Shown here in pieces: positions 1 through 64,000 of a stretch of 64,000 nt of DNA. Position 1 is the stretch's first letter. Each line of letters opens with the position of its first letter. The notes below the pieces were generated by a model. That model was given only the letters and a program-made list of their open reading frames with translations, was not told the DNA's origin and made no database searches. Made by a program: the position numbers and the translations under genes. Source of the stretch: Micromonosporaceae bacterium KJ-029 (GTDB lineage: Bacteria > Actinomycetota > Actinomycetes > Mycobacteriales > Micromonosporaceae); contig BIFP01000068.1 of the NCBI GenBank assembly GCA_005402585.1, forward strand, positions 434,001-498,000, in the 5' to 3' direction.

Positions 1-322
1 CCGCCAGACCGGTGCCCAGCGCGATGCCGGCCACCGCGACCGCGGTGGAGAGCGAGACGGCCGGCTCGGCGAGGGCGAACGCGGCCCCGAGCAGGGACGC
101 GGCGGCACCGACCCCGAGCACGATCCGCCAGGACGCCAGCGCCGCGGCCAGGAACGGGGCGGCCACCATCAGCGCGATGTAGTTCGCCTCACGGCCATCC
201 GCCAACTCGACCGCCGAGACGATCACGAGCAGGACGAGGGCCGCGCCGAGGCCGGCGCGGGATCCGGGGCTCAGCGGGCCACGGCCCGGCTGGAGGAGTT
301 GCGTGCGTACACCCGACAGCAT
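1..322 (-). CDS. Membrane protein, N-terminal part only (possibly a SpoIIE/PP2C-type phosphatase)
   Basis: The gene is cut by the left edge of the window; about 107 codons are visible from an ATG at 322. The product begins with a short polar stretch (MLSGVRTQLLQPGRG) and continues into at least three hydrophobic segments (about residues 24-40, 48-66 and 68-85) separated by a short charged loop with DGREANY. This resembles the N-terminal membrane module seen in actinobacterial PP2C/SpoIIE family phosphatases, but no catalytic residues are inside the window, so that assignment is an inference. The gene lies on the same strand as the RlpA-like gene, about 100 bp downstream of it. Confidence 0.5.
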   Translation of the reverse strand, partial: MLSGVRTQLLQPGRGPLSPGSRAGLGAALVLLVIVSAVELADGREANYIALMVAAPFLAAALASWRIVLGVGAAASLLGAAFALAEPAVSLSTAVAVAGIALGTGLA

Positions 323-422
323 GCCCGATGGACGTGAACGAAAGAATGCACCTGACCCGTCGTACGAGATGGTTCTGGCCGCGCGGATCGCGGCCCGGAG
401 CCGATCGCCGCGCGGCATCGGC

Positions 423-1070
423 TCAGCCGAGCACCTCGTACCGGACCTCGATGTGGCCGAGGTCGAGCGAGGCGATCTCGGCGAACGCGGCCCGGGACAG
501 GTCCAGGCAGCGTCCCTCGATGAACGGACCCCGGTCGTTGATCCGGACGGTGATCGACTTGCCGTTGGCCGGGTTGGTCACCCGCACCCTGGTGTCGAAC
601 GGCAGCGTCTTGTGTGCGGCCGTCATCGCCTCCGGGTTGAACGTCTCGCCGTTGGCGGTCATCTGGCCCTGCCAGTAGAAGGAGGCGCCGCACGAGCCGG
701 TGTCGACCACCGGGCGGGCCGTCGTCTTCTTGGCGCTGGGCGTCGGCGAGGGGCTGGCCGTACGCGGCTTGCTCCGGGACGGCGCCTGCGCGGTGCGGGT
801 CGGCGTCGGGCTCGCGGTCACACTCGGCGAGGCGCTGGCGCTCGGTGCGACGCTGAGGCTCGGCGACGCGGTCGGCGAGCCGGTCGCCAGGTCGCTCGGG
901 TCGAGGGTCGGCGAGAGGTCGATCGCCGCCGGCCGCGCCGGCTCCGCGTCGGCGGTCAGGCGTACGGCGCCGACGGTGCCTCCGACGGCGAGGGCGACAG
1001 CCACCACGGCGCTGGCCGCGAGACCAGCCGGCGAGGTGATCCTGCGTATACGGGAGTGCCTACCGGTCAC
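423..1070 (-). CDS. Secreted RlpA-like double-psi beta-barrel protein
   Basis: The 215-residue protein has an N-terminal basic segment and a hydrophobic signal or anchor helix (about residues 17-36), a Pro/Ser/Thr/Ala-rich linker (about 45-120) and a C-terminal RlpA-like double-psi beta-barrel (about 125-213). Visible hallmarks of the barrel are the GASFYW start, the segment TAAHKTLPFDTRVRVTN, the catalytic-type RINDRGPF motif and the closing LDLSRAAF. Family members bind or cleave denuded glycan strands in the cell wall. The Asp of NDRGPF is present, but whether this protein is a lytic transglycosylase or only a glycan binder cannot be read from the sequence. The linker suggests the domain is held at a distance across the wall. 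The start ATG is followed directly by the positively charged signal region. Confidence 0.85.
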   Translation of the reverse strand: MTGRHSRIRRITSPAGLAASAVVAVALAVGGTVGAVRLTADAEPARPAAIDLSPTLDPSDLATGSPTASPSLSVAPSASASPSVTASPTPTRTAQAPSRSKPRTASPSPTPSAKKTTARPVVDTGSCGASFYWQGQMTANGETFNPEAMTAAHKTLPFDTRVRVTNPANGKSITVRINDRGPFIEGRCLDLSRAAFAEIASLDLGHIEVRYEVLG

Positions 1071-1227
1071 CGGCCCGGTCCTTTCCTCAGCGGATCAAAT
1101 CGGGTCGGACCATAACGAGAGAAGCACTTCGGAAGTCAACGTGATCATGTTGTTATGCCCGTAATTGCGGTGATACGTGCAGCCGATCATCCGATCCACG
1201 ATGGGCCGGCTGGCGCAGGATGGAGGC

Positions 1228-1782
1228 ATGCCCCCCGCTGAGCTGAGAGAACGCCTCGTCGCGCTGTTCCGCTGGATCGACCCCGGCGCCGGCACGAGTC
1301 ACCTGGTCAGCGACGTCTCCGGCTGGTGGCGCGATCCGACGGTCCTCGCCGAGCTGGGTCCCGCGCTGGTCGCACCGTTCCGATCGGCCCGGCCCACCGT
1401 GGTCGTCTCTCCGGCGGTCACCGGGCTCCTGCTCGGCCCACTGGCGGCCACGGCGCTCGGCGTGGGCTTCGTGGCGGCCCACAAGCCAGGCGACGGGCGG
1501 CTACCCGCCGGGTCGCTGACCTGGGCGCAGAGCCCGCCCGACTTCCGCGGACGGCGGGTCGACCTGGCCGTCCGCGACCGGCACCTCGGCCCCGGTGACC
1601 GGGTGCTGGTAGTGGACGACTGGGTCGCCACCGCCGCCCAGGTACGCGCCCTCTACGAGATCTGCGCGGCCCGGGGCGCCGAGCCCCTGGGCACCTCCGC
1701 CGTGATGCTCGACTGCCCGCCGCCGGTGGCGGACGAGTTTCGCATCCACGGTCTCCTAACCGAAACCGACCTGCCCGCTTGA
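1228..1782 (+). CDS. Phosphoribosyltransferase-family protein
   Basis: The protein of about 184 residues has a type I phosphoribosyltransferase fold signature. The PRPP-binding motif is visible as VLVVDDWVATAAQ, preceded by a substrate-side segment and followed by the usual small-residue helix. The N-terminal segment LVALFRWIDPGAGTSHLVSDVSGWWRDP and the VVVSPAVTGLLLGPLAA motif match the adenine-phosphoribosyltransferase-like proteins of actinomycetes. The substrate is not evident, and the usual purine-specific loop is too diverged to assign adenine. The ATG at 1228 is preferred because AGGA lies 7 nt upstream; in-frame ATGs at 1201 and 1177 are alternatives with poorer upstream sequence. The gene is monocistronic and diverges from the RlpA-like gene. 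Confidence 0.75.
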   Translation: MPPAELRERLVALFRWIDPGAGTSHLVSDVSGWWRDPTVLAELGPALVAPFRSARPTVVVSPAVTGLLLGPLAATALGVGFVAAHKPGDGRLPAGSLTWAQSPPDFRGRRVDLAVRDRHLGPGDRVLVVDDWVATAAQVRALYEICAARGAEPLGTSAVMLDCPPPVADEFRIHGLLTETDLPA

Positions 1783-1786
1783 AAGG

Positions 1787-1834
1787 AAGGGCCCCCTATT
1801 AACGCCTCGGGTAGAAGAAGGGACCCCTATTAAC
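1787..1834. repeat. Tandem dyad repeat, copy 1 (31-bp period)
   Basis: Two units of the form AAGGGnCCCCTATTAAC lie at 1787-1803 and 1818-1834, exactly 31 bp apart and joined by an ACGCCTCGGGTAGAAG-like spacer. Each unit has a GGG/CCC dyad followed by TTAAC. A second copy with the same layout and nearly the same spacer lies at 59918-59965. Both sit directly beside gene ends in otherwise unrelated contexts, which indicates a dispersed intergenic element. Confidence 0.8.
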
Positions 1835-1853
1835 AACTGCTACTGACGCCGGC

Positions 1854-2369
1854 TCAGCGCACGAAGTCCTCGACCACCGTGCAGACCCGGCCGAGCGCCT
1901 CGGCGGAGCGGGCCAACGGTCCGGGCACCATCAGCGCGTGGTCGGCGGCCGGGATCTCCAACACGTTCGGGGTCAGCCGCCGGGCGACCGCGCCGTCCCA
2001 GGACGGATCGGCACCGCCGCCGACCAGGATGAACGGGGCGGTGGCCCGGCGCAGCGCGTCTACCACCTCGCCGCGGTGCAGCAACGGGGTGAGCCAGACG
2101 GCGGGCAGCCCCCGATCGGCGGCAAGGGGTGCGGCCAGCGTGCCGAGCGACTTGCCGACCAGCAGGTCGGTGCGCTCGGCCAGGGTCGGTGCGACCTGAT
2201 CGCACACCCACCTGCCGATGGTCTCCACGTCGAAGTCGTCCGGCACCTGCCAGGAGATCCCGTGCAGCCCGAAGCCGGCCCGACGCAGCGCCTCTCCCAG
2301 GTAGAGGAAGAGGGGATAGCGCGTGTCGTAGCCGCGTCCCGGGATGAGCACCGCACGTCTGTCCGCCAT
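1854..2369 (-). CDS. Small alpha/beta hydrolase
   Basis: The 171-residue protein shows a compact alpha/beta-hydrolase layout. It has an N-terminal strand followed by the PGRGYDTRYP loop, a nucleophile elbow GKSLGT (Ser at about residue 73), a GGGADPSWDG segment that carries the acid residue, and a late AADHAL segment with the His. It lacks a lid domain and is shorter than typical family members. The substrate is unknown. The ATG at 2369 has GGAGACG a few bases upstream. A longer reading frame that continues upstream and overlaps the next gene's promoter is not supported by family alignment. The gene stands alone between two plus-strand genes. Confidence 0.8.
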   Translation of the reverse strand: MADRRAVLIPGRGYDTRYPLFLYLGEALRRAGFGLHGISWQVPDDFDVETIGRWVCDQVAPTLAERTDLLVGKSLGTLAAPLAADRGLPAVWLTPLLHRGEVVDALRRATAPFILVGGGADPSWDGAVARRLTPNVLEIPAADHALMVPGPLARSAEALGRVCTVVEDFVR

Positions 2370-2473
2370 GGACGTCTCCTTGTCGTCGACCGTCGACCGT
2401 ACCGTCCTCCAGGCGACGATGGGATGGCTGAAGCGTCACCGGGTGTCAGCGACCGGGCGGTAGCCTCGGCAGG

Positions 2474-2905
2474 ATGTGGCCACGGATCGGCGGACTGCGC
2501 ACCCTCGCCCTCGGTACCCCCGGTGAGCTGCGAGTGAACCTCAACACTCTGGTGCTGGCCGGGGTGAAGACCGCGACCGCCGGCCTGCTCGGCGAGTACG
2601 CCGAGGAGGGCGAGGAACTGGAGCACGTCGGCGAGCGGCTGGCGCTCGTCGACGACCAGGACATGCTGGTGGGCGTCGTCGAGGTGACCGGTGTCGAGGT
2701 GACCCGCTTCGCCGAGGTCCCGTGGGACTTCGCCCGCTCGGAGGGGGAGGGCGACCGCTCGATCGAGGAGTGGCGCGCCGGGCACTCCGCCTACTGGGCC
2801 CGCGTCGGCACTCCGGTCACCGACGACACCCAGATCGTCTGCGTACGCTTCCGCCTGGTCTCCGCAGGCGACGGCGGCATCCCCAGCGGCGACCTCGGCA
2901 CCTGA
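2474..2905 (+). CDS. ASCH-domain protein
   Basis: The 143-residue protein fits the ASCH fold (PUA-like, RNA- or nucleoside-binding). Visible family features are the KTATAGLL segment after the first helix (Lys-Thr region), the strand LALVDDQDMLVGVVEVTGVEV, the FAEVPWDFARSEGEG loop, and the EEWRAGHSAYW helix that is typical of this group. Members include small RNA-binding proteins and the YqfB amidohydrolases, and no single substrate can be assigned. It is followed after only 3 bp by the 3' end of the convergent flavin oxidoreductase gene. Confidence 0.78.
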   Translation: MWPRIGGLRTLALGTPGELRVNLNTLVLAGVKTATAGLLGEYAEEGEELEHVGERLALVDDQDMLVGVVEVTGVEVTRFAEVPWDFARSEGEGDRSIEEWRAGHSAYWARVGTPVTDDTQIVCVRFRLVSAGDGGIPSGDLGT

Positions 2906-2908
2906 CCG

Positions 2909-3793
2909 CTAGCGCTCGGCGCGCAGACCGGGCAGCAGGCGCGTGGCGACGTCCTCCAGTACCGCCTCGTCGCCGGCGTACCAGCTGCTCTCCCGCGGCC
3001 AGTGCGTGATCACGTCGGTGAAGCCCAGCTCCGCCGCGCGCCCGACCTGGTCGGCGAAGAACTGCGCGCTGCGCAGCGAGAAGACGGGTGCCGAGTCCAA
3101 CGAGAGGTAGCGATCCAGGCTGGCGGGGTCGCGCCCCTCGGCGGCCAGCGTCGAGTCGAGCCGAGCCACCATCTCGGCAACCCCGGCCCACCAGGCCGCC
3201 AGGTCGTCCCCGCCGGGGCCGGTGGTCACCCAGCCCTGCCCGAACCGGGCGGCGATCCGCATCGAACGGGGACCGTTGGCGGCCACCACGAACGGCACCC
3301 GGGGCGCCTGGACGCAGCCCGGGTTGTTCCGCGCGTCCACCGCCGCGAACCAGTCACCCCGCCAGGTCGTACCGTCCTCCCGCAGGATCGCGTCGAGCAG
3401 CTCGGCGAACTCGGCGAACCGGTCCACCCGCTGGCGCGGCGGCAACGTCTCGCCACCGAGCACGGCCGAGTCGAAGCCGATGCCGCCCGCGCCGACCCCG
3501 AGCAGCACCCGCCCGTCCGACACGTCGTCGAGCGCGGTCACCTGGCGGGCGAAGGCCGCCGGGTGCCGGAAGTTCGGGGACGCGACCAGCGTGCCCAACC
3601 GGATCCGGGAGGTCACCGTCGCGGCGGCGGTCAGCGTGGTCATCGAGTCGAACCAGGGGCCGTCCACCAGATCGCGCCAGCCCAGGTGGTCGTACGTCCA
3701 GGCGTGGTCGAAGCCCCACTCGTCGGCCTGCCGCCACCGGTGCCGCGCCACCGACCAGCGCTGGTCCGGCAGGATCACGATGCCAATCCGCAT
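2909..3793 (-). CDS. LLM-class flavin-dependent oxidoreductase (luciferase-like)
   Basis: The 294-residue protein is a bacterial luciferase-like monooxygenase. It starts at the conserved first strand MRIGIVILPDQRW and carries the WTYDHLGWRDL segment, the IRLGTLVASPNFRHPA motif and the DGRVLLGVGAGG flavin-site segment, followed by AANGPRSMRIAARFGQGW. These resemble F420- or FMN-dependent enzymes common in actinomycetes. The cofactor cannot be fixed from motifs alone, but the length and the lack of an insertion loop agree with the short F420-type branch. The substrate is unknown. The gene converges with the ASCH gene, with nearly touching ends. Confidence 0.85.
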   Translation of the reverse strand: MRIGIVILPDQRWSVARHRWRQADEWGFDHAWTYDHLGWRDLVDGPWFDSMTTLTAAATVTSRIRLGTLVASPNFRHPAAFARQVTALDDVSDGRVLLGVGAGGIGFDSAVLGGETLPPRQRVDRFAEFAELLDAILREDGTTWRGDWFAAVDARNNPGCVQAPRVPFVVAANGPRSMRIAARFGQGWVTTGPGGDDLAAWWAGVAEMVARLDSTLAAEGRDPASLDRYLSLDSAPVFSLRSAQFFADQVGRAAELGFTDVITHWPRESSWYAGDEAVLEDVATRLLPGLRAER

Positions 3794-3863
3794 GATCGCC
3801 AGGGTACGGGGACCGGTGTGCGCAGGCTCAGTCCAGGTCGAGCAGCTGGCCGTGGTCCGCGAC

Positions 3864-6830
3864 CTACCGGCGGACGGTCACCGCCTTGCTGGTCGCCTTG
3901 CCGTCCAGGTGGCCCGACTTGCGGGCGATCACGGTGACGGTGAGCTTCTTGTTCCGCATCGAGGAGGTCAACTTCAGCGTCTTGCCCGTCGCGCCCTTGA
4001 TCACTTTCCCGTTCAGCCGCCACTCGTAGCGGTAGGAGTCGGCCTTCGGCGACCAGGTGCCGACCAGGGCCTTGACCGTACGGCCCACCTTCGCGGTGCC
4101 GCTGATCGTCGGCTTCTTCGTCGCCTTCGGTGCCTTGCCCTTGGCAATCTTGGCCGAGGCGGCCGAGGTCGCGACGCCGGACGGGTGGCCGGTGCGCTTC
4201 GCGGTCACCTTGACGGTGAGCCGCTTGCCCACCATCGATGCCGTGATCTTCAGGGACGGACTGGTCGCGCCCTTGATCGCGGTACCGTTCGCCGACCACT
4301 GGTACGCGTACGAGGTGGCCGTCGGGCTCCACGTGCCGGGTACCGCCTTGACCGTCGAACCGACGGCGAGGGTGCCCGAGATCGACGGCACCTTCGTCGC
4401 CTTCAACGGTGCGGGCGGGGGCGCGGGGATCGGCGGGCCGGCGACGCTCAGGGCGGTGCCTACACCATCCGCGGGCTGGGCGGTCAGCGTCCAGGTGAAG
4501 GCGCCGTCGGCGACGGCCTTGCCGGCGGAGTCCTTGCCGTCCCACGAGGCCCGCAACACCCCTCGGGCCGACGAGCCGGACAGCGTACGGATCGTGGCGC
4601 CGGCCGCGTTGCGGAAGGTCAGCTGCCAGGCTGCGGCGGGCTTCGACAGCCACCAGGCACCGGACCAGTTCGCGGCGGCGTTGGAGACTGTGGAGTCGAT
4701 GACGCTCAGCGCGGAGGCCGGGATCCCAGTCGGCGCGATGTGGATCCGCTGCTGCTGGTCGGCGTAGGCGACGCCGCCGCCGAACCGGTCCACGGTCCAG
4801 GTGGTGCGCGGGCCACCGCCCGCCCCGAAGTCGTCCGCCCCGAGGTCCTCCCCGCCGACCAGCATCCGGGTGGGCAGCTCGCTGCGGAGGTCGATCAGGC
4901 GCAGCCCGCCGTCCCGGCCGCTCACCTGCTCGACGAGGTAGCCGTCGCCGAGAAGGACGTTACGCGCCGGGGCGGCGATGTGACGTTTGGTCGTGCGGTC
5001 ATAGACACCCGAGCCACGCTCGGAGTTCCCGTTGTCCACGCAGGCCCAGTGCACCCAGCGGCCGACGGCCTGGAGGTGGGTGGCGGTGCAACCGTTGCTG
5101 GTGGTGAAGGTCTCCAGGACGGTGCCGGTGGGTAGTTGGGTCGCCGTCACCAGGCCGGAGGAGGTCGAGCCGCTCCACAGCGTCGAGCCCCACACGGCCG
5201 CGCCGACCCACCACCGGTACTGCACGACGACGCCGTCCGCTCCGTCCCGGAACTCGCCGATGTACTGCACGCTCCGCGTGCCGCCGTCGATCACCGCGTA
5301 CCGCCCGGACAGGTCAACGAGATTCGGAGAGGAGTGCTTGGTGTCGATGGTCGGACCCGAGGCGCTGGTGCCGTTGGCGTACAGCATCGTCAGATTGCGG
5401 TAGGTCGCACTCTCGCGGCCGTGATAGCCGGTGCCGTCGGCGAACATCCGGAGGCAGCGAGGTTCGTAGCCGGAGCAGCGGCCGTCGTCAATCGTGATCA
5501 GGCCGTCCACGGTGGACCGCTCGACCGTCGAGGTGGCTCCGCCCTTGGGTGTGGTCAGCCAGGTGCTGCGGTACGCGCCACTGGCGTAGCTCGGGGCGTA
5601 CACGGTGCTGTTGTCGGCGGTGCTGAGGATGCCGCTGCCGAGGGCGAGCCCGTGGATCTGCGCCGGCATCGGTTGTACCGGCGTCAGTCGGTGGCGCTCG
5701 ACCGAGCCGTCGGCGGCCTGCGTGATCCGGTAGATCCCCCAGTCCAGGTCGCCCTCTTCGACGTACTGTTCGGCACCCGCCACGAGAGCCGAGCCGTCCG
5801 GAGCCTGGACGATCTGGTACGCGGCTGGATCCATGACCTTGGTCATGCGGCGCCGACTCGCATCGATCGGCTCAGACCAGAGGGGCTGTCCACGATAGGT
5901 GTTGCTACCCGACCGAACCGAATCGACGGAGAGAAGGTGAGAGCCGACGAGGCCATGCGCGGCCTGGTAGTCGTGCGAGCCCGTGGCGACGGTGCGTGGC
6001 TGCGCAGACAGGTCGCTCCGGGCGAGGACATCCACCTTGCGGTCCTTCAGCCGCAGCACGGCGTCGGGAGTGAGTCGGAATCCACTCACCTCCCAACTGC
6101 GGTCCGGATCCGGGCGATCCGGCAGCCCGCTGAACACGCCGGTGGCCACGTCGATCAGGCCCCAGTGCCGCGAGCCGTTGACCGCGTCGACAGTCTGGTA
6201 CCGAACCACAACAGATCGGGCGTCACCGTCTTCGACCTCGGCCGTGGCGACGTCGGTGGGAAACCCGGTCACCGGGGTGTCGGTGCCGGCCCGCAGCAGG
6301 TGGTACGTCAGGTCGTCGGTGCGGGTCAGGATGCTGTCGCCGAAGGTGCCCTGGTACGACCGCCCCTCGGGCAACGGCACGATGCTGCCACCGGACGCGC
6401 CTTGGAGCAGGGTCACCTGTGGCGACGGCTCGGCGGAGTAGACGGCGACGGTGTCGGAGCCCGCTCCGTACCAGCCCGGGTGAAACAACAACGAGCCCGA
6501 CGGCCACCAACCTTCGATGTCATACCTGACCGGCGCGGGCAGCCGCTGGTCGACGGCGGTGGTCACGCCAGCAGCGTATTCAGTCCACAGTAGGCGGTCG
6601 TCACTCTCCTGCACCCAGAGAAAACCGGTGGTTCCGGCATTGAGGATCCGCGTGGCTCGGGGAATGGCTCGCGGCGCGGCGGGCAGCACCAGCTCCGCAG
6701 CCGGTTGCGGCGAGGCGGCGACCGCCGGGCCGGGTACGGCGACGAGGGTGCCGACAAGGCACATCGTCAGGGTCAGGACGGCCGAGGAGCGCACCATCCG
6801 CCGGACGGGTCGTTGCCCGGTTCGGGCCAC
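3864..6830 (-). CDS. Large secreted protein with beta-propeller-like body, FlgD-type Ig domain and two C-terminal repeats
   Basis: The 988-residue product starts at a GTG at 6830 preceded by AGGAGG with a 4-nt spacer. The open frame continues upstream, but that part does not look coding. A signal peptide ends near PAVAA (about residue 38). Residues about 50-760 are rich in short beta strands with recurring Trp and Gly and fit an irregular propeller, although no named domain is certain. A FlgD-like Ig segment follows (SWDGKDSAGKAVADGAF), then a Pro-rich linker, then two homologous repeats of about 80 residues that each contain SGT-VG-TVKA-PGTWSP and a YxWxxNGxxIKGAT core. These repeats occur in many secreted actinobacterial proteins and probably support surface attachment or presentation. 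No catalytic motif was recognised. The protein probably acts outside the cell. Confidence 0.8.
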   Translation of the reverse strand: MARTGQRPVRRMVRSSAVLTLTMCLVGTLVAVPGPAVAASPQPAAELVLPAAPRAIPRATRILNAGTTGFLWVQESDDRLLWTEYAAGVTTAVDQRLPAPVRYDIEGWWPSGSLLFHPGWYGAGSDTVAVYSAEPSPQVTLLQGASGGSIVPLPEGRSYQGTFGDSILTRTDDLTYHLLRAGTDTPVTGFPTDVATAEVEDGDARSVVVRYQTVDAVNGSRHWGLIDVATGVFSGLPDRPDPDRSWEVSGFRLTPDAVLRLKDRKVDVLARSDLSAQPRTVATGSHDYQAAHGLVGSHLLSVDSVRSGSNTYRGQPLWSEPIDASRRRMTKVMDPAAYQIVQAPDGSALVAGAEQYVEEGDLDWGIYRITQAADGSVERHRLTPVQPMPAQIHGLALGSGILSTADNSTVYAPSYASGAYRSTWLTTPKGGATSTVERSTVDGLITIDDGRCSGYEPRCLRMFADGTGYHGRESATYRNLTMLYANGTSASGPTIDTKHSSPNLVDLSGRYAVIDGGTRSVQYIGEFRDGADGVVVQYRWWVGAAVWGSTLWSGSTSSGLVTATQLPTGTVLETFTTSNGCTATHLQAVGRWVHWACVDNGNSERGSGVYDRTTKRHIAAPARNVLLGDGYLVEQVSGRDGGLRLIDLRSELPTRMLVGGEDLGADDFGAGGGPRTTWTVDRFGGGVAYADQQQRIHIAPTGIPASALSVIDSTVSNAAANWSGAWWLSKPAAAWQLTFRNAAGATIRTLSGSSARGVLRASWDGKDSAGKAVADGAFTWTLTAQPADGVGTALSVAGPPIPAPPPAPLKATKVPSISGTLAVGSTVKAVPGTWSPTATSYAYQWSANGTAIKGATSPSLKITASMVGKRLTVKVTAKRTGHPSGVATSAASAKIAKGKAPKATKKPTISGTAKVGRTVKALVGTWSPKADSYRYEWRLNGKVIKGATGKTLKLTSSMRNKKLTVTVIARKSGHLDGKATSKAVTVRR

Positions 6831-7040
6831 CGTTCCTCCTGTTGAACCACAAGGGGAGTGGTGAGGTGAAGCGGCAGCACCTGATCGATCTTCCCCCGCT
6901 GCACGGCGCCCCCACGCACATGGAGGCCGCAGCGTAGCAAGCAGCGGATCTTGGACGGGTCCGCATTTCGGCCGAGGCGTGGGCCGCCGAACGGATGGCT
7001 TCGATCCGGAGACCGCCGAACGGCGGAACGCGGCGCCGCC

Positions 7041-7197
7041 GGGCGAGCGCACGACTCGCCGCAGGCGGCGCTGATCTACCAGCAGCCGACGGCGGAAACC
7101 GACTGCGCGGCCAGGCGCTGCACGAGGCGGTGCGCGCGGATCGAAGGAAGCCAAGAAGAAGGCAAAGATCAAGAGCAACCGCATGACGAAGGACTGA
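7041..7197 (+). pseudogene. Decayed C-terminus of a tyrosine-type site-specific integrase
   Basis: Conceptual translation across three frames recovers the C-terminal end of a pSAM2-type phage or AICE integrase. First comes HDSPQAALIYQ (the segment with the catalytic Tyr), then after a shift GQALHEAVRADR, then after another shift a Lys-rich tail KEAKKKAKIKSNRMTKD before a TGA at 7195-7197. Intact relatives read HDSPQAALIYQHAT...ALDEAVRA...KKAKK in one frame. At least two frameshifts and the missing N-terminal catalytic domain show that it is dead. It may begin slightly farther left, around 6951. It lies 0.7 kb from tRNA-Gly, a normal target for such elements. Confidence 0.62.
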
Positions 7198-7506
7198 TCA
7201 CGTGATCCAGGCGTGGCAGCAGATCGCTCCGCCTGGATCACCAATGGTCCATGGTGGAGGTGGGTCAGGCATGGCACCATGTAGTGAGCGAAACGTGACT
7301 CGATATGGGGTTCTCTCGCGGCGGACGGCTACAGGGCTCCGACGCAAGCGCGCTCGATATCGGCGCCACGTAGCGCTGATGAGAAAGGGCCAGACGACCG
7401 AAGGGAGGCGTAGCCGCGACCGCAGGGTCGCACGCGGTTAACCGGGCCACTGGCCCCCGTTATCGCATGCCCGCTCGTCAGTACAGCTACGCAAAGGATC
7501 AGCGCC
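7198..7506. other. Non-coding stretch after the integrase remnant
   Basis: No convincing gene is visible here. An open frame at 7202-7441 has unbiased codon positions and no family resemblance. The sequence has lower GC than its neighbours and contains short dyads. It probably represents the residue of an excised or decayed integrated element plus the promoter region of the small gene at 7507. Confidence 0.5.
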
Positions 7507-7854
7507 TTGAATTCGGAGACGGTTCACGCCTTTGGCCTGATTTTTCTCCTACTCGCCGGGATTGTCTGCTTTTCGTTCGTCGCCTGGCTCATCTTCTGCT
7601 ACGCCATCGCCCGGCTGCCCAACGGAGAGGTCCTCGTTCGGCAGGCCCCGAAGGTCATTGAGGCGTTCGACATCAAGAGCTGGGGGGACGTGCTGCTGCC
7701 CTGGCGGATCATCGAACGCGGCATCCGTGGGATCGCCTTGCTTGCAAGCAGAGATCTAGAGGGCGTGGGTGGTGAACAGCAAGACCAGCAGTCGAAGACG
7801 GCTACCGGTCCTGCCAACCAGGACGAGCCGGCACAAGCACCGGCCGGTCCGTAA
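7507..7854 (+). CDS. Small membrane protein of unknown function
   Basis: The 115-residue protein starts at TTG 7507, which has AAAGGA with an 8-nt spacer upstream. One hydrophobic helix spans about residues 8-33 (FGLIFLLLAGIVCFSFVAWL). A soluble segment with LPNGEVLVRQAPKVIEAFDIKSWGDVLLPWRI follows, then a disordered Gln/Ala/Pro tail. I do not recognise the family. The gene has lower GC at its 5' end than its surroundings, and it sits between an integrase remnant and tRNA-Gly, so it may be cargo left by an integrated element. A hairpin at 7890-7928 probably ends its transcript. Confidence 0.65.
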   Translation: MNSETVHAFGLIFLLLAGIVCFSFVAWLIFCYAIARLPNGEVLVRQAPKVIEAFDIKSWGDVLLPWRIIERGIRGIALLASRDLEGVGGEQQDQQSKTATGPANQDEPAQAPAGP

Positions 7855-7889
7855 CGGCAGGGGCCACCCTGGTTGATCACTGAACATCG

Positions 7890-7928
7890 AAGGCCCTGGC
7901 TCGGGACACGCGTCCTGGCCAGGGCCTT
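7890..7928. terminator. Hairpin between small membrane protein gene and tRNA-Gly
   Basis: An 11-bp inverted repeat AAGGCCCTGGC (7890-7900) pairs with GCCAGGGCCTT (7918-7928) across a 17-nt loop. It lies between converging transcription units and can serve both strands. Confidence 0.7.
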
Positions 7929-7933
7929 GATCG

Positions 7934-8007
7934 TGGAGCGGGTGACGGGAATCGAACCCGCACTGTCAGCTTGGGAAGCTGATGTTCTGCCATTGAACTA
8001 CACCCGC
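7934..8007 (-). tRNA. tRNA-Gly(CCC)
   Basis: On the minus strand the sequence folds as a cloverleaf. The acceptor GCGGGTG pairs with CACCCGC, the anticodon stem TCAGC/GCTGA encloses the loop TTCCCAA (anticodon CCC, reading GGG), and the T-arm carries the GTTCGATTC pattern. The discriminator is T, as expected for bacterial tRNA-Gly, and CCA is encoded at 7936-7934. Its 3' end points to the integrase remnant, consistent with past use as an attachment site. Confidence 0.95.
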
Positions 8008-8221
8008 AGGCGGGACCACTGTACCTGAGTGAACCGCCCGGTGCACCCAGGCACCCCCGCGCGCCACCCGGCCCGGCGCCGGCCGCCCGAGCTGAGGAGA
8101 AGTTTCACCCGGGGCAAGACATTCCTATTCTCAAATCTGTCGATGGCTTGTAACGTCTGCCCCACGTTTCCCGCACGACGCGACACAACCCCCGGTCGCG
8201 TCGCCAGAAAGAGGTGGGCTT

Positions 8222-9220
8222 ATGGGACCGCGTCCCGTCCTGCTGAACCGGCGGATCGCCGGCATCGCATCGACCTCGATGGCCCTGGTGCTCGGCGTGG
8301 CCACGGTCGGCTTGCTGCCGGTCGCCACCACGACCGCGAGCCCAGCGGCTGCCGCCGTCGCCGACGAACATTGTGAGGACCCGACGGGCACTGCGGCCCG
8401 GGTCCGTGGTGACGCGGTCGTCAAGCACGATCCGAACGAGCTGACCATGGCCCAACTGCACCAGCGGGAGGCCGAGTTCGCCGACCTGTTGCAGGAGCGG
8501 GCCAAGCGGGTCGGGCAGCGCACGCTGAGCACCCAGGCCGCCGCGGCGTCGGTCACCATCCCGGTCGTGGTACACGTGATCCGGAGGGATACCACCCGGG
8601 CCGGCGGAAACATCCCCGACTCGATGATCCAGTCGCAGATCAACGTGCTGAACCAGTCGTTCAGCGGGGCGACGGGTGGTGCCGCCACCGCCTTCGCGTT
8701 CCAACTCCAGAGCATCAACCGGGTCACCAACACGGCGTGGTACCCGATCCGGCAGGGCACCTCGGCCGAGCGGCAGATGAAGACCCAGCTGCGCCAGGGC
8801 ACCAAGGGCACGCTCAACATCTACCTCGGCGAGCTGAGCAACGGGCTGCTCGGCTGGGCGACCTTCCCGCAGACCACGCTGAACGTGATGGATGGCGTGG
8901 TCGTGCTGAGCGAGTCGCTGCCCGGTGGCACCGCCACCAACTACAACCAGGGCGACACCGGCACCCACGAGGTGGGTCACTGGCTGAATCTCTACCACAC
9001 CTTCCAGGGCGGCTGCTCCGGTCAGGGCGACCAGGTCGCGGACACCCCGGCGGAGGCGTCGCCGGCCTACCAGTGCCCGACCGGCCGGGACACCTGCACC
9101 AGCCCGGGCCTCGACCCGATCACCAACTTCATGGACTACACCTACGACTCCTGCATGTACCAGTTCACGCCGGGTCAGGCGACCCGGATGATCAACGCCT
9201 GGAACACCTACCGCGCGTAG
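8222..9220 (+). CDS. Secreted M43-type (pappalysin-like) zinc metalloprotease
   Basis: The 332-residue preproprotein has a signal peptide (hydrophobic segment about residues 12-40, likely cut after an Ala-rich motif), a propeptide of about 60 residues with a helical HQREAEFADLLQERAKR segment, and a metzincin catalytic domain from about residue 105. The zinc motif is HEVGHWLNLYHTF at residues 249-261. It has the two HExxH histidines and third His in place, with Asn where most metzincins have Gly. A Met-turn follows as TNFMDYTYDSCMYQFT, and three Cys pairs are possible. GAGGTGGG lies before the ATG. Such enzymes (cytophagalysin branch) degrade extracellular proteins. The gene is monocistronic, with a hairpin at 9244-9278. 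Confidence 0.9.
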   Translation: MGPRPVLLNRRIAGIASTSMALVLGVATVGLLPVATTTASPAAAAVADEHCEDPTGTAARVRGDAVVKHDPNELTMAQLHQREAEFADLLQERAKRVGQRTLSTQAAAASVTIPVVVHVIRRDTTRAGGNIPDSMIQSQINVLNQSFSGATGGAATAFAFQLQSINRVTNTAWYPIRQGTSAERQMKTQLRQGTKGTLNIYLGELSNGLLGWATFPQTTLNVMDGVVVLSESLPGGTATNYNQGDTGTHEVGHWLNLYHTFQGGCSGQGDQVADTPAEASPAYQCPTGRDTCTSPGLDPITNFMDYTYDSCMYQFTPGQATRMINAWNTYRA

Positions 9221-9243
9221 TGCGAACAGGTCAGCGCGTACAC

Positions 9244-9278
9244 CCGGTGCCGGTCCCGTTCGGCGGGGCCGGCACCGG
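9244..9278. terminator. Hairpin between converging metalloprotease and PPOX genes
   Basis: CCGGTGCCGGTCCCG (9244-9258) pairs with CGGGGCCGGCACCGG (9264-9278), 15 bp with one G:U pair and a 5-nt loop. There is no T-tract. The position between convergent genes suggests bidirectional termination. Confidence 0.7.
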
Positions 9279-9289
9279 TGCGGGTCGGG

Positions 9290-9823
9290 TCAGGCCGCGC
9301 GAGCGTGCCGCCCCGGCAGGGCTCGCGGCACGCGGGCGGCCTCCGGGGTGGCGCCCGCCGGGTCGAGCCAGACCTGGACGGCCGGACCGCCCGCCCCCTC
9401 GCCCGAGCCGGCACCGGAGTGCCCATGACGGGCGAGCATCGCCACGTCGACCGTGAACTCGAACAGCCGCCAGTCGGCGTGCGGCGCGGCCCGCGACGCG
9501 AGCGCCAGGCGGGCCACCGTGGCCTCGTCGGTGACGGGCCGGGCTCGACCGGCGACGTACGCCTCGTCGTCGCTCTCCTCTGGCGGGAACGAGTGCAGTG
9601 CGTAGCGCCCGTCGCGTTCCAGGTCGCGCCGCTTCGGCGAGTCGATCACGAAGCAGAACAGACCATCGTCGGTGATCACCGGGGAGACCGGGTGCACCCG
9701 GGGCCCGCCGTCGGCGCGGACCGTGGCCAGGTAGCCGAAGCCCGGGCCGTACTGCTGCATGAGAAGGCGGATCCCGTTGGCGAGCTGGGGCTCGTCAGCG
9801 GCGAATTCGGACCAGGAAGCCAT
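9290..9823 (-). CDS. Pyridoxamine 5'-phosphate oxidase-family protein
   Basis: The 177-residue protein has the split-barrel flavin- or F420-binding fold. It starts with a helix (MASWSEFAADEPQLANGIRLLM), followed by the signature strands YLATVRADGGPRVHPVSPVITDDGLFCFV and the phosphate-site segment SPKRRDLERDGRYALHSFPPEESDDEAYVAGRA. This subgroup is typical for actinomycetes and often binds F420 or heme rather than FMN; the cofactor here is not proven. The gene diverges from dcd, and a LexA-like palindrome lies 13-28 bp upstream of its ATG. Confidence 0.82.
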   Translation of the reverse strand: MASWSEFAADEPQLANGIRLLMQQYGPGFGYLATVRADGGPRVHPVSPVITDDGLFCFVIDSPKRRDLERDGRYALHSFPPEESDDEAYVAGRARPVTDEATVARLALASRAAPHADWRLFEFTVDVAMLARHGHSGAGSGEGAGGPAVQVWLDPAGATPEAARVPRALPGRHARAA

Positions 9824-9835
9824 GCCGACATCCTA

Positions 9836-9851
9836 TCGAACATACGTTCTA
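9836..9851. promoter_or_regulatory. Putative LexA (SOS) box between PPOX gene and dcd
   Basis: The sequence TCGAACATACGTTCTA matches the actinobacterial SOS-box form TCGAAC-N4-GTTCGA in all but one outer position, with perfect GAAC-N4-GTTC core. It lies 13 bp upstream of the PPOX start and 51 bp upstream of the dcd start, so one site could control both divergent genes. Binding is inferred, not shown. Confidence 0.6.
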
Positions 9852-9902
9852 AGCAGGTAGTGCGACACGCAGGTGGCGCATACCGGCAGCTATGGTGTGG
9901 CG

Positions 9903-10481
9903 ATGCTGCTCTCCGACCGCGACCTGGTCTCCGAGATCAAGGCGGGCACCCTGGCACTGGAGCCGTTCGAGCCCACGCTGGTGCAGCCGTCCAGCATCGA
10001 TGTCCGCCTGGACAAGCTGTTCCGGGTCTTCAACAACCATCTCTACACCCACATCGACCCGGCGACCCGGCAGGACGACCTGACCTCGCCGGTCGAGGTG
10101 CCCGACGGCGAGCCCTTCGTGCTGCACCCGGGCGAGTTCGTGCTCGCCTCCACGCTGGAGGTCATCTCCCTCGGCGACCAGCTCGCCGGGCGGCTGGAAG
10201 GGAAGTCGTCGCTGGGCCGGCTGGGTCTGCTCACCCACTCCACCGCCGGCTTCATCGACCCCGGCTTCTCCGGCCACGTCACGCTGGAGCTGTCCAACGT
10301 GGCCAACCTGCCGATCACCCTCTGGCCCGGCATGAAGATCGGTCAGCTCTGCATCTTCCGGCTCTCCTCGCCCGCCGAGCACCCGTACGGCTCGGCCGTC
10401 TACGGCTCGCGCTACCAGGGCCAGCGCGGCCCGACACCGAGCCGTGCGTGGCAGAACTGGCGCACCTGGCCGACGCGCTGA
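9903..10481 (+). CDS. dcd: dCTP deaminase
   Basis: The 192-residue enzyme begins at ATG 9903 with the highly conserved MLLSDRDL start, so the upstream extension of the frame is ignored. Conserved active-site segments are [11 protein letters not shown], the [10 protein letters not shown] strand, [32 protein letters not shown] (catalytic Glu and nucleotide-site residues) and the C-terminal closing lid [13 protein letters not shown]. The enzyme deaminates dCTP for dUTP and dTMP supply; in actinobacteria close homologues also hydrolyse dUTP to dUMP (bifunctional form), which is likely but not certain here. A LexA-like site upstream suggests DNA-damage control. A strong hairpin directly follows the stop. 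Confidence 0.97.
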
Positions 10482-10482
10482 G

Positions 10483-10532
10483 GCGTACGACGGCGGGCCC
10501 GCTCCGCCGTGGGCGGGTCCGCCGTCGTACGC
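10483..10532. terminator. Hairpin between dcd and the NlpC/P60 gene
   Basis: GCGTACGACGGCGGGCCCGC (10483-10502) pairs with GCGGGTCCGCCGTCGTACGC (10513-10532): 20 bp with one mismatch-type G:U position and a 10-nt loop. It starts 1 bp after the dcd stop and faces the end of the convergent hydrolase gene. Confidence 0.85.
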
Positions 10533-10542
10533 GCAGCCGGGT

Positions 10543-11583
10543 TCAGCCGGGTCGGCCGAAACTGTGGATGGGGCTACTGTCCATCCGCTTCATCTTGACC
10601 GGCTGGCCCGCGCGGGAGGCGTGCACCACCCAGCCACCGCCGACGTTCATGCCGACGTGGTGCAGGTCCCGGTAGTAGAAGACCAGGTCACCGGGGCGCA
10701 ACTCGCTCCGGCTGACCGACGCGGTGACCTGGCGCTGCCGCGCCGCGTTGTGTGGCAGCGCCACCCCGGCCCGCGCCCACGCGGCCAGCATCAGCCCGGA
10801 GCAGTCGTACGCGTTCGGCCCCTCGGCACCCCACGAGTACGGCTTGCCGATCTGAGCGCAGGCGAAGGTGACCGCCTCCCCGGCCGCACCGCCCGGGTAG
10901 CTCGCCGGGCAGGGGGCCGGCCGCAACGTGCCGCCACCCCCGTTGCCGTACGCCCGCAGCCGCAGCCGTTGCAGCCGGTCGATCTCGGCGTCGATCTGCC
11001 GCCGCTTCGCCGCGAGTTGTGCCTCCGTCCGGGCCAGTTGGCCGATGGTCGCGTCCAGCCCGGCCTTGGCGGCGGCGAGTTCGTCGCGCAACGCACTGGC
11101 CTGCCGCACGTCCTCCTGCTGGTAGTGGGCGTAGCGGTCGAGCATGCCGAGCTGCTCGACGACCTCGCCGGGCGACCGACTGCCGAGTAGCGTGTTGACC
11201 GCCCGGACCGTCTCGCCCTTGTAGGCCCGCACGGCCAGCGCACCGACCCGGTCCATCGCCTCGTCCACCTGACGTTGCAGCGGCGCGATCCGGGTGGCCA
11301 GGGCGTCGGCCTGCCGCCGCTTCGCGGTCAGGTCCTGCCGGGTGGCGTTGTGCCGTTCGATGACGGGTTCGAGCCTGTTCCAGTCCTCGTCGATCTGGCG
11401 CTCGATATCGGCGACCGTGGGGTCGGCGTGTGCCGCCGTGGTGCCGCCGGTCAGGATCACGGCGGCGGTGGCCAGGACGGCGAGTGCGGTGGTGCAGCGG
11501 TACCAGCGGGAACGCGGCCGAGCCGTCGTCGGGCCGGGCATCGCCGGCCGGTGCGACGGTGGCCGCGGGGCATGGTGTGCCAC
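10543..11583 (-). CDS. Secreted NlpC/P60 (C40) peptidoglycan hydrolase, c-di-AMP riboswitch-controlled
   Basis: The 346-residue protein has a signal or anchor helix (about residues 28-52, ending near AHA), a long coiled-coil region (about 57-215) with many Arg/Ala/Gln heptads, and a C-terminal NlpC/P60 domain (about 228-346). The catalytic Cys is in AYDCSGLMLAAW, the His in YYRDLHHVGMNVGGGWVVHA, and the third polar residue follows. Such proteins cleave D-Glu-mDAP bonds; the coiled coil is typical of RipA/RipC-like autoinhibited enzymes of cell separation. The start GTG at 11583 has GGAG-type sites upstream. The 5' leader holds a c-di-AMP riboswitch (11607-11725). It is paralogous to the next gene upstream. 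Confidence 0.92.
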   Translation of the reverse strand: MAHHAPRPPSHRPAMPGPTTARPRSRWYRCTTALAVLATAAVILTGGTTAAHADPTVADIERQIDEDWNRLEPVIERHNATRQDLTAKRRQADALATRIAPLQRQVDEAMDRVGALAVRAYKGETVRAVNTLLGSRSPGEVVEQLGMLDRYAHYQQEDVRQASALRDELAAAKAGLDATIGQLARTEAQLAAKRRQIDAEIDRLQRLRLRAYGNGGGGTLRPAPCPASYPGGAAGEAVTFACAQIGKPYSWGAEGPNAYDCSGLMLAAWARAGVALPHNAARQRQVTASVSRSELRPGDLVFYYRDLHHVGMNVGGGWVVHASRAGQPVKMKRMDSSPIHSFGRPG

Positions 11584-11606
11584 CGGGCTCCGTACTCCTT
11601 CTTCCC

Positions 11607-11725
11607 ATACCGCCTACCGGGTTAGCTGACGGGTTCGGGCGGGAAGGGGACGCCCTACCGCGACCATCGCGGATTCACCCCGGGTACCTGGGTCCCCGGC
11701 TCGCTCGGATGCGACTCGGCGGTGT
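11607..11725 (-). promoter_or_regulatory. c-di-AMP riboswitch (ydaO/yuaA leader)
   Basis: On the minus strand the leader contains the ydaO hallmark blocks in order: a CCGGGGACCCAGGTACCCGG region, GGGTGAATCC, CCCTTCCCGCCCGAACC, and CCGTCAGCTAACCCGGTAGG near the 3' end. The outer P1 stem can form from ACACCGCC at the 5' end and GGCGGTAT at the 3' end. The same leader precedes resuscitation-promoting and NlpC/P60 genes in other actinobacteria, where c-di-AMP usually turns expression off. It ends about 24 nt before the start codon. The second NlpC/P60 gene (11916-12929) has no such leader. Confidence 0.92.
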
Positions 11726-11849
11726 CGGACCGTTACCGCCCCGGATGGGCGGACCTGCCAGCGGGCCGACGATTGACCAGCGTAGGGACGACCAGCGTCG
11801 ATACGCAACAGATCAGCACCGTCACTCTCGGTGCTTAAATCGGACAATG

Positions 11850-11884
11850 ACGAGGGCCCCGGTCACTTGACCGGGGGCCCTCGT
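11850..11884 (-). terminator. Terminator hairpin of the upstream NlpC/P60 gene
   Basis: ACGAGGGCCCCGGTC (11850-11864) pairs with GACCGGGGGCCCTCGT (11869-11884), with one bulged base and a 4-nt loop. It lies 32 bp after the stop of the NlpC/P60 gene and before the riboswitch of the next gene, so it separates the two units. Confidence 0.82.
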
Positions 11885-11915
11885 TCGTTCTTGCGCGACC
11901 GCTCAGCTCGGCCGG

Positions 11916-12929
11916 TCAGCCGGGTCTGCGGAAGCCGGCCACGGGCATGGTTGTGATGGGAGAGACGTTGACCGGCTTACCGGCCCGGGGTGCGTGCACC
12001 ATCTGGTTGTTGCCCAGATAGAGCCCGACATGGTGCAGATCGCTGAAGAAGAACACCAGGTCGCCCGGGCGCGCGTCGGCCCGGGAGATGGCCTTGCCCT
12101 CGTTCCACTGGGCGCCGGTGAAGTGGGTGAGATAGATGCCGGCCGACTTGTACGCGTACTGGGTGAGACCGGAGCAGTCGAACGAGTTCGGCCCGGTGGC
12201 GCCCCACACGTACGGCTTGCCGACCTGGGCGCAGGCCGTGCGGATGGCCGTCCGGGCGGCGTTGCTGACCACGCCGTTGATGGTCGGGCAGTTGGTCGTC
12301 TTGACCGTGGTCACCGGCAGCGAGCGTTCGAGCCGCTTGATCTCGGCGTCGATCTGCTTCTTCTTCGCCGCCAGCTCCTTCTCCTGCTTCTCCTGGGAAG
12401 CGATCAGGGTATCGAGCTTGGACTTCTGCGTGTCGTACTTCTTGCGGATCTTCATCACGCCCTCGATCTGCTGACGCTCGTGCGCCGCCAGCCGTTCGAG
12501 GAAGGCCATCTGCTCGCCGAGCAGGTCCGGCTTCGCGTTCAGCAGCACCGCGCCGAGTTCGTAGGACGGGCCAGTGATGTAGTACCGGGAGGCGAGATCG
12601 GCCACCCGGTTCATCGCCAGCTCGGTCTCCAGGGCCAGCGGCTCAATCTTCTTCTGCAGGTCGTCCGACTTCTTGCGGTTGACCTTGAGCTGGGCCCGCA
12701 CCTTGTTGTACTGCTCGATGGTGGGCTCCAGTTGCCGCCACTGCTTGTCGATCTGCGCCTCGATCTCGTCGACCGAGGGTTCGGCGTACGCGGGGGCGGC
12801 GAGCAGGCCGGCGCCGACCGCGGCGGCGGCGACCAGGACGACCAGGCGACGGGCGACCCTGCGCAGGCCACCTGCTCGGCTGGCACGTCCGGGCGCGTGA
12901 CGATGGAGGGGCATGGTTGCCACCGGCAC
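11916..12929 (-). CDS. Secreted NlpC/P60 (C40) peptidoglycan hydrolase
   Basis: The 337-residue paralogue of the neighbouring hydrolase has the same layout: an N-terminal basic segment and signal helix (about residues 27-49), a long Lys/Glu/Gln-rich coiled coil (about 52-205), and a C-terminal NlpC/P60 domain (about 218-337). The catalytic Cys is in NSFDCSGLTQYAYKS and the His is in FFSDLHHVGLYLGNNQMVHAP. The coiled-coil is richer in Lys than that of its paralogue. A GTG at 12929 follows AAAGGAG with a 3-nt gap; GTG 12923 and ATG 12914 are possible alternatives. No c-di-AMP leader is visible, so the pair probably differ in regulation. The expected role is cell-wall remodelling at division. 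Confidence 0.92.
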   Translation of the reverse strand: MPVATMPLHRHAPGRASRAGGLRRVARRLVVLVAAAAVGAGLLAAPAYAEPSVDEIEAQIDKQWRQLEPTIEQYNKVRAQLKVNRKKSDDLQKKIEPLALETELAMNRVADLASRYYITGPSYELGAVLLNAKPDLLGEQMAFLERLAAHERQQIEGVMKIRKKYDTQKSKLDTLIASQEKQEKELAAKKKQIDAEIKRLERSLPVTTVKTTNCPTINGVVSNAARTAIRTACAQVGKPYVWGATGPNSFDCSGLTQYAYKSAGIYLTHFTGAQWNEGKAISRADARPGDLVFFFSDLHHVGLYLGNNQMVHAPRAGKPVNVSPITTMPVAGFRRPG

Positions 12930-13123
12930 CGACTCCTTTGCAACCGACCACCGGGCGTCTCGCGAGCGGTAGGGGGCGAGACAGACGACCTACGGCGGCC
13001 GGTGCCCAACATTAGGGAAGGCGCCGCGCGGAATCAAGGCGACCATCGGCCCCTTCACCTTTGCGCGACCGCTCGCACACAAAGGGTGCCGACTATTCCG
13101 TTATAGTTACGTCCGCCAATGCG

Positions 13124-13166
13124 AAAAACGGGGGCGACGACACCGGTCACGGTGCCGCCGCCCCCG
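13124..13166 (-). terminator. Intrinsic terminator with U-tract after the Fe-S oxidoreductase gene
   Basis: In minus-strand RNA, CGGGGGCGGCGGCACCG pairs with CGGUGUCGUCGCCCCCG (17 bp, two G:U) and is followed by UUUUU. It is the only hairpin in the window with a clear U-tract, and its two G:U positions make it a much better hairpin on the minus strand than on the plus strand. Confidence 0.88.
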
Positions 13167-13181
13167 GCGTACGTCCGCTGG

Positions 13182-15389
13182 TCAGCCGGCGACCGGCTCG
13201 TCCTCCGCGGCGCCACGGGCCGGCTCGGGCTTGACCGAACGCAGCAGGACGCTGGCCACGTCGACCACCTCGACCTGCTCCCCGGCGTCCTTGCCGTTGA
13301 CCCCGTCGTTGAGCATGGTCGAGCAGAACGGGCAGCCGACGGCGACGGTTCTCGCGCCGGTGGACATGGCCTCCTCGACCCGGTCCACGTTGATCCGCTT
13401 GCCGATCCGCTCCTCCATCCACATCCGGGCGCCACCGGCGCCGCAGCAGAAGGAGCGCTCGCTGTTACGCGGCATCTCGATCAGACCACCGTCCGCGCCG
13501 CCGGCGATGGCGCTGCCCAGCACCTCACGCGGCGGAGTGAAGACCCGGTTGTGCCGGCCGAGGTAGCACGGGTCGTGGTAGGTCACGCCACCGTCGACCG
13601 GCTGCACCGGGGTGAGCTTGCCGGTGGCGACCAGGTGCGCCAGCAGTTGGGTGTGGTGCACCACCTCGAACTCTCCACCGAGCTGGCCGTACTCGTTGCC
13701 CAGGGTGTTGAAGCAGTGCGGGCAGGTCGCGACGATCTTGCGCTTGCTCTTGTCGCGGCCCTCGAACGCCTCGTTGAGGGTCTCGACGTTCTGCTGCGCG
13801 AGCATCTGGAAGACGAACTCGTTGCCGATCCGGCGGGCCGGGTCACCCGAGCAGGTCTCGCCCTCGCCGAGGATGGCGAACGAGACGCCCGCCTCGTTCA
13901 GCAGCGTGGCCACCGCCCGGGTGGTCTTCTTGGCCCGGTCCTCGAACGCGCCGGCGCAGCCCACCCAGAACAGGTACTCGAAGTCGTCGACCTCACCGAC
14001 CCGGGGAACCTCGAAGTCGAGTCCCTTGGTCCAGTCCTCGCGGGTGTTCTGCGGCGCACCCCAGGGGTTGCCCTTGTTCTCCAGGTTGCGCAGCATCACG
14101 CCGGCCTCGGACGGGAAGCTCGACTCGATCAGCACCTGGTAGCGGCGCATGTCGACGATGTGGTCGACGTGCTCGATGTCCACCGGGCACTGCTCCACAC
14201 AAGCGCCGCAGGTGGTGCACGACCAGAGCACGTCCGGGTCGATCACGCCGCCCGACTCGGCGTCGCCGATCAGCGGCTTCTCCGCCTCGGCGAGCGCCAA
14301 CACGTCGACGTGGGCGAGCTGGGCGGCGGTGGCCTTCTCCTCGCCGGTCAGGTCCTTGCCGCCGCCGGCCAGCAGGTAGGGCGCCTTGGCGTACGCGTGG
14401 TCGCGCAGGCTGAGCACCAGCAGCTTCGGCGACAGCGGCTTGCCGGTGTTCCAGGCCGGGCACTGCGACTGGCACCGCCCGCACTCGGTGCAGGTGCTGA
14501 AGTCCAGCAGGCCCTTCCAGGTGAACTGCTCGACGTGCGCGACACCGAACTGGTCCTTCTCGGGGTCGGCCTCCTCGAAGTCCAGCGGCTTGCCGTCGCT
14601 CATCATGGGCCGGAGCGCGCCGAGGCCGGAGCCGGCCGCACCCGGCTTCCGCTTGAAGAAGATGTTGGGGAACGCGAGGAAGCGGTGCCAGGCGACGCCC
14701 ATGGTCACGTTCAGCGAGATCACGATGAGCCAGGTCATCGAGATCGCGATCTTGATGAGGGCGGCGATGCTGACGCCGGTCTCCCAGCCCGGCAGCGCCG
14801 AACCGACCGCGTGGCTGAGCGGGGTGGCCCAGTGCGGGTACTCGAAGTGGTCGGTGGCCACCTTGAAGCCGCGGATCAGGAAGCCCATGATCAGCACGGC
14901 GAGGACGACCGCCTCGACGAAGTAGCCCTGCCACATGGTGGAGCCGGTGAAGCGCGACCTGCGGCCGGCCCGGTTCGGCCGGTTCGCCAGCCGGATCGCG
15001 ATCAGCACCACGATGCCGACGATGCCCAGGATGCCGATCCACTCGGTGACCAGGCCGTAGAGCGCCCAGCCGCCGATCAGCGGCAGCCCGCCGGTCGACG
15101 ACACCACCTCGAAGTACGCCTCGAGCACCAGCAGCGACAGCACGATGAAGCCGACCATCACGAACCAGTGGGCGGCGCCCACCACGCTCCAGCGGAGCAT
15201 CCGGGTGTGCCCGGCGGTCTCCGCGAGCATGGTCTTCGTGCGGCTGCCCTTGTCACCGAACCGGGACGGGTCGGGCTGACCCAGCCGGATCACGGCCACC
15301 ATCTTCATGACCGCGCGCACCGCAAGCCACACCGCCACGGCGGTGATGGCGGCCGCGAGGATCGTGGTGACGATCTGGACGCTGCCCAT
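13182..15389 (-). CDS. Membrane-bound Fe-S oxidoreductase with CCG domains (heterodisulfide-reductase-like)
   Basis: The 735-residue protein has about five N-terminal membrane helices (within residues 1-250, NarI-like), a soluble region with two 4Fe-4S motifs (CTECGRCQSQCP and CTTCGACVEQCP), and two Cys-rich CCG domains at the C-terminus (segments around CSGDPARR, CPHCFNTLGNEYG and CCGAGGARMWMEE). This is the usual arrangement of actinobacterial proteins related to HdrD/GlpC, which link cytoplasmic oxidation to membrane quinones. The donor is unknown. The gene is monocistronic with its own U-tract terminator. The start ATG at 15389 gives a conserved first helix. Confidence 0.88.
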   Translation of the reverse strand: MGSVQIVTTILAAAITAVAVWLAVRAVMKMVAVIRLGQPDPSRFGDKGSRTKTMLAETAGHTRMLRWSVVGAAHWFVMVGFIVLSLLVLEAYFEVVSSTGGLPLIGGWALYGLVTEWIGILGIVGIVVLIAIRLANRPNRAGRRSRFTGSTMWQGYFVEAVVLAVLIMGFLIRGFKVATDHFEYPHWATPLSHAVGSALPGWETGVSIAALIKIAISMTWLIVISLNVTMGVAWHRFLAFPNIFFKRKPGAAGSGLGALRPMMSDGKPLDFEEADPEKDQFGVAHVEQFTWKGLLDFSTCTECGRCQSQCPAWNTGKPLSPKLLVLSLRDHAYAKAPYLLAGGGKDLTGEEKATAAQLAHVDVLALAEAEKPLIGDAESGGVIDPDVLWSCTTCGACVEQCPVDIEHVDHIVDMRRYQVLIESSFPSEAGVMLRNLENKGNPWGAPQNTREDWTKGLDFEVPRVGEVDDFEYLFWVGCAGAFEDRAKKTTRAVATLLNEAGVSFAILGEGETCSGDPARRIGNEFVFQMLAQQNVETLNEAFEGRDKSKRKIVATCPHCFNTLGNEYGQLGGEFEVVHHTQLLAHLVATGKLTPVQPVDGGVTYHDPCYLGRHNRVFTPPREVLGSAIAGGADGGLIEMPRNSERSFCCGAGGARMWMEERIGKRINVDRVEEAMSTGARTVAVGCPFCSTMLNDGVNGKDAGEQVEVVDVASVLLRSVKPEPARGAAEDEPVAG

Positions 15390-15608
15390 CGAGTTGGCCT
15401 CCCGGTCTGCTGCCTGTCGAGCGGGCTCGGCGACCGGAGCCGGGTCAGGGTGCGATCTGCGGTGTCACCGCTGCCACACCCTCAACCTGACCGGTCGATG
15501 ACCTCCCCCACTCGGCCATGCAGTGCAGCCTACGCGCAAGGTTACTCATCGGTAACGTGAGTCTTCTCGCACCCGGGCCACGCCGCCCTGCGCACACCTT
15601 AGTGAGGT

Positions 15609-15635
15609 GGGCCCGGCCGGGACTCGGCCGGGCCC
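15609..15635 (-). terminator. Terminator hairpin downstream of crgA
   Basis: GGGCCCGGCCG (15609-15619) pairs with CGGCCGGGCCC (15625-15635) with a 5-nt loop, 37 bp after the crgA stop on the minus strand. No T-tract follows. Confidence 0.75.
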
Positions 15636-15672
15636 AGGTGGCTGCCGGGGCTCGTGGCAGTTGACCTGCGAG

Positions 15673-15936
15673 TCAGCGCCAGCGGGAGAGCAGGATCAGG
15701 GAGCCGACCATCGCGCCGAAGCCCACCGCCAGGTTCCAGTACCCCAGTTCCATGACTGGGTACTCCTGCTCGGAGAGGTAGTAGACCACCAGCCAGCCGA
15801 TGCCGAAGACGATCAGCGACACCGCCATGGCCGGCAGCCAGATCGGGCTGGGCTTGCGCGTCGCCGCGGTCGCCGTCGGGCGGACGTCCGTGGGCGGGGT
15901 GTACACCTTCTTCTTGCGGACCTGAGACTTGGGCAC
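15673..15936 (-). CDS. crgA: Cell division protein CrgA
   Basis: The 87-residue protein has the CrgA layout: a basic N-terminal tail MPKSQVRKKKVYTPP, a Thr/Ala linker, a first membrane helix (about residues 35-53), a short extracellular loop with the EQEYPVMELGYWN signature, and a second helix (about 65-83). CrgA recruits or regulates the septal peptidoglycan synthesis machinery and contacts FtsZ-, FtsI- and FtsQ-containing complexes in actinobacteria. It lies divergent to the DUF881-sortase unit, and a terminator hairpin follows. Confidence 0.96.
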   Translation of the reverse strand: MPKSQVRKKKVYTPPTDVRPTATAATRKPSPIWLPAMAVSLIVFGIGWLVVYYLSEQEYPVMELGYWNLAVGFGAMVGSLILLSRWR

Positions 15937-16158
15937 GACGCTCTCCAGAGGGGTTACGACCTCGTCCGGCCTGACAACCGGGCGCGAGGGCGACGGTCCA
16001 TGGCCAATAATGTTCGACAGCTAGCGTAGTCCGGAAGAGCCGTCCAATCCACGAATGGGGCCAGACCGCTGCCCGGCAGCCCCGGAAAGATGGCAGGACG
16101 GCCGTCGCTCCGGCCGCCTCGTGCGGGCGCCGGAGCAGGAGGACAGGGGGAACGGTTC

Positions 16159-16959
16159 GTGGAGTACACGTCCGGCGCGGCGTCGTGGCAGAAGGTGCTG
16201 CGACGGCTGGTCGCCGGGTTGCTGCCCCGCCGGCCGCGCCAGCGCCGGCCGGGCTGGTCGATCGGCGTACCGCTGATCGCCGCCGCGGCCGGTCTGCTCT
16301 TCACCACCACGGCGACCACGGCCGGCGGTACCGCCCTGCGCGAGGACCGGCGTCCCCAGCTCACCGAGCTCATCGAGGACCGCCGCGCCCAGGTGGCGAC
16401 CAACGAGGAGCGGGCCGCGACGCTGCGGCGGGAGGTCGAGAGCCGTACGGCTGATCTCGCCGGCTCCGACGGCCCGATCAGGGAACAGCAGGAACGGGCC
16501 GCCGCCACCCGTACCGCCGCCGGCTTCACCGCCCTCACCGGCTCTGGATTGACTGTCGAACTCAACGACGCGCCGCGGCTGAACAATCTGCCCGAAGGTG
16601 CCACCAACGACGACCTGGTCGTCCACCAGGGCGACGTCCAGGCGGTGGTGAACGCGCTGTGGGCCGGCGGAGCCGAGGCGATGTCAATCATGAACGTCCG
16701 CGTCCTGACGACCAGCGCGGTACGCTGCGTCGGTAACACCCTGCTGCTGCATGGGCGGGTGTACTCCCCACCGTTCAAGATCGTAGCAATTGGCGACCCC
16801 GCCGCTCTTCAGCAGGCCCTCGCCGCTTCTGAGGGAGTCCGGTTGTTCAAGAACGCCGTCGACAACTACCAGCTCGGCTACTCCGAGACTGTTTCCACCG
16901 TCACAGTCCCGGCGTTCGAGGACTCCACCACCCTGCGCTCGGCGACGGTGCCGCAGTGA
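16159..16959 (+). CDS. DUF881-family membrane protein
   Basis: The 266-residue protein begins at GTG 16159, which is preceded by GGGGGA with a 7-8 nt spacer; an ATG at 16090 is in frame but has no good ribosome site. A basic N-terminus and a membrane helix (about residues 32-55) are followed by a coiled-coil-like segment ([34 protein letters not shown]) and a DUF881 domain with [12 protein letters not shown], a [29 protein letters not shown] core and [18 protein letters not shown]. Function is not established; it is always near crgA and sortase in actinobacteria, which suggests a cell-envelope role. Its GTGA stop overlaps the sortase start. Confidence 0.88.
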
Positions 16960-19439
16960 CCAATACCTCCGACGGCCGGCACCGCGACCAGGCCGACGAA
17001 CCCACCGCTTTCATACCCAAGGTCAACCGGGCCGAACATCCCCGCCCGGCCATCCCGTGGCCGGACCCGACGCCGCTTCGTCCGGGCGACCAGGCCGGCG
17101 GCCGGGTTCCGGAGACGCAGCGACCGACCAACTCCGGTCGTTTCGACGCACCTGGGGACGCCACCCGGGCCGCCGACGCCGCCCAGCCGTCCGGTCCGGC
17201 CGGATGGGCCCCAGGCACCGGGTCTGATCAGCCGAACCGGTCCGGACGGGGCGGCCCGGGTGGGTGGGACGCCACCGGCCAGGAGCGCATCGACAGCCCG
17301 GCGGCACCGACCCTCTGGGACGCCCCGCCCGGCCAGGAGCACATCGCAGCCCCCGGCCGACGGGACGCCGGACCCGGCCAAGAGCACGGCAGGTGGGACG
17401 CCGGACCCGGCCAGGAACACGCTGCGGCCTCCGGCCGACGGGACGCCGGCCCCGGCCAGGAACACGGCAGTTGGGACGCCGGGCCGGGCCAGGGCCGGCC
17501 GGCCGCCGGCCAGTGGGGCACGGCACCGGAGCAGGCGCAGGCGACCGGCGGCCCCTCCGGCCGGCGGCAGGGCACGGCCGGCGCCGACCAGTGGAACGGC
17601 GTACCGCTGCCGTCCGGCCAACCGGACATTCCGGTGGAGCCGACACCCTGGCGCGCCTTCGAGCCGAGCCGAGCCGTCGCCCAGGGCCAGCCGGACACCC
17701 GGTCGGCAGTTCCAGATTCCGGCCAGGCCGGTGCCGGGCCCGGCACCCCGGGCCAACCTGGTGCCTCGGCGTCCAGGAATGGGGTGACCCAGGCGGGCGC
17801 CGGTTGGTCCAGCGCACCTCCGCAGTGGCCCGGTGCCCACCCGGCGCCGCCGGCCGCTCAGCCGGGCCGACCGGAGATGGATCCAATGCGGCCGGCGACC
17901 GGGGCGATGCAACCCGGTGCCGCGCCGAACGCCGGGGCGGTGCGGCCGGCCACGCCCCCGCAGGCCGGTCACTCGGCTCAGCCCGCGCCGCCGACGCACG
18001 GCGGGACGCCGCAACCCGGTCCGGGGTACGGGCAGCCGCCGTACGCCGGCCTGGGGCTTCCTGGCGGATCGGCAGCCCCGGGCGCGCAGCCGCCACACGG
18101 GCCCGGATCTCACCCGCAGGGGCCTCAGCCGGGGCAGTCACCACACGGGCAGGCGTCCCACCCGCAGCAGCAGGGGCAGGCGCTGAACGGACAGGCGTCG
18201 GGACCGCGTTCGCAACCGACTCACCCGCAAGGGCACCACGGCGGGCAGCACCCGCCCGCCGGGCAGGGCGGCTGGTCGGCCGAGGGCCCGACCGCGCCGA
18301 TGCCGAAGATCGGCGATGCCGCCGGCGCTCCGCCGACGAGCACCGGCCGGCCGGCGGATCCGACCCGGCCCGGCCCGACCGCCGCGCCGGCGTCCGCGGG
18401 CCGGCAGACCGCCCCGGCGCACACCCCCGACACCGCCCGCCGCCCCGGCGACCCGTCGACCGCCCCCGTAGCGCCGAACCAGCAGCCGCACGCGGCGGCC
18501 TCGAACCGGCAGGCCGACCCGGCAGCCACCGCCCTCATCCCAGCGGTCGCTGGTGCCCGGCCGAGCACCCCGCCCGGGCTGGACTCGACCGCCCTGATGG
18601 GGGCCGTGCCCCGGCCGCCGAAGACCGAGGAGCCGTCAGACGGCGCCGACCAACCCGCCGAGCCGCCCAAGCCACGGCGGGGCGAGCGGGTGGTGCAGCT
18701 CCGGCCGCACCAGACAGGCGAGGGCTACAAGAGCGTCTACTCGGAGCTGACCCGTCCGTCGGCCTGGTCCCGGGTACGCACCGGCCTGCGGGTCAGCGGC
18801 GAACTTCTGATCACCTTCGGCCTGGTCGTGCTGCTATTCGCCGGCTACGAGATCTGGGGCAAGTCGGCGATCGTCGACGCCCACCAGGGCGAGCTGAGCC
18901 AGCAGTTGGCCGAGGTGTGGGGGCCCGAGGGCGACCCGACGGTGGCGCCATCGGCGAGCCCCTCAGCCAAGCCGAAGCCGCCGGTGCACGGCAAGCCGAT
19001 CGCCCTCCTCGCCATCCCGAAGCTGGACAAGGAGTGGATCGTGGTCGAGGGCGTCACCCAGAAGGACATCCGGTACGCCCCGGGCCACTACCCGGACAGC
19101 GCCATGCCGGGCGAGGTCGGCAACTTCTCCGTGGCCGGCCACCGGAACCGGGCCACCTTCTGGCGGCTGGACGAGTTGCGCAACGGTGACGCGATCGTCG
19201 TCGAGGGCCGCAACGAGTGGTACGTGTACCAGGTCACCCAGAGCCGGATCGTGAAGCCGACCCAGGTCGAGGTGGTCGCCCCGGTGCCCGGCCGGCCGGG
19301 CGTGAAGCCGACCAAACGGATGCTGACCCTGACCACCTGCAACCCGAAGTTCGACAACTATCAGCGGTTGATCATCCACGCCGAGTTGACGCGTACCCAG
19401 CCGAAGTCTGAGGGGCGCCCGGCGGAGCTGGGGACCTGA
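16956..19439 (+). CDS. Class E sortase with very long disordered N-terminal region
   Basis: The 827-residue protein has its sortase domain only at the C-terminus (about residues 660-825). The catalytic His is at about 729 ([10 protein letters not shown]), the Cys at about 795 ([12 protein letters not shown]) and the Arg at about 804 (QRLIIHAEL). One membrane helix spans about residues 608-630. Residues 1-600 are a cytoplasmic, Pro/Gly/Gln/Ala-rich tract with internal repeats, far longer than the usual 50-150-residue tail of this class. Class E enzymes sort LAxTG or LPxTG proteins in actinomycetes; a candidate substrate lies at 57773-58984. The start GTG overlaps the DUF881 stop by 4 nt, and the frame is clearly coding across the tail. 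Confidence 0.92.
17319..17495 (+). repeat. Short tandem repeats inside the sortase N-terminal tail
   Basis: Near-identical units coding for [12 protein letters not shown](R/S)WDAGPGQEH recur here, so the DNA has a direct repeat with a unit of about 60-70 bases. The tract may be length-variable between strains. Confidence 0.75.
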
Positions 19440-19441
19440 CG

Positions 19442-19747
19442 ATGTACGCCTGGATCTGGCGCAAGCTTCCCTTCGGGCTCCCCGGCAAGCTCGCCGGCAG
19501 CCTGCTGCTCGCCGCCACGGCGGTGGCGCTGCTGTGGTACGTCGTGTTCCCGTGGGCGGGGCCGCTGCTGCCCTTCACCGGTGAGGACGTACAGGTCACC
19601 CAGCAGGACACCGATCTGCCCGGCACGCCCGGCGGCGATGTGGTGCCCGGCGAGGGCCCGGCCGACGACGCCCCTCCGGGCGACGATCACGACCTGCCGT
19701 ACGACACCGACCGGAACAACACCCCGCCGCCCAGCGAGGACGATTGA
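19442..19747 (+). CDS. Small single-pass membrane protein
   Basis: The 101-residue protein has a membrane helix (about residues 14-38, LAGSLLLAATAVALLWYVVFPWAG) and an acidic, Pro/Asp/Gly-rich extracellular tail ending in SEDD. The family is not named, but the gene lies 2 bp after the sortase and just before pabA, a conserved actinobacterial order. Its position suggests association with sortase or the division machinery. Confidence 0.82.
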   Translation: MYAWIWRKLPFGLPGKLAGSLLLAATAVALLWYVVFPWAGPLLPFTGEDVQVTQQDTDLPGTPGGDVVPGEGPADDAPPGDDHDLPYDTDRNNTPPPSEDD

Positions 19748-19752
19748 GGCCG

Positions 19753-20403
19753 ATGCGCGTCCTGGTGATCGACAACTACGACTCGTTCGTCTTCAACCTC
19801 GTGCAGTACCTCGGCCAGCTCGGCGTGGACTGCGAGGTCCGGCGCAACGACGAGATCGACGTGGCCGAGGTGGGCCGGGTCGGCGCGGGTGGCATCCTGC
19901 TCTCGCCCGGGCCGGGCAGCCCCGACCGGGCGGGCATCTGCCTCGACGTCATCCGCCGGTACGCGGGTGAGATCCCGATCTTCGGCGTCTGCCTGGGTCA
20001 CCAGGCGATCGGCGAGGCGTTCGGGGCCACCGTCGCCCGGGCGCCGGAGCTGCTGCACGGCAAGACCTCCGAGGTACGCCATCACTCGGTCGGGGTACTC
20101 GCGGGCCTGCCCGACCCGTTCACCGCGACCCGCTACCACTCCCTCGCGGTGCTGCCCGAGACCTTGCCGGAGGAGCTGGAGGTCACCGGCTGGACTGGTT
20201 CCGGCGTGGTGATGGCGATGCGCCACCGGACGCTGCCCATCGAGGGCGTCCAGTTCCACCCGGAGTCGGTGCTCACCGAGGGCGGTCACCTGATGCTGGC
20301 CAACTGGTTGGCCAGCTGCGGTCACCGCGAGGCGCTGGAGCGCGCCCCCGAACTGGCCGCCCAGGTCGACGCCCGCCGCCGGGCCGCCTTCGCGACCACC
20401 TGA
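19753..20403 (+). CDS. pabA: Aminodeoxychorismate/anthranilate synthase amidotransferase subunit (PabA/TrpG-type)
   Basis: The 216-residue class I glutamine amidotransferase starts at ATG 19753 (MRVLVIDNYDSFVFNLVQYL, a conserved N-terminus). The oxyanion segment SPGPGSPDRAG is present, the catalytic Cys at residue 80 is in GVCLGHQAI, and the His-Glu pair is in VQFHPESVLT. It supplies ammonia for p-aminobenzoate (folate) or anthranilate (tryptophan) synthesis; PabA and TrpG are not separable by motif. No component I gene lies nearby. The gene sits beside crgA, sortase and pknB as in other actinomycetes. Confidence 0.92.
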   Translation: MRVLVIDNYDSFVFNLVQYLGQLGVDCEVRRNDEIDVAEVGRVGAGGILLSPGPGSPDRAGICLDVIRRYAGEIPIFGVCLGHQAIGEAFGATVARAPELLHGKTSEVRHHSVGVLAGLPDPFTATRYHSLAVLPETLPEELEVTGWTGSGVVMAMRHRTLPIEGVQFHPESVLTEGGHLMLANWLASCGHREALERAPELAAQVDARRRAAFATT

Positions 20404-20512
20404 GCGGGTCTCGTCGGCCGGCGCGATCCAGCATCAGGCGGCCCCGTTTCACGATGGGACGGCCGGCGAGGTGGCCGCTGTTCGAGCGTCGAGCCGGGAC
20501 CGACGCAGGAAG

Positions 20513-20959
20513 TCAGCCGGCCAACGCGTCCTTGATGCCGGAGTCCACGGACGAGTGGACGGCGGGTGGCCTGCGTCGGATCGCATCCCAGGCGGCCTTG
20601 CCGCTGGCGAGGAAGTCCCGAGCGGCCTTCTCCAGGAGCAGGGCGGGCGCACAGCCCGAACAGCGGGCGGGCACCCCGTCGGCGTCGATGCCGACGTGCC
20701 GGCACAGCGTCACCGCCCGGGCCAGGTGGTAGGACTGGGTGACGATCAGGGCGCGCTCGACCCCGTACACCTCACGCGCCCGGACGCAGCTGTCGTACGT
20801 GTCCATTCCGTACGGGTCGAGGACGACGCGCTGCGGATCGACGCCGAGCGGCCCTGACCTCCACCGCTCACGTCCCTTCCGCCGGCCGGCGAACACGCCC
20901 AGCCGGAGGCGTGTCCTGCCGATCATGCCGAGCTGAGGTCCAGGCCCGTCGTCAGTCAC
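20513..20959 (-). pseudogene. Truncated DUF218/SanA-like (YdcF) protein, C-terminal part
   Basis: The recognisable C-terminal half of a SanA/YdcF-type protein is present: VDPQRVVLDPYGMDTYDSC, ALIVTQSYHLARAVTLCRHVGIDADGV, and a tail with KAARDFLASGKAAWDAIRRRPPAV. The N-terminal half with the DxG and first catalytic Asp motifs is missing. The first 35 codons have no family resemblance and overlap pknB at the stop, so the gene is truncated or decayed. A short functional protein cannot be excluded. Its position downstream of pknB, on the same strand, suggests read-through. Confidence 0.72.
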
Positions 20960-22779
20960 TCTCCGGGCAGGCGGAACGGGGGGAAGGTCGGCGTGGCCTG
21001 GCCACCACCGGTGCCACCACCGTCACCGTCCGGTGGCGGAGTGGTCGGGGTTCCGGTCGGCGGCGTCTGGGTCGGCGGATCCGGGTCCTCCGGCTTCTCC
21101 ACCGAGACGATGACCTTCACCTTACTGCCCTTGGCGCGCTGGGTGCCGGCCTTCGGGTTCTGCTCGACCACCCGGCCGGCCTCGTCGGCGGGTACCTCGG
21201 GGCCGTAGTCCAACTCGAACTCGAAACCGGCGCGTTCCACCGTTCGCTTCGCCTCGGCCTCGGTGAGGTTCTTCACGTCGGGGACTTCTACCACGTTGCC
21301 CCGGGAGACGATGAGGATGACCTTGCTCCCCTCCGCCACCTCCGTGCCCTCAGCCGGGTCGACCTTGAGCACCAAGCCCTTGGGCTGCGAGTTGTCCTCC
21401 TCCTTGGTCTCGACGACGAGCTTGTACTCCTTCTCAAGGCGAAGCTTGGCGTTCTCGCTGGTGCTTCCGACCAGACCGGTCGGGATCTTCACCTGAGGCT
21501 TACCGCCGCAGAGCTGGACGGTCACCGTACTGTTCGGCGCGAGCTGTTCCGCAGGAGCCGGGGTCTGGTTGGTGACACGGCCCTTCTTGCAGTCCGAGGT
21601 GAAGACGTCGTCACCGAGCGCCGGACTGAAACCGGCCTGCTCGATCGCGGCGAATGCGTCCTGCTGGCTCATCCCGGTCACCGCCGGCACCGGCTTGTCC
21701 TCGGGAGTCCGCTGGTTGAGCCACAGCGCGGCGACCAGGGCGATTACCGCGAGCACACCGAGCGCGGCGAACATCGCGATCAGCCAGGACGAGGCCCGGC
21801 GCTGGCGCGGGTCACCCACCCGGGCCGGGATCTGCCGGGTCTGCGTCGCGCCGGCCGACGGGTATCCCGGGCCACCGGCCGCGGCCATGGCCACGGTCTC
21901 GTCCTCGCGCATCACCGGGGTCGCCATCACCGGCCGGCCGGCTGCCGCGCGGAGCAGGTCGGCGCGCATCTCGCCGGCGCTCTGGTAACGGTTGAGCGGG
22001 TTCTTCGACAGCGCCTTGAGCACGATCGCGTCGACCGCCGGGTTGACGTCCGGGTTGAGGTCGCTCGGCGTCGGCGGGGCCTCCCGGACGTGCTGGTACG
22101 CGACGCTGACCGGGCTGTCGCCGACGAACGGGGGGTGCCCGCAGAGCAGTTCGAAGAGCACGCAGCCGGCCGCGTACACGTCGGAGCGGGCGTCGACGGC
22201 CTCACCGCGGGCCTGCTCCGGGGAAAGATACTGTGCGGTACCGATGACCGCGCTGGTCTGCGTCATCGTGGTGGCACCGCTGGCCAGCGCCCGGGCGATG
22301 CCGAAGTCCATCACCTTGACCTGGCCGGTCTGGGTGAGCATCACGTTGCCGGGCTTGATGTCGCGGTGGATGATGCCGTGCCGGTGGCTGAACTCCAGCG
22401 CCGCGCACATGTCGGCGCAGATCTCCAGCGCCCGCCGGGGCTGCAACCGGCCCTCGGCGCCGAGCACCTCCTTGAGGGTCCGCCCGTTCACGAACTCCAT
22501 CACGATGAACGGGAGGGTTTCGCCGGTGGGCGCCTGTTCCTCCCCGGTGTCGTAGACGGCGACGATGGCCGGGTGGTTGAGCGAGGCGGCGTTCTGCGCC
22601 TCCCGCCGGAAACGCATCTGGAAGGTGGCGTCCCGGGCGAGATCCGCCCGGAGCATCTTGATCGCGACGTCCCGGCCGAGCCGTAGGTCGCGACCGCGGT
22701 GCACCTCGGCCATGCCGCCATACCCGAGCAGCTCGCCGACCTGGTACCTGCCACCGAGCAGGCGGGCCTGCGCTGTCAT
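20956..22779 (-). CDS. pknB: PASTA-domain Ser/Thr protein kinase PknB
   Basis: The 607-residue transmembrane kinase has a Hanks-type kinase domain (about residues 10-275) with the glycine loop LLGYGGMAEVHRG, VK-type Lys in VAIKMLRADL, catalytic HRDIKPGNVM and DFG. A juxtamembrane Pro-rich segment, one membrane helix (about 345-366) and three PASTA repeats (about 370-575) follow, with a Gly/Pro/Thr tail. PASTA domains bind muropeptides or lipid II, so PknB couples cell-wall state to growth and division. Its ATG overlaps the pknA stop (ATGA). It is the last intact gene of the seven-gene operon. Confidence 0.97.
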   Translation of the reverse strand: MTAQARLLGGRYQVGELLGYGGMAEVHRGRDLRLGRDVAIKMLRADLARDATFQMRFRREAQNAASLNHPAIVAVYDTGEEQAPTGETLPFIVMEFVNGRTLKEVLGAEGRLQPRRALEICADMCAALEFSHRHGIIHRDIKPGNVMLTQTGQVKVMDFGIARALASGATTMTQTSAVIGTAQYLSPEQARGEAVDARSDVYAAGCVLFELLCGHPPFVGDSPVSVAYQHVREAPPTPSDLNPDVNPAVDAIVLKALSKNPLNRYQSAGEMRADLLRAAAGRPVMATPVMREDETVAMAAAGGPGYPSAGATQTRQIPARVGDPRQRRASSWLIAMFAALGVLAVIALVAALWLNQRTPEDKPVPAVTGMSQQDAFAAIEQAGFSPALGDDVFTSDCKKGRVTNQTPAPAEQLAPNSTVTVQLCGGKPQVKIPTGLVGSTSENAKLRLEKEYKLVVETKEEDNSQPKGLVLKVDPAEGTEVAEGSKVILIVSRGNVVEVPDVKNLTEAEAKRTVERAGFEFELDYGPEVPADEAGRVVEQNPKAGTQRAKGSKVKVIVSVEKPEDPDPPTQTPPTGTPTTPPPDGDGGGTGGGQATPTFPPFRLPGE

Positions 22780-24167
22780 CGCGTCTGTCGTCCTTCGCTC
22801 GTCGTCTCGTCGCTACCCGGTCGGGGCTGATCCAGTCGACGGTACGCCGTACCGGTCGAATCGTCTCGTCCGTCGAGCCGCAGCGCGTCGGACGTCACCA
22901 CACGCACGGAACCCTCACCCGGCATGCCGAGGCTGTTCCGCAGCTTGTAGGAAATCACGCCGGAGCAGACGACGACCAGTACGCCCAACACCACGGCCAG
23001 GAACACCATTCCGGAGCGCGACCGTCGGGGCACCGGCCGTGACGGCGCGGGCTGCGGAGCGTACGCCGGCGGGACCGTGGCCGCGCCGCGCGGGTAGCCG
23101 GTCACCGCCGGCGCCACCGCCGTCGGACGCGGTGGTTGGGCCACCGGCGGGCGGGCCGGCGGGGGCACCGCGGCCGGCCGGTGCCCCGCCACCGGAGCGT
23201 GGGGTCCGGTGGCGGCGTGACCCGCCAGCGGAGAGTGCGGCGCCATCGGGGGGCGCGGCGGCTGCGGCGGCGGCACCTGGGCCCGGCCGGGGGCCGGCGA
23301 GGCCGGCGCGGCGGAGATCGGAGCCTGGCCGCCGGCCCGTGCCTCCCGGGACAGCGTCGCCTTCAGCTGGCGGGCCGCCCCGGCGAGCACGGCGGCGGTC
23401 GGCCAGCGGTCCTTCGGGTCCTTGGCCAGTGCCCGCTCCACCAGCGCGCGGACCTGGGGCGGAATGTCGGACGGCAGCGCCCTGGGGGTTTCCCGGACGT
23501 GCCGCATGGCGATGTCGAGGGGGTTGTCACCCTCGAACGGCCGGCGCCCGGCGAGGCACTGGTACGCGACCACGCCGAGGGCGTAGACGTCGGAGGCGGG
23601 GGTGGCGACCTGGCCGGTGGCCTGCTCCGGCGAGATGTACGACGCGGTGCCGAGCACCGAGCCGGCCGCGGTGAGCTGCCCGACGAGTTCGGAGCGGGCG
23701 ATGCCGAAGTCGGTGAGCACCAGCGTGCCGTTGGGGCGGACCAGCAGGTTGCCGGGCTTCACGTCCCGGTGCACGATCCCCTTCACGTGGGCGGCGTGCA
23801 GCGCGTCGGCGGCCTGCGCGACCAGCGCCATCGTGCGGGCCGGAGTGAGCCGGCCGACCCGGCTGAGCGTGGCCGAGAGCGGGTCGCCCTCGACGTACTC
23901 CATGATCAGGAAGGCGATGTGCTGGTCGTTGCCGAAGTCGTAGACGTCGACTACACCGGGGTGGTTGATCGTCGCCATGGTGCGGGCCTCACCCCGGAAC
24001 CGCTCGGCGAAACCCGGCTCGTCCAGCAACGCCGGCAGCAGGCTCTTGACCGCCACCGTACGGCCGAGCACCTGGTCGGTGCCGCGCCACACGTCGCCCA
24101 TGCCGCCACTGGCGATCCGCTCGTCGAGACGGTAGCGGTTGCCGAGTTGCACTCCCGGACTGAGCAT
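22776..24167 (-). CDS. pknA: Ser/Thr protein kinase PknA
   Basis: The 463-residue kinase starts at ATG 24167 (MLSPGVQLGNRYRLDERI), with GGAGGG shortly upstream; the longer frame is not supported. Kinase elements are IASGGMGDVWRG, VAVKSLLPALL, the catalytic HRDVKPGNLLV and DFGIARSEL, followed by GTASYISPEQATG. A long Pro/Ala linker (about residues 275-395), a single membrane helix (about 405-430) and a short extracellular tail follow. PknA and PknB phosphorylate division and cell-wall proteins such as CwlM and FHA proteins in relatives. Only 1 bp separates it from pbpA. Confidence 0.96.
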   Translation of the reverse strand: MLSPGVQLGNRYRLDERIASGGMGDVWRGTDQVLGRTVAVKSLLPALLDEPGFAERFRGEARTMATINHPGVVDVYDFGNDQHIAFLIMEYVEGDPLSATLSRVGRLTPARTMALVAQAADALHAAHVKGIVHRDVKPGNLLVRPNGTLVLTDFGIARSELVGQLTAAGSVLGTASYISPEQATGQVATPASDVYALGVVAYQCLAGRRPFEGDNPLDIAMRHVRETPRALPSDIPPQVRALVERALAKDPKDRWPTAAVLAGAARQLKATLSREARAGGQAPISAAPASPAPGRAQVPPPQPPRPPMAPHSPLAGHAATGPHAPVAGHRPAAVPPPARPPVAQPPRPTAVAPAVTGYPRGAATVPPAYAPQPAPSRPVPRRSRSGMVFLAVVLGVLVVVCSGVISYKLRNSLGMPGEGSVRVVTSDALRLDGRDDSTGTAYRRLDQPRPGSDETTSEGRQTR

Positions 24168-24168
24168 G

Positions 24169-25674
24169 TCAGCGCCCTCCGGGGTCGGCGATGGCGGCCC
24201 GCATGATCTGCCCGGCGATCCGGGCGGCCTCGGCACTGCCGCCGCTGCCGGCCTCCTCCAGGACGACGCAGACGGCGGAGACCGGGTTGCCGTCGGAGTC
24301 GAGCGCAAAGCCGATGAACCAGCCGTGGTCGGGCCGGTCGGGCGCGGACTGGGCGGTACCGGTCTTGCCTCCGACCGTGTAGCCGTTGATCCGCGCGTTG
24401 CGGCCGGTGCCGTTCTCGACCACGCTGACCATCATGTCCCGCAGGTCGGCGGCGACCTGGCTGCTGACCGGCCGGCGCAACTCGCGCGGCTTCGCGGTGT
24501 CGTAGACGGTGGTACGGTCCGGCGCCAGCAGCTGGCGCACCAGGTACGGCCGCATCTGGCTGCCGTTGTTGGCGACCGACGCGGCGATCATGGCCCCTTC
24601 CAGCGGGGTCATCCGGACGTCGCGCTGCCCGATGGAGGACTGGGCCAGCGCCGCCGGGTCGGCGCCGCCGTCCGGGTTCTCCATGCTGCCGGTACGGCTG
24701 GCCGCCACCCCGTGACCACCCTCGCCGAGCCGGCCCACGGTCAGGTCCTCCTGCTCGAACCCGAACTGCCGGGCCTTCTCCTTGATCACGTCGGGACCGA
24801 GTTGCACGCCCAGCTTGGCGAAGCCGGTGTTGCAGGAGTCGGTGACCGCCTTCATCAGGGTGACCTGGGACTGCGGGCAGATCGACGGCACGGCGTTCGT
24901 GATCGACTGGCCGGAGGTGGGCGGGGTGTAGCTCGGGCCGGCCGGGATGTTGGTGTTCTTGCCGATCCCGTTCTCCAGCGCCGCGGCGGCCACCACGATC
25001 TTGAACGTGGAGCCAGGGGGCAGCACCTCGGCGAGCGCCCGGTTCCGCAGCGGGCGCGCCGCGTTCTGCTCGAGCTCGTTGTACGCCGCAGCCGCCTCGC
25101 TGCTGTTGTGGCCGACCAACGGGTTCGGGTCGAAGCTGGGCATGGAGACCAGGGCCTGCACCGCCCCGGTACGCGGGTCGATGGCGATGGCCGCGCCCTT
25201 CTTCACCCCGACGTTGTTGTTGCGCAGCTGGTCGTACGCGGCGTCCTGAGCCCGCGGCGAGAGGGTGAGCAGCACGTTGCCGCCGGCGGTCTGGTCGCCG
25301 GTGAACATGTCCTTGATCCGGTCGGCGATCAGCTGGTCGCTGGTACCGGCGAGGAAGTCGTTCTCGGACTTCTCGATACCGGTGTCGGCGAGGTTGACCG
25401 GCTTGTAGCCGAGCACGTGGGCGTACTTGGCTCCGCCCGGGTAGCTGCGCTGGAACGTCAGCTCGCCGTCGGTCTCCTTGCTCACGGCCAGGGCGGTGCC
25501 GCCCGCCTCGATGTTGCCGCGCTTGCGCTTGTACTCGGCGACCTGAACCCGACCGTTGTAGTCGCTGGTGCGGTACTCGTCGGCCTTGTACGCCTGGATC
25601 CAGTTCAGGTTCGCGAAGAGCAGGCCGAACATGACGATGACGACGACGCCGACCCGGCGCAGGGGTGCGTTCAC
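24169..25674 (-). CDS. pbpA: Penicillin-binding protein, class B transpeptidase (PbpA)
   Basis: The 501-residue protein has a short N-terminal tail and membrane helix (about residues 8-25), a non-penicillin-binding module with the RGNIEAGGTALA segment, and a transpeptidase domain. The catalytic Ser222 is in GSTFKIV (SxxK), the SCNTGF motif follows (SxN), and a KTGTAQ motif is near the C-terminus. It cross-links peptidoglycan with the SEDS partner RodA. Its start overlaps the rodA stop by 4 nt. It is regulated by PknA/PknB signalling in relatives. Confidence 0.96.
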   Translation of the reverse strand: MNAPLRRVGVVVIVMFGLLFANLNWIQAYKADEYRTSDYNGRVQVAEYKRKRGNIEAGGTALAVSKETDGELTFQRSYPGGAKYAHVLGYKPVNLADTGIEKSENDFLAGTSDQLIADRIKDMFTGDQTAGGNVLLTLSPRAQDAAYDQLRNNNVGVKKGAAIAIDPRTGAVQALVSMPSFDPNPLVGHNSSEAAAAYNELEQNAARPLRNRALAEVLPPGSTFKIVVAAAALENGIGKNTNIPAGPSYTPPTSGQSITNAVPSICPQSQVTLMKAVTDSCNTGFAKLGVQLGPDVIKEKARQFGFEQEDLTVGRLGEGGHGVAASRTGSMENPDGGADPAALAQSSIGQRDVRMTPLEGAMIAASVANNGSQMRPYLVRQLLAPDRTTVYDTAKPRELRRPVSSQVAADLRDMMVSVVENGTGRNARINGYTVGGKTGTAQSAPDRPDHGWFIGFALDSDGNPVSAVCVVLEEAGSGGSAEAARIAGQIMRAAIADPGGR

Positions 25675-27161
25675 GGCCTGATCACCTCCGTGGGGGCCCC
25701 GTGCAGCTGCTCGGGCGGGCCACCGGAGGGACGGGTCACCTTGCCGCCGACGCCGGTCACCGGGCGGCGCCCGGCGTCGGACACCCGCAGCAGCACCGCG
25801 ATGAGCAGCCAGTTCGCCATCAGCGAGGAGCCACCGGCGGACAGGAACGGCGTGGTCTGGCCGGTGAGCGGGATCAGCCCGCTGATCCCGCCGACGATCA
25901 CGAAGACCTGCAATCCGAGGGTGAACGCCAGACCCCCGGCGAGCAGCTTGCCGAACGAGTCCCGCACCGCCAGCGCGGCCCGCAGCCCTCGCTCGACGAT
26001 CAGCAGGTAGATCACCAGCAGCGCGGAGAGGCCGAACAGGCCGATCTCCTCACCGATGCCGGCGAAGATGAAGTCGTTCTGCACCTCGGGCAGCAGCAGC
26101 GGCTGCCCACCGCCCGGCCCGGCGCCGAACATCCCGCCGGTGCCCAGCGCGAGCAGGCCCTGCACCAGCTGATAGCCCTTGTCGTACGGGTCGCCGAACG
26201 GGTCGAGCCAGATCTCCGCCCGTAGGTAGAAGTTCGCGAACGGCCCGCCCACCGCCTCGCCGAGCACGTACGCGAGGTAGGCGCCGCCGAAGAAGAGGAC
26301 CAGACCGATGAGCAGCCAACTGACCCGTTCGGTGGCGATGTACAGCGTCACCACGAACATGCCGAAGTAGAGCAGCGAGGTGCCCAGGTCCTTCTCGAAG
26401 ACGAGGACCAGCAGGCTGATCGCCCAGACCACGAGCACCGGGCCCAGGTCACGCCCGCGCGGGAAGTCGATGCCGAGGACACGGTGGCTGGCGAGCGACA
26501 GCACCTCGCGCTTGCGGACCAGGTAGTAGGCGAAGAAGACCAGCAGGGCGAGCTTGGCGAACTCGCCCGGCTGGATGGAGAAGCCGCCGACGCGTACCCA
26601 CAGCTTCGCGCCGTTGATCTCGGAGATGCTGGGCGGCAGCACCGCCGGCAGCATCACCAGCACGATGCCCGCCAGGCCCAGGGTGTAGGCGTACCGGGAG
26701 ACCGACCGGTGGTCGCGCATCAGGGCCAGCAGCCCGGCGGCGAGCATCACCGACACCAGCGTCCAGGCCAACTGCCGGCCGCCGATGCCGGCGAAGGTGG
26801 CCAGTTCGGCCCGCTCGGCGGGCGTCGCCTGGGCCAGGTCGAGCCGGTGCAGGAAACCGACGCCGAGCCCGTTGAGCAGGGCCACCGCCGGCAGCAGGGC
26901 CGGATCGGCGAACGGCGCCAGAAACCGGATCACCAGATGCATGCCGAGGAACACCACGGAGAGCGCGGCGGCCGGCACCCAGAAACTGGGGGTGACCGTG
27001 TCGAGTACGTTCGCCTCGACCATCGCCCCGTACGCGGCGACCAGGGCCATCGCCAGCACCAGCAGCGACAGTTCGGCGTTGCGCCGGGACCGGGCCAGGC
27101 GTGCGCCGGGTCGCTCGCCCGCGGTGGCGGGCGAGGGTACCGGGGTGGCCGCTGCGGTCAC
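25671..27161 (-). CDS. rodA: SEDS-family glycosyltransferase (RodA/FtsW-type)
   Basis: The 496-residue protein has about ten predicted membrane helices and the SEDS signatures KLWVRVGGFSIQPGEFAKLALLVFFAYYLVRKR (the conserved catalytic Asp region follows) and PEVQNDFIFAGIGEEIGLFG. A cytoplasmic Arg-rich N-terminal tail precedes the first helix. SEDS proteins polymerise lipid II, with PbpA as partner. It is paired with pbpA, so RodA/FtsW-like function at growth or septation is expected. Start GTG at 27161; 26 bp separate it from pstP. Confidence 0.95.
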   Translation of the reverse strand: MTAAATPVPSPATAGERPGARLARSRRNAELSLLVLAMALVAAYGAMVEANVLDTVTPSFWVPAAALSVVFLGMHLVIRFLAPFADPALLPAVALLNGLGVGFLHRLDLAQATPAERAELATFAGIGGRQLAWTLVSVMLAAGLLALMRDHRSVSRYAYTLGLAGIVLVMLPAVLPPSISEINGAKLWVRVGGFSIQPGEFAKLALLVFFAYYLVRKREVLSLASHRVLGIDFPRGRDLGPVLVVWAISLLVLVFEKDLGTSLLYFGMFVVTLYIATERVSWLLIGLVLFFGGAYLAYVLGEAVGGPFANFYLRAEIWLDPFGDPYDKGYQLVQGLLALGTGGMFGAGPGGGQPLLLPEVQNDFIFAGIGEEIGLFGLSALLVIYLLIVERGLRAALAVRDSFGKLLAGGLAFTLGLQVFVIVGGISGLIPLTGQTTPFLSAGGSSLMANWLLIAVLLRVSDAGRRPVTGVGGKVTRPSGGPPEQLHGAPTEVIRP

Positions 27162-27187
27162 GATCGTCCTCGGGTCGGAGCCGACGC

Positions 27188-28651
27188 CTACTCGGGCGAC
27201 CGGCAGGCCGCCGGGTCGACCGTGGGCGCGAAGGTATCGGCGGGCGGGGCGTCGGGCGTGCTTGCCGGCGGGGCCAGGGATTCACCGTCGGGCGACGGCG
27301 AGCCACTGCGCACCGGGGACGGCGAGCCGCTACCGACCGGGGACGGCGAGCCGGTCGGAGCGCTCGGCGCCGGGGAGGGCGTTTCGTCGACAGGGGTGAG
27401 GCTCGGGCTGGGGCTCGCCGTGGGCGGGCAGGTCGGCTTGAGGTTGACATTGGTCGGGCTGTCCATCGTCAGGTCCGCCAGCCGGCGTTCCGCGTCCGGC
27501 TCGTTCTTGGCCGGGATGCCCTGCTTGACCTGCTCCTGAGCGGCGAGGGTGAGGTCGTCCAGCTGTGCGCCGCTGGTCGAGTGCACGCTGGAGAGATCCA
27601 TACCGGCGATCTGGCCCTGGATGCCGCGGAACACGGCCACCTGGCCGTCCGCTGTCGCGCCGACGTAGTACTGCTGCTGGGTGTAGCTCCACCCGGCGAA
27701 GACACCGCCCCCGATGATCACCATCAGGGCGGTCGTCATCGCGAGGGCGCGCAGCGGGCGGCGGCGCGCCTCCGGCTCGTCGTCGGCGTTGCCGGCGGGC
27801 TCCTCCGGCACGGCCGGACGGGGGGCGGAGAGCGCCGAGGCCCGGGCGGCCGGGGTGGAGACGTCGGCCGAGGTCGCCATGCCCCGGTCACGCGCCGCCG
27901 CGCCGCCGACGATCGGAGCCGCCTCGACGATGTCGTGGTCGGTGGCATCGGCGATGATCACGGTGATGTTGTCCGGGCCACCGCCGCGCAGGGCGAGCTG
28001 GACCAGCCGCTCGACGCACTGCTGCGGGTCGGCGTACTCGCGCATGGACTCGGCGATGGTTTCCGCGCTGACCACGCCGGACAGGCCGTCGGAACAGATC
28101 AGGTAGCGATCGCCCGGCAGCACCTGGCGGACCGAGTACTCCGGGTCGATGTCGCGGCCGTCGAGAGCCCGGGTGAGCAGCGAGCGCTGGGGGTGACTAC
28201 TCGCCTCCTCCGGGCTGATCCGGCCCTCGTCGACGAGCATCTGGACGTAGGTGTCGTCCTTGGTGATCTGCGCGAACTCACCGTTGCGCAGCAGGTAGGC
28301 ACGCGAGTCGCCGATGTGGACCATGCCCAGCTTGCTGCCGGAGAACAGGGTCGCGGTCAGCGTGGTGCCCATCCCCTCCAGCTGCGGGTTGGCGTCCACG
28401 GTCTCGCGGAGTTGTTGGTTGGCGGTGCCCACGGCGGAGCGGAGCGCGTCGACCAGGGCGTCACCAGGGACGTCCTCGTCCAACGGCGCCATGGCACCGA
28501 TGACAATGTTGCTGGCGACGTCACCGGCGGCCATGCCGCCCATGCCGTCGGCGACGGCGAGTAGCCGCGGGCCGGCGTAGACGGAATCCTGATTACCGTC
28601 TCGGATCAGACCGCGGTCGCTGTGGGCCGCATAGCGCAGGGTCAGAGTCAT
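27188..28651 (-). CDS. pstP: PP2C-type Ser/Thr protein phosphatase PstP
   Basis: The 487-residue transmembrane phosphatase has a PP2C domain (about residues 6-235) with the metal motifs SDRGLIRDGNQDSVY, VADGMGGMAAGDVAS, CSDGLSGVV and GGPDNITVII. A Pro/Ala linker, one membrane helix (about 302-322) and a secreted tail with Pro/Ser repeats follow. The tail is unusually long and low-complexity. PstP reverses PknA/PknB phosphorylation in the same operon. Its ATG overlaps the fhaB stop (ATGA). Confidence 0.97.
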   Translation of the reverse strand: MTLTLRYAAHSDRGLIRDGNQDSVYAGPRLLAVADGMGGMAAGDVASNIVIGAMAPLDEDVPGDALVDALRSAVGTANQQLRETVDANPQLEGMGTTLTATLFSGSKLGMVHIGDSRAYLLRNGEFAQITKDDTYVQMLVDEGRISPEEASSHPQRSLLTRALDGRDIDPEYSVRQVLPGDRYLICSDGLSGVVSAETIAESMREYADPQQCVERLVQLALRGGGPDNITVIIADATDHDIVEAAPIVGGAAARDRGMATSADVSTPAARASALSAPRPAVPEEPAGNADDEPEARRRPLRALAMTTALMVIIGGGVFAGWSYTQQQYYVGATADGQVAVFRGIQGQIAGMDLSSVHSTSGAQLDDLTLAAQEQVKQGIPAKNEPDAERRLADLTMDSPTNVNLKPTCPPTASPSPSLTPVDETPSPAPSAPTGSPSPVGSGSPSPVRSGSPSPDGESLAPPASTPDAPPADTFAPTVDPAACRSPE

Positions 28652-29136
28652 GGCCGTAATTCGAGAGAGGTGCGGCCGATTCGGATCGGCACGCCGAGGG
28701 GTACGGGGGTTGGTCCGGTGACCTTAGCGCGATCCAGGTACGTCCCGTTAGTCGAACCGAGGTCCTCGACGAACCATTGCCCGTCACGCGGCACGAGCCG
28801 GGCGTGTCGCGCGGACGCATAGTCGTCGGTAATCACCAGGGTGGAGTCCTCGGCGCGACCGATGGTTATCTGCGCCTCACCCAAGGTGATCCTGGTGCCG
28901 GCCAGTTGGCCCGCGGTCACCACCAACTGATGCGCCGCCCGGCCCCGCTTCACCTTCGCCGGCCTCGCCGTCGCCTGACCGGTCGACGCTCCCACCGATC
29001 TGGGCGCGGCCACCAGCCGACCCGAGCGGGCCCCCGCGAAGAGATCCCGGCGGATGACGCCGACCACCGTGAACACGAAGATCCACAGCAGGACGAGGAA
29101 TCCGAACCGGGCGACGGTGATGACGAGTTCCGGCAA
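28648..29136 (-). CDS. fhaB: FHA-domain protein FhaB (FipA-type)
   Basis: The 162-residue protein has an N-terminal membrane helix (about residues 9-27), a short basic linker and an FHA domain (about 75-160). The phosphothreonine site is visible as ITIGRAEDSTLVITDDYASARHARL and the DLGSTNGTYLDRAKV motif. FHA domains bind phosphorylated Thr on division proteins. Starts at TTG 29136, 7 bp after the fhaA stop. Confidence 0.95.
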   Translation of the reverse strand: MPELVITVARFGFLVLLWIFVFTVVGVIRRDLFAGARSGRLVAAPRSVGASTGQATARPAKVKRGRAAHQLVVTAGQLAGTRITLGEAQITIGRAEDSTLVITDDYASARHARLVPRDGQWFVEDLGSTNGTYLDRAKVTGPTPVPLGVPIRIGRTSLELRP

Positions 29137-29142
29137 GGCGGA

Positions 29143-29904
29143 TCAGCCGTCCACGCGGAAGGTCAGGGTGGTCGTACCGAGTTGGATCATGTCGCCGGGG
29201 TTCAGCGCCACGGCCGAGACCCGCTGGCCGTTGACCATGGTGCCGTTGGTCGAGCCGAGATCGGTCAGCACGACCTGACCGCCGTCGAAGTCCAGCCGGG
29301 CGTGTCGCCGCGAGATGCCGACGTCCGGAAGGCGCAGGTTGGCCTGGTCGCCGCGACCGATCACGGTCGAACCCATCTGCAACGGGTAGGTGCGGCCGTC
29401 ACCGGAGACCAGCCGGATGTTGCGCCCAGCGCCGTGGCCCGGCGGCGGGCCGTAGCCGCCGCCCTGGTCGTACGACGGGTACCCGGGCTGGCCGGCGTCG
29501 TAGCCGGGCGCCGAGACCGGAGCGACCTCGCCACCGGTGTAGACCTCCGCGGTGACCCGGAACATGCCCGTGTCCAGTCCTTCGCCACGCTCGATCTCGA
29601 CGATCACGTCGCCGTAGACCGTCCAGGCCTGCTCGCCGATGAACTCCGCCTGCGACTGGGCCAACTCCTGGGCCAGCGCGGCGGCGTACGGCGCCAGCCG
29701 ACTGTGGTCGTACGGCGAGAGATCGATCACGTAGCGGTTGGGCACCAACGTGCGCCCACCAGCCAGGATGGCCTTGTGCGCCTCGGCCTCCCGCTGCATG
29801 GCGTTGAGGATCTCCACGGGGTGCACAACCCCTTTGAAGACCTTGGCGAAGGCCCCTTCGACCAGGCCTTCCAGACGCTTCTCGAAGCGTTGCAGCACGC
29901 TCAC
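29143..29904 (-). CDS. fhaA: FHA-domain protein FhaA (DUF3662 + FHA)
   Basis: The 253-residue protein starts at GTG 29904 (VSVLQRFEKRLEGLVEGAFAKVFKG), which follows AGGAGGAG; a longer start at 29931 is not family-like. An N-terminal DUF3662 domain (about residues 1-120) contains the NRYVIDLSPYDHSRL segment. A Gly/Tyr/Pro linker follows, then a C-terminal FHA domain (about 160-250) with TVIGRGDQANLRLPDVGISRRHARL and the GSTNGTMVNG motif. FhaA binds the phosphorylated peptidoglycan regulator MviN/CwlM in relatives. It is the first gene of the operon that runs to pknB. Confidence 0.95.
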   Translation of the reverse strand: MSVLQRFEKRLEGLVEGAFAKVFKGVVHPVEILNAMQREAEAHKAILAGGRTLVPNRYVIDLSPYDHSRLAPYAAALAQELAQSQAEFIGEQAWTVYGDVIVEIERGEGLDTGMFRVTAEVYTGGEVAPVSAPGYDAGQPGYPSYDQGGGYGPPPGHGAGRNIRLVSGDGRTYPLQMGSTVIGRGDQANLRLPDVGISRRHARLDFDGGQVVLTDLGSTNGTMVNGQRVSAVALNPGDMIQLGTTTLTFRVDG

Positions 29905-30157
29905 CGGCTCCTCCTCGGGTCCCGAGGACATGATGGTATCCGCCCAGAGCGCACGCAGCTCACATGCCGCTCGGCCGGCAGGCCACGGCCTGTTCGGACG
30001 GCCCCGGATTGTCGTGCTACTCTTTCGTCCGCCACGAACGGTAACCGCTCAGCGAAGCGAATGCCATTCGCGGCAAGGACCAGGGCCGCGTAATATGGCC
30101 GAGGCCCGCCGGCGACAGCGGGACCGGCACGGACTACGCTGTCCGAGGTCAAGCCAC

Positions 30158-30243
30158 GGGGAAGTGGCGGAATGGCAGACGCGCACGGTTCAGGTCCGTG
30201 TGCCCGAAAGGGCGTGGGGGTTCAACTCCCCCCTTCCCCACCA
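30158..30243 (+). tRNA. tRNA-Leu(CAG)
   Basis: The cloverleaf has acceptor GGGGAAG pairing with CTTCCCC, a long variable arm as expected for class II tRNA, and anticodon stem CACGG/CCGTG with loop TTCAGGT (anticodon CAG, reading CUG). CCA is encoded at 30241-30243. Total 86 nt. It lies upstream of the epimerase gene. Confidence 0.96.
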
Positions 30244-30351
30244 CAGTTCGAGGGCTCCGCGCCAAAGCGGGGCCCTCGCTCCGTATCAGGGCGTGCCGGA
30301 CGTCACGCTATGCTCCGATGGTTTCTGCCTCCGACGCACCAGGAGTGGCAT

Positions 30352-31425
30352 GTGAGTGTCGCATTCGTGACCGGGTCGGGCGGGCTGATCGGCTCCGAGG
30401 CGGTCCGGCATTTCGCCGGCCTCGGTCTCGACGTCGTCGGCATCGACAACGACATGCGGCAGGAGTTCTTCGGCGAGGAGGCGTCCACCGCCTGGAACGT
30501 CCGCCGGCTGACCGACGAGCTGGGTGACGCGTACTCGCACCACAGCATCGACATCCGGGACCGCGGGGCGCTCGGCGCGCTGTTCCAGCGGTACGGCCGG
30601 AACGTCGCCGTCGTGATCCACACGGCCGCGCAGCCCTCGCACGACTGGGCGGTACGCGACCCGTTCACCGACTTCGACGTGAACGCCGCCGGCACCCTGA
30701 ACGTCCTGCAGAACGTCCGGGAGCACTGCCTCGACGCCCCGGTCATCCACTGCTCGACCAACAAGGTCTACGGCGACCGGCCGAACAGTCTGCCCCTGGT
30801 CGAGCTGGAGACCCGCTGGGAGATCGAGCCGGGCCACCCGTATGAGCAGGGCATCCGCGAGGACATGTCGATTGACGCCTGCCTGCACTCGATCTTCGGT
30901 GCCTCCAAGGTCGCCGCGGACGTGATGGTGCAGGAGTACGGCCGGTACTTCGGCATGAAGACAGCCTGTTTCCGGGGCGGGACGCTGACCGGCCCGGCGC
31001 ACTCGGCGACCGAACTGCACGGCTTCCTCGGCTACGTGATGCGGGCCAACATGGAACGCCGGACGTACCGGATCTACGGCTACCAGGGCAAGCAGGTGCG
31101 CGACGCGATCCACAGCTCGGACGTGGTCTCCGCGTTCGAGGCGTTCTTCCGCAACCCGCGCTCCGCCGCCGTGTACAACCTCGGCGGCGGCCGGCACTCC
31201 AACACCTCCATGCGCGAGGCGTTCGCCGAGGCGGAACGGATCACCGGCCAGGAGATGGTCTCGGAGTATGTCGAGGCCAACCGGATCGGCGACCACAAGT
31301 GGTGGATCGGCTCCAACGAGGCGTTCCAGGTCGACTATCCGGACTGGAAGCAGGTCTACGACGTACCGATGATCATGCGTGAGATCTACGAGGCCAACGT
31401 GGACAAGTGGGTGCCGCAGGCATGA
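30352..31425 (+). CDS. NAD-dependent epimerase, CDP-paratose/tyvelose 2-epimerase-like
   Basis: The 357-residue SDR protein starts at GTG 30352 with AGGAG 6 nt upstream; the longer frame overlaps the tRNA. The nucleotide motif [15 protein letters not shown] is at the N-terminus. [15 protein letters not shown] and [23 protein letters not shown] follow, where Phe stands at the usual Tyr position of YxxxK; this same substitution is typical of the CDP-tyvelose epimerase (TyvE) branch. Sugar-site segments [24 protein letters not shown] are clear. The sugar could be another NDP-hexose. The gene overlaps the glycosyltransferase by 4 nt. Confidence 0.88.
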
Positions 31426-32219
31426 GGAAGCGGAACGTTCTCGGCGTCCTGATCGACGCCACCGACTACGCGGAAGCGACCGAGCAGGTGGTGGCCGCGG
31501 CGCAGGAGCGCCGCCCGCTGGCGCTGACCGCACTGGCCGTGCACGGCGTGATGACCGGCGTGCTGGACCCACCGCACAACGCCCGGCTCAACTCCTTCGA
31601 CGTGGTGACGCCCGACGGCCAGCCGGTGCGCTGGGCACTGAACCTGCTCCACGGCGCCGGTCTCACCGACCGCGTCTACGGGCCGAGGCTGACCCTGCAC
31701 GTGCTCTCCCGGTTCGCCGACGAGGGCCTGCCGGTCTACCTGTACGGCTCGACCGAGGAGACCCTGGCCCGGCTGATCCCGGCGCTGGAGCGGATGTTCC
31801 CGGCCTTGAAGATCGCCGGGGTCGAGGCGTCGAAGTTCCGCGCCGTACGGCCGGGCGAGGACGTCGAGATCGCCGACCGGATCAAGGCCAGCGGGGCCCG
31901 GCTCGTCCTGGTCGGGCTGGGCTGCCCCCGCCAGGAGGTCTTCGCATACGCGATGCGCCCGCTGCTGGACATGCCCCTGATGGCCGTCGGTGCCGCCTTC
32001 GACTACCACGCGGGGCTGCTGCGTAATCCGCCGCCGTGGATGCAGCGCGCCGGGCTGGAGTGGTTCTGGCGGCTGGGCCTGGAGCCCAAGCGACTGTGGC
32101 GGCGCTACGTGATCCTCAACCCGGCGTACCTGGGCCGGCTGTTCGCGCAGAAGCTCGGGCTGTGGAAGCCCCGGCCGCCCGCCCCGGCCACCGAACGGCC
32201 CACCGGGTTCGCGGTCTGA
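31422..32219 (+). CDS. WecG/TagA/CpsF-family glycosyltransferase
   Basis: The 265-residue GT26-type enzyme starts at ATG 31422, overlapping the epimerase stop. Conserved parts are [64 protein letters not shown] and [42 protein letters not shown]. Family members transfer N-acetylmannosamine or related sugars to polyprenyl-linked carriers for teichoic acids, ECA or capsules. The epimerase next to it may supply the sugar. No other cell-wall sugar genes are adjacent, so the acceptor is unknown. A strong hairpin follows. Confidence 0.92.
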
Positions 32220-32239
32220 CCCCCGGCCGCCTCGACGCG

Positions 32240-32272
32240 ACCGGGCCCCCGGCTTCCCGCCGGGGGCCCGGT
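32240..32272. terminator. Bidirectional hairpin between WecG and subtilase genes
   Basis: CCGGGCCCCCGGC (32241-32253) pairs with GCCGGGGGCCCGG (32259-32271) around a 5-nt loop, with an A/T closing pair outside. It lies between the ends of convergent genes. No long T-tract is present. Confidence 0.85.
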
Positions 32273-32284
32273 GCCGTTTCTGGA

Positions 32285-34156
<1,872 letters not shown>

Positions 34157-34376
34157 CTTCCTACCTCCCTCTGACCGGCCCCGATCGTCCGCCCGCTCAT
34201 GGCAGGTTGATCGATGAATGCCGATCGAAGTGAGGGTAGTTCGCGTCCCGGAGACAGATGAACATGCCGGATTTCCCATAACACCGGCGGGATGGTTCCC
34301 CTACGGGGACGGGTACGGGACGAACGGGGGGTGGGCCCGGATTCGCCGAACCGGAAATCGGGCAAGGCTGACGGGT

Positions 34377-34979
34377 ATGCAGAGTCAGCTCGCCCTCCTG
34401 CTCCCGGTCGCCGCCGTCTGGTGGGTCGCCGGCTACCTAGCAGACGGGTTGCCCCGGATAACCCACGCCCGCGAGCTGCTGCGGCGCACCGGCTGGCTGC
34501 TCGCGCTGATCCTGACCGGGCTCGGCCTGACGGTGGCCGTGCCGATCGCCGGCCTGACCACCACCGGGGCGACCCTGGCGGACCGGGCCGCGAGCGGGCT
34601 CGCGCTCGCCGCCATCCCGGCGCTGGTGGTGGCGGCCTGCACCGTGCGCCGGGTACGCCGGCTCCGGGCCGGGGCGGCCACACTGGCCGTAGCGCCCCGG
34701 ACGCCGGCCCCGCACGGGTTGCGCGCCGCAGCCGCCCACCCGCTGATCGGACTGCCGTTGCAGGTGACCGGCTTGGCCCTGCTGCCGGCCCTGATCGCGG
34801 CGAGCAGCGCCGGCCAGTTCCTCGGGCCCGAGGCGACCGGGCCCGCGATCACCATCGGGGCGCTGGGTGTCGGGGCCATCGGGGTACGCCATGCCCTGCG
34901 CCACAACCGGCTCGCCGAACGGGCGATGCCGGAGCGGGCGGCGACCTCAGCGCGCCCGGCCGGCGCCCTGCACGTATAG
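34377..34979 (+). CDS. Hypothetical multi-pass membrane protein
   Basis: The 200-residue protein starts at ATG 34377, preferred over an upstream in-frame ATG in non-coding sequence. It has about five hydrophobic helices (about residues 3-21, 36-56, 66-86, 118-136, 146-165). A basic segment VRRVRRLRAGAATLA separates helices 3 and 4. No family is recognised. It overlaps the convergent hypothetical gene by 33 bp, so one of the two ends may be misjudged. Confidence 0.65.
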   Translation: MQSQLALLLPVAAVWWVAGYLADGLPRITHARELLRRTGWLLALILTGLGLTVAVPIAGLTTTGATLADRAASGLALAAIPALVVAACTVRRVRRLRAGAATLAVAPRTPAPHGLRAAAAHPLIGLPLQVTGLALLPALIAASSAGQFLGPEATGPAITIGALGVGAIGVRHALRHNRLAERAMPERAATSARPAGALHV

Positions 34980-35351
34980 CAGCTCCAGGATCGCCCGCGT
35001 CGCCTCGAACCAGCGGTCCAGCCAGCCGGGCGGGGGCACGCTGCCCTTTGGGGGCAGCTCCATCATCAGGCCGCGCAGCAGCGGGTGGTCCACGAGCGAA
35101 CCGGTTTCCGCCGCCGACCAGCCGGACGCCGGGAACGACGGTTCGGTGAGCGGGTTCGGATCCAGCGACGGCAGGGTGAGCGGCGACGCCGGCGGCTCGG
35201 TCGCTTCCACGCTGTCCCGTCCCGGGTGCTCGGTGTCCGTCGACACCACCTCGGTCAACACCGTGTCCCGCCGGGCCCCGCGATACTTTCCACCGAACCG
35301 CTCCGGCTTTCCCGGCCCGTTGGTGAGGTTGTCCGACCCGATACTCGTCAT
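34947..35351 (-). CDS. Hypothetical soluble protein with C-terminal amphipathic helix
   Basis: The 134-residue product from ATG 35351 (MTSIGSDNLTNGPGKPERFGGKYRG) has a mostly Pro/Ser/Thr/Glu-rich disordered region and a C-terminal helical segment VPPPGWLDRWFEATRAILELLYVQGAG. I recognise no family. The codon bias is clear, and the helical end probably binds a partner. Its 3' end overlaps the convergent membrane-protein gene by 33 bp. Confidence 0.55.
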   Translation of the reverse strand: MTSIGSDNLTNGPGKPERFGGKYRGARRDTVLTEVVSTDTEHPGRDSVEATEPPASPLTLPSLDPNPLTEPSFPASGWSAAETGSLVDHPLLRGLMMELPPKGSVPPPGWLDRWFEATRAILELLYVQGAGRAR

Positions 35352-35556
35352 CCGTCTCGCCTGCCTCGCTCGGTTACCCGCCCTGCCGGGGGGATGTCGA
35401 CCAGCGCGTACCGACAGGTACAACGAGACGGGCACGATGTGGCGACGGGAACCGACGGATCATGCGGGCCGATAGCGGCCGCCCGGCCGAACCGCCGGGT
35501 ACAACACGGGTCTCCGTCCGGCCTGGCCGGACGGAGACCCGTCACTATTCCGGGAG

Positions 35557-35784
35557 TCAGCCCCGGCCGAACCCGCCGCCCTTGGTGCTGACGACGAAGG
35601 CGTGCCAATCACCACGGGCGAAGACGAGAGCCGGACCGGCCTTGTCCTTTGAGTCCCGAACCCCGACCGCCCCGGTCACGTATGCCACCTCCACGCAGTT
35701 GTCACAGTTCGGCCCGCTCTTCGAGCTCTTGAACCAGCTTGCCTGCGTCAGGTCCACGGGGAATCCCTGCGTCGCCAATTCCAC
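35557..35784 (-). CDS. DUF397-family small protein
   Basis: The 75-residue protein has the DUF397 pattern: LTQASWFKSSKSGPNCDNCVEVAYVTGAVGVRDSKDKAGPALVFARGDWHAFV. It starts inside the end of the preceding regulator gene (37-bp overlap), which is usual for the Scr1/DUF397 pairs of Micromonospora and Streptomyces. These small proteins are thought to act with the regulator as an anti-regulator or antitoxin-like partner; that role is from family context, not from this sequence. Confidence 0.92.
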   Translation of the reverse strand: MELATQGFPVDLTQASWFKSSKSGPNCDNCVEVAYVTGAVGVRDSKDKAGPALVFARGDWHAFVVSTKGGGFGRG

Positions 35785-36629
35785 AACGGCTCCTCTGTCA
35801 TTTTCGCGATATGTGCGATGGACTCCTCCGGACGCATGGCCGCTGCTCGAATATGATCGAAGATGAAGCTGTACTTCTGTAGTTCGTCGCTCTTCTCCAG
35901 GAAGAGCCCACCCGTGGCGTTCTCCGCGTACACGACATCCGGATCACCGGGCTCGGGGAAGCTGAGGATCGTGAAGGTGCCGTCCATGCCGGCGTGAGCT
36001 CCGACGTCGAACGGCAGGACCTGCAGCGTCACGTTCGGCCGCTGGGCCACCTCCACCAACCGTTTGAGCTGGTCACGCATGACCGTGTCCCCGCCCACCG
36101 GGCGGCTTATCACCGCCTCATCGAGCACCACCCACAGATCGACCGGATCATCCTGGGTCAACAACGACTGACGGCCGAGTCGGACACGCACTCGTTGTCG
36201 CACCTGGTCAGGGCTGAAATCGGGCCGGGCGGCGCGGATCATCGCGCTGGCGTAATCCTCGGTCTCCAGCAGCCCCGGCACCACCTGCTGCTCGTAGGCC
36301 CGAATCGAACTGGCGGCTGCCTCCAGCCCCACATAAGCCCCGACCAGCACTGTGCTGTACGGGTGCCACCAGCCCTTCTGTCGCGCCTCGCGGGCGATCT
36401 GCACCAGTTCATCGCTTTCGGCGCCTACCACCCCGTAAATCCGGAGCATGTCCCGCACGTCTCGCGGGGTCGCGGTGGTGTGGCCGGTCTCGATCCGTGA
36501 GATCTTGGAGGCCGAGCACTCCAACTGCTCCGCGACGGCCTCGATGGTGATCCCGGCCGACTCGCGCTGGCGGCGCAGTTCCGCGCCGAGCCGGCGTCGC
36601 CTGATGGTCGGGCTGCGCCGCTCGCTCAC
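35748..36629 (-). CDS. Scr1-type XRE regulator (HTH + DUF5753)
   Basis: The 293-residue protein has an N-terminal XRE helix-turn-helix (about residues 13-70; LGAELRRQRESAGITIEAVAEQLECSASKISRIETGH) and a DUF5753 domain (about 95-275) with EQQVVPGLLETEDYASAMI and QRPNVTLQVLPFDVGAHAGMDGTFTIL. This architecture is the Scr1 family that pairs with DUF397 proteins. Its targets are probably its own promoter region and nearby genes. The gene overlaps DUF397 and is divergent from the small gene at 37127. Confidence 0.95.
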   Translation of the reverse strand: MSERRSPTIRRRRLGAELRRQRESAGITIEAVAEQLECSASKISRIETGHTTATPRDVRDMLRIYGVVGAESDELVQIAREARQKGWWHPYSTVLVGAYVGLEAAASSIRAYEQQVVPGLLETEDYASAMIRAARPDFSPDQVRQRVRVRLGRQSLLTQDDPVDLWVVLDEAVISRPVGGDTVMRDQLKRLVEVAQRPNVTLQVLPFDVGAHAGMDGTFTILSFPEPGDPDVVYAENATGGLFLEKSDELQKYSFIFDHIRAAAMRPEESIAHIAKMTEEPLWNWRRRDSPWT

Positions 36630-37126
36630 CGGATCACCTCTCCGCCTCGACGCGCCTCTGTCGTCACCCGTCCCGGGCGCGACCGTCGGGGCGGGCGTTC
36701 ACGGCATTGCGGTGGAGCGGGTACTCGACCGGCCGTGGCGGGCGAAACCGGTCCTCAGTGTGCCGTCCGGATACTGGCACGTTCAAGCGCCGTTTCGCGC
36801 GAGCCGCTCACGTATCGGCAAAACTCGACGTGCAACTTGCATGAAGCACGTCCCTGATGCACTCTGTCCGTATGACACGGGTCACGCACCGTCCCCACGC
36901 CGTCTCGCCACGTGATCAACGCGGTGGAGGTGGGGGCGGCGGCTCCAGCACCATCCCCTGAGTAGCCGACCCAGGTCGGGCGGCAGTACGCCACCAGCGG
37001 ATCCGGCACCGACCAGGCCAGCTCCACCAACCGGTCCACGAGACACGACCTCGTCGCCGGAGCCGAACATCCCCCCGATCAGCCTCGCCGGCCTTCCCCG
37101 CCGGCCAACCCTTTCCAGGAGCCCAT
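36630..37126. other. 497-bp non-coding gap upstream of the Scr1 regulator
   Basis: No reliable gene is visible. It includes a comparatively AT-rich stretch (about 36770-36880) that could hold promoters for both the regulator and the plus-strand gene at 37127. A minus-strand open frame (36755-37039) has good codon bias only in its first half (DRLVELAWSVPDPLVAYCRP) and is not listed as a gene. Confidence 0.45.
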
Positions 37127-37414
37127 GTGCTTCCCCGCTCCGGTGACGTACTGCACGTGACACGCGCGGCGAGTGTCCAGTTCCTCAAACCCATCCTGTT
37201 CCGGGTGATCCGGGTGCTCGACCGGCCCACCTACGACGGCTGGCTCTGGCTCGAAGGCTACGAGTTGAACGCGGCGGGGGACGCGGTCAACCGACGCTCG
37301 ATCTTCGTACAGCGGGAGGGGCTGCGGCAGGCCCAGGCCGCTCCGCAGCCGCGCCCGCACACCGTCCGCTCGGCCCGTCGGCCAACCGTCCGGACCCCGG
37401 TTCGGGTGGGCTGA
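37127..37414 (+). CDS. Small hypothetical protein divergent from the Scr1/DUF397 pair
   Basis: The 95-residue protein starts at GTG 37127 with AGGAG upstream (spacing 5). It contains TRAASVQFLKPILFRVIRVLDRPTYDGWLWLEGYELNAAGDAVNRRSIFVQREGLRQ, which looks like a compact alpha/beta fold, and an Arg/Pro-rich tail. I do not recognise the family, but the context beside a Scr1/DUF397 pair suggests it may be a regulated target or third component. Confidence 0.68.
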   Translation: MLPRSGDVLHVTRAASVQFLKPILFRVIRVLDRPTYDGWLWLEGYELNAAGDAVNRRSIFVQREGLRQAQAAPQPRPHTVRSARRPTVRTPVRVG

Positions 37415-37513
37415 GCATTACGAACCGCCGCCGGGGGGCATGCCGGCGCCATAGAATCGGTATGCCCACCCCGGCACGTCTCCACCCCGCGCGTCCAGGA
37501 CCCCGAACCTGGG

Positions 37514-37960
37514 ATGGCCATGGTCAATCTGTCCGCGCGGCGGCCACACCGGTCCCGTATCGCCTACGCCTTCGGACTCCTGGCACTGCTCGGCGCCGCC
37601 ACCACCCTGGTGGTGCTGGTCCGGGAGCCCGCCCTGTCGTCCACCCGGCTGGCTGAACCTGTCCCCGCACCGGAGATCACGGTGGTGGAGAGCGACCCGA
37701 TGGAGCCCGACGGCGGGCCCGGCGCCCGGCACGGCTTCGCCCCGGGCGACTCGGCCGACCTGTCGACCGACGACCCGGACGCGGGGCACGGCGACACGTC
37801 GGGCGAGGTACCGCATCGGGATCCGGGCGCAGCCTCTCGGGCCACCGGTGGGTACACCGCCGAGGAGCTCAGCCGCTCACTGTTCTGGTCCGGCGTGTTC
37901 GGGTTGGCGATCTCTCTCGCCGGGTTGGGTCTGGTCGGCACAAGACGCCGCATGTGGTGA
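37514..37960 (+). CDS. Hypothetical two-helix membrane protein
   Basis: The 148-residue protein has an N-terminal helix (about residues 15-36), a long acidic extracellular loop rich in Asp/Gly/Pro/Glu (about 50-110) and a C-terminal helix (about 121-142). The closing segment SLAGLGLVGTRRRMW resembles a sorted C-terminus but lacks a LPxTG motif. Function unknown. Converges with the PASTA gene at 37970. Confidence 0.68.
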   Translation: MAMVNLSARRPHRSRIAYAFGLLALLGAATTLVVLVREPALSSTRLAEPVPAPEITVVESDPMEPDGGPGARHGFAPGDSADLSTDDPDAGHGDTSGEVPHRDPGAASRATGGYTAEELSRSLFWSGVFGLAISLAGLGLVGTRRRMW

Positions 37961-37969
37961 GCCGACCAC

Positions 37970-38728
37970 TCATTCGGTGGGGCTCGCCGTGGCGGTGGGC
38001 TCGGCGGTCGGCTCGCCCGTGGTCGGCCCCGGACTCGGGCTGGCCACGGCCACCACCAGCATGATCTCGTCACCCGCCTCGACCAGTTCACCCGCCTCTG
38101 GGTCGGTGGCGATGACGGTGCCCGCCGGCCGGTCCGACGGCCGGTACCGCACCTCGTAGTCGAGATCGAGCTGATCCAGCATCGCCCGCGCCGCCGCTTC
38201 GGACAGGCCGACCAGTGGCGGCACCGGCAGTTGGGCCGGGGCCGGGCTGGTCGTCGGCGGGGGCGACGGTGAACGCGTGGTCGGCGAGGCCGACGCACTG
38301 GTGGGTGGGGCCTGCGTCGTCGGCTGCGGCGACTGCGGGGCCGTTCCGTCCTCGTCGGAAGCCTGTTGGGCCAGCCACAGCCCGACACCCAGCAGGCCGA
38401 CCAACAGCAGCAGCACGATGCCCCAGAGGATCGGCAACCACCAGGGCCGGCCCGGCTGCTCGTCGGCGTACCACTCGTTGCCCGCCAGTTCGCGGTCGGC
38501 GCCCGGCCGGACCGACGGCACCTCCGCGCGCCCCGACCAGGCCGCCGGCCCGGATCGCGGCGTTGGCGGCACCGGCGCGGTCTCGTCCGGGGTACGGCCC
38601 ACCGGCGCGGTCTCGTCCGGGGGCCGGCCCACCGGCGCGGTCTCGTCGGGACTGCCGGTGGACGGCGGTAGTGGGTGGGTTCCGTCTTCCGGCTGCTTCC
38701 TTGGCGGCCCCGGGCGGTCGTCGCTCAT
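37970..38728 (-). CDS. Single-pass membrane protein with one PASTA domain
   Basis: The 252-residue protein has a disordered cytoplasmic N-terminus with three PDETAPVG repeats, a membrane helix (about residues 98-118), a Ser/Thr/Pro linker and one PASTA repeat (about 168-235) with PPLVGLSEAAARAMLDQLDLDYEVRY, AGTVIATDPEAGELV. There is no kinase domain. PASTA repeats recognise cell-wall muropeptides, so it may be a sensor or anchor. The tail is again low-complexity. It forms a pair with the PASTA protein at 38907 on the same strand, separated by 178 bp. Confidence 0.86.
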   Translation of the reverse strand: MSDDRPGPPRKQPEDGTHPLPPSTGSPDETAPVGRPPDETAPVGRTPDETAPVPPTPRSGPAAWSGRAEVPSVRPGADRELAGNEWYADEQPGRPWWLPILWGIVLLLLVGLLGVGLWLAQQASDEDGTAPQSPQPTTQAPPTSASASPTTRSPSPPPTTSPAPAQLPVPPLVGLSEAAARAMLDQLDLDYEVRYRPSDRPAGTVIATDPEAGELVEAGDEIMLVVAVASPSPGPTTGEPTAEPTATASPTE

Positions 38729-38906
38729 GCCGACCCTCCGCTTCGCTCCGTGCCGTCGTGAGGCACAAGCGCGCCTAGCCCTGTGATTCGCTCGCTCCGC
38801 TCACGCATGGCACGTCCCTTCCCGGGCCGGGCGGGCGTCAGGGCCCTCGACGGTCAACCTAGCGGTATCCCAGGCCATCGGCCGGCATCAGCGTGTCGGG
38901 TCCGCG

Positions 38907-39584
38907 TCACTGCGGCGGAGAGTCGTCGTCCTCGCTCGGGGCCGTGCCGCACCAGATGGAGACGATGTCGTTCCACTTCCCGACGGTGCCGCCGCCGGGC
39001 TCCTGGGCGGTGACCGTCCCGGACCGTCCGCCCGGGTAGCGGGGCGAGAATCCCTCGTCGACGAGTTCGGCCCCCGCGTCACGGCACTTGTCCCCGACCA
39101 GTTCCGGCACCGAGTTCGGCGGCGCGGCTCCGGCCACGGTGACCACGACTGTGACGCCACGCTGCACCGGCGTACCGGCCGCCGGGGTGGTGCTCCGCAC
39201 GCTGGAGCTGCTCCCGCTGCCGAAGACGAACTGCCAGCCCAGTCCCCGCTTCCGCAGTTCCGCCCGAGCCTCCTCGAAGTCCATGCCGACCAGGTCGGGC
39301 ACGGTCAGTCCGGCCGGTTGGGTCGGCGTGGTGCTGCTGGGGGAAGCGCTCGGTGTCGGCCGCTCGCGCGGTGGCGGAGTGGTCCTGGCGCTGGGGCTCG
39401 GGCTACCGGCCGTCTCGGTGGGCGCTGCCACCGGCGGCTTCTTGTCGCCCGCCAGCACCCAGCCGCCGGCCGCCCCGATGACCGCGAGCAGTGCGGCCGC
39501 GATGCCACCGCCGACCACCAGCGTCACCCGGTCCGGGCCGGTGTCGTCGCGCCCCGTCGCCCGATCCGTGGTTCCGTCCGTCAT
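38907..39584 (-). CDS. Single-pass membrane protein with two PASTA domains
   Basis: The 225-residue product is taken from ATG 39584 (MTDGTTDRATG). It has a membrane helix (about residues 18-43), a Ser/Pro/Thr linker and two PASTA repeats (about 93-155 and 158-220): VPDLVGMDFEEARAELRKRGLGWQF, VPELVGDKCRDAGAELVDEGF. Two Cys in the second repeat (DKCRD and SIWCG) could form a disulfide. No catalytic domain. The start has a weak ribosome site, and ATG 39629 is an alternative. Confidence 0.85.
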   Translation of the reverse strand: MTDGTTDRATGRDDTGPDRVTLVVGGGIAAALLAVIGAAGGWVLAGDKKPPVAAPTETAGSPSPSARTTPPPRERPTPSASPSSTTPTQPAGLTVPDLVGMDFEEARAELRKRGLGWQFVFGSGSSSSVRSTTPAAGTPVQRGVTVVVTVAGAAPPNSVPELVGDKCRDAGAELVDEGFSPRYPGGRSGTVTAQEPGGGTVGKWNDIVSIWCGTAPSEDDDSPPQ

Positions 39585-39706
39585 ACCGCGCACCGCCTCA
39601 TCACCGGCGACCGTACCCGTCGGCGCCATGCACTGTCCGTCACCATTCACCGCCCGGTGCCGCGCATGACTCGCCGCACCGACCACAGGACGTTACGCTG
39701 CCCGGC

Positions 39707-41086
39707 ATGGCCAGACAGGGCTGGGGAGGATCGATCGCTACCGCGGCCGGCGTGGCAGCCGGCGCCGGGGCCGCTCAGCTGGGTTTCGGGTACGGCCTGG
39801 GCATCCTGAACTGGGCACCGGCGGAGGCGACCGCCGGCACGGCGGCATGGGTGGCCAGCCTGATCTGGGCCACCTGGATCGCCGCCACCTCGACCATCTT
39901 CGGCGCGGTCTGCGCGCAGCGGCTGCACGACCGCCGCTCGGGTACGTCCACCTCGGACGCGCCATCGCAGGACACCGGGGGCTCACCAGCCGGTGCCGGC
40001 CGACAGGACGGTGGCGGGCTGTGGTGGATCGCCCTGTCCACGGCCGCTGCGTTGGGCGCCCTGATCACGGTGCTGCTGGTCGCCGTACCGGCGCGGGTCG
40101 CGGTGGTCCCGGACACCCCGTCCCCTCGGGACATGGCCGCCGGGTACGCGGCGGTCGGCGTACTCGTCGGGGCGCTGGTGGCGCTCTGGGCGCTGCGCTG
40201 TCAGGCGGCGGCCACCAACGTCATCGCCACCGCCGGTTGGCTGTGGCTGCTCGCCGTGGTCGCCGTGGTCGACTCGGTGCTCGCCGGTCGTGGACTGACC
40301 ACCGCGCAGCTGGGCATCTGGCAGCTCAGCTCGGGTAGCGACCAGTTCTGGATCCGGGACTACTTCTACTGGCCCGGCGCGGTCCTCTCGCTCGGCTCGG
40401 CGCTGCTGATCGGTACGTTGGCCGCTCGACGCGGCGTCCGGGAGGCTGGTCGGCGGGTCGGCGCCACCGCCTCGGGTGCCGCCGGGCCGCTGCTGGTGGC
40501 GATCGCGTACTTCCTGGCGGTGCCGAGGCTGACGGCGATCAGCCCGGAGCAGGTGTCGGCCCACCTCATCGCCCCGTACGCGGTGATCGTGGGCATCGGC
40601 GGTTCCGTCCTGGTCGCGGCGCTCGCCCAGCAGGCGGCTCGACGCGCGCAGAGCCGGCCGGCCGTGGACGGCGCACCCGCGACGACGGTGCCCCGGCAGC
40701 GAGTCGGGGACGACGACAACGTTGCCACCGCTCCGGGCACGAAGGCAGCCGGCGAGTCGGCGCTGCGCGCCGGTGGCGAACCAGCGACCACCACGACCGG
40801 TGCCGGCACCACGACCGGCAGCACCGGGCGGCGGCGCGTGTCCTCCTCGACGCCCGCCGCCGTAGCTAAGCCCGCCGCCGTGGCGACGACGCCCGCTACC
40901 GTGGCGACGCCGGCAACCGCGCCGGCCGGCACAGCTCGGAAGTCGGCGGAATCGACCGCGTCGACGGAGGGGAAGGCGCCAGCGGCCGGGCCGAGCGGTA
41001 CCGCGAAGGCGGCAGGGACGCCCGACGCCGACGCCACGCCGGAGGGCGCGAGTCGCCGGTCCCGACCGCCGCGGCGGACCCGCTGA
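39707..41086 (+). CDS. Hypothetical multi-pass membrane protein with low-complexity tail
   Basis: The 459-residue protein has about eight helices within residues 8-310 (including VASLIWATWIAATSTIFGAV, AALGALITVLLVAVPARVAV, LLAVVAVVDSVLAG) and a long disordered Ala/Thr/Ser/Lys-rich tail (about 320-459). A Trp/Phe-rich loop with GIWQLSSGSDQFWIRDYFYWPG is conserved-looking. No family is recognised. It starts at ATG 39707 and ends 7 bp from the convergent ligase gene. Confidence 0.75.
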   Translation: MARQGWGGSIATAAGVAAGAGAAQLGFGYGLGILNWAPAEATAGTAAWVASLIWATWIAATSTIFGAVCAQRLHDRRSGTSTSDAPSQDTGGSPAGAGRQDGGGLWWIALSTAAALGALITVLLVAVPARVAVVPDTPSPRDMAAGYAAVGVLVGALVALWALRCQAAATNVIATAGWLWLLAVVAVVDSVLAGRGLTTAQLGIWQLSSGSDQFWIRDYFYWPGAVLSLGSALLIGTLAARRGVREAGRRVGATASGAAGPLLVAIAYFLAVPRLTAISPEQVSAHLIAPYAVIVGIGGSVLVAALAQQAARRAQSRPAVDGAPATTVPRQRVGDDDNVATAPGTKAAGESALRAGGEPATTTTGAGTTTGSTGRRRVSSSTPAAVAKPAAVATTPATVATPATAPAGTARKSAESTASTEGKAPAAGPSGTAKAAGTPDADATPEGASRRSRPPRRTR

Positions 41087-41093
41087 ACGCTCC

Positions 41094-42572
41094 TCAGTCG
41101 ATCGGCCAGGTGTGCACCGGCTCGTTGGTGCGCTGCAGATCGGCGTAGCGCTGCAACATGTAGTGCAGGGCGGCGCGGCGGTCCAGGCTCCGGTGTCGCT
41201 CGGCGGACCAGACCGTGGCGGTCTGCCAGACCGCTCCGTTGCGGCCGTTACGGCAGCGCTGCTCGATGATGCCGAGCAGGCGGTCACGCTCGGCCGGGGC
41301 CACCCCGAAACCGTCGAGCCCGGCCGCGGCGATCGGCAGCAGCAGGTCGAGTACCAACTTCCTCGCCGGCACCTCACCGAGCCGCGGCCAGTGCAGCACC
41401 GCGTCCATGCCGCGCCGAGCCGCGGCGTGGAAGTTCTCCTCGGCGGAGCTGAAGGTGAGCTGACTCCAGATGGGGCGGTCGGCCTCGGCCAGGCCACGGA
41501 CCAGCCCGAAGTAGAAGGCGGCGTTGGCCAGCATGTCGACCACGGTCGGCCCGGCCGGTAGCACCCGGTTCTCCACCCGCAGGTGCGGGCGGCCGTCCAT
41601 GATGTCGTACACCGGCCGGTTCCATCGGTAGACGGTGCCGTTGTGCAGCCGCAGCTCGGCCAACTCGGGTACGCCGCCGGCGTGCAGGACCTCCACCGGG
41701 TCCTCGCTCTCGCAGATCGGCAGCAACGGCGGGAAGTAGCGGACGTTCTCCTCGAACAGGTCGAAGATCGAGGTGATCCAGCGTTCCCCGAACCAGACCC
41801 GGGGGCGTACGCCCTGGGCCTTCAACTCGTCCGGCCGGGTGTCGGTGGCCTGCTCGAACAGGGCGATCCGGGTCTCCGCCCAGAGTTGGCGCCCATACAG
41901 AAACGGCGAGTTGGCGCCCACCGCCACCTGCGCCGCGGCGATGGCCTGGGAGGCGTTCCAGTAGTCGGCGAAGCTGTCCGGCGCGACCTGGAGGTGGAAC
42001 TGGAGGCTGGTGCAGGCAGCCTCCGGCGCGATCGAGTCGGTGTGCGTACGCAGTCGCTCGACGCCCCGGATGTCGAGTTCGATGTCCTCGCCCCGGGCGC
42101 CGACAATCTGGTCGTTGAGCACCCGGTAACGCTCGTTGGTGGAGAGGTTGTCCGCCACCAGGTGGCGCTCGTTCAGCGTGGGCAGGATGCCGACCAGGAC
42201 GATCCGGGTGTCCGACCGGGCCGCCCGCTCGTTCGCCCTGCTCAGGCTGCCGTTCAAGTCCCGCTCGTAGTCGGCGAATCCGGCGCCGGAGATCAGGCGC
42301 GGCTTGGCGTTCAGCTCCAGATTGAACTGCCCCAACTCGGTCTGGAACAGCGGGTCGGCGATCGCGGCGAGGATCTCCTCGTTCCGCATCGCCGGCTCGG
42401 CCCCCGGATCCACCAGGTTCAGCTCGATTTCCAGCCCGGTCATCGGCCGGTCGGCGTCGAACCCGAAGTCGTCCAGCATCAACGCGAAGACATCCAGGCA
42501 ACGGCGGACCTTTTGCCGGTATAGAACCCGGTCCTCCCGGGAGAAGGCGGTTCGATCGACGTCCCTGCCCAT
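41094..42572 (-). CDS. Glutamate-cysteine ligase-type carboxylate-amine ligase
   Basis: The 492-residue protein starts at ATG 42572 (GGGAGG with 6-nt spacer). The GCS2-like fold has MTGLEIELNLVDP, NLELNAKPRLISG, LVGILPTLNERHL, ACTSLQFHLQVAP and HLRVENRVLPAGPTVVDMLANAAFYFGLV, with Glu/His/Arg residues that ligate ATP-Mg and substrates in the family. In actinomycetes members include EgtA and general gamma-glutamyl ligases. EgtA neighbours (EgtB, EgtD) are absent, so the product is not certain. It is divergent from no gene and converges with the gene at 39707. Confidence 0.85.
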   Translation of the reverse strand: MGRDVDRTAFSREDRVLYRQKVRRCLDVFALMLDDFGFDADRPMTGLEIELNLVDPGAEPAMRNEEILAAIADPLFQTELGQFNLELNAKPRLISGAGFADYERDLNGSLSRANERAARSDTRIVLVGILPTLNERHLVADNLSTNERYRVLNDQIVGARGEDIELDIRGVERLRTHTDSIAPEAACTSLQFHLQVAPDSFADYWNASQAIAAAQVAVGANSPFLYGRQLWAETRIALFEQATDTRPDELKAQGVRPRVWFGERWITSIFDLFEENVRYFPPLLPICESEDPVEVLHAGGVPELAELRLHNGTVYRWNRPVYDIMDGRPHLRVENRVLPAGPTVVDMLANAAFYFGLVRGLAEADRPIWSQLTFSSAEENFHAAARRGMDAVLHWPRLGEVPARKLVLDLLLPIAAAGLDGFGVAPAERDRLLGIIEQRCRNGRNGAVWQTATVWSAERHRSLDRRAALHYMLQRYADLQRTNEPVHTWPID

Positions 42573-42873
42573 GTTGTCCTCCCGGCGTGCGACGCGACGG
42601 AACGGTGCCGTTCCGCAGCGCACTGTGAACCATACTCGGTAGAAGCGCCGAACCGGCCGGGCCGAAGATCGGTCCATTGCCGCAGTTCACCCGGCCCACG
42701 GGGGGCGGGTCACCCATCGACGGGCCTGGCCGGACGCGCCTGCGGGGATCACTACCCGGCCGGCACCGCCGGCCACCGGTGCAGCCGGCGAACAGCTTGT
42801 GACAATTCGCACCATAGGCAGTCCCCGCCCGCGTGCGGCTGCGGCTTCCGCCACGGGCCCGGAGTGGAGACAG

Positions 42874-42910
42874 CCGAAAGGCCCGCGCGGTGCGGGCGCG
42901 GGCCTTTCGG
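42874..42910 (-). terminator. Terminator hairpin after the YceI gene
   Basis: CCGAAAGGCCCGCGC (42874-42888) pairs perfectly with GCGCGGGCCTTTCGG (42896-42910), 15 bp with a 7-nt loop, 11 bp beyond the YceI stop. The AAAG/CTTT base of the stem gives a short U-run. Confidence 0.88.
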
Positions 42911-42921
42911 GTTCAGCAGGA

Positions 42922-43503
42922 TCAGGACTGCCGGATGGCCTCGCCCTCGATCTCGATCTTGACCTTCTTGCCGACCACCACGCCGCCGGACTCCAGAGCG
43001 ACGTTCCAGGTCAGACCAAAGTCCTCCCGGTCGATCTCGGTGGTCGCCGAGAAGCCGAAGATGTCCTGGCCGTAGGGGCTGCGGCCGACACCCTCGAACT
43101 CGACCTTCAGCTCGACCGGACGGGTCACGTCCTTGATGGTCAGCTCGCCGGTGAGGACGAACTCGTTGCCCTCCTGGGACTTGACGCCGGTGCTGCGGTA
43201 CTCCAGGGTGGGGTACTTCTCGGTCTCGAGGAAGTCACCGCTGCGCAGGTGGGCATCCCGGTCGCCCTGGGCGGTGTGGATGCTGGCGGCCTGGATGGTG
43301 GCGGAAACCGAGGACCCGAGCGGCTCCTCGGCGATGGTGATGGTCGCGGTCGCCTCGGCGAACTCACCGCGAACCTTGCTTACCATCATGTGACGGGCGA
43401 CAAAGCCCACCCGCTTGTGCGCCGCATCCAGCAGGTAGGTGCCGGCCGCCGGGATGGTGAGGCCGTTCCACTCGCGGGTAACCGACTCGGTGCTGCTGGT
43501 CAT
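42922..43503 (-). CDS. YceI-family periplasmic/secreted lipid-binding protein
   Basis: The 193-residue protein has the YceI beta-barrel with GTYLLDAAHKRVGFVARHMMVSKVRGEF, ATIQAASIHTAQGDRDAHLRSGDFLETEKYPTLEY and LTIKDVTRPVELKVEFEG, which contain the family's conserved residues. It has no clear signal peptide in this frame, as in many actinobacterial cytoplasmic members. The family binds polyisoprenoids or quinones. The gene is divergent from the MarR regulator at 43607, a common pairing that suggests MarR control. Confidence 0.93.
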   Translation of the reverse strand: MTSSTESVTREWNGLTIPAAGTYLLDAAHKRVGFVARHMMVSKVRGEFAEATATITIAEEPLGSSVSATIQAASIHTAQGDRDAHLRSGDFLETEKYPTLEYRSTGVKSQEGNEFVLTGELTIKDVTRPVELKVEFEGVGRSPYGQDIFGFSATTEIDREDFGLTWNVALESGGVVVGKKVKIEIEGEAIRQS

Positions 43504-43606
43504 GAGAAGCTGCCCTCCGGAAGAGATTGTTTAGTAGCCCAACGGCTGCGTCAGCAACTATAGCCTCGGCAATATTCCCCGTGTCAAGGATTGGTAGGAT
43601 GGGCTG

Positions 43607-44119
43607 GTGAACCCGCACGTGTTCGACGACCCTCGGATCACCGCCGTCGGCCTGCTCTTCGAGGTGCACGCCGGGCTGTCCGCCCGGTTCGCCGCCCAAC
43701 TGGAGGAACACGGACTGTCGCCGGTCGAGTTCGAGGTGCTCACCCGACTCAGTCGGTCACCCGGCAACCAGCTGCGGATGACCGACCTCGCCGCGCAGAC
43801 CTCGCTGTCCACCAGCGGGGTCACCCGGGTCGTGGACCGGATGGAACGCGACGGGTTGATCGCCCGGCGCGCCTGCCCCTCCGACCGACGCAGTTCGTAC
43901 GCGGTGGTGACGGACGCCGGCCTGCGCCGACTCGACGAGAGCCTGCCCGGTCACCTCCAGCTCATCGAGGACTGGTTCACCAGCCAGCTCGACCCGGCTG
44001 CGCTGACCGCACTGCTCGACGGCCTGCGTCGGGTACGCGACGCCGTCCACCCATGCGCGACTGCCGGCAGCGCGGAATCCGTCCCGGCGGACGGCGCCGC
44101 CGCTTCCGCCCGGTGTTGA
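43607..44119 (+). CDS. MarR-family transcription regulator
   Basis: The 170-residue protein starts at GTG 43607. A winged HTH (about residues 30-115) includes SPVEFEVLTRLSRSPGNQLRMTDLAAQTSLSTSGVTRVVDRMERDGLIARRACPSDRRSSYAVVTDAGLRRL. The short acidic N-terminal helix is normal. It lies 103 bp from the divergent YceI gene and may control it; the intergenic region (43504-43606) contains short dyads but no palindrome that I can call with confidence. Confidence 0.95.
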   Translation: MNPHVFDDPRITAVGLLFEVHAGLSARFAAQLEEHGLSPVEFEVLTRLSRSPGNQLRMTDLAAQTSLSTSGVTRVVDRMERDGLIARRACPSDRRSSYAVVTDAGLRRLDESLPGHLQLIEDWFTSQLDPAALTALLDGLRRVRDAVHPCATAGSAESVPADGAAASARC

Positions 44120-44315
44120 CACCTCTGGCAGTTTGCCGACAGATCGGCACCCTCGTGCCGAATTGCCGGCTGCCTCACCCCCGCCAGGGACCTTCGGTGT
44201 TCGGATAGCCAGCCCAGCGTGACACCACCGGCAGAAAGACCGGCAGAACCAATGGACCAACGGGCGATAGTCGATCAAACCCGACAGGCGCCTGCACGCT
44301 GTCTCGCTAGTCTCG

Positions 44316-46958
44316 CTACAGCGGGGGCGCAGTGGGGGGCACCGGCGCGGGCGATGAGCGAGGGGTAGCAACAGGGGGCTTCCTCGCCCGCGCCACCCCC
44401 GTTCCCGCCGCTGGTCGGCCGGGCCTCTCGCCCGGCTGACCGCGTCCGGCGGCGGTGTCCGCGAGCGGCCTGCCCCGCGCCACGGACAACGCGTACAGCA
44501 ACTCCTCCTCCTGGGGTAACAGCCGAATGCCGGCGTCCCGGCAGGCCAGGTCCAGCCGGTTGAGCACGGCCGGGTCGGAGGTGCTCGCCGCCAGGCCCAC
44601 CAGAGCCTCCACCACCGTGCGCCGGTCCCGGTTCTCCCCGTTCATCTCGGCCGCGGCGGCGAACCACTCCGCCGCCACCTCCCGGTCGCCCCGGTGCCGG
44701 GCCAGGTGCCCCTCGACCAGCGCCCCGGCCCCGTCGAGCGGGCGCAACTCGACCAGCACCTCGGCGGCCTCGGCCGCTCGGCCGTCCTGCGCGAGCGCCA
44801 ACCCCAACGTGCCGAGCACCCGGCGTCGGTGTCGCGGGGCGCCCAGGTCGGTGAGCGCCGCCAGGACCCTCCGTGCCTCGTCGGCCGCGTCGGCGTACCG
44901 GCCCTCCAGGCGGAGCACCTCCGCGACCGTGCCCCGCGCCAGCACCCGGAGGCGTTGCTCCCCGCACTGCCCGCCGAGCCGGTCAACGGTGGCCAGCCTG
45001 CGCCGGGCGGCGGCCAGGTCACCGGCCCGGATCTCGTGCCACGCCAGGTGATGCTGCGCGACCCCCATCTGGCGGACCAGCCCGCGGTCAGTGGCAACCG
45101 TCAGCACCGCCTCCGCCTGCTCCCGCGCCTGGTCCGACCGGCCCGTGGCGGCCAGCAGGGTACCCAGCACGGTGCGTGCCTCCAACTCGCCCGGAACGTC
45201 CCCGAGCCACCGGAACGCCTCCAGCGCCGCGCGAGCCCTCGGCACCTCCTCACCGGACGCGCCGTGCTCACCGGCGAGCAACGCGACCCCGAGCGACGCC
45301 CACGCCCGCAACGCCGGATCGGCATCGGCGGTACGCGGGTCGGCGAGCAACCGCAGCAACGACTGCCGACCCGGCACGTCGCGTCCACGCAGTCGCCACC
45401 ACCACGGCAGGCTGGCCGCCAACCGCAACGCGGTCAGCGGATCGTCCACCGCCGCGTACGCCAACGCGGAGCTGATGTCGCCGGTGACCTCGTCAAGGCG
45501 GTGCGCGGCGGCGCTGGCACCGGCACCGGTCAACCCCGGCGCGGTTCGCTCCACCAGCCGGGTGACCACCCGAGCGTGCCGGCGGCGGATCACGGTCGAC
45601 TCGCCCGCACCGGACGCCTGCTCGACGGCGTAGTCCCGGACCGCGTCGACCAACCGGAAACGGAACGGCCCGCCGCCCCGTACGCTCAACAGCCCCAGAT
45701 CCAGGAAACGATTCAGCAGCGGTACCGGATCGGCGGTGATGCCGGTGCCGGCGAGCATCTCCTCGGCCAGTTCGACGGACCACCGGTTGCCGAACGCGGC
45801 GAGCCGGCGCAACGCCGCCCGCTCCTCGACGGCGAGCAGCCGGTAACTGGTGGCGACCGCGTCCCGCAACGTCTCCGCCACCGCCGTCCGCGCGTCGTCG
45901 CCCCGCGACTGGCCCGTGTCCCAGCCGCGCCGGGCCGCGGCGGAGGTGTCCAGGTCCAGCACCCGGTCGCCGTACCGGTCGAGCAGTTCGGTGAGATCGA
46001 GCAGCCGGCCACGCGCCGCCATCAGCTCGATGGCCAGCGGCAGCCCGCCCAGCCGCCGCACCAGCGCGGCCAGCGCCGGCAGTTCGGCGTCCGACGGCGG
46101 CTCCCGCCGGACCTGGGCCAGCCGCGCGGTGAACAGCGTCACCGCCGGATAGCCGGCGAGCGCCGTCGGGTCGGTGTCACCCGGCAGTGGCACGTCCAGC
46201 GGCGACACAGGGCGGACCCATTCGCCCGGCAGTCCCACCGGGTGCCGGCCGGTGACCAGCACCCGAAGCGACGGCACCGCGGCGACGAGTCGCTGCAGAG
46301 TCCCGGCCACCGGGTCGGGTGCCCGTTCGACGGCGTCCACCAGCAGCAACGCCCGCCGGTCACCGAGGCGGGCGGCCAGTTCGGTGATCCGGGCCACGCC
46401 GAAGACCGTCACCGAGGCGGCGAGCACGTCAGCCGCGTCCGACCCGGCACCGACCAGGACCCCGGCGGCGACGACGGCGGGGTGGGCGGCGACGACAGCA
46501 TGGACCGCCGCCAACGCCAGTGCCGACTTACCGACGCCGGCCAGCCCCACCAGGCTCACCACCCGGGGGCCGCGCGGGTCGGTCAGCAGCGAGGCCAGCT
46601 CGGACACGTCCCGCTCGCGGCCGATCAGGTCCGGCGGTGGTGGCAGGTCCAGCGGCGTACCCGGGTCAGGCGGTGGTGCCGTGGCGCCCGCTCCCCGCGC
46701 GGCGGCCAGGAACGCCGCCCGGGTCGTGCCGGTCAGTTCGAGCGCCCCGGCGAGCAGTTCGACGGTGGTCCGCTGGGGTCGCGAGGAGTGTCCCCGTTCC
46801 AGGTCACGGACCGTCCGTACGCCGATGCCGGCGCGGGCCGCGAGGTCGGCCTGGGTGAGGCCGGCGGCCCGGCGGTGAGCCCGCAGCACCTCCGGAAGGC
46901 CGGCATGCGCGGGCGGCCCGGACGAACGATCATGACCCAGAGTCATGGCCCGGGACAT
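44316..46958 (-). CDS. XRE-STAND-TPR signalling protein (HTH + NB-ARC-like ATPase + TPR)
   Basis: The 880-residue protein has an N-terminal XRE helix-turn-helix (about residues 25-80; LRAHRRAAGLTQADLAARAGIGVRTVRDLERGHSSRPQRTTVELL), then a STAND-type NTPase. Walker A is GLAGVGKSALAL (about residue 143), Walker B RRALLLVDAVERA, and the GxP-type module GGLPLAIELMAARGRLL follows. The C-terminal half is TPR-like with many Ala/Arg-rich helices. This is a transcription regulator of the STAND/AfsR-like group without a BTAD domain. It is divergent from an M48-like protein that has lost its zinc ligands. The ligand and target are unknown. Confidence 0.88.
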   Translation of the reverse strand: MSRAMTLGHDRSSGPPAHAGLPEVLRAHRRAAGLTQADLAARAGIGVRTVRDLERGHSSRPQRTTVELLAGALELTGTTRAAFLAAARGAGATAPPPDPGTPLDLPPPPDLIGRERDVSELASLLTDPRGPRVVSLVGLAGVGKSALALAAVHAVVAAHPAVVAAGVLVGAGSDAADVLAASVTVFGVARITELAARLGDRRALLLVDAVERAPDPVAGTLQRLVAAVPSLRVLVTGRHPVGLPGEWVRPVSPLDVPLPGDTDPTALAGYPAVTLFTARLAQVRREPPSDAELPALAALVRRLGGLPLAIELMAARGRLLDLTELLDRYGDRVLDLDTSAAARRGWDTGQSRGDDARTAVAETLRDAVATSYRLLAVEERAALRRLAAFGNRWSVELAEEMLAGTGITADPVPLLNRFLDLGLLSVRGGGPFRFRLVDAVRDYAVEQASGAGESTVIRRRHARVVTRLVERTAPGLTGAGASAAAHRLDEVTGDISSALAYAAVDDPLTALRLAASLPWWWRLRGRDVPGRQSLLRLLADPRTADADPALRAWASLGVALLAGEHGASGEEVPRARAALEAFRWLGDVPGELEARTVLGTLLAATGRSDQAREQAEAVLTVATDRGLVRQMGVAQHHLAWHEIRAGDLAAARRRLATVDRLGGQCGEQRLRVLARGTVAEVLRLEGRYADAADEARRVLAALTDLGAPRHRRRVLGTLGLALAQDGRAAEAAEVLVELRPLDGAGALVEGHLARHRGDREVAAEWFAAAAEMNGENRDRRTVVEALVGLAASTSDPAVLNRLDLACRDAGIRLLPQEEELLYALSVARGRPLADTAAGRGQPGERPGRPAAGTGVARARKPPVATPRSSPAPVPPTAPPL

Positions 46959-47090
46959 TACGGCTCAGGCCCGACACCGGACACCGGAGCGTCAGCCACC
47001 CGACCGGTTGATGCCGAAACCCGACAGCGACCGACCGGTGGCCGGCACTGAACGAACAGCCGTTGATCGATTCCGTGGGTGGCGGCGACA

Positions 47091-48500
47091 ATGCCGCCCA
47101 TGTCGTACGACGAGCTGCCGGGCGGCCTCGGAACCTGGCGGGCCCGCTGGCTGTTGGCCCGACACAACGGAATGTTCGGCCCACTGATCTACCTGCTGGT
47201 CCTGGTGGTCGTCGTCCCGGTGATGCTGCTGTGGTTCGCGATCCTGGCCCTGGTCGGCGCCGGCTCGGCCCGGCTGGGCAACCGGGGCGGTGTGCCGGTC
47301 ACCCCGAAGACGCACCCCGAGCTGTACGCCCTGGTGGAGGAGACCGCGCGGCGACTGGGTACGCCGATGCCCGGCCGGGTGCTGCTCACCGCGGCGCCGA
47401 CGGTGGAGGTGGCGGTGGCGTACCGGCAGCGCTACCTGCTGATCGGGCTTCCGCTGCTCGACTGCCTCTCCGCCGCCGAACTGCGGGCGCTGGTCGGCCA
47501 TCGGCTCGCCCTGCTCCGCTACCGCCACGCCGACCTCGTCGCCGGCCTGCTCGACCTCTGGATCGACGCCGTGCGGGCCGAGTCGTACGAGGAGGGCCGT
47601 GGCCAGCGGCGGGCCGCCGAGCTGCGGCGTACGCTGGCTGGCTTCGCCACCGAGGCACACCGCGACGCCGACGACGCGGCCGTCCTGGCGGCCGGTGGTG
47701 TCGACCCGGCGGCCCGTGCGTTCGCGCTGGCCAGCGTCGTCTCCGACGAGTACGCCAGCTTCCTGGACGACTCTGGGGTGCCGGAACGGCGCTGGTGGCG
47801 GCTCGTCGAGGTGGGCATCAGCGACGTGGACGACGGGTGGCGGCGGGCACTGCGGCACGGCCTCGGCGACTCCGACTGGGACGACGAGGAGGCGCGGCTG
47901 CTGGCCACGATCCACCCCCGGCTCGCCGTCGCGCTGCGTGCCCTGGGCGACACGCCGCTGCCGGCGACCCCGACCGCCGACCGGGTGCCGGTCGCGCCAC
48001 TGTCGGAGCGGGAGCGCCGCCGGGTGACCCGCCAGGTCCTTGACATCCCCTACCCGCGTTACATCCGCTGGACCACCTTCGCCGACGCGCCGCAGCGATG
48101 GTGGCGCCGCCGGGTGGCCCGGGAGGCCGATTCGGTACGCGCCGACGTCGCCGCGGTGCTCGGTCGGGAGCCCGTCGACGACGTGGAGGTGTTCCAGGTG
48201 TTCCGGACCCGGCCCCGGGAGGTGCTGGCCGCCGCCCTCGACGTGCCGGTCAACGAGCTGTCGGACGACCCGCACGACTGGGAGATGGGCGCCGAACCGC
48301 CGGGCGCGCTGGTGTGGCTGGTCGAGGAGAACCTGCTGCGGCGCGGCTGGCGGCTGGCCCATCCCGCCGTCCGGGGCGTCCTGGTTGGGCCGCACGGTGA
48401 CCGGGTCGACGCGCGGGACGTGATCGCCCGGGCCGATCGGGAGGCGCCGGACAGTCAGACCCTGCGGGACTGGCTGGCACCGGCCGCCGCCAGCGACTGA
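47091..48500 (+). CDS. M48-like membrane protein with lost zinc motif
   Basis: The product of about 469 residues has an N-terminal hydrophobic segment (about residues 29-52; LIYLLVLVVVVPVMLLWFAILALVG), a TPKTHPELYALVEETARRLGTPMPGRVLLTA segment that matches the start of M48 peptidase domains, and RYLLIGLPLLDCLSAAELRALVGHRLALLRYRHADL. In M48 enzymes the last part carries HExxH; here HRLAL is found, so the catalytic Glu and second His are gone. The rest of the protein is soluble with EF-type helices. The M48 relationship is an inference. ATG 47091 is chosen (GGGTGG upstream); 47100 and GTG 47079 are alternatives. Confidence 0.78.
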   Translation: MPPMSYDELPGGLGTWRARWLLARHNGMFGPLIYLLVLVVVVPVMLLWFAILALVGAGSARLGNRGGVPVTPKTHPELYALVEETARRLGTPMPGRVLLTAAPTVEVAVAYRQRYLLIGLPLLDCLSAAELRALVGHRLALLRYRHADLVAGLLDLWIDAVRAESYEEGRGQRRAAELRRTLAGFATEAHRDADDAAVLAAGGVDPAARAFALASVVSDEYASFLDDSGVPERRWWRLVEVGISDVDDGWRRALRHGLGDSDWDDEEARLLATIHPRLAVALRALGDTPLPATPTADRVPVAPLSERERRRVTRQVLDIPYPRYIRWTTFADAPQRWWRRRVAREADSVRADVAAVLGREPVDDVEVFQVFRTRPREVLAAALDVPVNELSDDPHDWEMGAEPPGALVWLVEENLLRRGWRLAHPAVRGVLVGPHGDRVDARDVIARADREAPDSQTLRDWLAPAAASD

Positions 48501-48510
48501 CCCGGGCGAC

Positions 48511-49665
48511 TCACATGCCCAGGTCGCGGGCGATGATCATCCGCTGCACCTCGGAGGTACCCTCGCCGATCTCCAGGATCTTGGAGTCCCGCCAGAACCG
48601 GGCCACCGGGTACTCGTTCATGAAGCCGTACCCGCCGTGGATCTGGGTCGCCTCCCGTGCGTTGTCCACCGCGATCGTGCTGGCGTGCAGCTTGGCGATC
48701 GCCGCCTGCCGCTTGAACGGCTCGCCGGCCAGCATCCGGGCCGCCGCGTCGTAGTACGCCAGCCGGGCGGTGTGCGCCTTCAGCTCCATGTCGGCGATCT
48801 TGAACTGGATCGCCTGGTAGTTGCCGATCGGCCGACCGAAGGCGTGACGCTCCTTCGCGTACTTGACCGACTCGTCGACACAACCCTGGGCGAGGCCGAC
48901 GGCCAGCGCGGCGATGGCGATCCGACCCTCGTCGAGGATGCGCAGGAACTGGGCGAAGCCACGACCGCGCTCGCCGAGCAGGTTCTCCGCCGGCACCCGG
49001 CAGCCGTCAAAGGTCAGCTCGTGGGTGTCCGAGGCGGTCCAACCGACCTTGGAGTAACCCGGCGCGACGGTGAAGCCGGGAGTACCGCTCGGCACGATGA
49101 TCGTGGACAGCTCCTTCGAGCCGTCGGGGCGAATGCCGGTGACGGCGGTGACCGTGACCAGGGCGGTGATGTCGGTGCCCGAGTTCGTGATGAACGCCTT
49201 CGAGCCGTTGATCACCCACTCGCCGGCCGCCTCGTCCAGCACCGCCCGGGTCTCGGTGCCGCCGGCGTCCGAGCCGAAGCCCGGCTCGGTGAGCCCGAAC
49301 CCGGCCAGCGCCTCGCCGCTGAGCAGCTTCGGCAGCCAGCGGGCCTTCTGCTCGTCCGTACCGAACCGGTAGATCGGCATCGCGCCGAGCGAGACCGCCG
49401 CCTCCAGGGTGATCGCCACGCTGGAGTCGACCCGAGCCAGCTCCTCCAGGGCCAGGCAGAGGGCGAAGTAGTCGCCGCCCATGCCGCCGTACTCCTCGGC
49501 GAAGGGCAGGCCGAACAGGCCCATCTTGCCCATCTGCCGGATGATCTCGTACGGGAAGGTGTGCTGCTCGTAGTGCTCGGCGATGACCGGCGCGACCACC
49601 TCGCGGGCGAAGTCCCGCACGCTCTCGCGCAGCGCCTCGTGCTCCTCGGTGAGCCGGAAGTCCAT
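48511..49665 (-). CDS. Acyl-CoA dehydrogenase (possibly isovaleryl-CoA)
   Basis: The 384-residue flavoprotein has an N-terminal alpha domain, a middle beta domain with GFGLTEPGFGSDAGGTETRAVLDE and INGSKAFITN, and a C-terminal domain with GGYGFMNEYPVARFWRDSKILEIGEGTSEVQRMIIARDLGM, the usual FAD/catalytic segment. In this cluster with carboxylase and HMG-CoA lyase, isovaleryl-CoA dehydrogenase (leucine catabolism) is likely, but the substrate is not shown by motif. It precedes the rest of the operon with a 114-bp gap. Confidence 0.93.
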   Translation of the reverse strand: MDFRLTEEHEALRESVRDFAREVVAPVIAEHYEQHTFPYEIIRQMGKMGLFGLPFAEEYGGMGGDYFALCLALEELARVDSSVAITLEAAVSLGAMPIYRFGTDEQKARWLPKLLSGEALAGFGLTEPGFGSDAGGTETRAVLDEAAGEWVINGSKAFITNSGTDITALVTVTAVTGIRPDGSKELSTIIVPSGTPGFTVAPGYSKVGWTASDTHELTFDGCRVPAENLLGERGRGFAQFLRILDEGRIAIAALAVGLAQGCVDESVKYAKERHAFGRPIGNYQAIQFKIADMELKAHTARLAYYDAAARMLAGEPFKRQAAIAKLHASTIAVDNAREATQIHGGYGFMNEYPVARFWRDSKILEIGEGTSEVQRMIIARDLGM

Positions 49666-49779
49666 CGGGTTCCTCCTGTGTGGACGGGCCGCCGGACGCT
49701 CGTGACGCCGGACGGTGCCGGTGCTGGCTGGTGCGGGTCGACGGCTCGGACGGGGTGCGTCCTTGCCGGGTCGACGGGC

Positions 49780-51312
49780 TCAGACGGGGGTGACGCCGTG
49801 CCGACGGCGGGAGAAGTGCCGCTCCTTGCTGCGGGCGGCGGCGAACCGGCGGACCAGCTCGGCGCGCAGCTCGTGCGGTTCGACGATCGTGTCGATCACC
49901 AGCTCGCTGGCCAGCCGGACGATGTCGATGTCCCGCTCGTACTCCTCACGCTTTGCGGTGACGAAGGCGGCGCGCTCGGCCTCGTCCTCGATCGCGGCGA
50001 TCTTGTTGGCGTACACCGCGTTGACCGCTGCCTCCGCCCCCATCACCGCGATCTTCGCGGTGGGCAGGGCGATGGTGGCGTCCGGCTCGAAGCCCGGACC
50101 GGCCATGGCGTAGAGGCCAGCGCCGTACGCCTTGCGGACCACCACGCAGATCTTGGGTACGGTCGCCTCGGAGATCGCGGTGATCATCTTTGCGCCGTGC
50201 CGGATGATGCCCTGCTTCTCCACCGCGCTGCCGACCATGAACCCGGGCACGTCGCTCAGGAACAGCAGCGGCACGTTGAACGCGTCGCAGAGCTGCACGA
50301 ACCGGGTCGCCTTGTCGGCCGAGTCGACGAAGAGCACCCCACCCTTGAACATCGAGTTGTTGCCGACCACGCCGACGACCTCGCCGTTCAGCCGGCCGAA
50401 GCCGATGGTCAACTCCTTGGCCCAGAGCGCCTGGATCTCGAAGAAGGAGTCCTCGTCGAGCAGGCCCTTGACGTACCGCCGCATGTCGAACGCCTGCCGC
50501 TCGCTCGCCGGCACCAGCGCGGCCAGGTCGGCCTTGGCGGACGCCTCGACCGGCTCGGCCGTCGGAGGCTGCTGGGTCCAGTTCGCCGGCAGGTACGACA
50601 GGTAGCGCTTGACCACGTCGAGCGCCTCGGCCTCGGACTTGCAGAGGAAGTGCCCGACGCCGGACTCGGCGCAGTGGACCTTCGCTCCGCCCATCGCCTC
50701 CAGCGTGGTCTTCTCTCCGGTGACCATCTCGACCATGCGGTCGGAGCCGAGGTACATGCTGGCGTTGCCGTCGACCATCGCCACCACGTCGCAGAACGCC
50801 GGGATGTACGCGCCACCGGCCGCGCTCGGCCCGAACAGCGCGCAGACCTGCGGAATCGAGCCCGAGGCGCGTACCTGGTTCCAGAAGATCTTTCCGGCGC
50901 CACGCCGCCCCGGGAACAGCTCGACCTGGTCGGTGATCCGGGCGCCGGCCGAGTCGACCAGGTAGACCATCGGCACGCCGGTGTCGTACGCCCGCTCGAT
51001 GATCCGGATGATCTTCTCGACGGTGCGCGCGCCCCAGCTGCCGGCCTTCACAGTGGAGTCGTTGGCCATCAGGCAGACCTGGCGGCCGTCGATGGTGGCG
51101 GTGCCGGTGACCACACCGTCGGCGGGCAGTCCGTCGGCAAGCGCGTTCGCGTACAGGCCGTCCTCGACGAACGAACCCTCGTCGACCAGCAGCGCCACCC
51201 GCTCCCGGGCGAACAGCTTGCCCTTGGCGGCGTTCGCCGCGTGGTACTTGTCCGCGCCGCCGGCACGGACCCGCTTGCGCAGCTGCTCCAGCGCCTCACC
51301 GTCAACCGTCAC
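49780..51312 (-). CDS. Acyl-CoA carboxylase beta (carboxyltransferase) subunit
   Basis: The 510-residue protein has the crotonase-like carboxyltransferase fold with DSAGARITDQVELFPGRRGAG, FGPSAAGGAYIPAFCDVV, GGVLFVDSADKATRFVQLCDAFNVPLLFLSDVPGFMVG and AYGAGLYAMAGPGFEPD, which match the substrate and biotin loops. It is either methylcrotonyl-CoA or propionyl/acyl-CoA carboxylase; the neighbouring HMG-CoA lyase points to methylcrotonyl-CoA. A perfect AACGATCGTT palindrome lies 26 bp upstream of its ATG. Confidence 0.93.
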   Translation of the reverse strand: MTVDGEALEQLRKRVRAGGADKYHAANAAKGKLFARERVALLVDEGSFVEDGLYANALADGLPADGVVTGTATIDGRQVCLMANDSTVKAGSWGARTVEKIIRIIERAYDTGVPMVYLVDSAGARITDQVELFPGRRGAGKIFWNQVRASGSIPQVCALFGPSAAGGAYIPAFCDVVAMVDGNASMYLGSDRMVEMVTGEKTTLEAMGGAKVHCAESGVGHFLCKSEAEALDVVKRYLSYLPANWTQQPPTAEPVEASAKADLAALVPASERQAFDMRRYVKGLLDEDSFFEIQALWAKELTIGFGRLNGEVVGVVGNNSMFKGGVLFVDSADKATRFVQLCDAFNVPLLFLSDVPGFMVGSAVEKQGIIRHGAKMITAISEATVPKICVVVRKAYGAGLYAMAGPGFEPDATIALPTAKIAVMGAEAAVNAVYANKIAAIEDEAERAAFVTAKREEYERDIDIVRLASELVIDTIVEPHELRAELVRRFAAARSKERHFSRRRHGVTPV

Positions 51313-51337
51313 GCCGACTCCCCACCCGACAAACCTG

Positions 51338-51347
51338 AACGATCGTT
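51338..51347. promoter_or_regulatory. AACGATCGTT palindrome in front of carboxylase beta gene
   Basis: A perfect 10-bp palindrome AACGATCGTT, within CCTGAACGATCGTTAGG, resembles TetR-family operators. It lies 26 bp upstream of the start at 51312. The TetR gene of this cluster (54062-54691) is a candidate binder; not demonstrated. Confidence 0.45.
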
Positions 51348-51393
51348 AGGCTACCTCACCGCACCCCTTCCCCGCACTCCACCCACCCCCGCC

Positions 51394-51462
51394 GATCATG
51401 GAGTGGTGGTGGCCCACAGAAGCGGCGAAGGCGGACGTACCACCCACCACAACTCCATGATC
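51394..51462. terminator. Long hairpin (GATC family) after HMG-CoA lyase gene
   Basis: GATCATGGAGTGGTGGTGG (51394-51412) can pair with CCACCACAACTCCATGATC (51444-51462), 19 bp with one mismatch, with a loop of about 30 nt. It lies 8 bp after the lyase stop and before the carboxylase gene. No T-tract. Confidence 0.72.
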
Positions 51463-51469
51463 GCGGAGG

Positions 51470-52393
51470 TCAGTGGGTAGGGGTGGAGGTCAGGCGGGTG
51501 CGGGGGCCGGCGCGGAGGACGCCGGAGGGGAGGCGGCGGGCGGTGAGGCGCTCGGCCAGCTCGGCGACCTCGATCAGGGCATCCAGGTCGATGCCGGTGT
51601 CGATGCCCATGTCGTGCAGCATGTGCACCGCCTCCTCGGTGGCCAGGTTCCCGCTGGCGCCCGGCGCGTACGGGCAGCCGCCGAGGCCACCGACGCTGGC
51701 GTCGAACTCGGTCACCCCGAGTTCCAGCGCGGTCAGGAGGTTGGCCAGGGCGGTGCCCCGGGTGTTGTGGAAGTGCAGCAGCACCGGGATGTGCGCGTTG
51801 CGGTCGCGTACGGCGGTGAGCAGGTCACGGACGCGTCGGGGCGTACCCATGCCGGTGGTGTCGCCGAACGCCACGCGGTCCGCGCCGTCGCGGACCACCC
51901 GGTCCACGATGGCGGCGACCCGGGCCGGATCGGTGTCCCCCTCGTACGGGCAGCCGAAGCTGGTCGCGATGATCACCTCGGCCTGCGCGCCGGCACCGTG
52001 CAGCAGGTCGATCAGCTCGGCGATGTCGTCCAGCGACTCGTCGGTGGAGCGGTTGACGTTGCGCCGGTTGTGCGTGTCGCTGGCCGAGACGACGACCTCG
52101 ATCTCGGTGAAGCCGGCCGCGAGGGCACGCTGCGCACCACGGGTGTTCGGCACCAGCGCCGAGTAGCGGACCCCGTCCACCTTCGCGGCCCGCTGCCACA
52201 CCTCGTCGGCGTCCGCCATCTGCGGGATCGCCTTCGGGTGCACGAACGACACCGCCTCGATCCGCCGTACACCAGTGCGGGAGAGCGCATCGAGCAGCCG
52301 CACCTTGGCGTCGGTCGGAATCGGCTCCTCGTTCTGCAGCCCGTCGCGCGGCCCGACCTCCCGGATCGACACGAACTCCGGCATCTCTGCCAT
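51470..52393 (-). CDS. mvaB: Hydroxymethylglutaryl-CoA lyase
   Basis: The 307-residue TIM-barrel lyase starts at ATG 52393 (GAGGTGACTGC upstream). It has the signature REVGPRDGLQNE, SFVHPKAIPQMADA, FGCPYEGDTDP and SVGGLGGCPYAPGASGN with the active-site Cys. It cleaves HMG-CoA to acetoacetate and acetyl-CoA, the last step of leucine degradation. It lies between carboxylase alpha and beta genes on the same strand. The genes are separated by 76-143 bp with hairpins, so it may be transcribed independently. Confidence 0.95.
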   Translation of the reverse strand: MAEMPEFVSIREVGPRDGLQNEEPIPTDAKVRLLDALSRTGVRRIEAVSFVHPKAIPQMADADEVWQRAAKVDGVRYSALVPNTRGAQRALAAGFTEIEVVVSASDTHNRRNVNRSTDESLDDIAELIDLLHGAGAQAEVIIATSFGCPYEGDTDPARVAAIVDRVVRDGADRVAFGDTTGMGTPRRVRDLLTAVRDRNAHIPVLLHFHNTRGTALANLLTALELGVTEFDASVGGLGGCPYAPGASGNLATEEAVHMLHDMGIDTGIDLDALIEVAELAERLTARRLPSGVLRAGPRTRLTSTPTH

Positions 52394-52460
52394 GCAGTCA
52401 CCTCGCTGTGACACGTCGCTGTTGCTGGTTCTCCCAGCATGTCACCCCGTGGACCGTCAG

Positions 52461-52521
52461 TGTCGATCAAGTGGTTCGCGTGCGGATCCGGCTCGACCGG
52501 ACGCGAACCACTTGATCGACA
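52461..52521. terminator. Perfect 21-bp hairpin between biotin carboxylase and HMG-CoA lyase genes
   Basis: TGTCGATCAAGTGGTTCGCG (52461-52480, +T at 52481) pairs with CGCGAACCACTTGATCGACA (52502-52521, with A at 52501), 21 perfect bp around a 19-nt loop, 15 bp beyond the carboxylase stop. It belongs to the same group as the hairpins at 51394 and 56703. No T-tract. Confidence 0.78.
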
Positions 52522-52536
52522 CGATCTCCGGGCCGG

Positions 52537-53904
52537 TCAGCGCATCCGGGAGACGATGCCGGTGTCGTAGTCACCGGAGACGAACTCCTGGTTCTCCAGC
52601 AGTTCGCCGAAGAAGGGAAGGTTGTTCTTCGGGCCGGCGAGTTCGAACGAGGCCACGGCCGTCTTCGCGCGCTCGATCGCCTCGGCGCGGGTGTCGGCGC
52701 TGACGATGAGCTTGGCCATCAGGCTGTCGTAGAACGGGGTGACGGTGTTGCCCTCGACGTACCCGGAGTCGACGCGCACCCCGGCGCCGGTCGGCTCCAC
52801 CCAGGTCCTGATCGCCCCCGGGCCGGGCAGGAACCGCTTCGGGTCCTCGGCGTTGACCCGCAGCTCGATGGCGTGCCCGCGCGGGGTCAGCGCGTCCGGG
52901 TCGAAGGTCGGCGCCAGCCCGGCGGCCACCCGCAACTGCTCCTCGACCAGGTCCAGGCCGTAGACCATCTCGGTCACCGGGTGCTCCACCTGCAGCCGGG
53001 TGTTCATCTCCAGGAAGAAGAATTCGTCGGCGGCGGGGCCATCCCCCTTGAAGTCCCGCTGGTGCGGGACCAGCAGGCATTCCACGGTGCCCGCGTTGCG
53101 GTAGTTCACCGCCTCGCCGGCACGGACCGCCGCAGCCAGCAGGCGCGACCGCAGCTCCGCCGAGACGGCCGGGGACGGGGATTCCTCCACCAGCTTCTGG
53201 TTACGGCGCTGCACCGAGCACTCCCGCTCGCCGAGCGCCACCACCCGGCCGTCGGCCAGGCCGAGGATCTGCACCTCGACGTGGCGCACCCGGGGGAAGT
53301 ACCGCTCGATCAGCACCGAGCCGTCGCCGAACATCCGCTCGGCGAACGCGCGCACCTTGTCGTACTCGGTGCGCAAAGCGGCCTCGTCGGCGGCCACGCC
53401 CATACCCATGCCACCACCGCCGGCGGCGGCCTTCACCATCACCGGGTAGCCGATCTCGGCCGCCGCGACGACCGCCGCCGCCAGGTCCCCGGCCGGCTCG
53501 GTCGTCCCGGGTGCCACCGGGACACCGGCCGCCGCCATCAGGTTCCGCGCGTTGATCTTGTCGCCCATGGCGCTGATCGCGTCCGCGCCGGGTCCGACCC
53601 AGAGCAGACCCTCGGCCTCGACGGTACGGGCGAAGTCGGCGTTCTCCGACAGGAAGCCGTAACCGGGGTGGATCGCCTGCGCGCCGGTCGACTTGGCGGC
53701 GGCGAGGATGGCCTCGGTGTTGCGGTAACTCTGCGCCGGGTTGGCCGGGCCGACACAGACAGCCTCGTCGGCCTCCACCACGAACGGCAGGTCGGCGTCG
53801 GCTTCCGAGTGCACCGCGATCGCGCGTACGCCGAGCCGCTTCGCGGTACGGATGATCCGGCGGGCGATCTCGCCCCGGTTGGCGACCAGCAGCGACTCGA
53901 TCAT
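52537..53904 (-). CDS. Biotin carboxylase (acyl-CoA carboxylase alpha subunit) without BCCP domain
   Basis: The 455-residue protein starts at ATG 53904 (GGAGGAACC upstream). It has the biotin carboxylase domain: MIESLLVANRGEIARRII, IHPGYGFLSENADFA, MVKAAAGGGGMGMGV, EFFFLEMNTRLQVEHPVTE and GHAIELRVNAEDPKRFLPGPG. It ends with DYDTGIVSRMR, as in stand-alone AccC. Most actinobacterial methylcrotonyl alpha subunits are about 660 residues and carry a C-terminal biotinyl domain (AMKM). That domain is absent here, and the next 140 bp contain no such coding region. A partner BCCP must be elsewhere if the complex is active. Confidence 0.93.
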   Translation of the reverse strand: MIESLLVANRGEIARRIIRTAKRLGVRAIAVHSEADADLPFVVEADEAVCVGPANPAQSYRNTEAILAAAKSTGAQAIHPGYGFLSENADFARTVEAEGLLWVGPGADAISAMGDKINARNLMAAAGVPVAPGTTEPAGDLAAAVVAAAEIGYPVMVKAAAGGGGMGMGVAADEAALRTEYDKVRAFAERMFGDGSVLIERYFPRVRHVEVQILGLADGRVVALGERECSVQRRNQKLVEESPSPAVSAELRSRLLAAAVRAGEAVNYRNAGTVECLLVPHQRDFKGDGPAADEFFFLEMNTRLQVEHPVTEMVYGLDLVEEQLRVAAGLAPTFDPDALTPRGHAIELRVNAEDPKRFLPGPGAIRTWVEPTGAGVRVDSGYVEGNTVTPFYDSLMAKLIVSADTRAEAIERAKTAVASFELAGPKNNLPFFGELLENQEFVSGDYDTGIVSRMR

Positions 53905-54061
53905 GGTTCCTCCGAGCGTCCAATTGGTGAGACGCGTGCTAGGGAACCATGTCACCCAGGATGCGAGGAAGGGCTCCGGTCGACGCCTGCGGTATGGCAG
54001 GAGTCACTCACCAACCTGGCTGGCCAGGATCAACCGGGTCGAAGCGGTGCGCGGCGCGGCG

Positions 54062-54691
54062 TCAGGCGGCAGGCTCGGTGGGGGCGAGCAGGGCGGCCAG
54101 CGTCGCGCCGCGCAGCAGCTCGGCCCGGCGCCGGCGGTCGACCTCGCCGCCGAGGAACGGGGTCGAGTTCATCAGGCCGAACGCCGCGTGTGCCAGCACC
54201 CGCGCCTCACCGTCGGGCAGCCCCGGGTGCAGCGCGGTCAGCACGGTGACCCACTCCTCGACGTAGAGCCGCTGGAGGCGGCGGATGCGCCGCCGGGGCT
54301 CCTCGGGCAGCCGGTCCAGCTCGTGCAGGTGCAGCGCGATGACGGCCGGATTGGCCAGGGCGAAGTCGACGTGGAAGTCGATCAACGATTCCAGGGCGCC
54401 GCGCGGATCACCCGGGTGGCCGGCGGACCGCTCCCGCCCACCGGCGAGCAGCCCCTCGCTCACCGGCACCAGCGCGGCGACCAGCATCGCCTCCTTGCCG
54501 GCGAAGTGGTGGTAGAGCGCCGGGCCGGTAACCCCGGCCGCCGCGCCGATGTCGTCCATCGACACGCCGTGATAGCCACGGGAGGCGAACAGCCCCACCG
54601 CGATCTCCAGGATCTCGTCCTTGCGGGATCGGCGCCGCCCCGCTCCCGTGGTACCACCGTTCGCGCCCCGGGCCTGCTGCTCCACCGTCAC
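54062..54691 (-). CDS. TetR-family regulator upstream of the carboxylase cluster
   Basis: The 209-residue protein starts at GTG 54691 (VTVEQQARGANGG); a longer in-frame start is not family-like. The HTH is ILEIAVGLFASRGYHGVSMDDIGAAAGVTGPALYHHFAGKEAMLVAALV (about residues 25-75). The C-terminal domain has ALANPAVIALHLHELDRLPEEPRRRIRRL, resembling TetR-type acyl-CoA or lipid regulators. It is on the same strand as the carboxylase cluster and may control it (see palindrome at 51338). Start choice is uncertain. Confidence 0.85.
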   Translation of the reverse strand: MTVEQQARGANGGTTGAGRRRSRKDEILEIAVGLFASRGYHGVSMDDIGAAAGVTGPALYHHFAGKEAMLVAALVPVSEGLLAGGRERSAGHPGDPRGALESLIDFHVDFALANPAVIALHLHELDRLPEEPRRRIRRLQRLYVEEWVTVLTALHPGLPDGEARVLAHAAFGLMNSTPFLGGEVDRRRRAELLRGATLAALLAPTEPAA

Positions 54692-54767
54692 GAGGGCAAG
54701 CGTAGACCCGGCTCGCAGGGGTATCGAGACGTGGTTACCCGCCAGTCCGATTGCCGGGAACGGCCGG

Positions 54768-55964
54768 TCACCGACCCGCCGTCCGCACTGGTCCGCCGGG
54801 GCGGTCACGCCCGACGGACGGGCGCTGGTTGAGACCCGACAGACGCAGCGCGACCCGGCGCCGTAGCGGTGGCAGCACCGAGACCAGCCGCAGCAGCGTG
54901 TCCCGGGCCGGGCGGGCGGCGGGAGGCACGGTGGCGAGCCTGGTCAGCCGGTCGGCGAAGCCGGCCACCTCATGCGCGAGCGGGCGGCGCCGTGCCGCGT
55001 ACTCGTCCAGCCGGTTCTCGGAGGCGCCGGCCAGCACGTCGGCGAGAGTCTCGCCCAGGTCGACCGCGTCGCAGATGCCGAGGTTCATGCCCTGCCCGCC
55101 GGCCGGGCTGTGTACGTGCCCGGCGTCGCCGGCCAGCAGCACCGGCCCGGCGCGGAACGCCTCGGCGACCCGGCGGTGCAGCCGGAAGCGGGACGACCAG
55201 AGCACCTCCCGCACCCGGTCCGGCGCGCGGCCGGGGCCCCGCTCGTCGAGCAGTCCTTGCAGGTACGCCGCGTCCGGCTCGGCCGGCGGATCGGTGACGG
55301 TAGCGACCAGGCGTACCCGCCCGTCGGGCAGGGGTGCCCAGATCATTGGGCCACCGCGGGCGAGGAAGATCGACGCGCCGTCGCGGGGCAGTGTGCTGTC
55401 GACGTGCACATCGGCCAGGACGAACGACTCCTCGGAGCCGGCCGGGCCGGTGAACGGGATCCCCGACAGCTGCCGGACCGTGCTGTGGATGCCGTCCGCA
55501 CCGATCACCCACGGGGTCCGTACGGTCGCCGCGTCGAACCGCGCGACCACGCCGTCGCCGTCGTGGTGCAGCCCGGTCAGCCGGCACGGGCGCAGCACCC
55601 GCACGCCCGCCTCGGCCAGCCGCTCGGTGAGCACCTCCTCCGTCACCGACTGGGAGACCATCAGCGCGTACCGGTGGCGGGTGGGCAGCCGGTCGAACGG
55701 CACGGTGACCAGCACCCGGTCCCGGTCGCGGACGGTGAACCGCACCGACCGCAGCCCGCGGGCCACCAGCGGCGCACCCGCGCCGAGCCGGTCCAGCATC
55801 TCCAGGGTGTACGCGTGCACGACGGCGGCCCGCGACGTCACCGCCGGTTCCTCCCGCTGGTCGACCAGGGTGACCTCGACCCCTCGCCGGGCCAGGGTGA
55901 GCGCGGCGGTCAGCCCGGTGGGGCCGGCACCGACGATCAGGACGTCCGTTCGCTCGGGCAGCAT
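54768..55964 (-). CDS. FAD-dependent aromatic monooxygenase
   Basis: The 398-residue protein has the Rossmann motif VLIVGAGPTGLTAALTLARRGVEVTLVDQ, the DG segment VIGADGIHSTVRQLSGI, and GDAGHVHSPAGGQGMNLGICDAVDLG near the C-terminus, hallmarks of class A FAD monooxygenases such as those for polyketides or phenols. It is divergent from the TetR at 56072, and three copies of a palindrome in between suggest direct control. The substrate may be a drug or antibiotic-like aromatic. Start ATG at 55964. Confidence 0.94.
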   Translation of the reverse strand: MLPERTDVLIVGAGPTGLTAALTLARRGVEVTLVDQREEPAVTSRAAVVHAYTLEMLDRLGAGAPLVARGLRSVRFTVRDRDRVLVTVPFDRLPTRHRYALMVSQSVTEEVLTERLAEAGVRVLRPCRLTGLHHDGDGVVARFDAATVRTPWVIGADGIHSTVRQLSGIPFTGPAGSEESFVLADVHVDSTLPRDGASIFLARGGPMIWAPLPDGRVRLVATVTDPPAEPDAAYLQGLLDERGPGRAPDRVREVLWSSRFRLHRRVAEAFRAGPVLLAGDAGHVHSPAGGQGMNLGICDAVDLGETLADVLAGASENRLDEYAARRRPLAHEVAGFADRLTRLATVPPAARPARDTLLRLVSVLPPLRRRVALRLSGLNQRPSVGRDRPGGPVRTAGR

Positions 55965-55986
55965 GACGACCTCCCTGAACCAGTTG

Positions 55987-56056
55987 CCAACAAGTGTTGG
56001 CCAACACTTGTTGGCAACATTAGGCGCCCCCGCGTTGGGAAGTCAACACGTGTTGG
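55987..56056. promoter_or_regulatory. Triple TetR operator between the FAD monooxygenase and TetR genes
   Basis: Three 14-bp palindromes occur: CCAACAAGTGTTGG at 55987-56000, CCAACACTTGTTGG at 56001-56014, and TCAACACGTGTTGG at 56043-56056. The first two abut to give a perfect 36-bp palindrome (55983-56018). The third lies 15 bp before the TetR ATG, with its centre 42 bp from the second, about four helical turns. They are the expected operators for the adjacent TetR. Confidence 0.85.
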
Positions 56057-56071
56057 CATACGGTCGGTCAC

Positions 56072-56704
56072 ATGACAGAAGGCGTACCTCAGGGAGAGCG
56101 CGGATCGGCGGCGGAGCCGGCGGCCGGGGGCGGGCGCACACGCAGCTCGGACGCGACCCGCGCGGCCATCCTGCGGGCCGCCCGCAACCGCTTCGCGGCT
56201 GACGGCTACGACCGGGCGACGATTCGAGCCATCGCTGCGGACGCGCGGATCGACCCGTCCATGGTGATGCGGTACTACGGCAGCAAGGAAGGGCTGTTCG
56301 CGGCGGCGGCCGAGTTCGACCTGCGGCTGCCGGACCTGAGCGGCGTGCCGACCGACCGCCTCGGCGAGGCGCTGGTCAGCTACTTCTTCACCCGGTGGGA
56401 GGGGGACACCACGTTGCCGGCCCTGCTGCGCACGGCGAGCACCAACCCGAGCGGCGCCGAGCGGGTACGCCAGATCTTCGCCACCCAGCTCAGCGCAGCC
56501 GTGGCCCGCATGGTCGCCGACCCGACCGAGGCCCCTCACCGGGCTGCCCTGATCGCCAGTCAACTACTGGGCGTCGCCCTGACCCGCTACGTCCTCCGCC
56601 TACCCCCCATGGTCGACATCCCCCCAACCACCCTGATCCCCTGGCTGGCCCCCGCTGTCCAGCGCTACCTCCGCGATCCCGTCCCCACTCCCACCCTGGG
56701 GTGA
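56072..56704 (+). CDS. TetR-family repressor of the FAD monooxygenase
   Basis: The 210-residue protein has an N-terminal HTH (TRAAILRAARNRFAADGYDRATIRAIAADARIDPSMVMRYYGSKEGLFAAAAEF) and a C-terminal ligand domain with YFFTRWEGDTTLPALLRTAST. It is divergent from the monooxygenase gene and shares three matching palindromes with it, so autoregulation plus repression of the enzyme is likely. Ligand unknown. Its stop lies inside the hairpin at 56703. Confidence 0.92.
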   Translation: MTEGVPQGERGSAAEPAAGGGRTRSSDATRAAILRAARNRFAADGYDRATIRAIAADARIDPSMVMRYYGSKEGLFAAAAEFDLRLPDLSGVPTDRLGEALVSYFFTRWEGDTTLPALLRTASTNPSGAERVRQIFATQLSAAVARMVADPTEAPHRAALIASQLLGVALTRYVLRLPPMVDIPPTTLIPWLAPAVQRYLRDPVPTPTLG

Positions 56705-56757
56705 TCATGAAGTTGGCGGGCGGTTCGATCTCTGAACCACCCGCCAACTTCATGATC
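56703..56757. terminator. 24-bp hairpin (GATC family) between TetR and rhodanese genes
   Basis: GATCATGAAGTTGGCGGG-CGGTTC (56703-56726) pairs with GAACCACCCGCCAACTTC-ATGATC (56734-56757) with one mismatch and a 7-nt loop. It overlaps the TetR stop and ends 4 bp before the end of the rhodanese gene, so it can serve both. Confidence 0.8.
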
Positions 56758-56760
56758 GGG

Positions 56761-57651
56761 TTACTTCGGGTTGGGGCCCTTGACGACGGGGGCGCGGACG
56801 AGATTGCCCCACTCGGTCCAGGAGCCGTCGTAGTTGCGCACCTGCGGATAGCCGAGCAGGTGGTGCAGGACGAACCAGGTGTGGCTGGAACGTTCGCCGA
56901 TCCGGCAGTACGCGATCACGTCGTCGGCCGGACTCAGCCCGAGTTGGTCGGCGTAGATCGCGCGCAACTCGTCCGCCGACTTGAACGTGCCGTCGTCGTT
57001 GGCGGCCGACTTCCACGGCTTGTTCACCGCGCCCGGAATGTGCCCGCCACGCAGCGCGCCCTCCTGCGGATAGTCCGGCATGTGCAGCATCTCGCCGGTG
57101 TACTCGCCGGGCGAACGCACGTCGACCAGCGGCCGGCCGGCGGCGATGTGCGCCATCACCTCCTCACGGAACGCCCGCACAGGTGCGTCGTCGCGCGGCG
57201 GCACCGGGTAGTCCGCCGGTGGCCGGGCCGGCTTGTCGCGGGTCAGCTCCCGCCCCTCGGCGATCCACTTCTGCCGACCGCCGTCGAGCAGCCGCACGTC
57301 CGGGTGGCCGAAGAGAGTGAAGACCCAGAGGGCGTACGCCGCCCACCAGTTGAAGTTGTCACCGTAGAAGACGACCGTGTCGTCGCGGCCGATACCCTTG
57401 GCGGCGCACAGCTCGGCGAACCGCTCGGCGTCCAGATAGTCCCGGGTCACCTGGTCGTTGAGCTCCAGATGCCAATCGACCTTGATCGCGCCGGGAATGT
57501 GGCCGGTGTCGTAGAGCAGCACGTCCTCGTCGGACTCGACCACGACCAGGGCTGCGTCGTTCAGGTGGTCCGCCAGCCACTCGGTGGTGACCAGGCGCTG
57601 CGGGTCCGCGTACGACTGAAGTCGGGAATCGGGATCATTCGGCACAGGCAT
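56761..57651 (-). CDS. sseA: Two-domain sulfurtransferase (rhodanese-type)
   Basis: The 296-residue protein has two rhodanese domains. The first carries [21 protein letters not shown], and the second has the active-site Cys249 in [17 protein letters not shown] with the usual RSPGEYTG and [10 protein letters not shown] motifs. CRxGERS-type loops point to thiosulfate rather than mercaptopyruvate as sulfur donor, although both are possible. Start ATG at 57651. The gene is flanked by a hairpin shared with TetR. Confidence 0.93.
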
Positions 57652-57772
57652 GAGGCCAAGGTACCCAGTTGCCGGCGTCCGGGTGGCACGCTCGGGTTAG
57701 CGGGACACCGCCGCGAGCCCATTGCTAATAGGGTCCTGAACCAAACGTCCGCTCACCTGAAGGATTCCTGCC

Positions 57773-58984
57773 GTGACCACTGGTCGTCGTTGGCTGTTGC
57801 GAACAGTCGCCGCCGCGCTACTCCTCGCCGGGACGGCTGTTCCGGCCAGTCCCGCTGCCGCAGTGGATACCGAGCCCAAGTTCACTTTCGATCTGCCCGG
57901 TACGACGGTTTCGTTGGGGGTCAAGAAGAAGAGGGTCCACCTCAGATTGACAAATCTGACCGACGAGACCCCGACCGCGATCCAGTTCTACGTCTACTCC
58001 CACGAGTTGGACTGGTTGAAGAAAGCGTCGGTCAATTGGCCGGCGGGTGGTGGCTCCGGCGAGTGCGACGGCGACACCCCGGGTTGGTACTGCTTCGCCA
58101 GTGCGAACCAGTTCCCGGAGTTGATGCCGGCACCCGGCGGGACGGTGGACCTCCCCATCGACATCCACGTCTACGAAGATCAGGAGCCTTACGAGGGCAA
58201 GTTCGAGGTCGAGGCTTCGATGGCGTGGGGTGAGGGCGCAAACTGGATCAGGGCCAGGAAGTCGTTCACGCTGGCGTTGGTCGACGATTCCGAAGCCGAC
58301 CTGTCGGTGGTAGCGCCGGACGTGACGCAGGCGGTGCGCGTCGACGCGGGCGGCAGGCTGGAGCCGGCCGGGAAGTTGAACCCGGGTAAGACGGGCGCGG
58401 TGCGCTACCGCATCGTCAACCAGGGCCGGAAGGCGGTCAGCGGCGTCAAGGTCATGCTCGGTCTGCCCGAGGGCGTGACGTTCACCAAGCCGCCACAGGA
58501 GTGTGCGATCGACGACGACGGACGCTCTGCGGTCTGCACCTACGACACTCTCGCGCTCGTGCCGGCCAGCCAGGACACCGACCCGAAGGACCGCATCCAC
58601 TCCGCTGTCGAGTTGCACCATCTGGTGACGGTGTCGGCCGCTACCGAGGCACCCGTCACGTTGAAAGGCGGCACTGTGCAGGTCGAGGGCTTGACCGAGC
58701 CTGTCGACGCCCGGTCCGGCGCGGAGCCAGCCAAACTGCCGGCGAACGCTGTCGCGGTGCCGGCAGCCGACGTGGATGCCAGTGACAACCAGGACGGGTT
58801 CGCCGTGGTGGTCGCCGCACGCAGCGGTGGCGGGGACGACGACGGCGGCGATGGTGGCGGTGGTGGTCTGCCGGTCACCGGGCCGCCGACCACGCTTGTC
58901 GCCGTCGCCGGTCTCCTCCTGGTTGCCGGTGGCGGCACCATGCTGCTCCTCGCCCGACGCCGGACTCGACTGCCGCACGCATAA
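57773..58984 (+). CDS. LPXTG-anchored surface protein
   Basis: The 403-residue protein has a signal peptide (about residues 1-30, ending SPAAA), a beta-rich ectodomain, and a C-terminal sorting signal: LPVTG at about residue 365, a hydrophobic helix VAVAGLLLVAGGGTMLLLA and a RRRTRLP tail. A Gly/Asp-rich spacer (GGGDDDGGDGGGGG) precedes LPVTG. It is a likely substrate for the class E sortase encoded at 16956. The ectodomain has two Cys pairs and Ig-like features (VRYRIVNQGRKAVSGVKVMLGLPEGV) that resemble DUF11-type repeats. A hairpin follows. Confidence 0.9.
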   Translation: MTTGRRWLLRTVAAALLLAGTAVPASPAAAVDTEPKFTFDLPGTTVSLGVKKKRVHLRLTNLTDETPTAIQFYVYSHELDWLKKASVNWPAGGGSGECDGDTPGWYCFASANQFPELMPAPGGTVDLPIDIHVYEDQEPYEGKFEVEASMAWGEGANWIRARKSFTLALVDDSEADLSVVAPDVTQAVRVDAGGRLEPAGKLNPGKTGAVRYRIVNQGRKAVSGVKVMLGLPEGVTFTKPPQECAIDDDGRSAVCTYDTLALVPASQDTDPKDRIHSAVELHHLVTVSAATEAPVTLKGGTVQVEGLTEPVDARSGAEPAKLPANAVAVPAADVDASDNQDGFAVVVAARSGGGDDDGGDGGGGGLPVTGPPTTLVAVAGLLLVAGGGTMLLLARRRTRLPHA

Positions 58985-59068
58985 CACGGCCGGAGGGCCG
59001 TGCAACAAACACCGGGCATCCGGATCGTCCTGCCCCCGGATCGCGGACACCCCCACGGAACCCCAGCC

Positions 59069-59130
59069 AGTTGATCAAGAGATTTTGGTCTCCCAGCGGT
59101 CGGATCCCGACCAAAACCTCTTGATCAACT
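59069..59130. terminator. 22-bp hairpin (GATCA family) between LPXTG and GDSL genes
   Basis: AGTTGATCAAGAGATTTTGG (59069-59088, then TC to 59090) pairs with GACCAAAACCTCTTGATCAA (59109-59128, then CT to 59130) with one mismatch over an 18-nt loop. It covers the stop of the GDSL gene and lies 85 bp beyond the LPXTG gene. Confidence 0.75.
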
Positions 59131-59895
59131 TGGCGGGAGGGGGGTGAGGGTGGGGCGTTTGGGGGTGCGGGTGTCGCCGGAGGAGCGGCCGGTGAGGCGG
59201 CGCTTGACCCACGGGGCCAGGTGCTGGCCGGCCCAGCGCAGATCGGCGGTACGGGCGGCCAGCCACGGGGTCGGCTCCGGGTTCGGCGGGACGAGCAGCC
59301 ACTCCTCGTCGCAGCCGACGCCGAGCGCGGTGAGCACCTGGCCGGCGACCCGGCGGTGCCCGGCCGGGGAGAGGTGCAGCCGATCGGTGCTCCACAGCAT
59401 CGGGTTGAGGTAGGTGTCGTCGGCGTACAGGTCGACCAGGATCGCCCCGTGCCGCTCGGCGGTCTCGCCCACGGCCCGGTTGAGCAGCGTGACCCGGGGC
59501 GCGATCAGCCGCTGCCCGGGCAGCCGCGCCATCACGTCGGCGAACCGGAACAGCACCACGTCGGCGCCGCTCGCCCGCAGCCCGCCGACCACCTCGTCGA
59601 AGCGGCCGACCAGGGTTTCCGGGTCGAAGCTACGGCGCAACACGTCGTTGCCGCCCGCCGCGAAGCTGACCAGGTCGGGCTGCATCGCCAGGGCCGCCGG
59701 CACCTGCTCGGCCACGACGTTCGGGAAGGTACGACCCCGGATGGCCAGGTTCGCGTACCGGAAGTCGGGGCCGGCCTCGGCGGCGAGCCGGATGGCGACC
59801 AGATCCGCCCAGCCCCGGAAACTGCCGTCCGGGTAGGCGTCGTCCAGGCCCTCGGTGAAGCTGTCCCCGACCGCGACGAAACTGCGCCAGCGCAC
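59125..59895 (-). CDS. SGNH/GDSL-type esterase
   Basis: The 256-residue hydrolase has block I FVAVGDSFTEGLDD (catalytic Ser), block III AAGGNDVLRRSFDP, and block V DRLHLSPAGHRRVAGQVL (Asp/His). The block II Gly is in the NLAIRGRTFPNVV segment. It lacks a signal peptide and has an Arg-rich C-terminal tail. Typical function is lipid or acyl-ester hydrolysis, and the substrate is unknown. The gene's stop codon overlaps the hairpin at 59069-59130. Confidence 0.93.
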   Translation of the reverse strand: MRWRSFVAVGDSFTEGLDDAYPDGSFRGWADLVAIRLAAEAGPDFRYANLAIRGRTFPNVVAEQVPAALAMQPDLVSFAAGGNDVLRRSFDPETLVGRFDEVVGGLRASGADVVLFRFADVMARLPGQRLIAPRVTLLNRAVGETAERHGAILVDLYADDTYLNPMLWSTDRLHLSPAGHRRVAGQVLTALGVGCDEEWLLVPPNPEPTPWLAARTADLRWAGQHLAPWVKRRLTGRSSGDTRTPKRPTLTPLPPS

Positions 59896-59917
59896 TGCTC
59901 ACTCCTTCGGAGTAAGG

Positions 59918-59965
59918 AAGGGCCCCTTGTTAACGCCTGCGGTAGAGGAGGGGCCCCCTCTTAAC
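59918..59965. repeat. Tandem dyad repeat, copy 2 (31-bp period)
   Basis: AAGGGCCCCTTGTTAAC (59918-59934) and AGGGGCCCCCTCTTAAC (59949-59965) are 31 bp apart with an ACGCCTGCGGTAGAGG-type spacer. Matches copy 1 at 1787-1834 in layout and spacer. It lies 23 bp upstream of the GDSL start. Confidence 0.8.
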
Positions 59966-60103
59966 ACCCGGAAGTCTGGCACCGAGCACGTCGACCAGTC
60001 AGCCCCGCAGGTGGGAACGTGTCAGAGGTCATCCACATTGCGGGCTCCCAATGGGAACGGCTACGGCGCTCCGGGTTATCGGTGGTACCGCTGCGCGCCA
60101 TCG

Positions 60104-60148
60104 GCGAATAGTGCTGCTTCTCGCCCGACGCCGAAACCGACTGCCGTA
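60104..60148 (+). pseudogene. Remnant of an LPXTG-type sorting-signal tail
   Basis: The frame reads IVLLLARRRNRLP then TAG at 60146-60148. The DNA matches the 3' end of the LPXTG gene (about 58940-58985, TGCTCCTCGCCCGACGCCGG) with few changes, but no signal peptide or ectodomain remains upstream. It looks like a degraded paralogous copy of that gene's tail. Confidence 0.6.
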
Positions 60149-60409
60149 GGTATAGCGCGGCCGAGGCACTGCCCACACACATGATGTCGCCCTCCGAGCA
60201 ATCCGCTCCGGAGCTTCGACGCTCGCCGCATGTCCGGCGGCAGCGGCAAGCAGGACTTCTCTGGCGGGGAGGGGACGCCCCGGCACGGGGGAAGACGGGG
60301 CAGCCCCAACGCAGCCCCACCCTGTCCTCGGCCCGGTGCTCACCTTCGCCGCGCCCGCCTGGCGCACCTTCATCGAGTACGCCAAGCGGGGCTGACAGCG
60401 GGCGAGGAG
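60149..60409. other. Short non-coding stretch with possible DUF397 remnant
   Basis: No complete gene is seen. A plus-strand frame ending TGA at 60393-60395 reads GPVLTFAAPAWRTFIEYAKRG, which resembles the C-terminus of DUF397 proteins, but upstream coding sequence is not recognisable. Low-confidence remnant. Confidence 0.35.
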
Positions 60410-60997
60410 CTACTTCTCCGGCATCGCCGAGGAGTGGTGGTTGACGATCAACCACTTCCCGTCGCGCAGCTCGTAGACGAACGTGTAGCGGGCCTCGACC
60501 TTGGACTCCACCCCGTCCTTGGTCAGCGTGAACACGTAGACGCCCGTGTCGATGGCCGCGGTCGGGCCAAGGATCTTGACGTGCGACTCCTTGATCTTGC
60601 CGGACGGCCGGGACTCGAGGAAGTGCGTGAAGTAGTCGACGATCCCGTCCCGGTCGGTACGGACCTTGTTCGACACGGTCGGGAGCAGGACGGCGTCCGG
60701 CGCGTACCGGTCCGCCACCTTCTTCGGGTCACGGGTGGCGAGCGCGTCGTTCCACTCTTTGAAGAGATCCTTGATCTGCTGCTTGGTCGGTTCCCCCGTC
60801 GGCTTCGGCGTCGGGGTCGGCGTGGCAGTCGGGCGTGGGGTCGCCGTCGGGATGGTTGGCGCAACGGTGATCTGTGCCGGCACGACACCCGTCGGTACGG
60901 CCTGTGGGGTGGTTGCCGCCGCGGCGCTGATGGCGCTGCCGACGACGAGGATGGCGCCGAGGGCACCGATGACGATGCTCCTGTGCGTGCTGCGCAT
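60410..60997 (-). CDS. Secreted NTF2-like (SnoaL/DUF4440-type) protein
   Basis: The 195-residue protein starts at ATG 60997 with GGAG 6 nt upstream; upstream in-frame ATGs are weaker. A signal or anchor helix (about residues 7-28) and a Pro/Thr linker (TPRPTATPTPTPKPT) are followed by an NTF2-like fold (about 72-192) with LFKEWNDALATRDPKKVADRYAPDAVLLPT and ARYTFVYELRDGKWLIVNHHSSAMP. The fold binds small hydrophobic ligands and can be catalytic or a scaffold. Function is unknown, extracytoplasmic position is predicted. Confidence 0.85.
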   Translation of the reverse strand: MRSTHRSIVIGALGAILVVGSAISAAAATTPQAVPTGVVPAQITVAPTIPTATPRPTATPTPTPKPTGEPTKQQIKDLFKEWNDALATRDPKKVADRYAPDAVLLPTVSNKVRTDRDGIVDYFTHFLESRPSGKIKESHVKILGPTAAIDTGVYVFTLTKDGVESKVEARYTFVYELRDGKWLIVNHHSSAMPEK

Positions 60998-61174
60998 GCG
61001 TGACTCCAGTCCGCTCATTGATCCGTGGCGCCGAATATAGATGGTCAACATTTCACCGGGGGACTCGTCGCTGAACCGCGAGTTGCCGCCGTCGATGATC
61101 AAATCGCCGCAGCCAGCGATACGGGTGAACCGCCGCCGGGCCGTTCACCGGAGCAGCATCGACGTAGCCGACCT

Positions 61175-61945
61175 TCAGGACCGGGCTGCCTCCCAACTGT
61201 CGCGGAGCAGGGCGAGCAGGCCGTGGCCGTCCTCGATCCGGGCGTCCGGGCGCAACTCGGGGTGAGGTTCCTCGCGGTCGGTGCGCGGGGAGCGCATGAG
61301 GACGGCCGCCGCGGTGCCGGCACGCCGGGCGCAGCCGACGTCTCGGTGCACGCTGTCGCCGACGAACCAGCACTCTTCGACCGGTACGCCGATCGCCTCG
61401 GCGGCCAGCCACGCGAAACGTGGATTCGGCTTACGGAGCCCGGTCTCGTCGCTGTAGAACTCGGCAACGAACAGTCCGGACAGCCCGGCAGTGGCGAGGA
61501 AGTCGCGATGGGCGGCGCCGCAGAGGGTGTTGCTGACCACGGCCACCGGCACTCCCGCCTCGGCGGCGGCCCGCAGTACCTCCGGGATTCCCGGGCGCAC
61601 CTCCCAGTCGGCGCGCCAGGTCCACGCGTACGACAGTGGAGTTGCCTCCCGTTCGACGGCGGCGCGGGCCGCCTCGGGCCAGTCGTGGGCGACGAAGTCG
61701 GCCCACACCCGGGCGGGCGGCAGCTCGACCGGCTCCGCCACGGCACTGACCTCGTCCCGCCAGCGCGAGTACGCCCGCGCCCCCTGGGTCAGGTCGGCCG
61801 CGATCCGTTCCTCCGGCACCGCCCCGCCGACCACCTCACTCAGCCGCCGGACCAGCTCGGGCGCCGCCACCAGCGACCCCGGCGCGTCCGCCAACACGCC
61901 CCCGAAGTCCAGCAACAACCCACCCGGCGCATCGATCATGCCCAC
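61175..61945 (-). CDS. HAD-superfamily phosphatase
   Basis: The 256-residue protein has motif I LLLDFGGVLADAPG (Asp nucleophile followed by Gly rather than Asp at +2, so phosphatase-like reaction is not certain), motif II VVSNT, motif III KPNPR and motif IV FVGDSVHRDVGCARRAG. A helical cap (about residues 25-90) is inserted. Substrate unknown. Start ATG at 61945. Confidence 0.88.
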   Translation of the reverse strand: MGMIDAPGGLLLDFGGVLADAPGSLVAAPELVRRLSEVVGGAVPEERIAADLTQGARAYSRWRDEVSAVAEPVELPPARVWADFVAHDWPEAARAAVEREATPLSYAWTWRADWEVRPGIPEVLRAAAEAGVPVAVVSNTLCGAAHRDFLATAGLSGLFVAEFYSDETGLRKPNPRFAWLAAEAIGVPVEECWFVGDSVHRDVGCARRAGTAAAVLMRSPRTDREEPHPELRPDARIEDGHGLLALLRDSWEAARS

Positions 61946-61958
61946 ATCCTCGCGTAGG

Positions 61959-62002
61959 TCTTGATATGAACCTGCCCTCGCAGGGGCGATTCCGTATCAA
62001 GA
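61959..62002. terminator. Hairpin (CTTGAT family) after the membrane protein at 62011
   Basis: TCTTGATATGAA (61959-61970) pairs with TTCCGTATCAAGA (61990-62002) allowing a bulge and a G:U pair. An inner GC-rich dyad lies in the loop. It lies 9 bp beyond the stop of the minus-strand gene that begins at 62466. Confidence 0.6.
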
Positions 62003-62010
62003 TCTGATGT

Positions 62011-62466
62011 TCACGCCGGACGGTGGCGGGACAGGCCCCAGGCGATCAGGCCGGTGACCACGCCGACGATGACGCCGGTGAAGAGGCTGCTGATCGCGGC
62101 GAAGACCCGGATGATGACCTCGTGCGCGCCCGGGGCGAGGTCGGTGAGGTTGCCGCCGAGCGTCGGCGGTTCGTCGAATGCGACGTTCCAGAGCAACTGG
62201 TGGGTCAGCGCGAGCAGCACGCCGTAGCACAGGCCGACGACGAGCAGGGTCAGAAACGGGCTGGGAACCCGCTTCGCCAGCGCGACCGCGATCCACACGA
62301 CCGGTGGTACGACCACCAGCAGCAGGTTCACGAAGGTGCGCTCGTGCACCAGGTCCAGGTCGTGCAACACCACCCGGGGCAGGCCGAGCAGGGCAAGCCC
62401 GAACAGGGCGACCAGCGGCAGCCCGAGGCTTCGGCGACGCGGAGAGGTCACGTTCGGAGATGTCAT
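62011..62466 (-). CDS. Hypothetical four-helix membrane protein
   Basis: The 151-residue protein starts at ATG 62466; the open frame upstream overlaps the kinase gene and is not coding. It has four hydrophobic helices (about residues 13-30, 43-61, 68-88, 118-142) and a short loop with WNVAFDEPPTLGGNLTDLAPGAHE. No family is recognised. It is divergent from the kinase at 62599. Confidence 0.68.
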   Translation of the reverse strand: MTSPNVTSPRRRSLGLPLVALFGLALLGLPRVVLHDLDLVHERTFVNLLLVVVPPVVWIAVALAKRVPSPFLTLLVVGLCYGVLLALTHQLLWNVAFDEPPTLGGNLTDLAPGAHEVIIRVFAAISSLFTGVIVGVVTGLIAWGLSRHRPA

Positions 62467-62598
62467 GACGGCAACGCTAGGAACAGGCAACCGCGGCCAC
62501 ATCCGCGTCCGGACTCGATGTCGGTACGTCCGTGAGCGACCCTCTACGTCGCCGTCCGACGACTCCGGAAGGTCCGGCGGGCGCCGTACGCTGGCCCG

Positions 62599-63771
62599 GT
62601 GACCGGTCAGTCGAGCGAGCGGACGGTACGCCGGGCCCGGTCCTGGGTCACCGACGTGCTGCTCGGCGCGGGCGTCGCCACCACCGTCTCGGCCGTCATC
62701 ACCGCCAACCAGGGCGGGCGGCACGCGCCGGACCAGATCGCGTACCTGTGGGCGGTCGGCCTGGGCGCGCTGATGCTCGCCCGCCGCCGCTACCCGGTGG
62801 TGGTGCTCGCCGTCACCGTTCTGGGCCTGTTCGCCTACTACGCCGCCGGGTATCCGGCGGTCGGCCTGGCCGTGCCGGTCGCCGCAGCCCTGTTCTCCGC
62901 CGCCGAGTACGGGCGGATCCGCGTCTCCGTCGCCGCCGCCGCACTGGTGATTGTGGTCTCGGTGTTCTTCCGCCTCGCCGAGGGGCAGGACTTCTCGTTC
63001 GTCGTCGGCTACGAGTTGGCCGGGCACGTCACGCTGATGGGCGCGGCGATCGCCCTCGGGGACAGCATGCGATCCCGACGAATCGCGCAGGCCGACGCGC
63101 GGCGGATCGCCGACCTCAACGCGGCGCGCTACCGACAGGAGGCGGACGCCCGCGTCCAGCACGAGCGGATGGCCATCGCCCGGGACCTGCACGACTCCCT
63201 CGGCCACACCACCTCGGTGATCGCGCTGCACGCCGACGTCGCCCAGGAGGCCCTGGGCCGCGACGACGACGCCGCCCGGTCGGCCCTGGAACTCATCCGG
63301 TCCACCGCCAGCCGCAGCATGGACGACCTGCGCCGGACGGTGACGCTGCTGAGGTCGCCGGGCGACCGACCCCGGACAGTCGTGTCGCTGGCGAATCTCG
63401 ACGCGGTCACCCAGGCGGCCACCGCCGCCGGGTTCGACGTCGAACTTGAGGTACGCGTTGACGCCCCGCTGCCCACGCCGGTGGAGGCCGCCGCGTTCCG
63501 GATCGTGCAGGAGGCGGTCACCAACGTGGTCCGGCACTCGGCCGGCAGCCTCGTCCAGGTCCGGGTGCACCAGGACGAGCGGCGGCTGAGCCTGTCGATC
63601 ATCGACGCCGGCGCCGACGAGCCGGCCGACCAGGTAGCGGCCGACCGCCCCGGGCACGGCCTCGCCGGAATGCGCGAGCGGGCCGAGAGCCTCGGCGGCA
63701 CCCTCACCGCAGAGCGCCTGCCCACCGGCTTCGTGGTCCGAGCCATGCTTCCCCTTGTGGGCCCGGCATGA
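62599..63771 (+). CDS. NarL-type sensor histidine kinase
   Basis: The 390-residue kinase starts at GTG 62599. It has several N-terminal helices (about residues 15-155), a HisKA_3 domain with the phospho-acceptor His198 in [13 protein letters not shown], and an HATPase domain with [14 protein letters not shown] (N-box) and [16 protein letters not shown]. It is a NarX/DesK-type sensor without a recognised ligand domain. It overlaps the response regulator by 4 nt (ATGA). Confidence 0.95.
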
Positions 63772-64000
63772 TCAGTGTGCTCGTCGTCGACGACCAGGAT
63801 CTCGTCCGGGCCGGTCTTCGAACGCTGCTGGAAGCGGACCCGCGGATCACCGTCGTCGGGGAGGCCGCCGACGGCCGCGCCGGCGTCCGCCTGGCCCGCC
63901 AACTCCGGCCGGACGTCGTACTCATGGACATCCGGATGCCCGGCCTGGACGGCCTGGCGGCCACCGCCGCGATCCGCGCCGACGCCACCCTGGCGGCGTC
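63768..64000 (+). CDS. NarL/FixJ-type response regulator, N-terminal part
   Basis: The gene is cut by the right edge after 77 codons. The receiver domain begins [20 protein letters not shown] and carries the phospho-acceptor Asp54 in [13 protein letters not shown]. The conserved DDQ acidic pair is at residues 8-9. A LuxR-type HTH is expected but is outside the window. It is the partner of the upstream kinase. Confidence 0.95.

Follow-up and report, generated by a model that had tools for sequence, protein, structure and literature searches.

Within the window, the 64,000-nt stretch of DNA analysed here, two neighbouring and paralogous genes encode NlpC/P60 hydrolases, referred to below as hydrolase A and hydrolase B, and only hydrolase A has a c-di-AMP riboswitch in its leader. 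We consider it likely that this leader works as a translational OFF switch, that the riboswitch is ancestral and was lost by hydrolase B, and that c-di-AMP tunes hydrolase A and not hydrolase B. A broader reading is put forward tentatively and is in our judgement on the unlikely side: hydrolase A would have kept the ancestral c-di-AMP switch, hydrolase B would have exchanged it for an undescribed cis-regulatory RNA, the two would respond to different RNA-sensed signals, and the additional stem P0 of actinobacterial copies would be specific to that lineage.

A c-di-AMP riboswitch in the leader of hydrolase A

Comparison of the window with Rfam by cmscan returned a single match to RF00379, the c-di-AMP/ydaO/yuaA riboswitch, on the minus strand (Table 1). 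This match (E 1.2e-21, against a gathering score of 38 bits) covers the full model, 1-134, without truncation. With R1, an aptamer model made in this analysis from 31 riboswitch copies, the site ranks second of 53 matches. All of the invariant aptamer blocks are intact, and the core blocks GGGGUGAAUCC, GGUAGGG and CCCGAACCCGUCAGCUAACC were each found in the alignment to the RF00379 consensus. The preliminary description had identified this leader as a ydaO/yuaA riboswitch and had placed the riboswitch on just one of the two tandem paralogues. Both points are borne out, as the block it quoted, CCGTCAGCTAACCCGGTAGG (11632-11613), and its span of 11607-11725 fall inside the match, while a permissive scan of the hydrolase B leader (12850-13200, E up to 10) gave no RF00379 match. 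Its further claim that c-di-AMP is linked to one specific hydrolase is too narrow, since the genome contains four RF00379 matches; the other three lie upstream of genes for a C39-like peptidase (PF13529) and for two coiled-coil proteins that have no Pfam match and are probably secreted.

The aptamer and hydrolase A lie on one strand, with the aptamer in sense orientation in the 5' leader. The tail and Shine-Dalgarno stretch of this leader, GGAAGAAGGAG, was found again in orthologues. A strict scan for the sigma-70 consensus returned no promoter, the putative hydrolase A site included.

Both proteins match PF00877 (77.3 bits for hydrolase A and 95.7 bits for hydrolase B), share 40% identity over 298 residues, and each retain the Cys and the two His residues of the NlpC/P60 site. 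The best solved-structure relative of hydrolase A is PDB 8idc (E 3.6e-24, residues 225-340), whose molecule name is endopeptidase MT2245, which we take to be RipC. Hydrolases A and B, however, score only 128.3 and 152.4 against the NCBIfam RipC cut-off of 425 bits (NF038345), far under that mark; "RipC-like" therefore denotes no more than a resemblance. In the order of transcription hydrolase B comes first and the riboswitch gene second, the latter with its own putative promoter. The inverted repeat between the two genes possibly isolates their transcripts or blocks transcription between them; the strict terminator scan did not pick it up.

Table 1. Features of the hydrolase locus, in window coordinates, and relic riboswitches of related loci, in the coordinates of each locus
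Feature	Position	Strand	Evidence
Hydrolase A, RipC-like NlpC/P60, 346 aa, GTG start 26 nt past anchored P1 end	10543..11583	-	PF00877
GGGAAG-AAGGAG: pseudoknot 3' strand (11606-11601) and Shine-Dalgarno (11600-11595)	11595..11606	-	sequence
c-di-AMP (ydaO/yuaA) riboswitch aptamer	11596..11731	-	RF00379 96.7 bits; R1 132.8 bits
Hairpin loop UCCCCUUCC, 5' strand of aptamer pseudoknot	11642..11650	-	class-wide cognate loop/tail pairing
P0 stem (11770-11763 with 11731-11724) enclosing hairpin P0a (11752-11747 with 11741-11736)	11724..11770	-	22-leader alignment
Putative hydrolase A promoter, TTGCGT - 18 nt - TACGCT	11779..11808	-	TTGCG...CTAC upstream of orthologous aptamers
Strong GC-rich inverted repeat between A and B genes, GAGGGCCCCGGTCA...TGACCGGGGGCCCTC	11850..11885	.	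read from sequence
Hydrolase B, paralogous NlpC/P60, 337 aa, without riboswitch	11916..12929	-	PF00877
Structured B leader (R2): 9-pair helix enclosing 7-pair hairpin, then Shine-Dalgarno AAGGAG	12917..13008	-	89.1 bits
Promoter-like TTGATT - 17 nt - TAATGT of hydrolase B	13009..13037	-	kept in most of 14 orthologous leaders
Relic riboswitches before NlpC/P60 genes	L083:5035-5170; L094:3840-3969; L123:3910-3998; L145:2522-2593	-; +; +; -	

An accessory 5' stem

The aptamer helix P1 is directly preceded by the stem P0 and its enclosed hairpin P0a, a domain absent from the Rfam RF00379 model. Across 22 orthologous hydrolase A leaders, 86% of the P0/P0a cells are paired and both sides have changed in 10 of the 15 pairs. 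The 34 double-change cells compare with 12.3 +- 3.0 in shuffles (0/500), and sliding the structure by 1-3 columns yielded 13 at most. Pairing between the P0 strands is also specific to the cognate partner: permuted partners paired as well in 36 of 5000 permutations for the hydrolase A leaders, in 0/5000 both for outgroup hydrolase leaders and for the family's other riboswitch genes, and in 2/5000 for other actinomycete riboswitches. The signal is weak in the family's remaining hydrolases (285/5000). Unlike in the hydrolase A leader, P0 pairing was not detected in 40 non-actinobacterial copies, where 2735 of 5000 permutations were as good. A model of the P0 domain gave weak scores, yet it placed the domain just upstream of the aptamer, as expected, in many further hydrolase leaders. 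These patterns suggest that actinobacterial c-di-AMP riboswitches carry a lineage-specific, covarying extra 5' stem.

Pseudoknot, spacing and proposed mechanism

Among 65 riboswitch-hydrolase leaders the first in-frame start codon lies a median of 25 nt beyond the 3' end of P1, and in 54 of them this spacing is 22-28 nt; 63 of the 65 contain a Shine-Dalgarno-like word. In the last aptamer hairpin a pyrimidine loop pairs with a purine tail. Cognate loop-tail pairs had lower mean energies than exchanged ones in the same family (-10.5 vs -9.6 kcal/mol), in other actinomycetes (-10.3 vs -8.8 kcal/mol) and in other phyla (-10.1 vs -7.0 kcal/mol), each with 0/5000 permutations, a significance that is overstated because related sequences were counted as exchangeable. 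The window's own best pseudoknot helix is short, at 4-5 bp, with several competing registers, and its GGGAAG strand directly adjoins the Shine-Dalgarno sequence AAGGAG. A stable pseudoknot has been reported in the crystallised ydaO RNA (PMC5393176), in which the same loop/tail element occurs as CUCCUUCG/CGAAGGAG, the exact pairing being our own reading of the printed sequence.

We propose that at high c-di-AMP the aptamer of the hydrolase A leader would fold and its hairpin loop would pair with the 3' tail to form the pseudoknot typical of the class. The pseudoknot would then bury or sterically block the adjoining Shine-Dalgarno sequence, so that less hydrolase A would be made. We infer this OFF wiring from the Corynebacterium glutamicum nlpC data discussed below and from the position of the pseudoknot strand beside the Shine-Dalgarno sequence. 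Hydrolase B, having lost the riboswitch, would escape tuning by c-di-AMP, and in a group of genera it has a structured leader of its own and a promoter-like element. The genome encodes a single diadenylate cyclase domain (PF02457), and synthesis of the ligand is therefore probable.

Loss of the riboswitch from hydrolase B

Sixty regions around the hydrolase were collected from relatives in the same family, which we take to be Micromonosporaceae, and their riboswitches were located with R1. After homologous hydrolases had been added from further families of the class, a tree of 123 proteins was rooted on those families. The 23 B orthologues group together in a single, fully supported clade (100), and none of them carries a riboswitch. 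In 19 of 21 tandem pairs the A partner has the riboswitch, and in the other two neither partner does; among outgroup NlpC proteins it is present in 23 of 32. In a two-state likelihood reconstruction the probability that a riboswitch was present is P 1.00 at the A/B ancestor, P 0.997 at the node parental to the B stem and P 0.013 at the B crown. Support is moderate (SH-aLRT 86-87) for the branches by which B falls among riboswitch-bearing lineages. With a riboswitch reconstructed at the ancestor and a B clade uniformly without one, the tree indicates an ancient, family-level duplication and an ancestral riboswitch that was lost once, on the B stem, the loss being old and inherited. The preliminary description had left it open whether control was gained or lost after duplication; a change after duplication is upheld, and its direction is loss on the B stem rather than gain.

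Related hydrolases are also preceded by four relic leaders in which P1 and the Shine-Dalgarno region are kept and the ligand core is gone (Table 1), showing that riboswitch loss recurs among these genes. In two of the relics, L083 and L094, the tail GGAAG has become GGACG, as would be expected if the pseudoknot were no longer needed.

Two further arrangements were seen in the family. In one genus the riboswitch is found at both tandem hydrolases, unlike in the window (L079 5035-5176 and 6604-6740; L102 5031-5172 and 6599-6740). Five genomes (G016, G018, G028, G036 and G040) have no c-di-AMP riboswitch match and have kept NlpC/P60 homologues.

The leader of hydrolase B

The leader of hydrolase B had been called ordinary, a description that does not fit a conserved, covarying two-helix RNA outside Rfam. 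In 14 B orthologues the sequence is conserved from the TTGATT...TAATGT element down to the start codon, and both sides have changed in 8 of 16 pairs, compared with 3.3 +- 1.2 in shuffles (0/500). A model of this leader, R2, has matches in 13 of 61 genomes and 9 of 42 genera of the family sample, and these matches precede B genes. Nothing credible was found with R2 in the class-wide sample; a match in L355, the sole one outside the window's genome, was weak, lay inside apparent coding sequence and was taken as chance. No Rfam family matched the B leader at threshold, with only weak matches below it. An alternative fold, in which 5' GGCACCGAC pairs with GTCGGTGCC beyond the Shine-Dalgarno sequence, was 87% paired but without covariation and was rejected.

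Alternative explanations

The riboswitch of hydrolase A could act mainly on transcription, through premature termination, intrinsic or Rho-dependent, in the leader or the early coding region. Streptomyces rpfA is reported to be controlled by transcription termination (PMC10117811), so the level of control at hydrolase A may differ from the translational one proposed here, and attenuation independent of c-di-AMP has been described in the leader of C. glutamicum nlpC (PMC9960051). The gap of about 25 nt between aptamer and start codon, however, leaves no room for an intrinsic terminator, a U-run (TTTT) occurs in 0 of the 65 riboswitch-NlpC leaders, and the strict terminator scan found no intrinsic terminator between the aptamer and the start codon of hydrolase A. 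A terminator-type ydaO switch was rejected on these grounds, and we regard mainly transcriptional control as improbable, with translational control remaining the preferred reading. The existence of core-less relics at related hydrolases also raises the possibility that the hydrolase A aptamer is itself a degenerate copy that has ceased to sense c-di-AMP, but with its invariant blocks intact and the second-highest of 53 scores this is very hard to credit.

The history of the pair allows other readings as well. That every B orthologue lacks the riboswitch, as do some A-like lineages, would agree with a gain by hydrolase A after the duplication, but most NlpC/P60 homologues in other families carry the riboswitch with unchanged spacing to the start codon, the reconstruction gives the A/B ancestor a riboswitch, and degraded copies show recurrent loss; we give gain by hydrolase A almost no credence beside loss by hydrolase B. 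It is a more serious prospect, although the weaker one, that the B leader is a remodelled remnant of the lost riboswitch and not a new element. The A and B leaders are alike from the Shine-Dalgarno sequence to the start and loosely so at the 3' strand of P1 (CCCGGYGGTCGGT vs CCCGGTAGGCGGT). Against this, R1 run with its filters off over 13 B-leader loci left the B leaders unmatched, and R2 matched A leaders only weakly, around the Shine-Dalgarno sequence and start. On these searches the B leader is neither demonstrably homologous to the c-di-AMP aptamer nor detectably such an aptamer itself.

Relation to known systems

The riboswitch class and the kind of target described here are already known. 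Actinobacterial NlpC/P60 genes under riboswitch control have been reported, the closest precedent being C. glutamicum nlpC (PMC9960051). As at hydrolase A, RF00379 there (cg2402/nlpC) precedes an NlpC/P60 gene with a second NlpC/P60 neighbour and has no terminator; repression there acts on translation, as we propose for hydrolase A, and a pseudoknot with the RBS has been suggested (PMC9960051). In that system c-di-AMP lowers reporter protein and not mRNA, in a two-gene reporter the effect is confined to the first gene, the authors propose CTCC-GGAG pairing with the RBS, and the leader also shows the c-di-AMP-independent attenuation noted above (PMC9960051). The C. glutamicum genes form one operon with the riboswitch gene first, whereas here the riboswitch gene is second and hydrolase B has a structured leader to itself.

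In Streptomyces, ydaO-like riboswitches of this aptamer class occur more than once in a genome and likewise precede genes for secreted cell wall hydrolases, rpfA among them (PMC10117811, PMC8079986). A review describes rpfA as responding through premature transcription termination (PMC10117811), in contrast to the architecture of the hydrolase A leader, which points to translation. Actinobacterial reports thus disagree on the level of control, and the 25-nt spacing from aptamer to start, fixed throughout a class-wide set, suggests that translational control is the rule for actinobacterial NlpC/P60 genes. The ydaO/kimA riboswitches of Bacillota have the aptamer core and loop-tail pseudoknot of hydrolase A; in Bacillus subtilis the platform is transcription termination (PMC9960051), unlike the wiring proposed for hydrolase A.

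The present analysis adds when and in which direction regulation of the two genes diverged, and the compact actinobacterial architecture with its pseudoknot at the Shine-Dalgarno sequence; a probable lineage-specific P0 stem, the relic riboswitches and the separate structured leader of hydrolase B are further additions. The pair illustrates how the regulation of cell-wall-cutting enzymes may be rewired. With their common origin, one presumably controlled by c-di-AMP and the other released, the two genes offer a natural internal control, repeated in 19 of 21 sampled pairs, so that the reason why c-di-AMP restrains particular cell wall hydrolases could be tested within a single strain. Both the B leader and the P0 stem are defined RNA elements open to probing.

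Elsewhere among the sampled loci, c-di-AMP riboswitches also occur as divergent pairs with a spacing of a few hundred bases, and seem to precede pairs of divergent genes, in L056 (1162-1293, minus strand, and 1501-1636, plus strand) and L061 (1501-1638, minus strand, and 1918-2054, plus strand).
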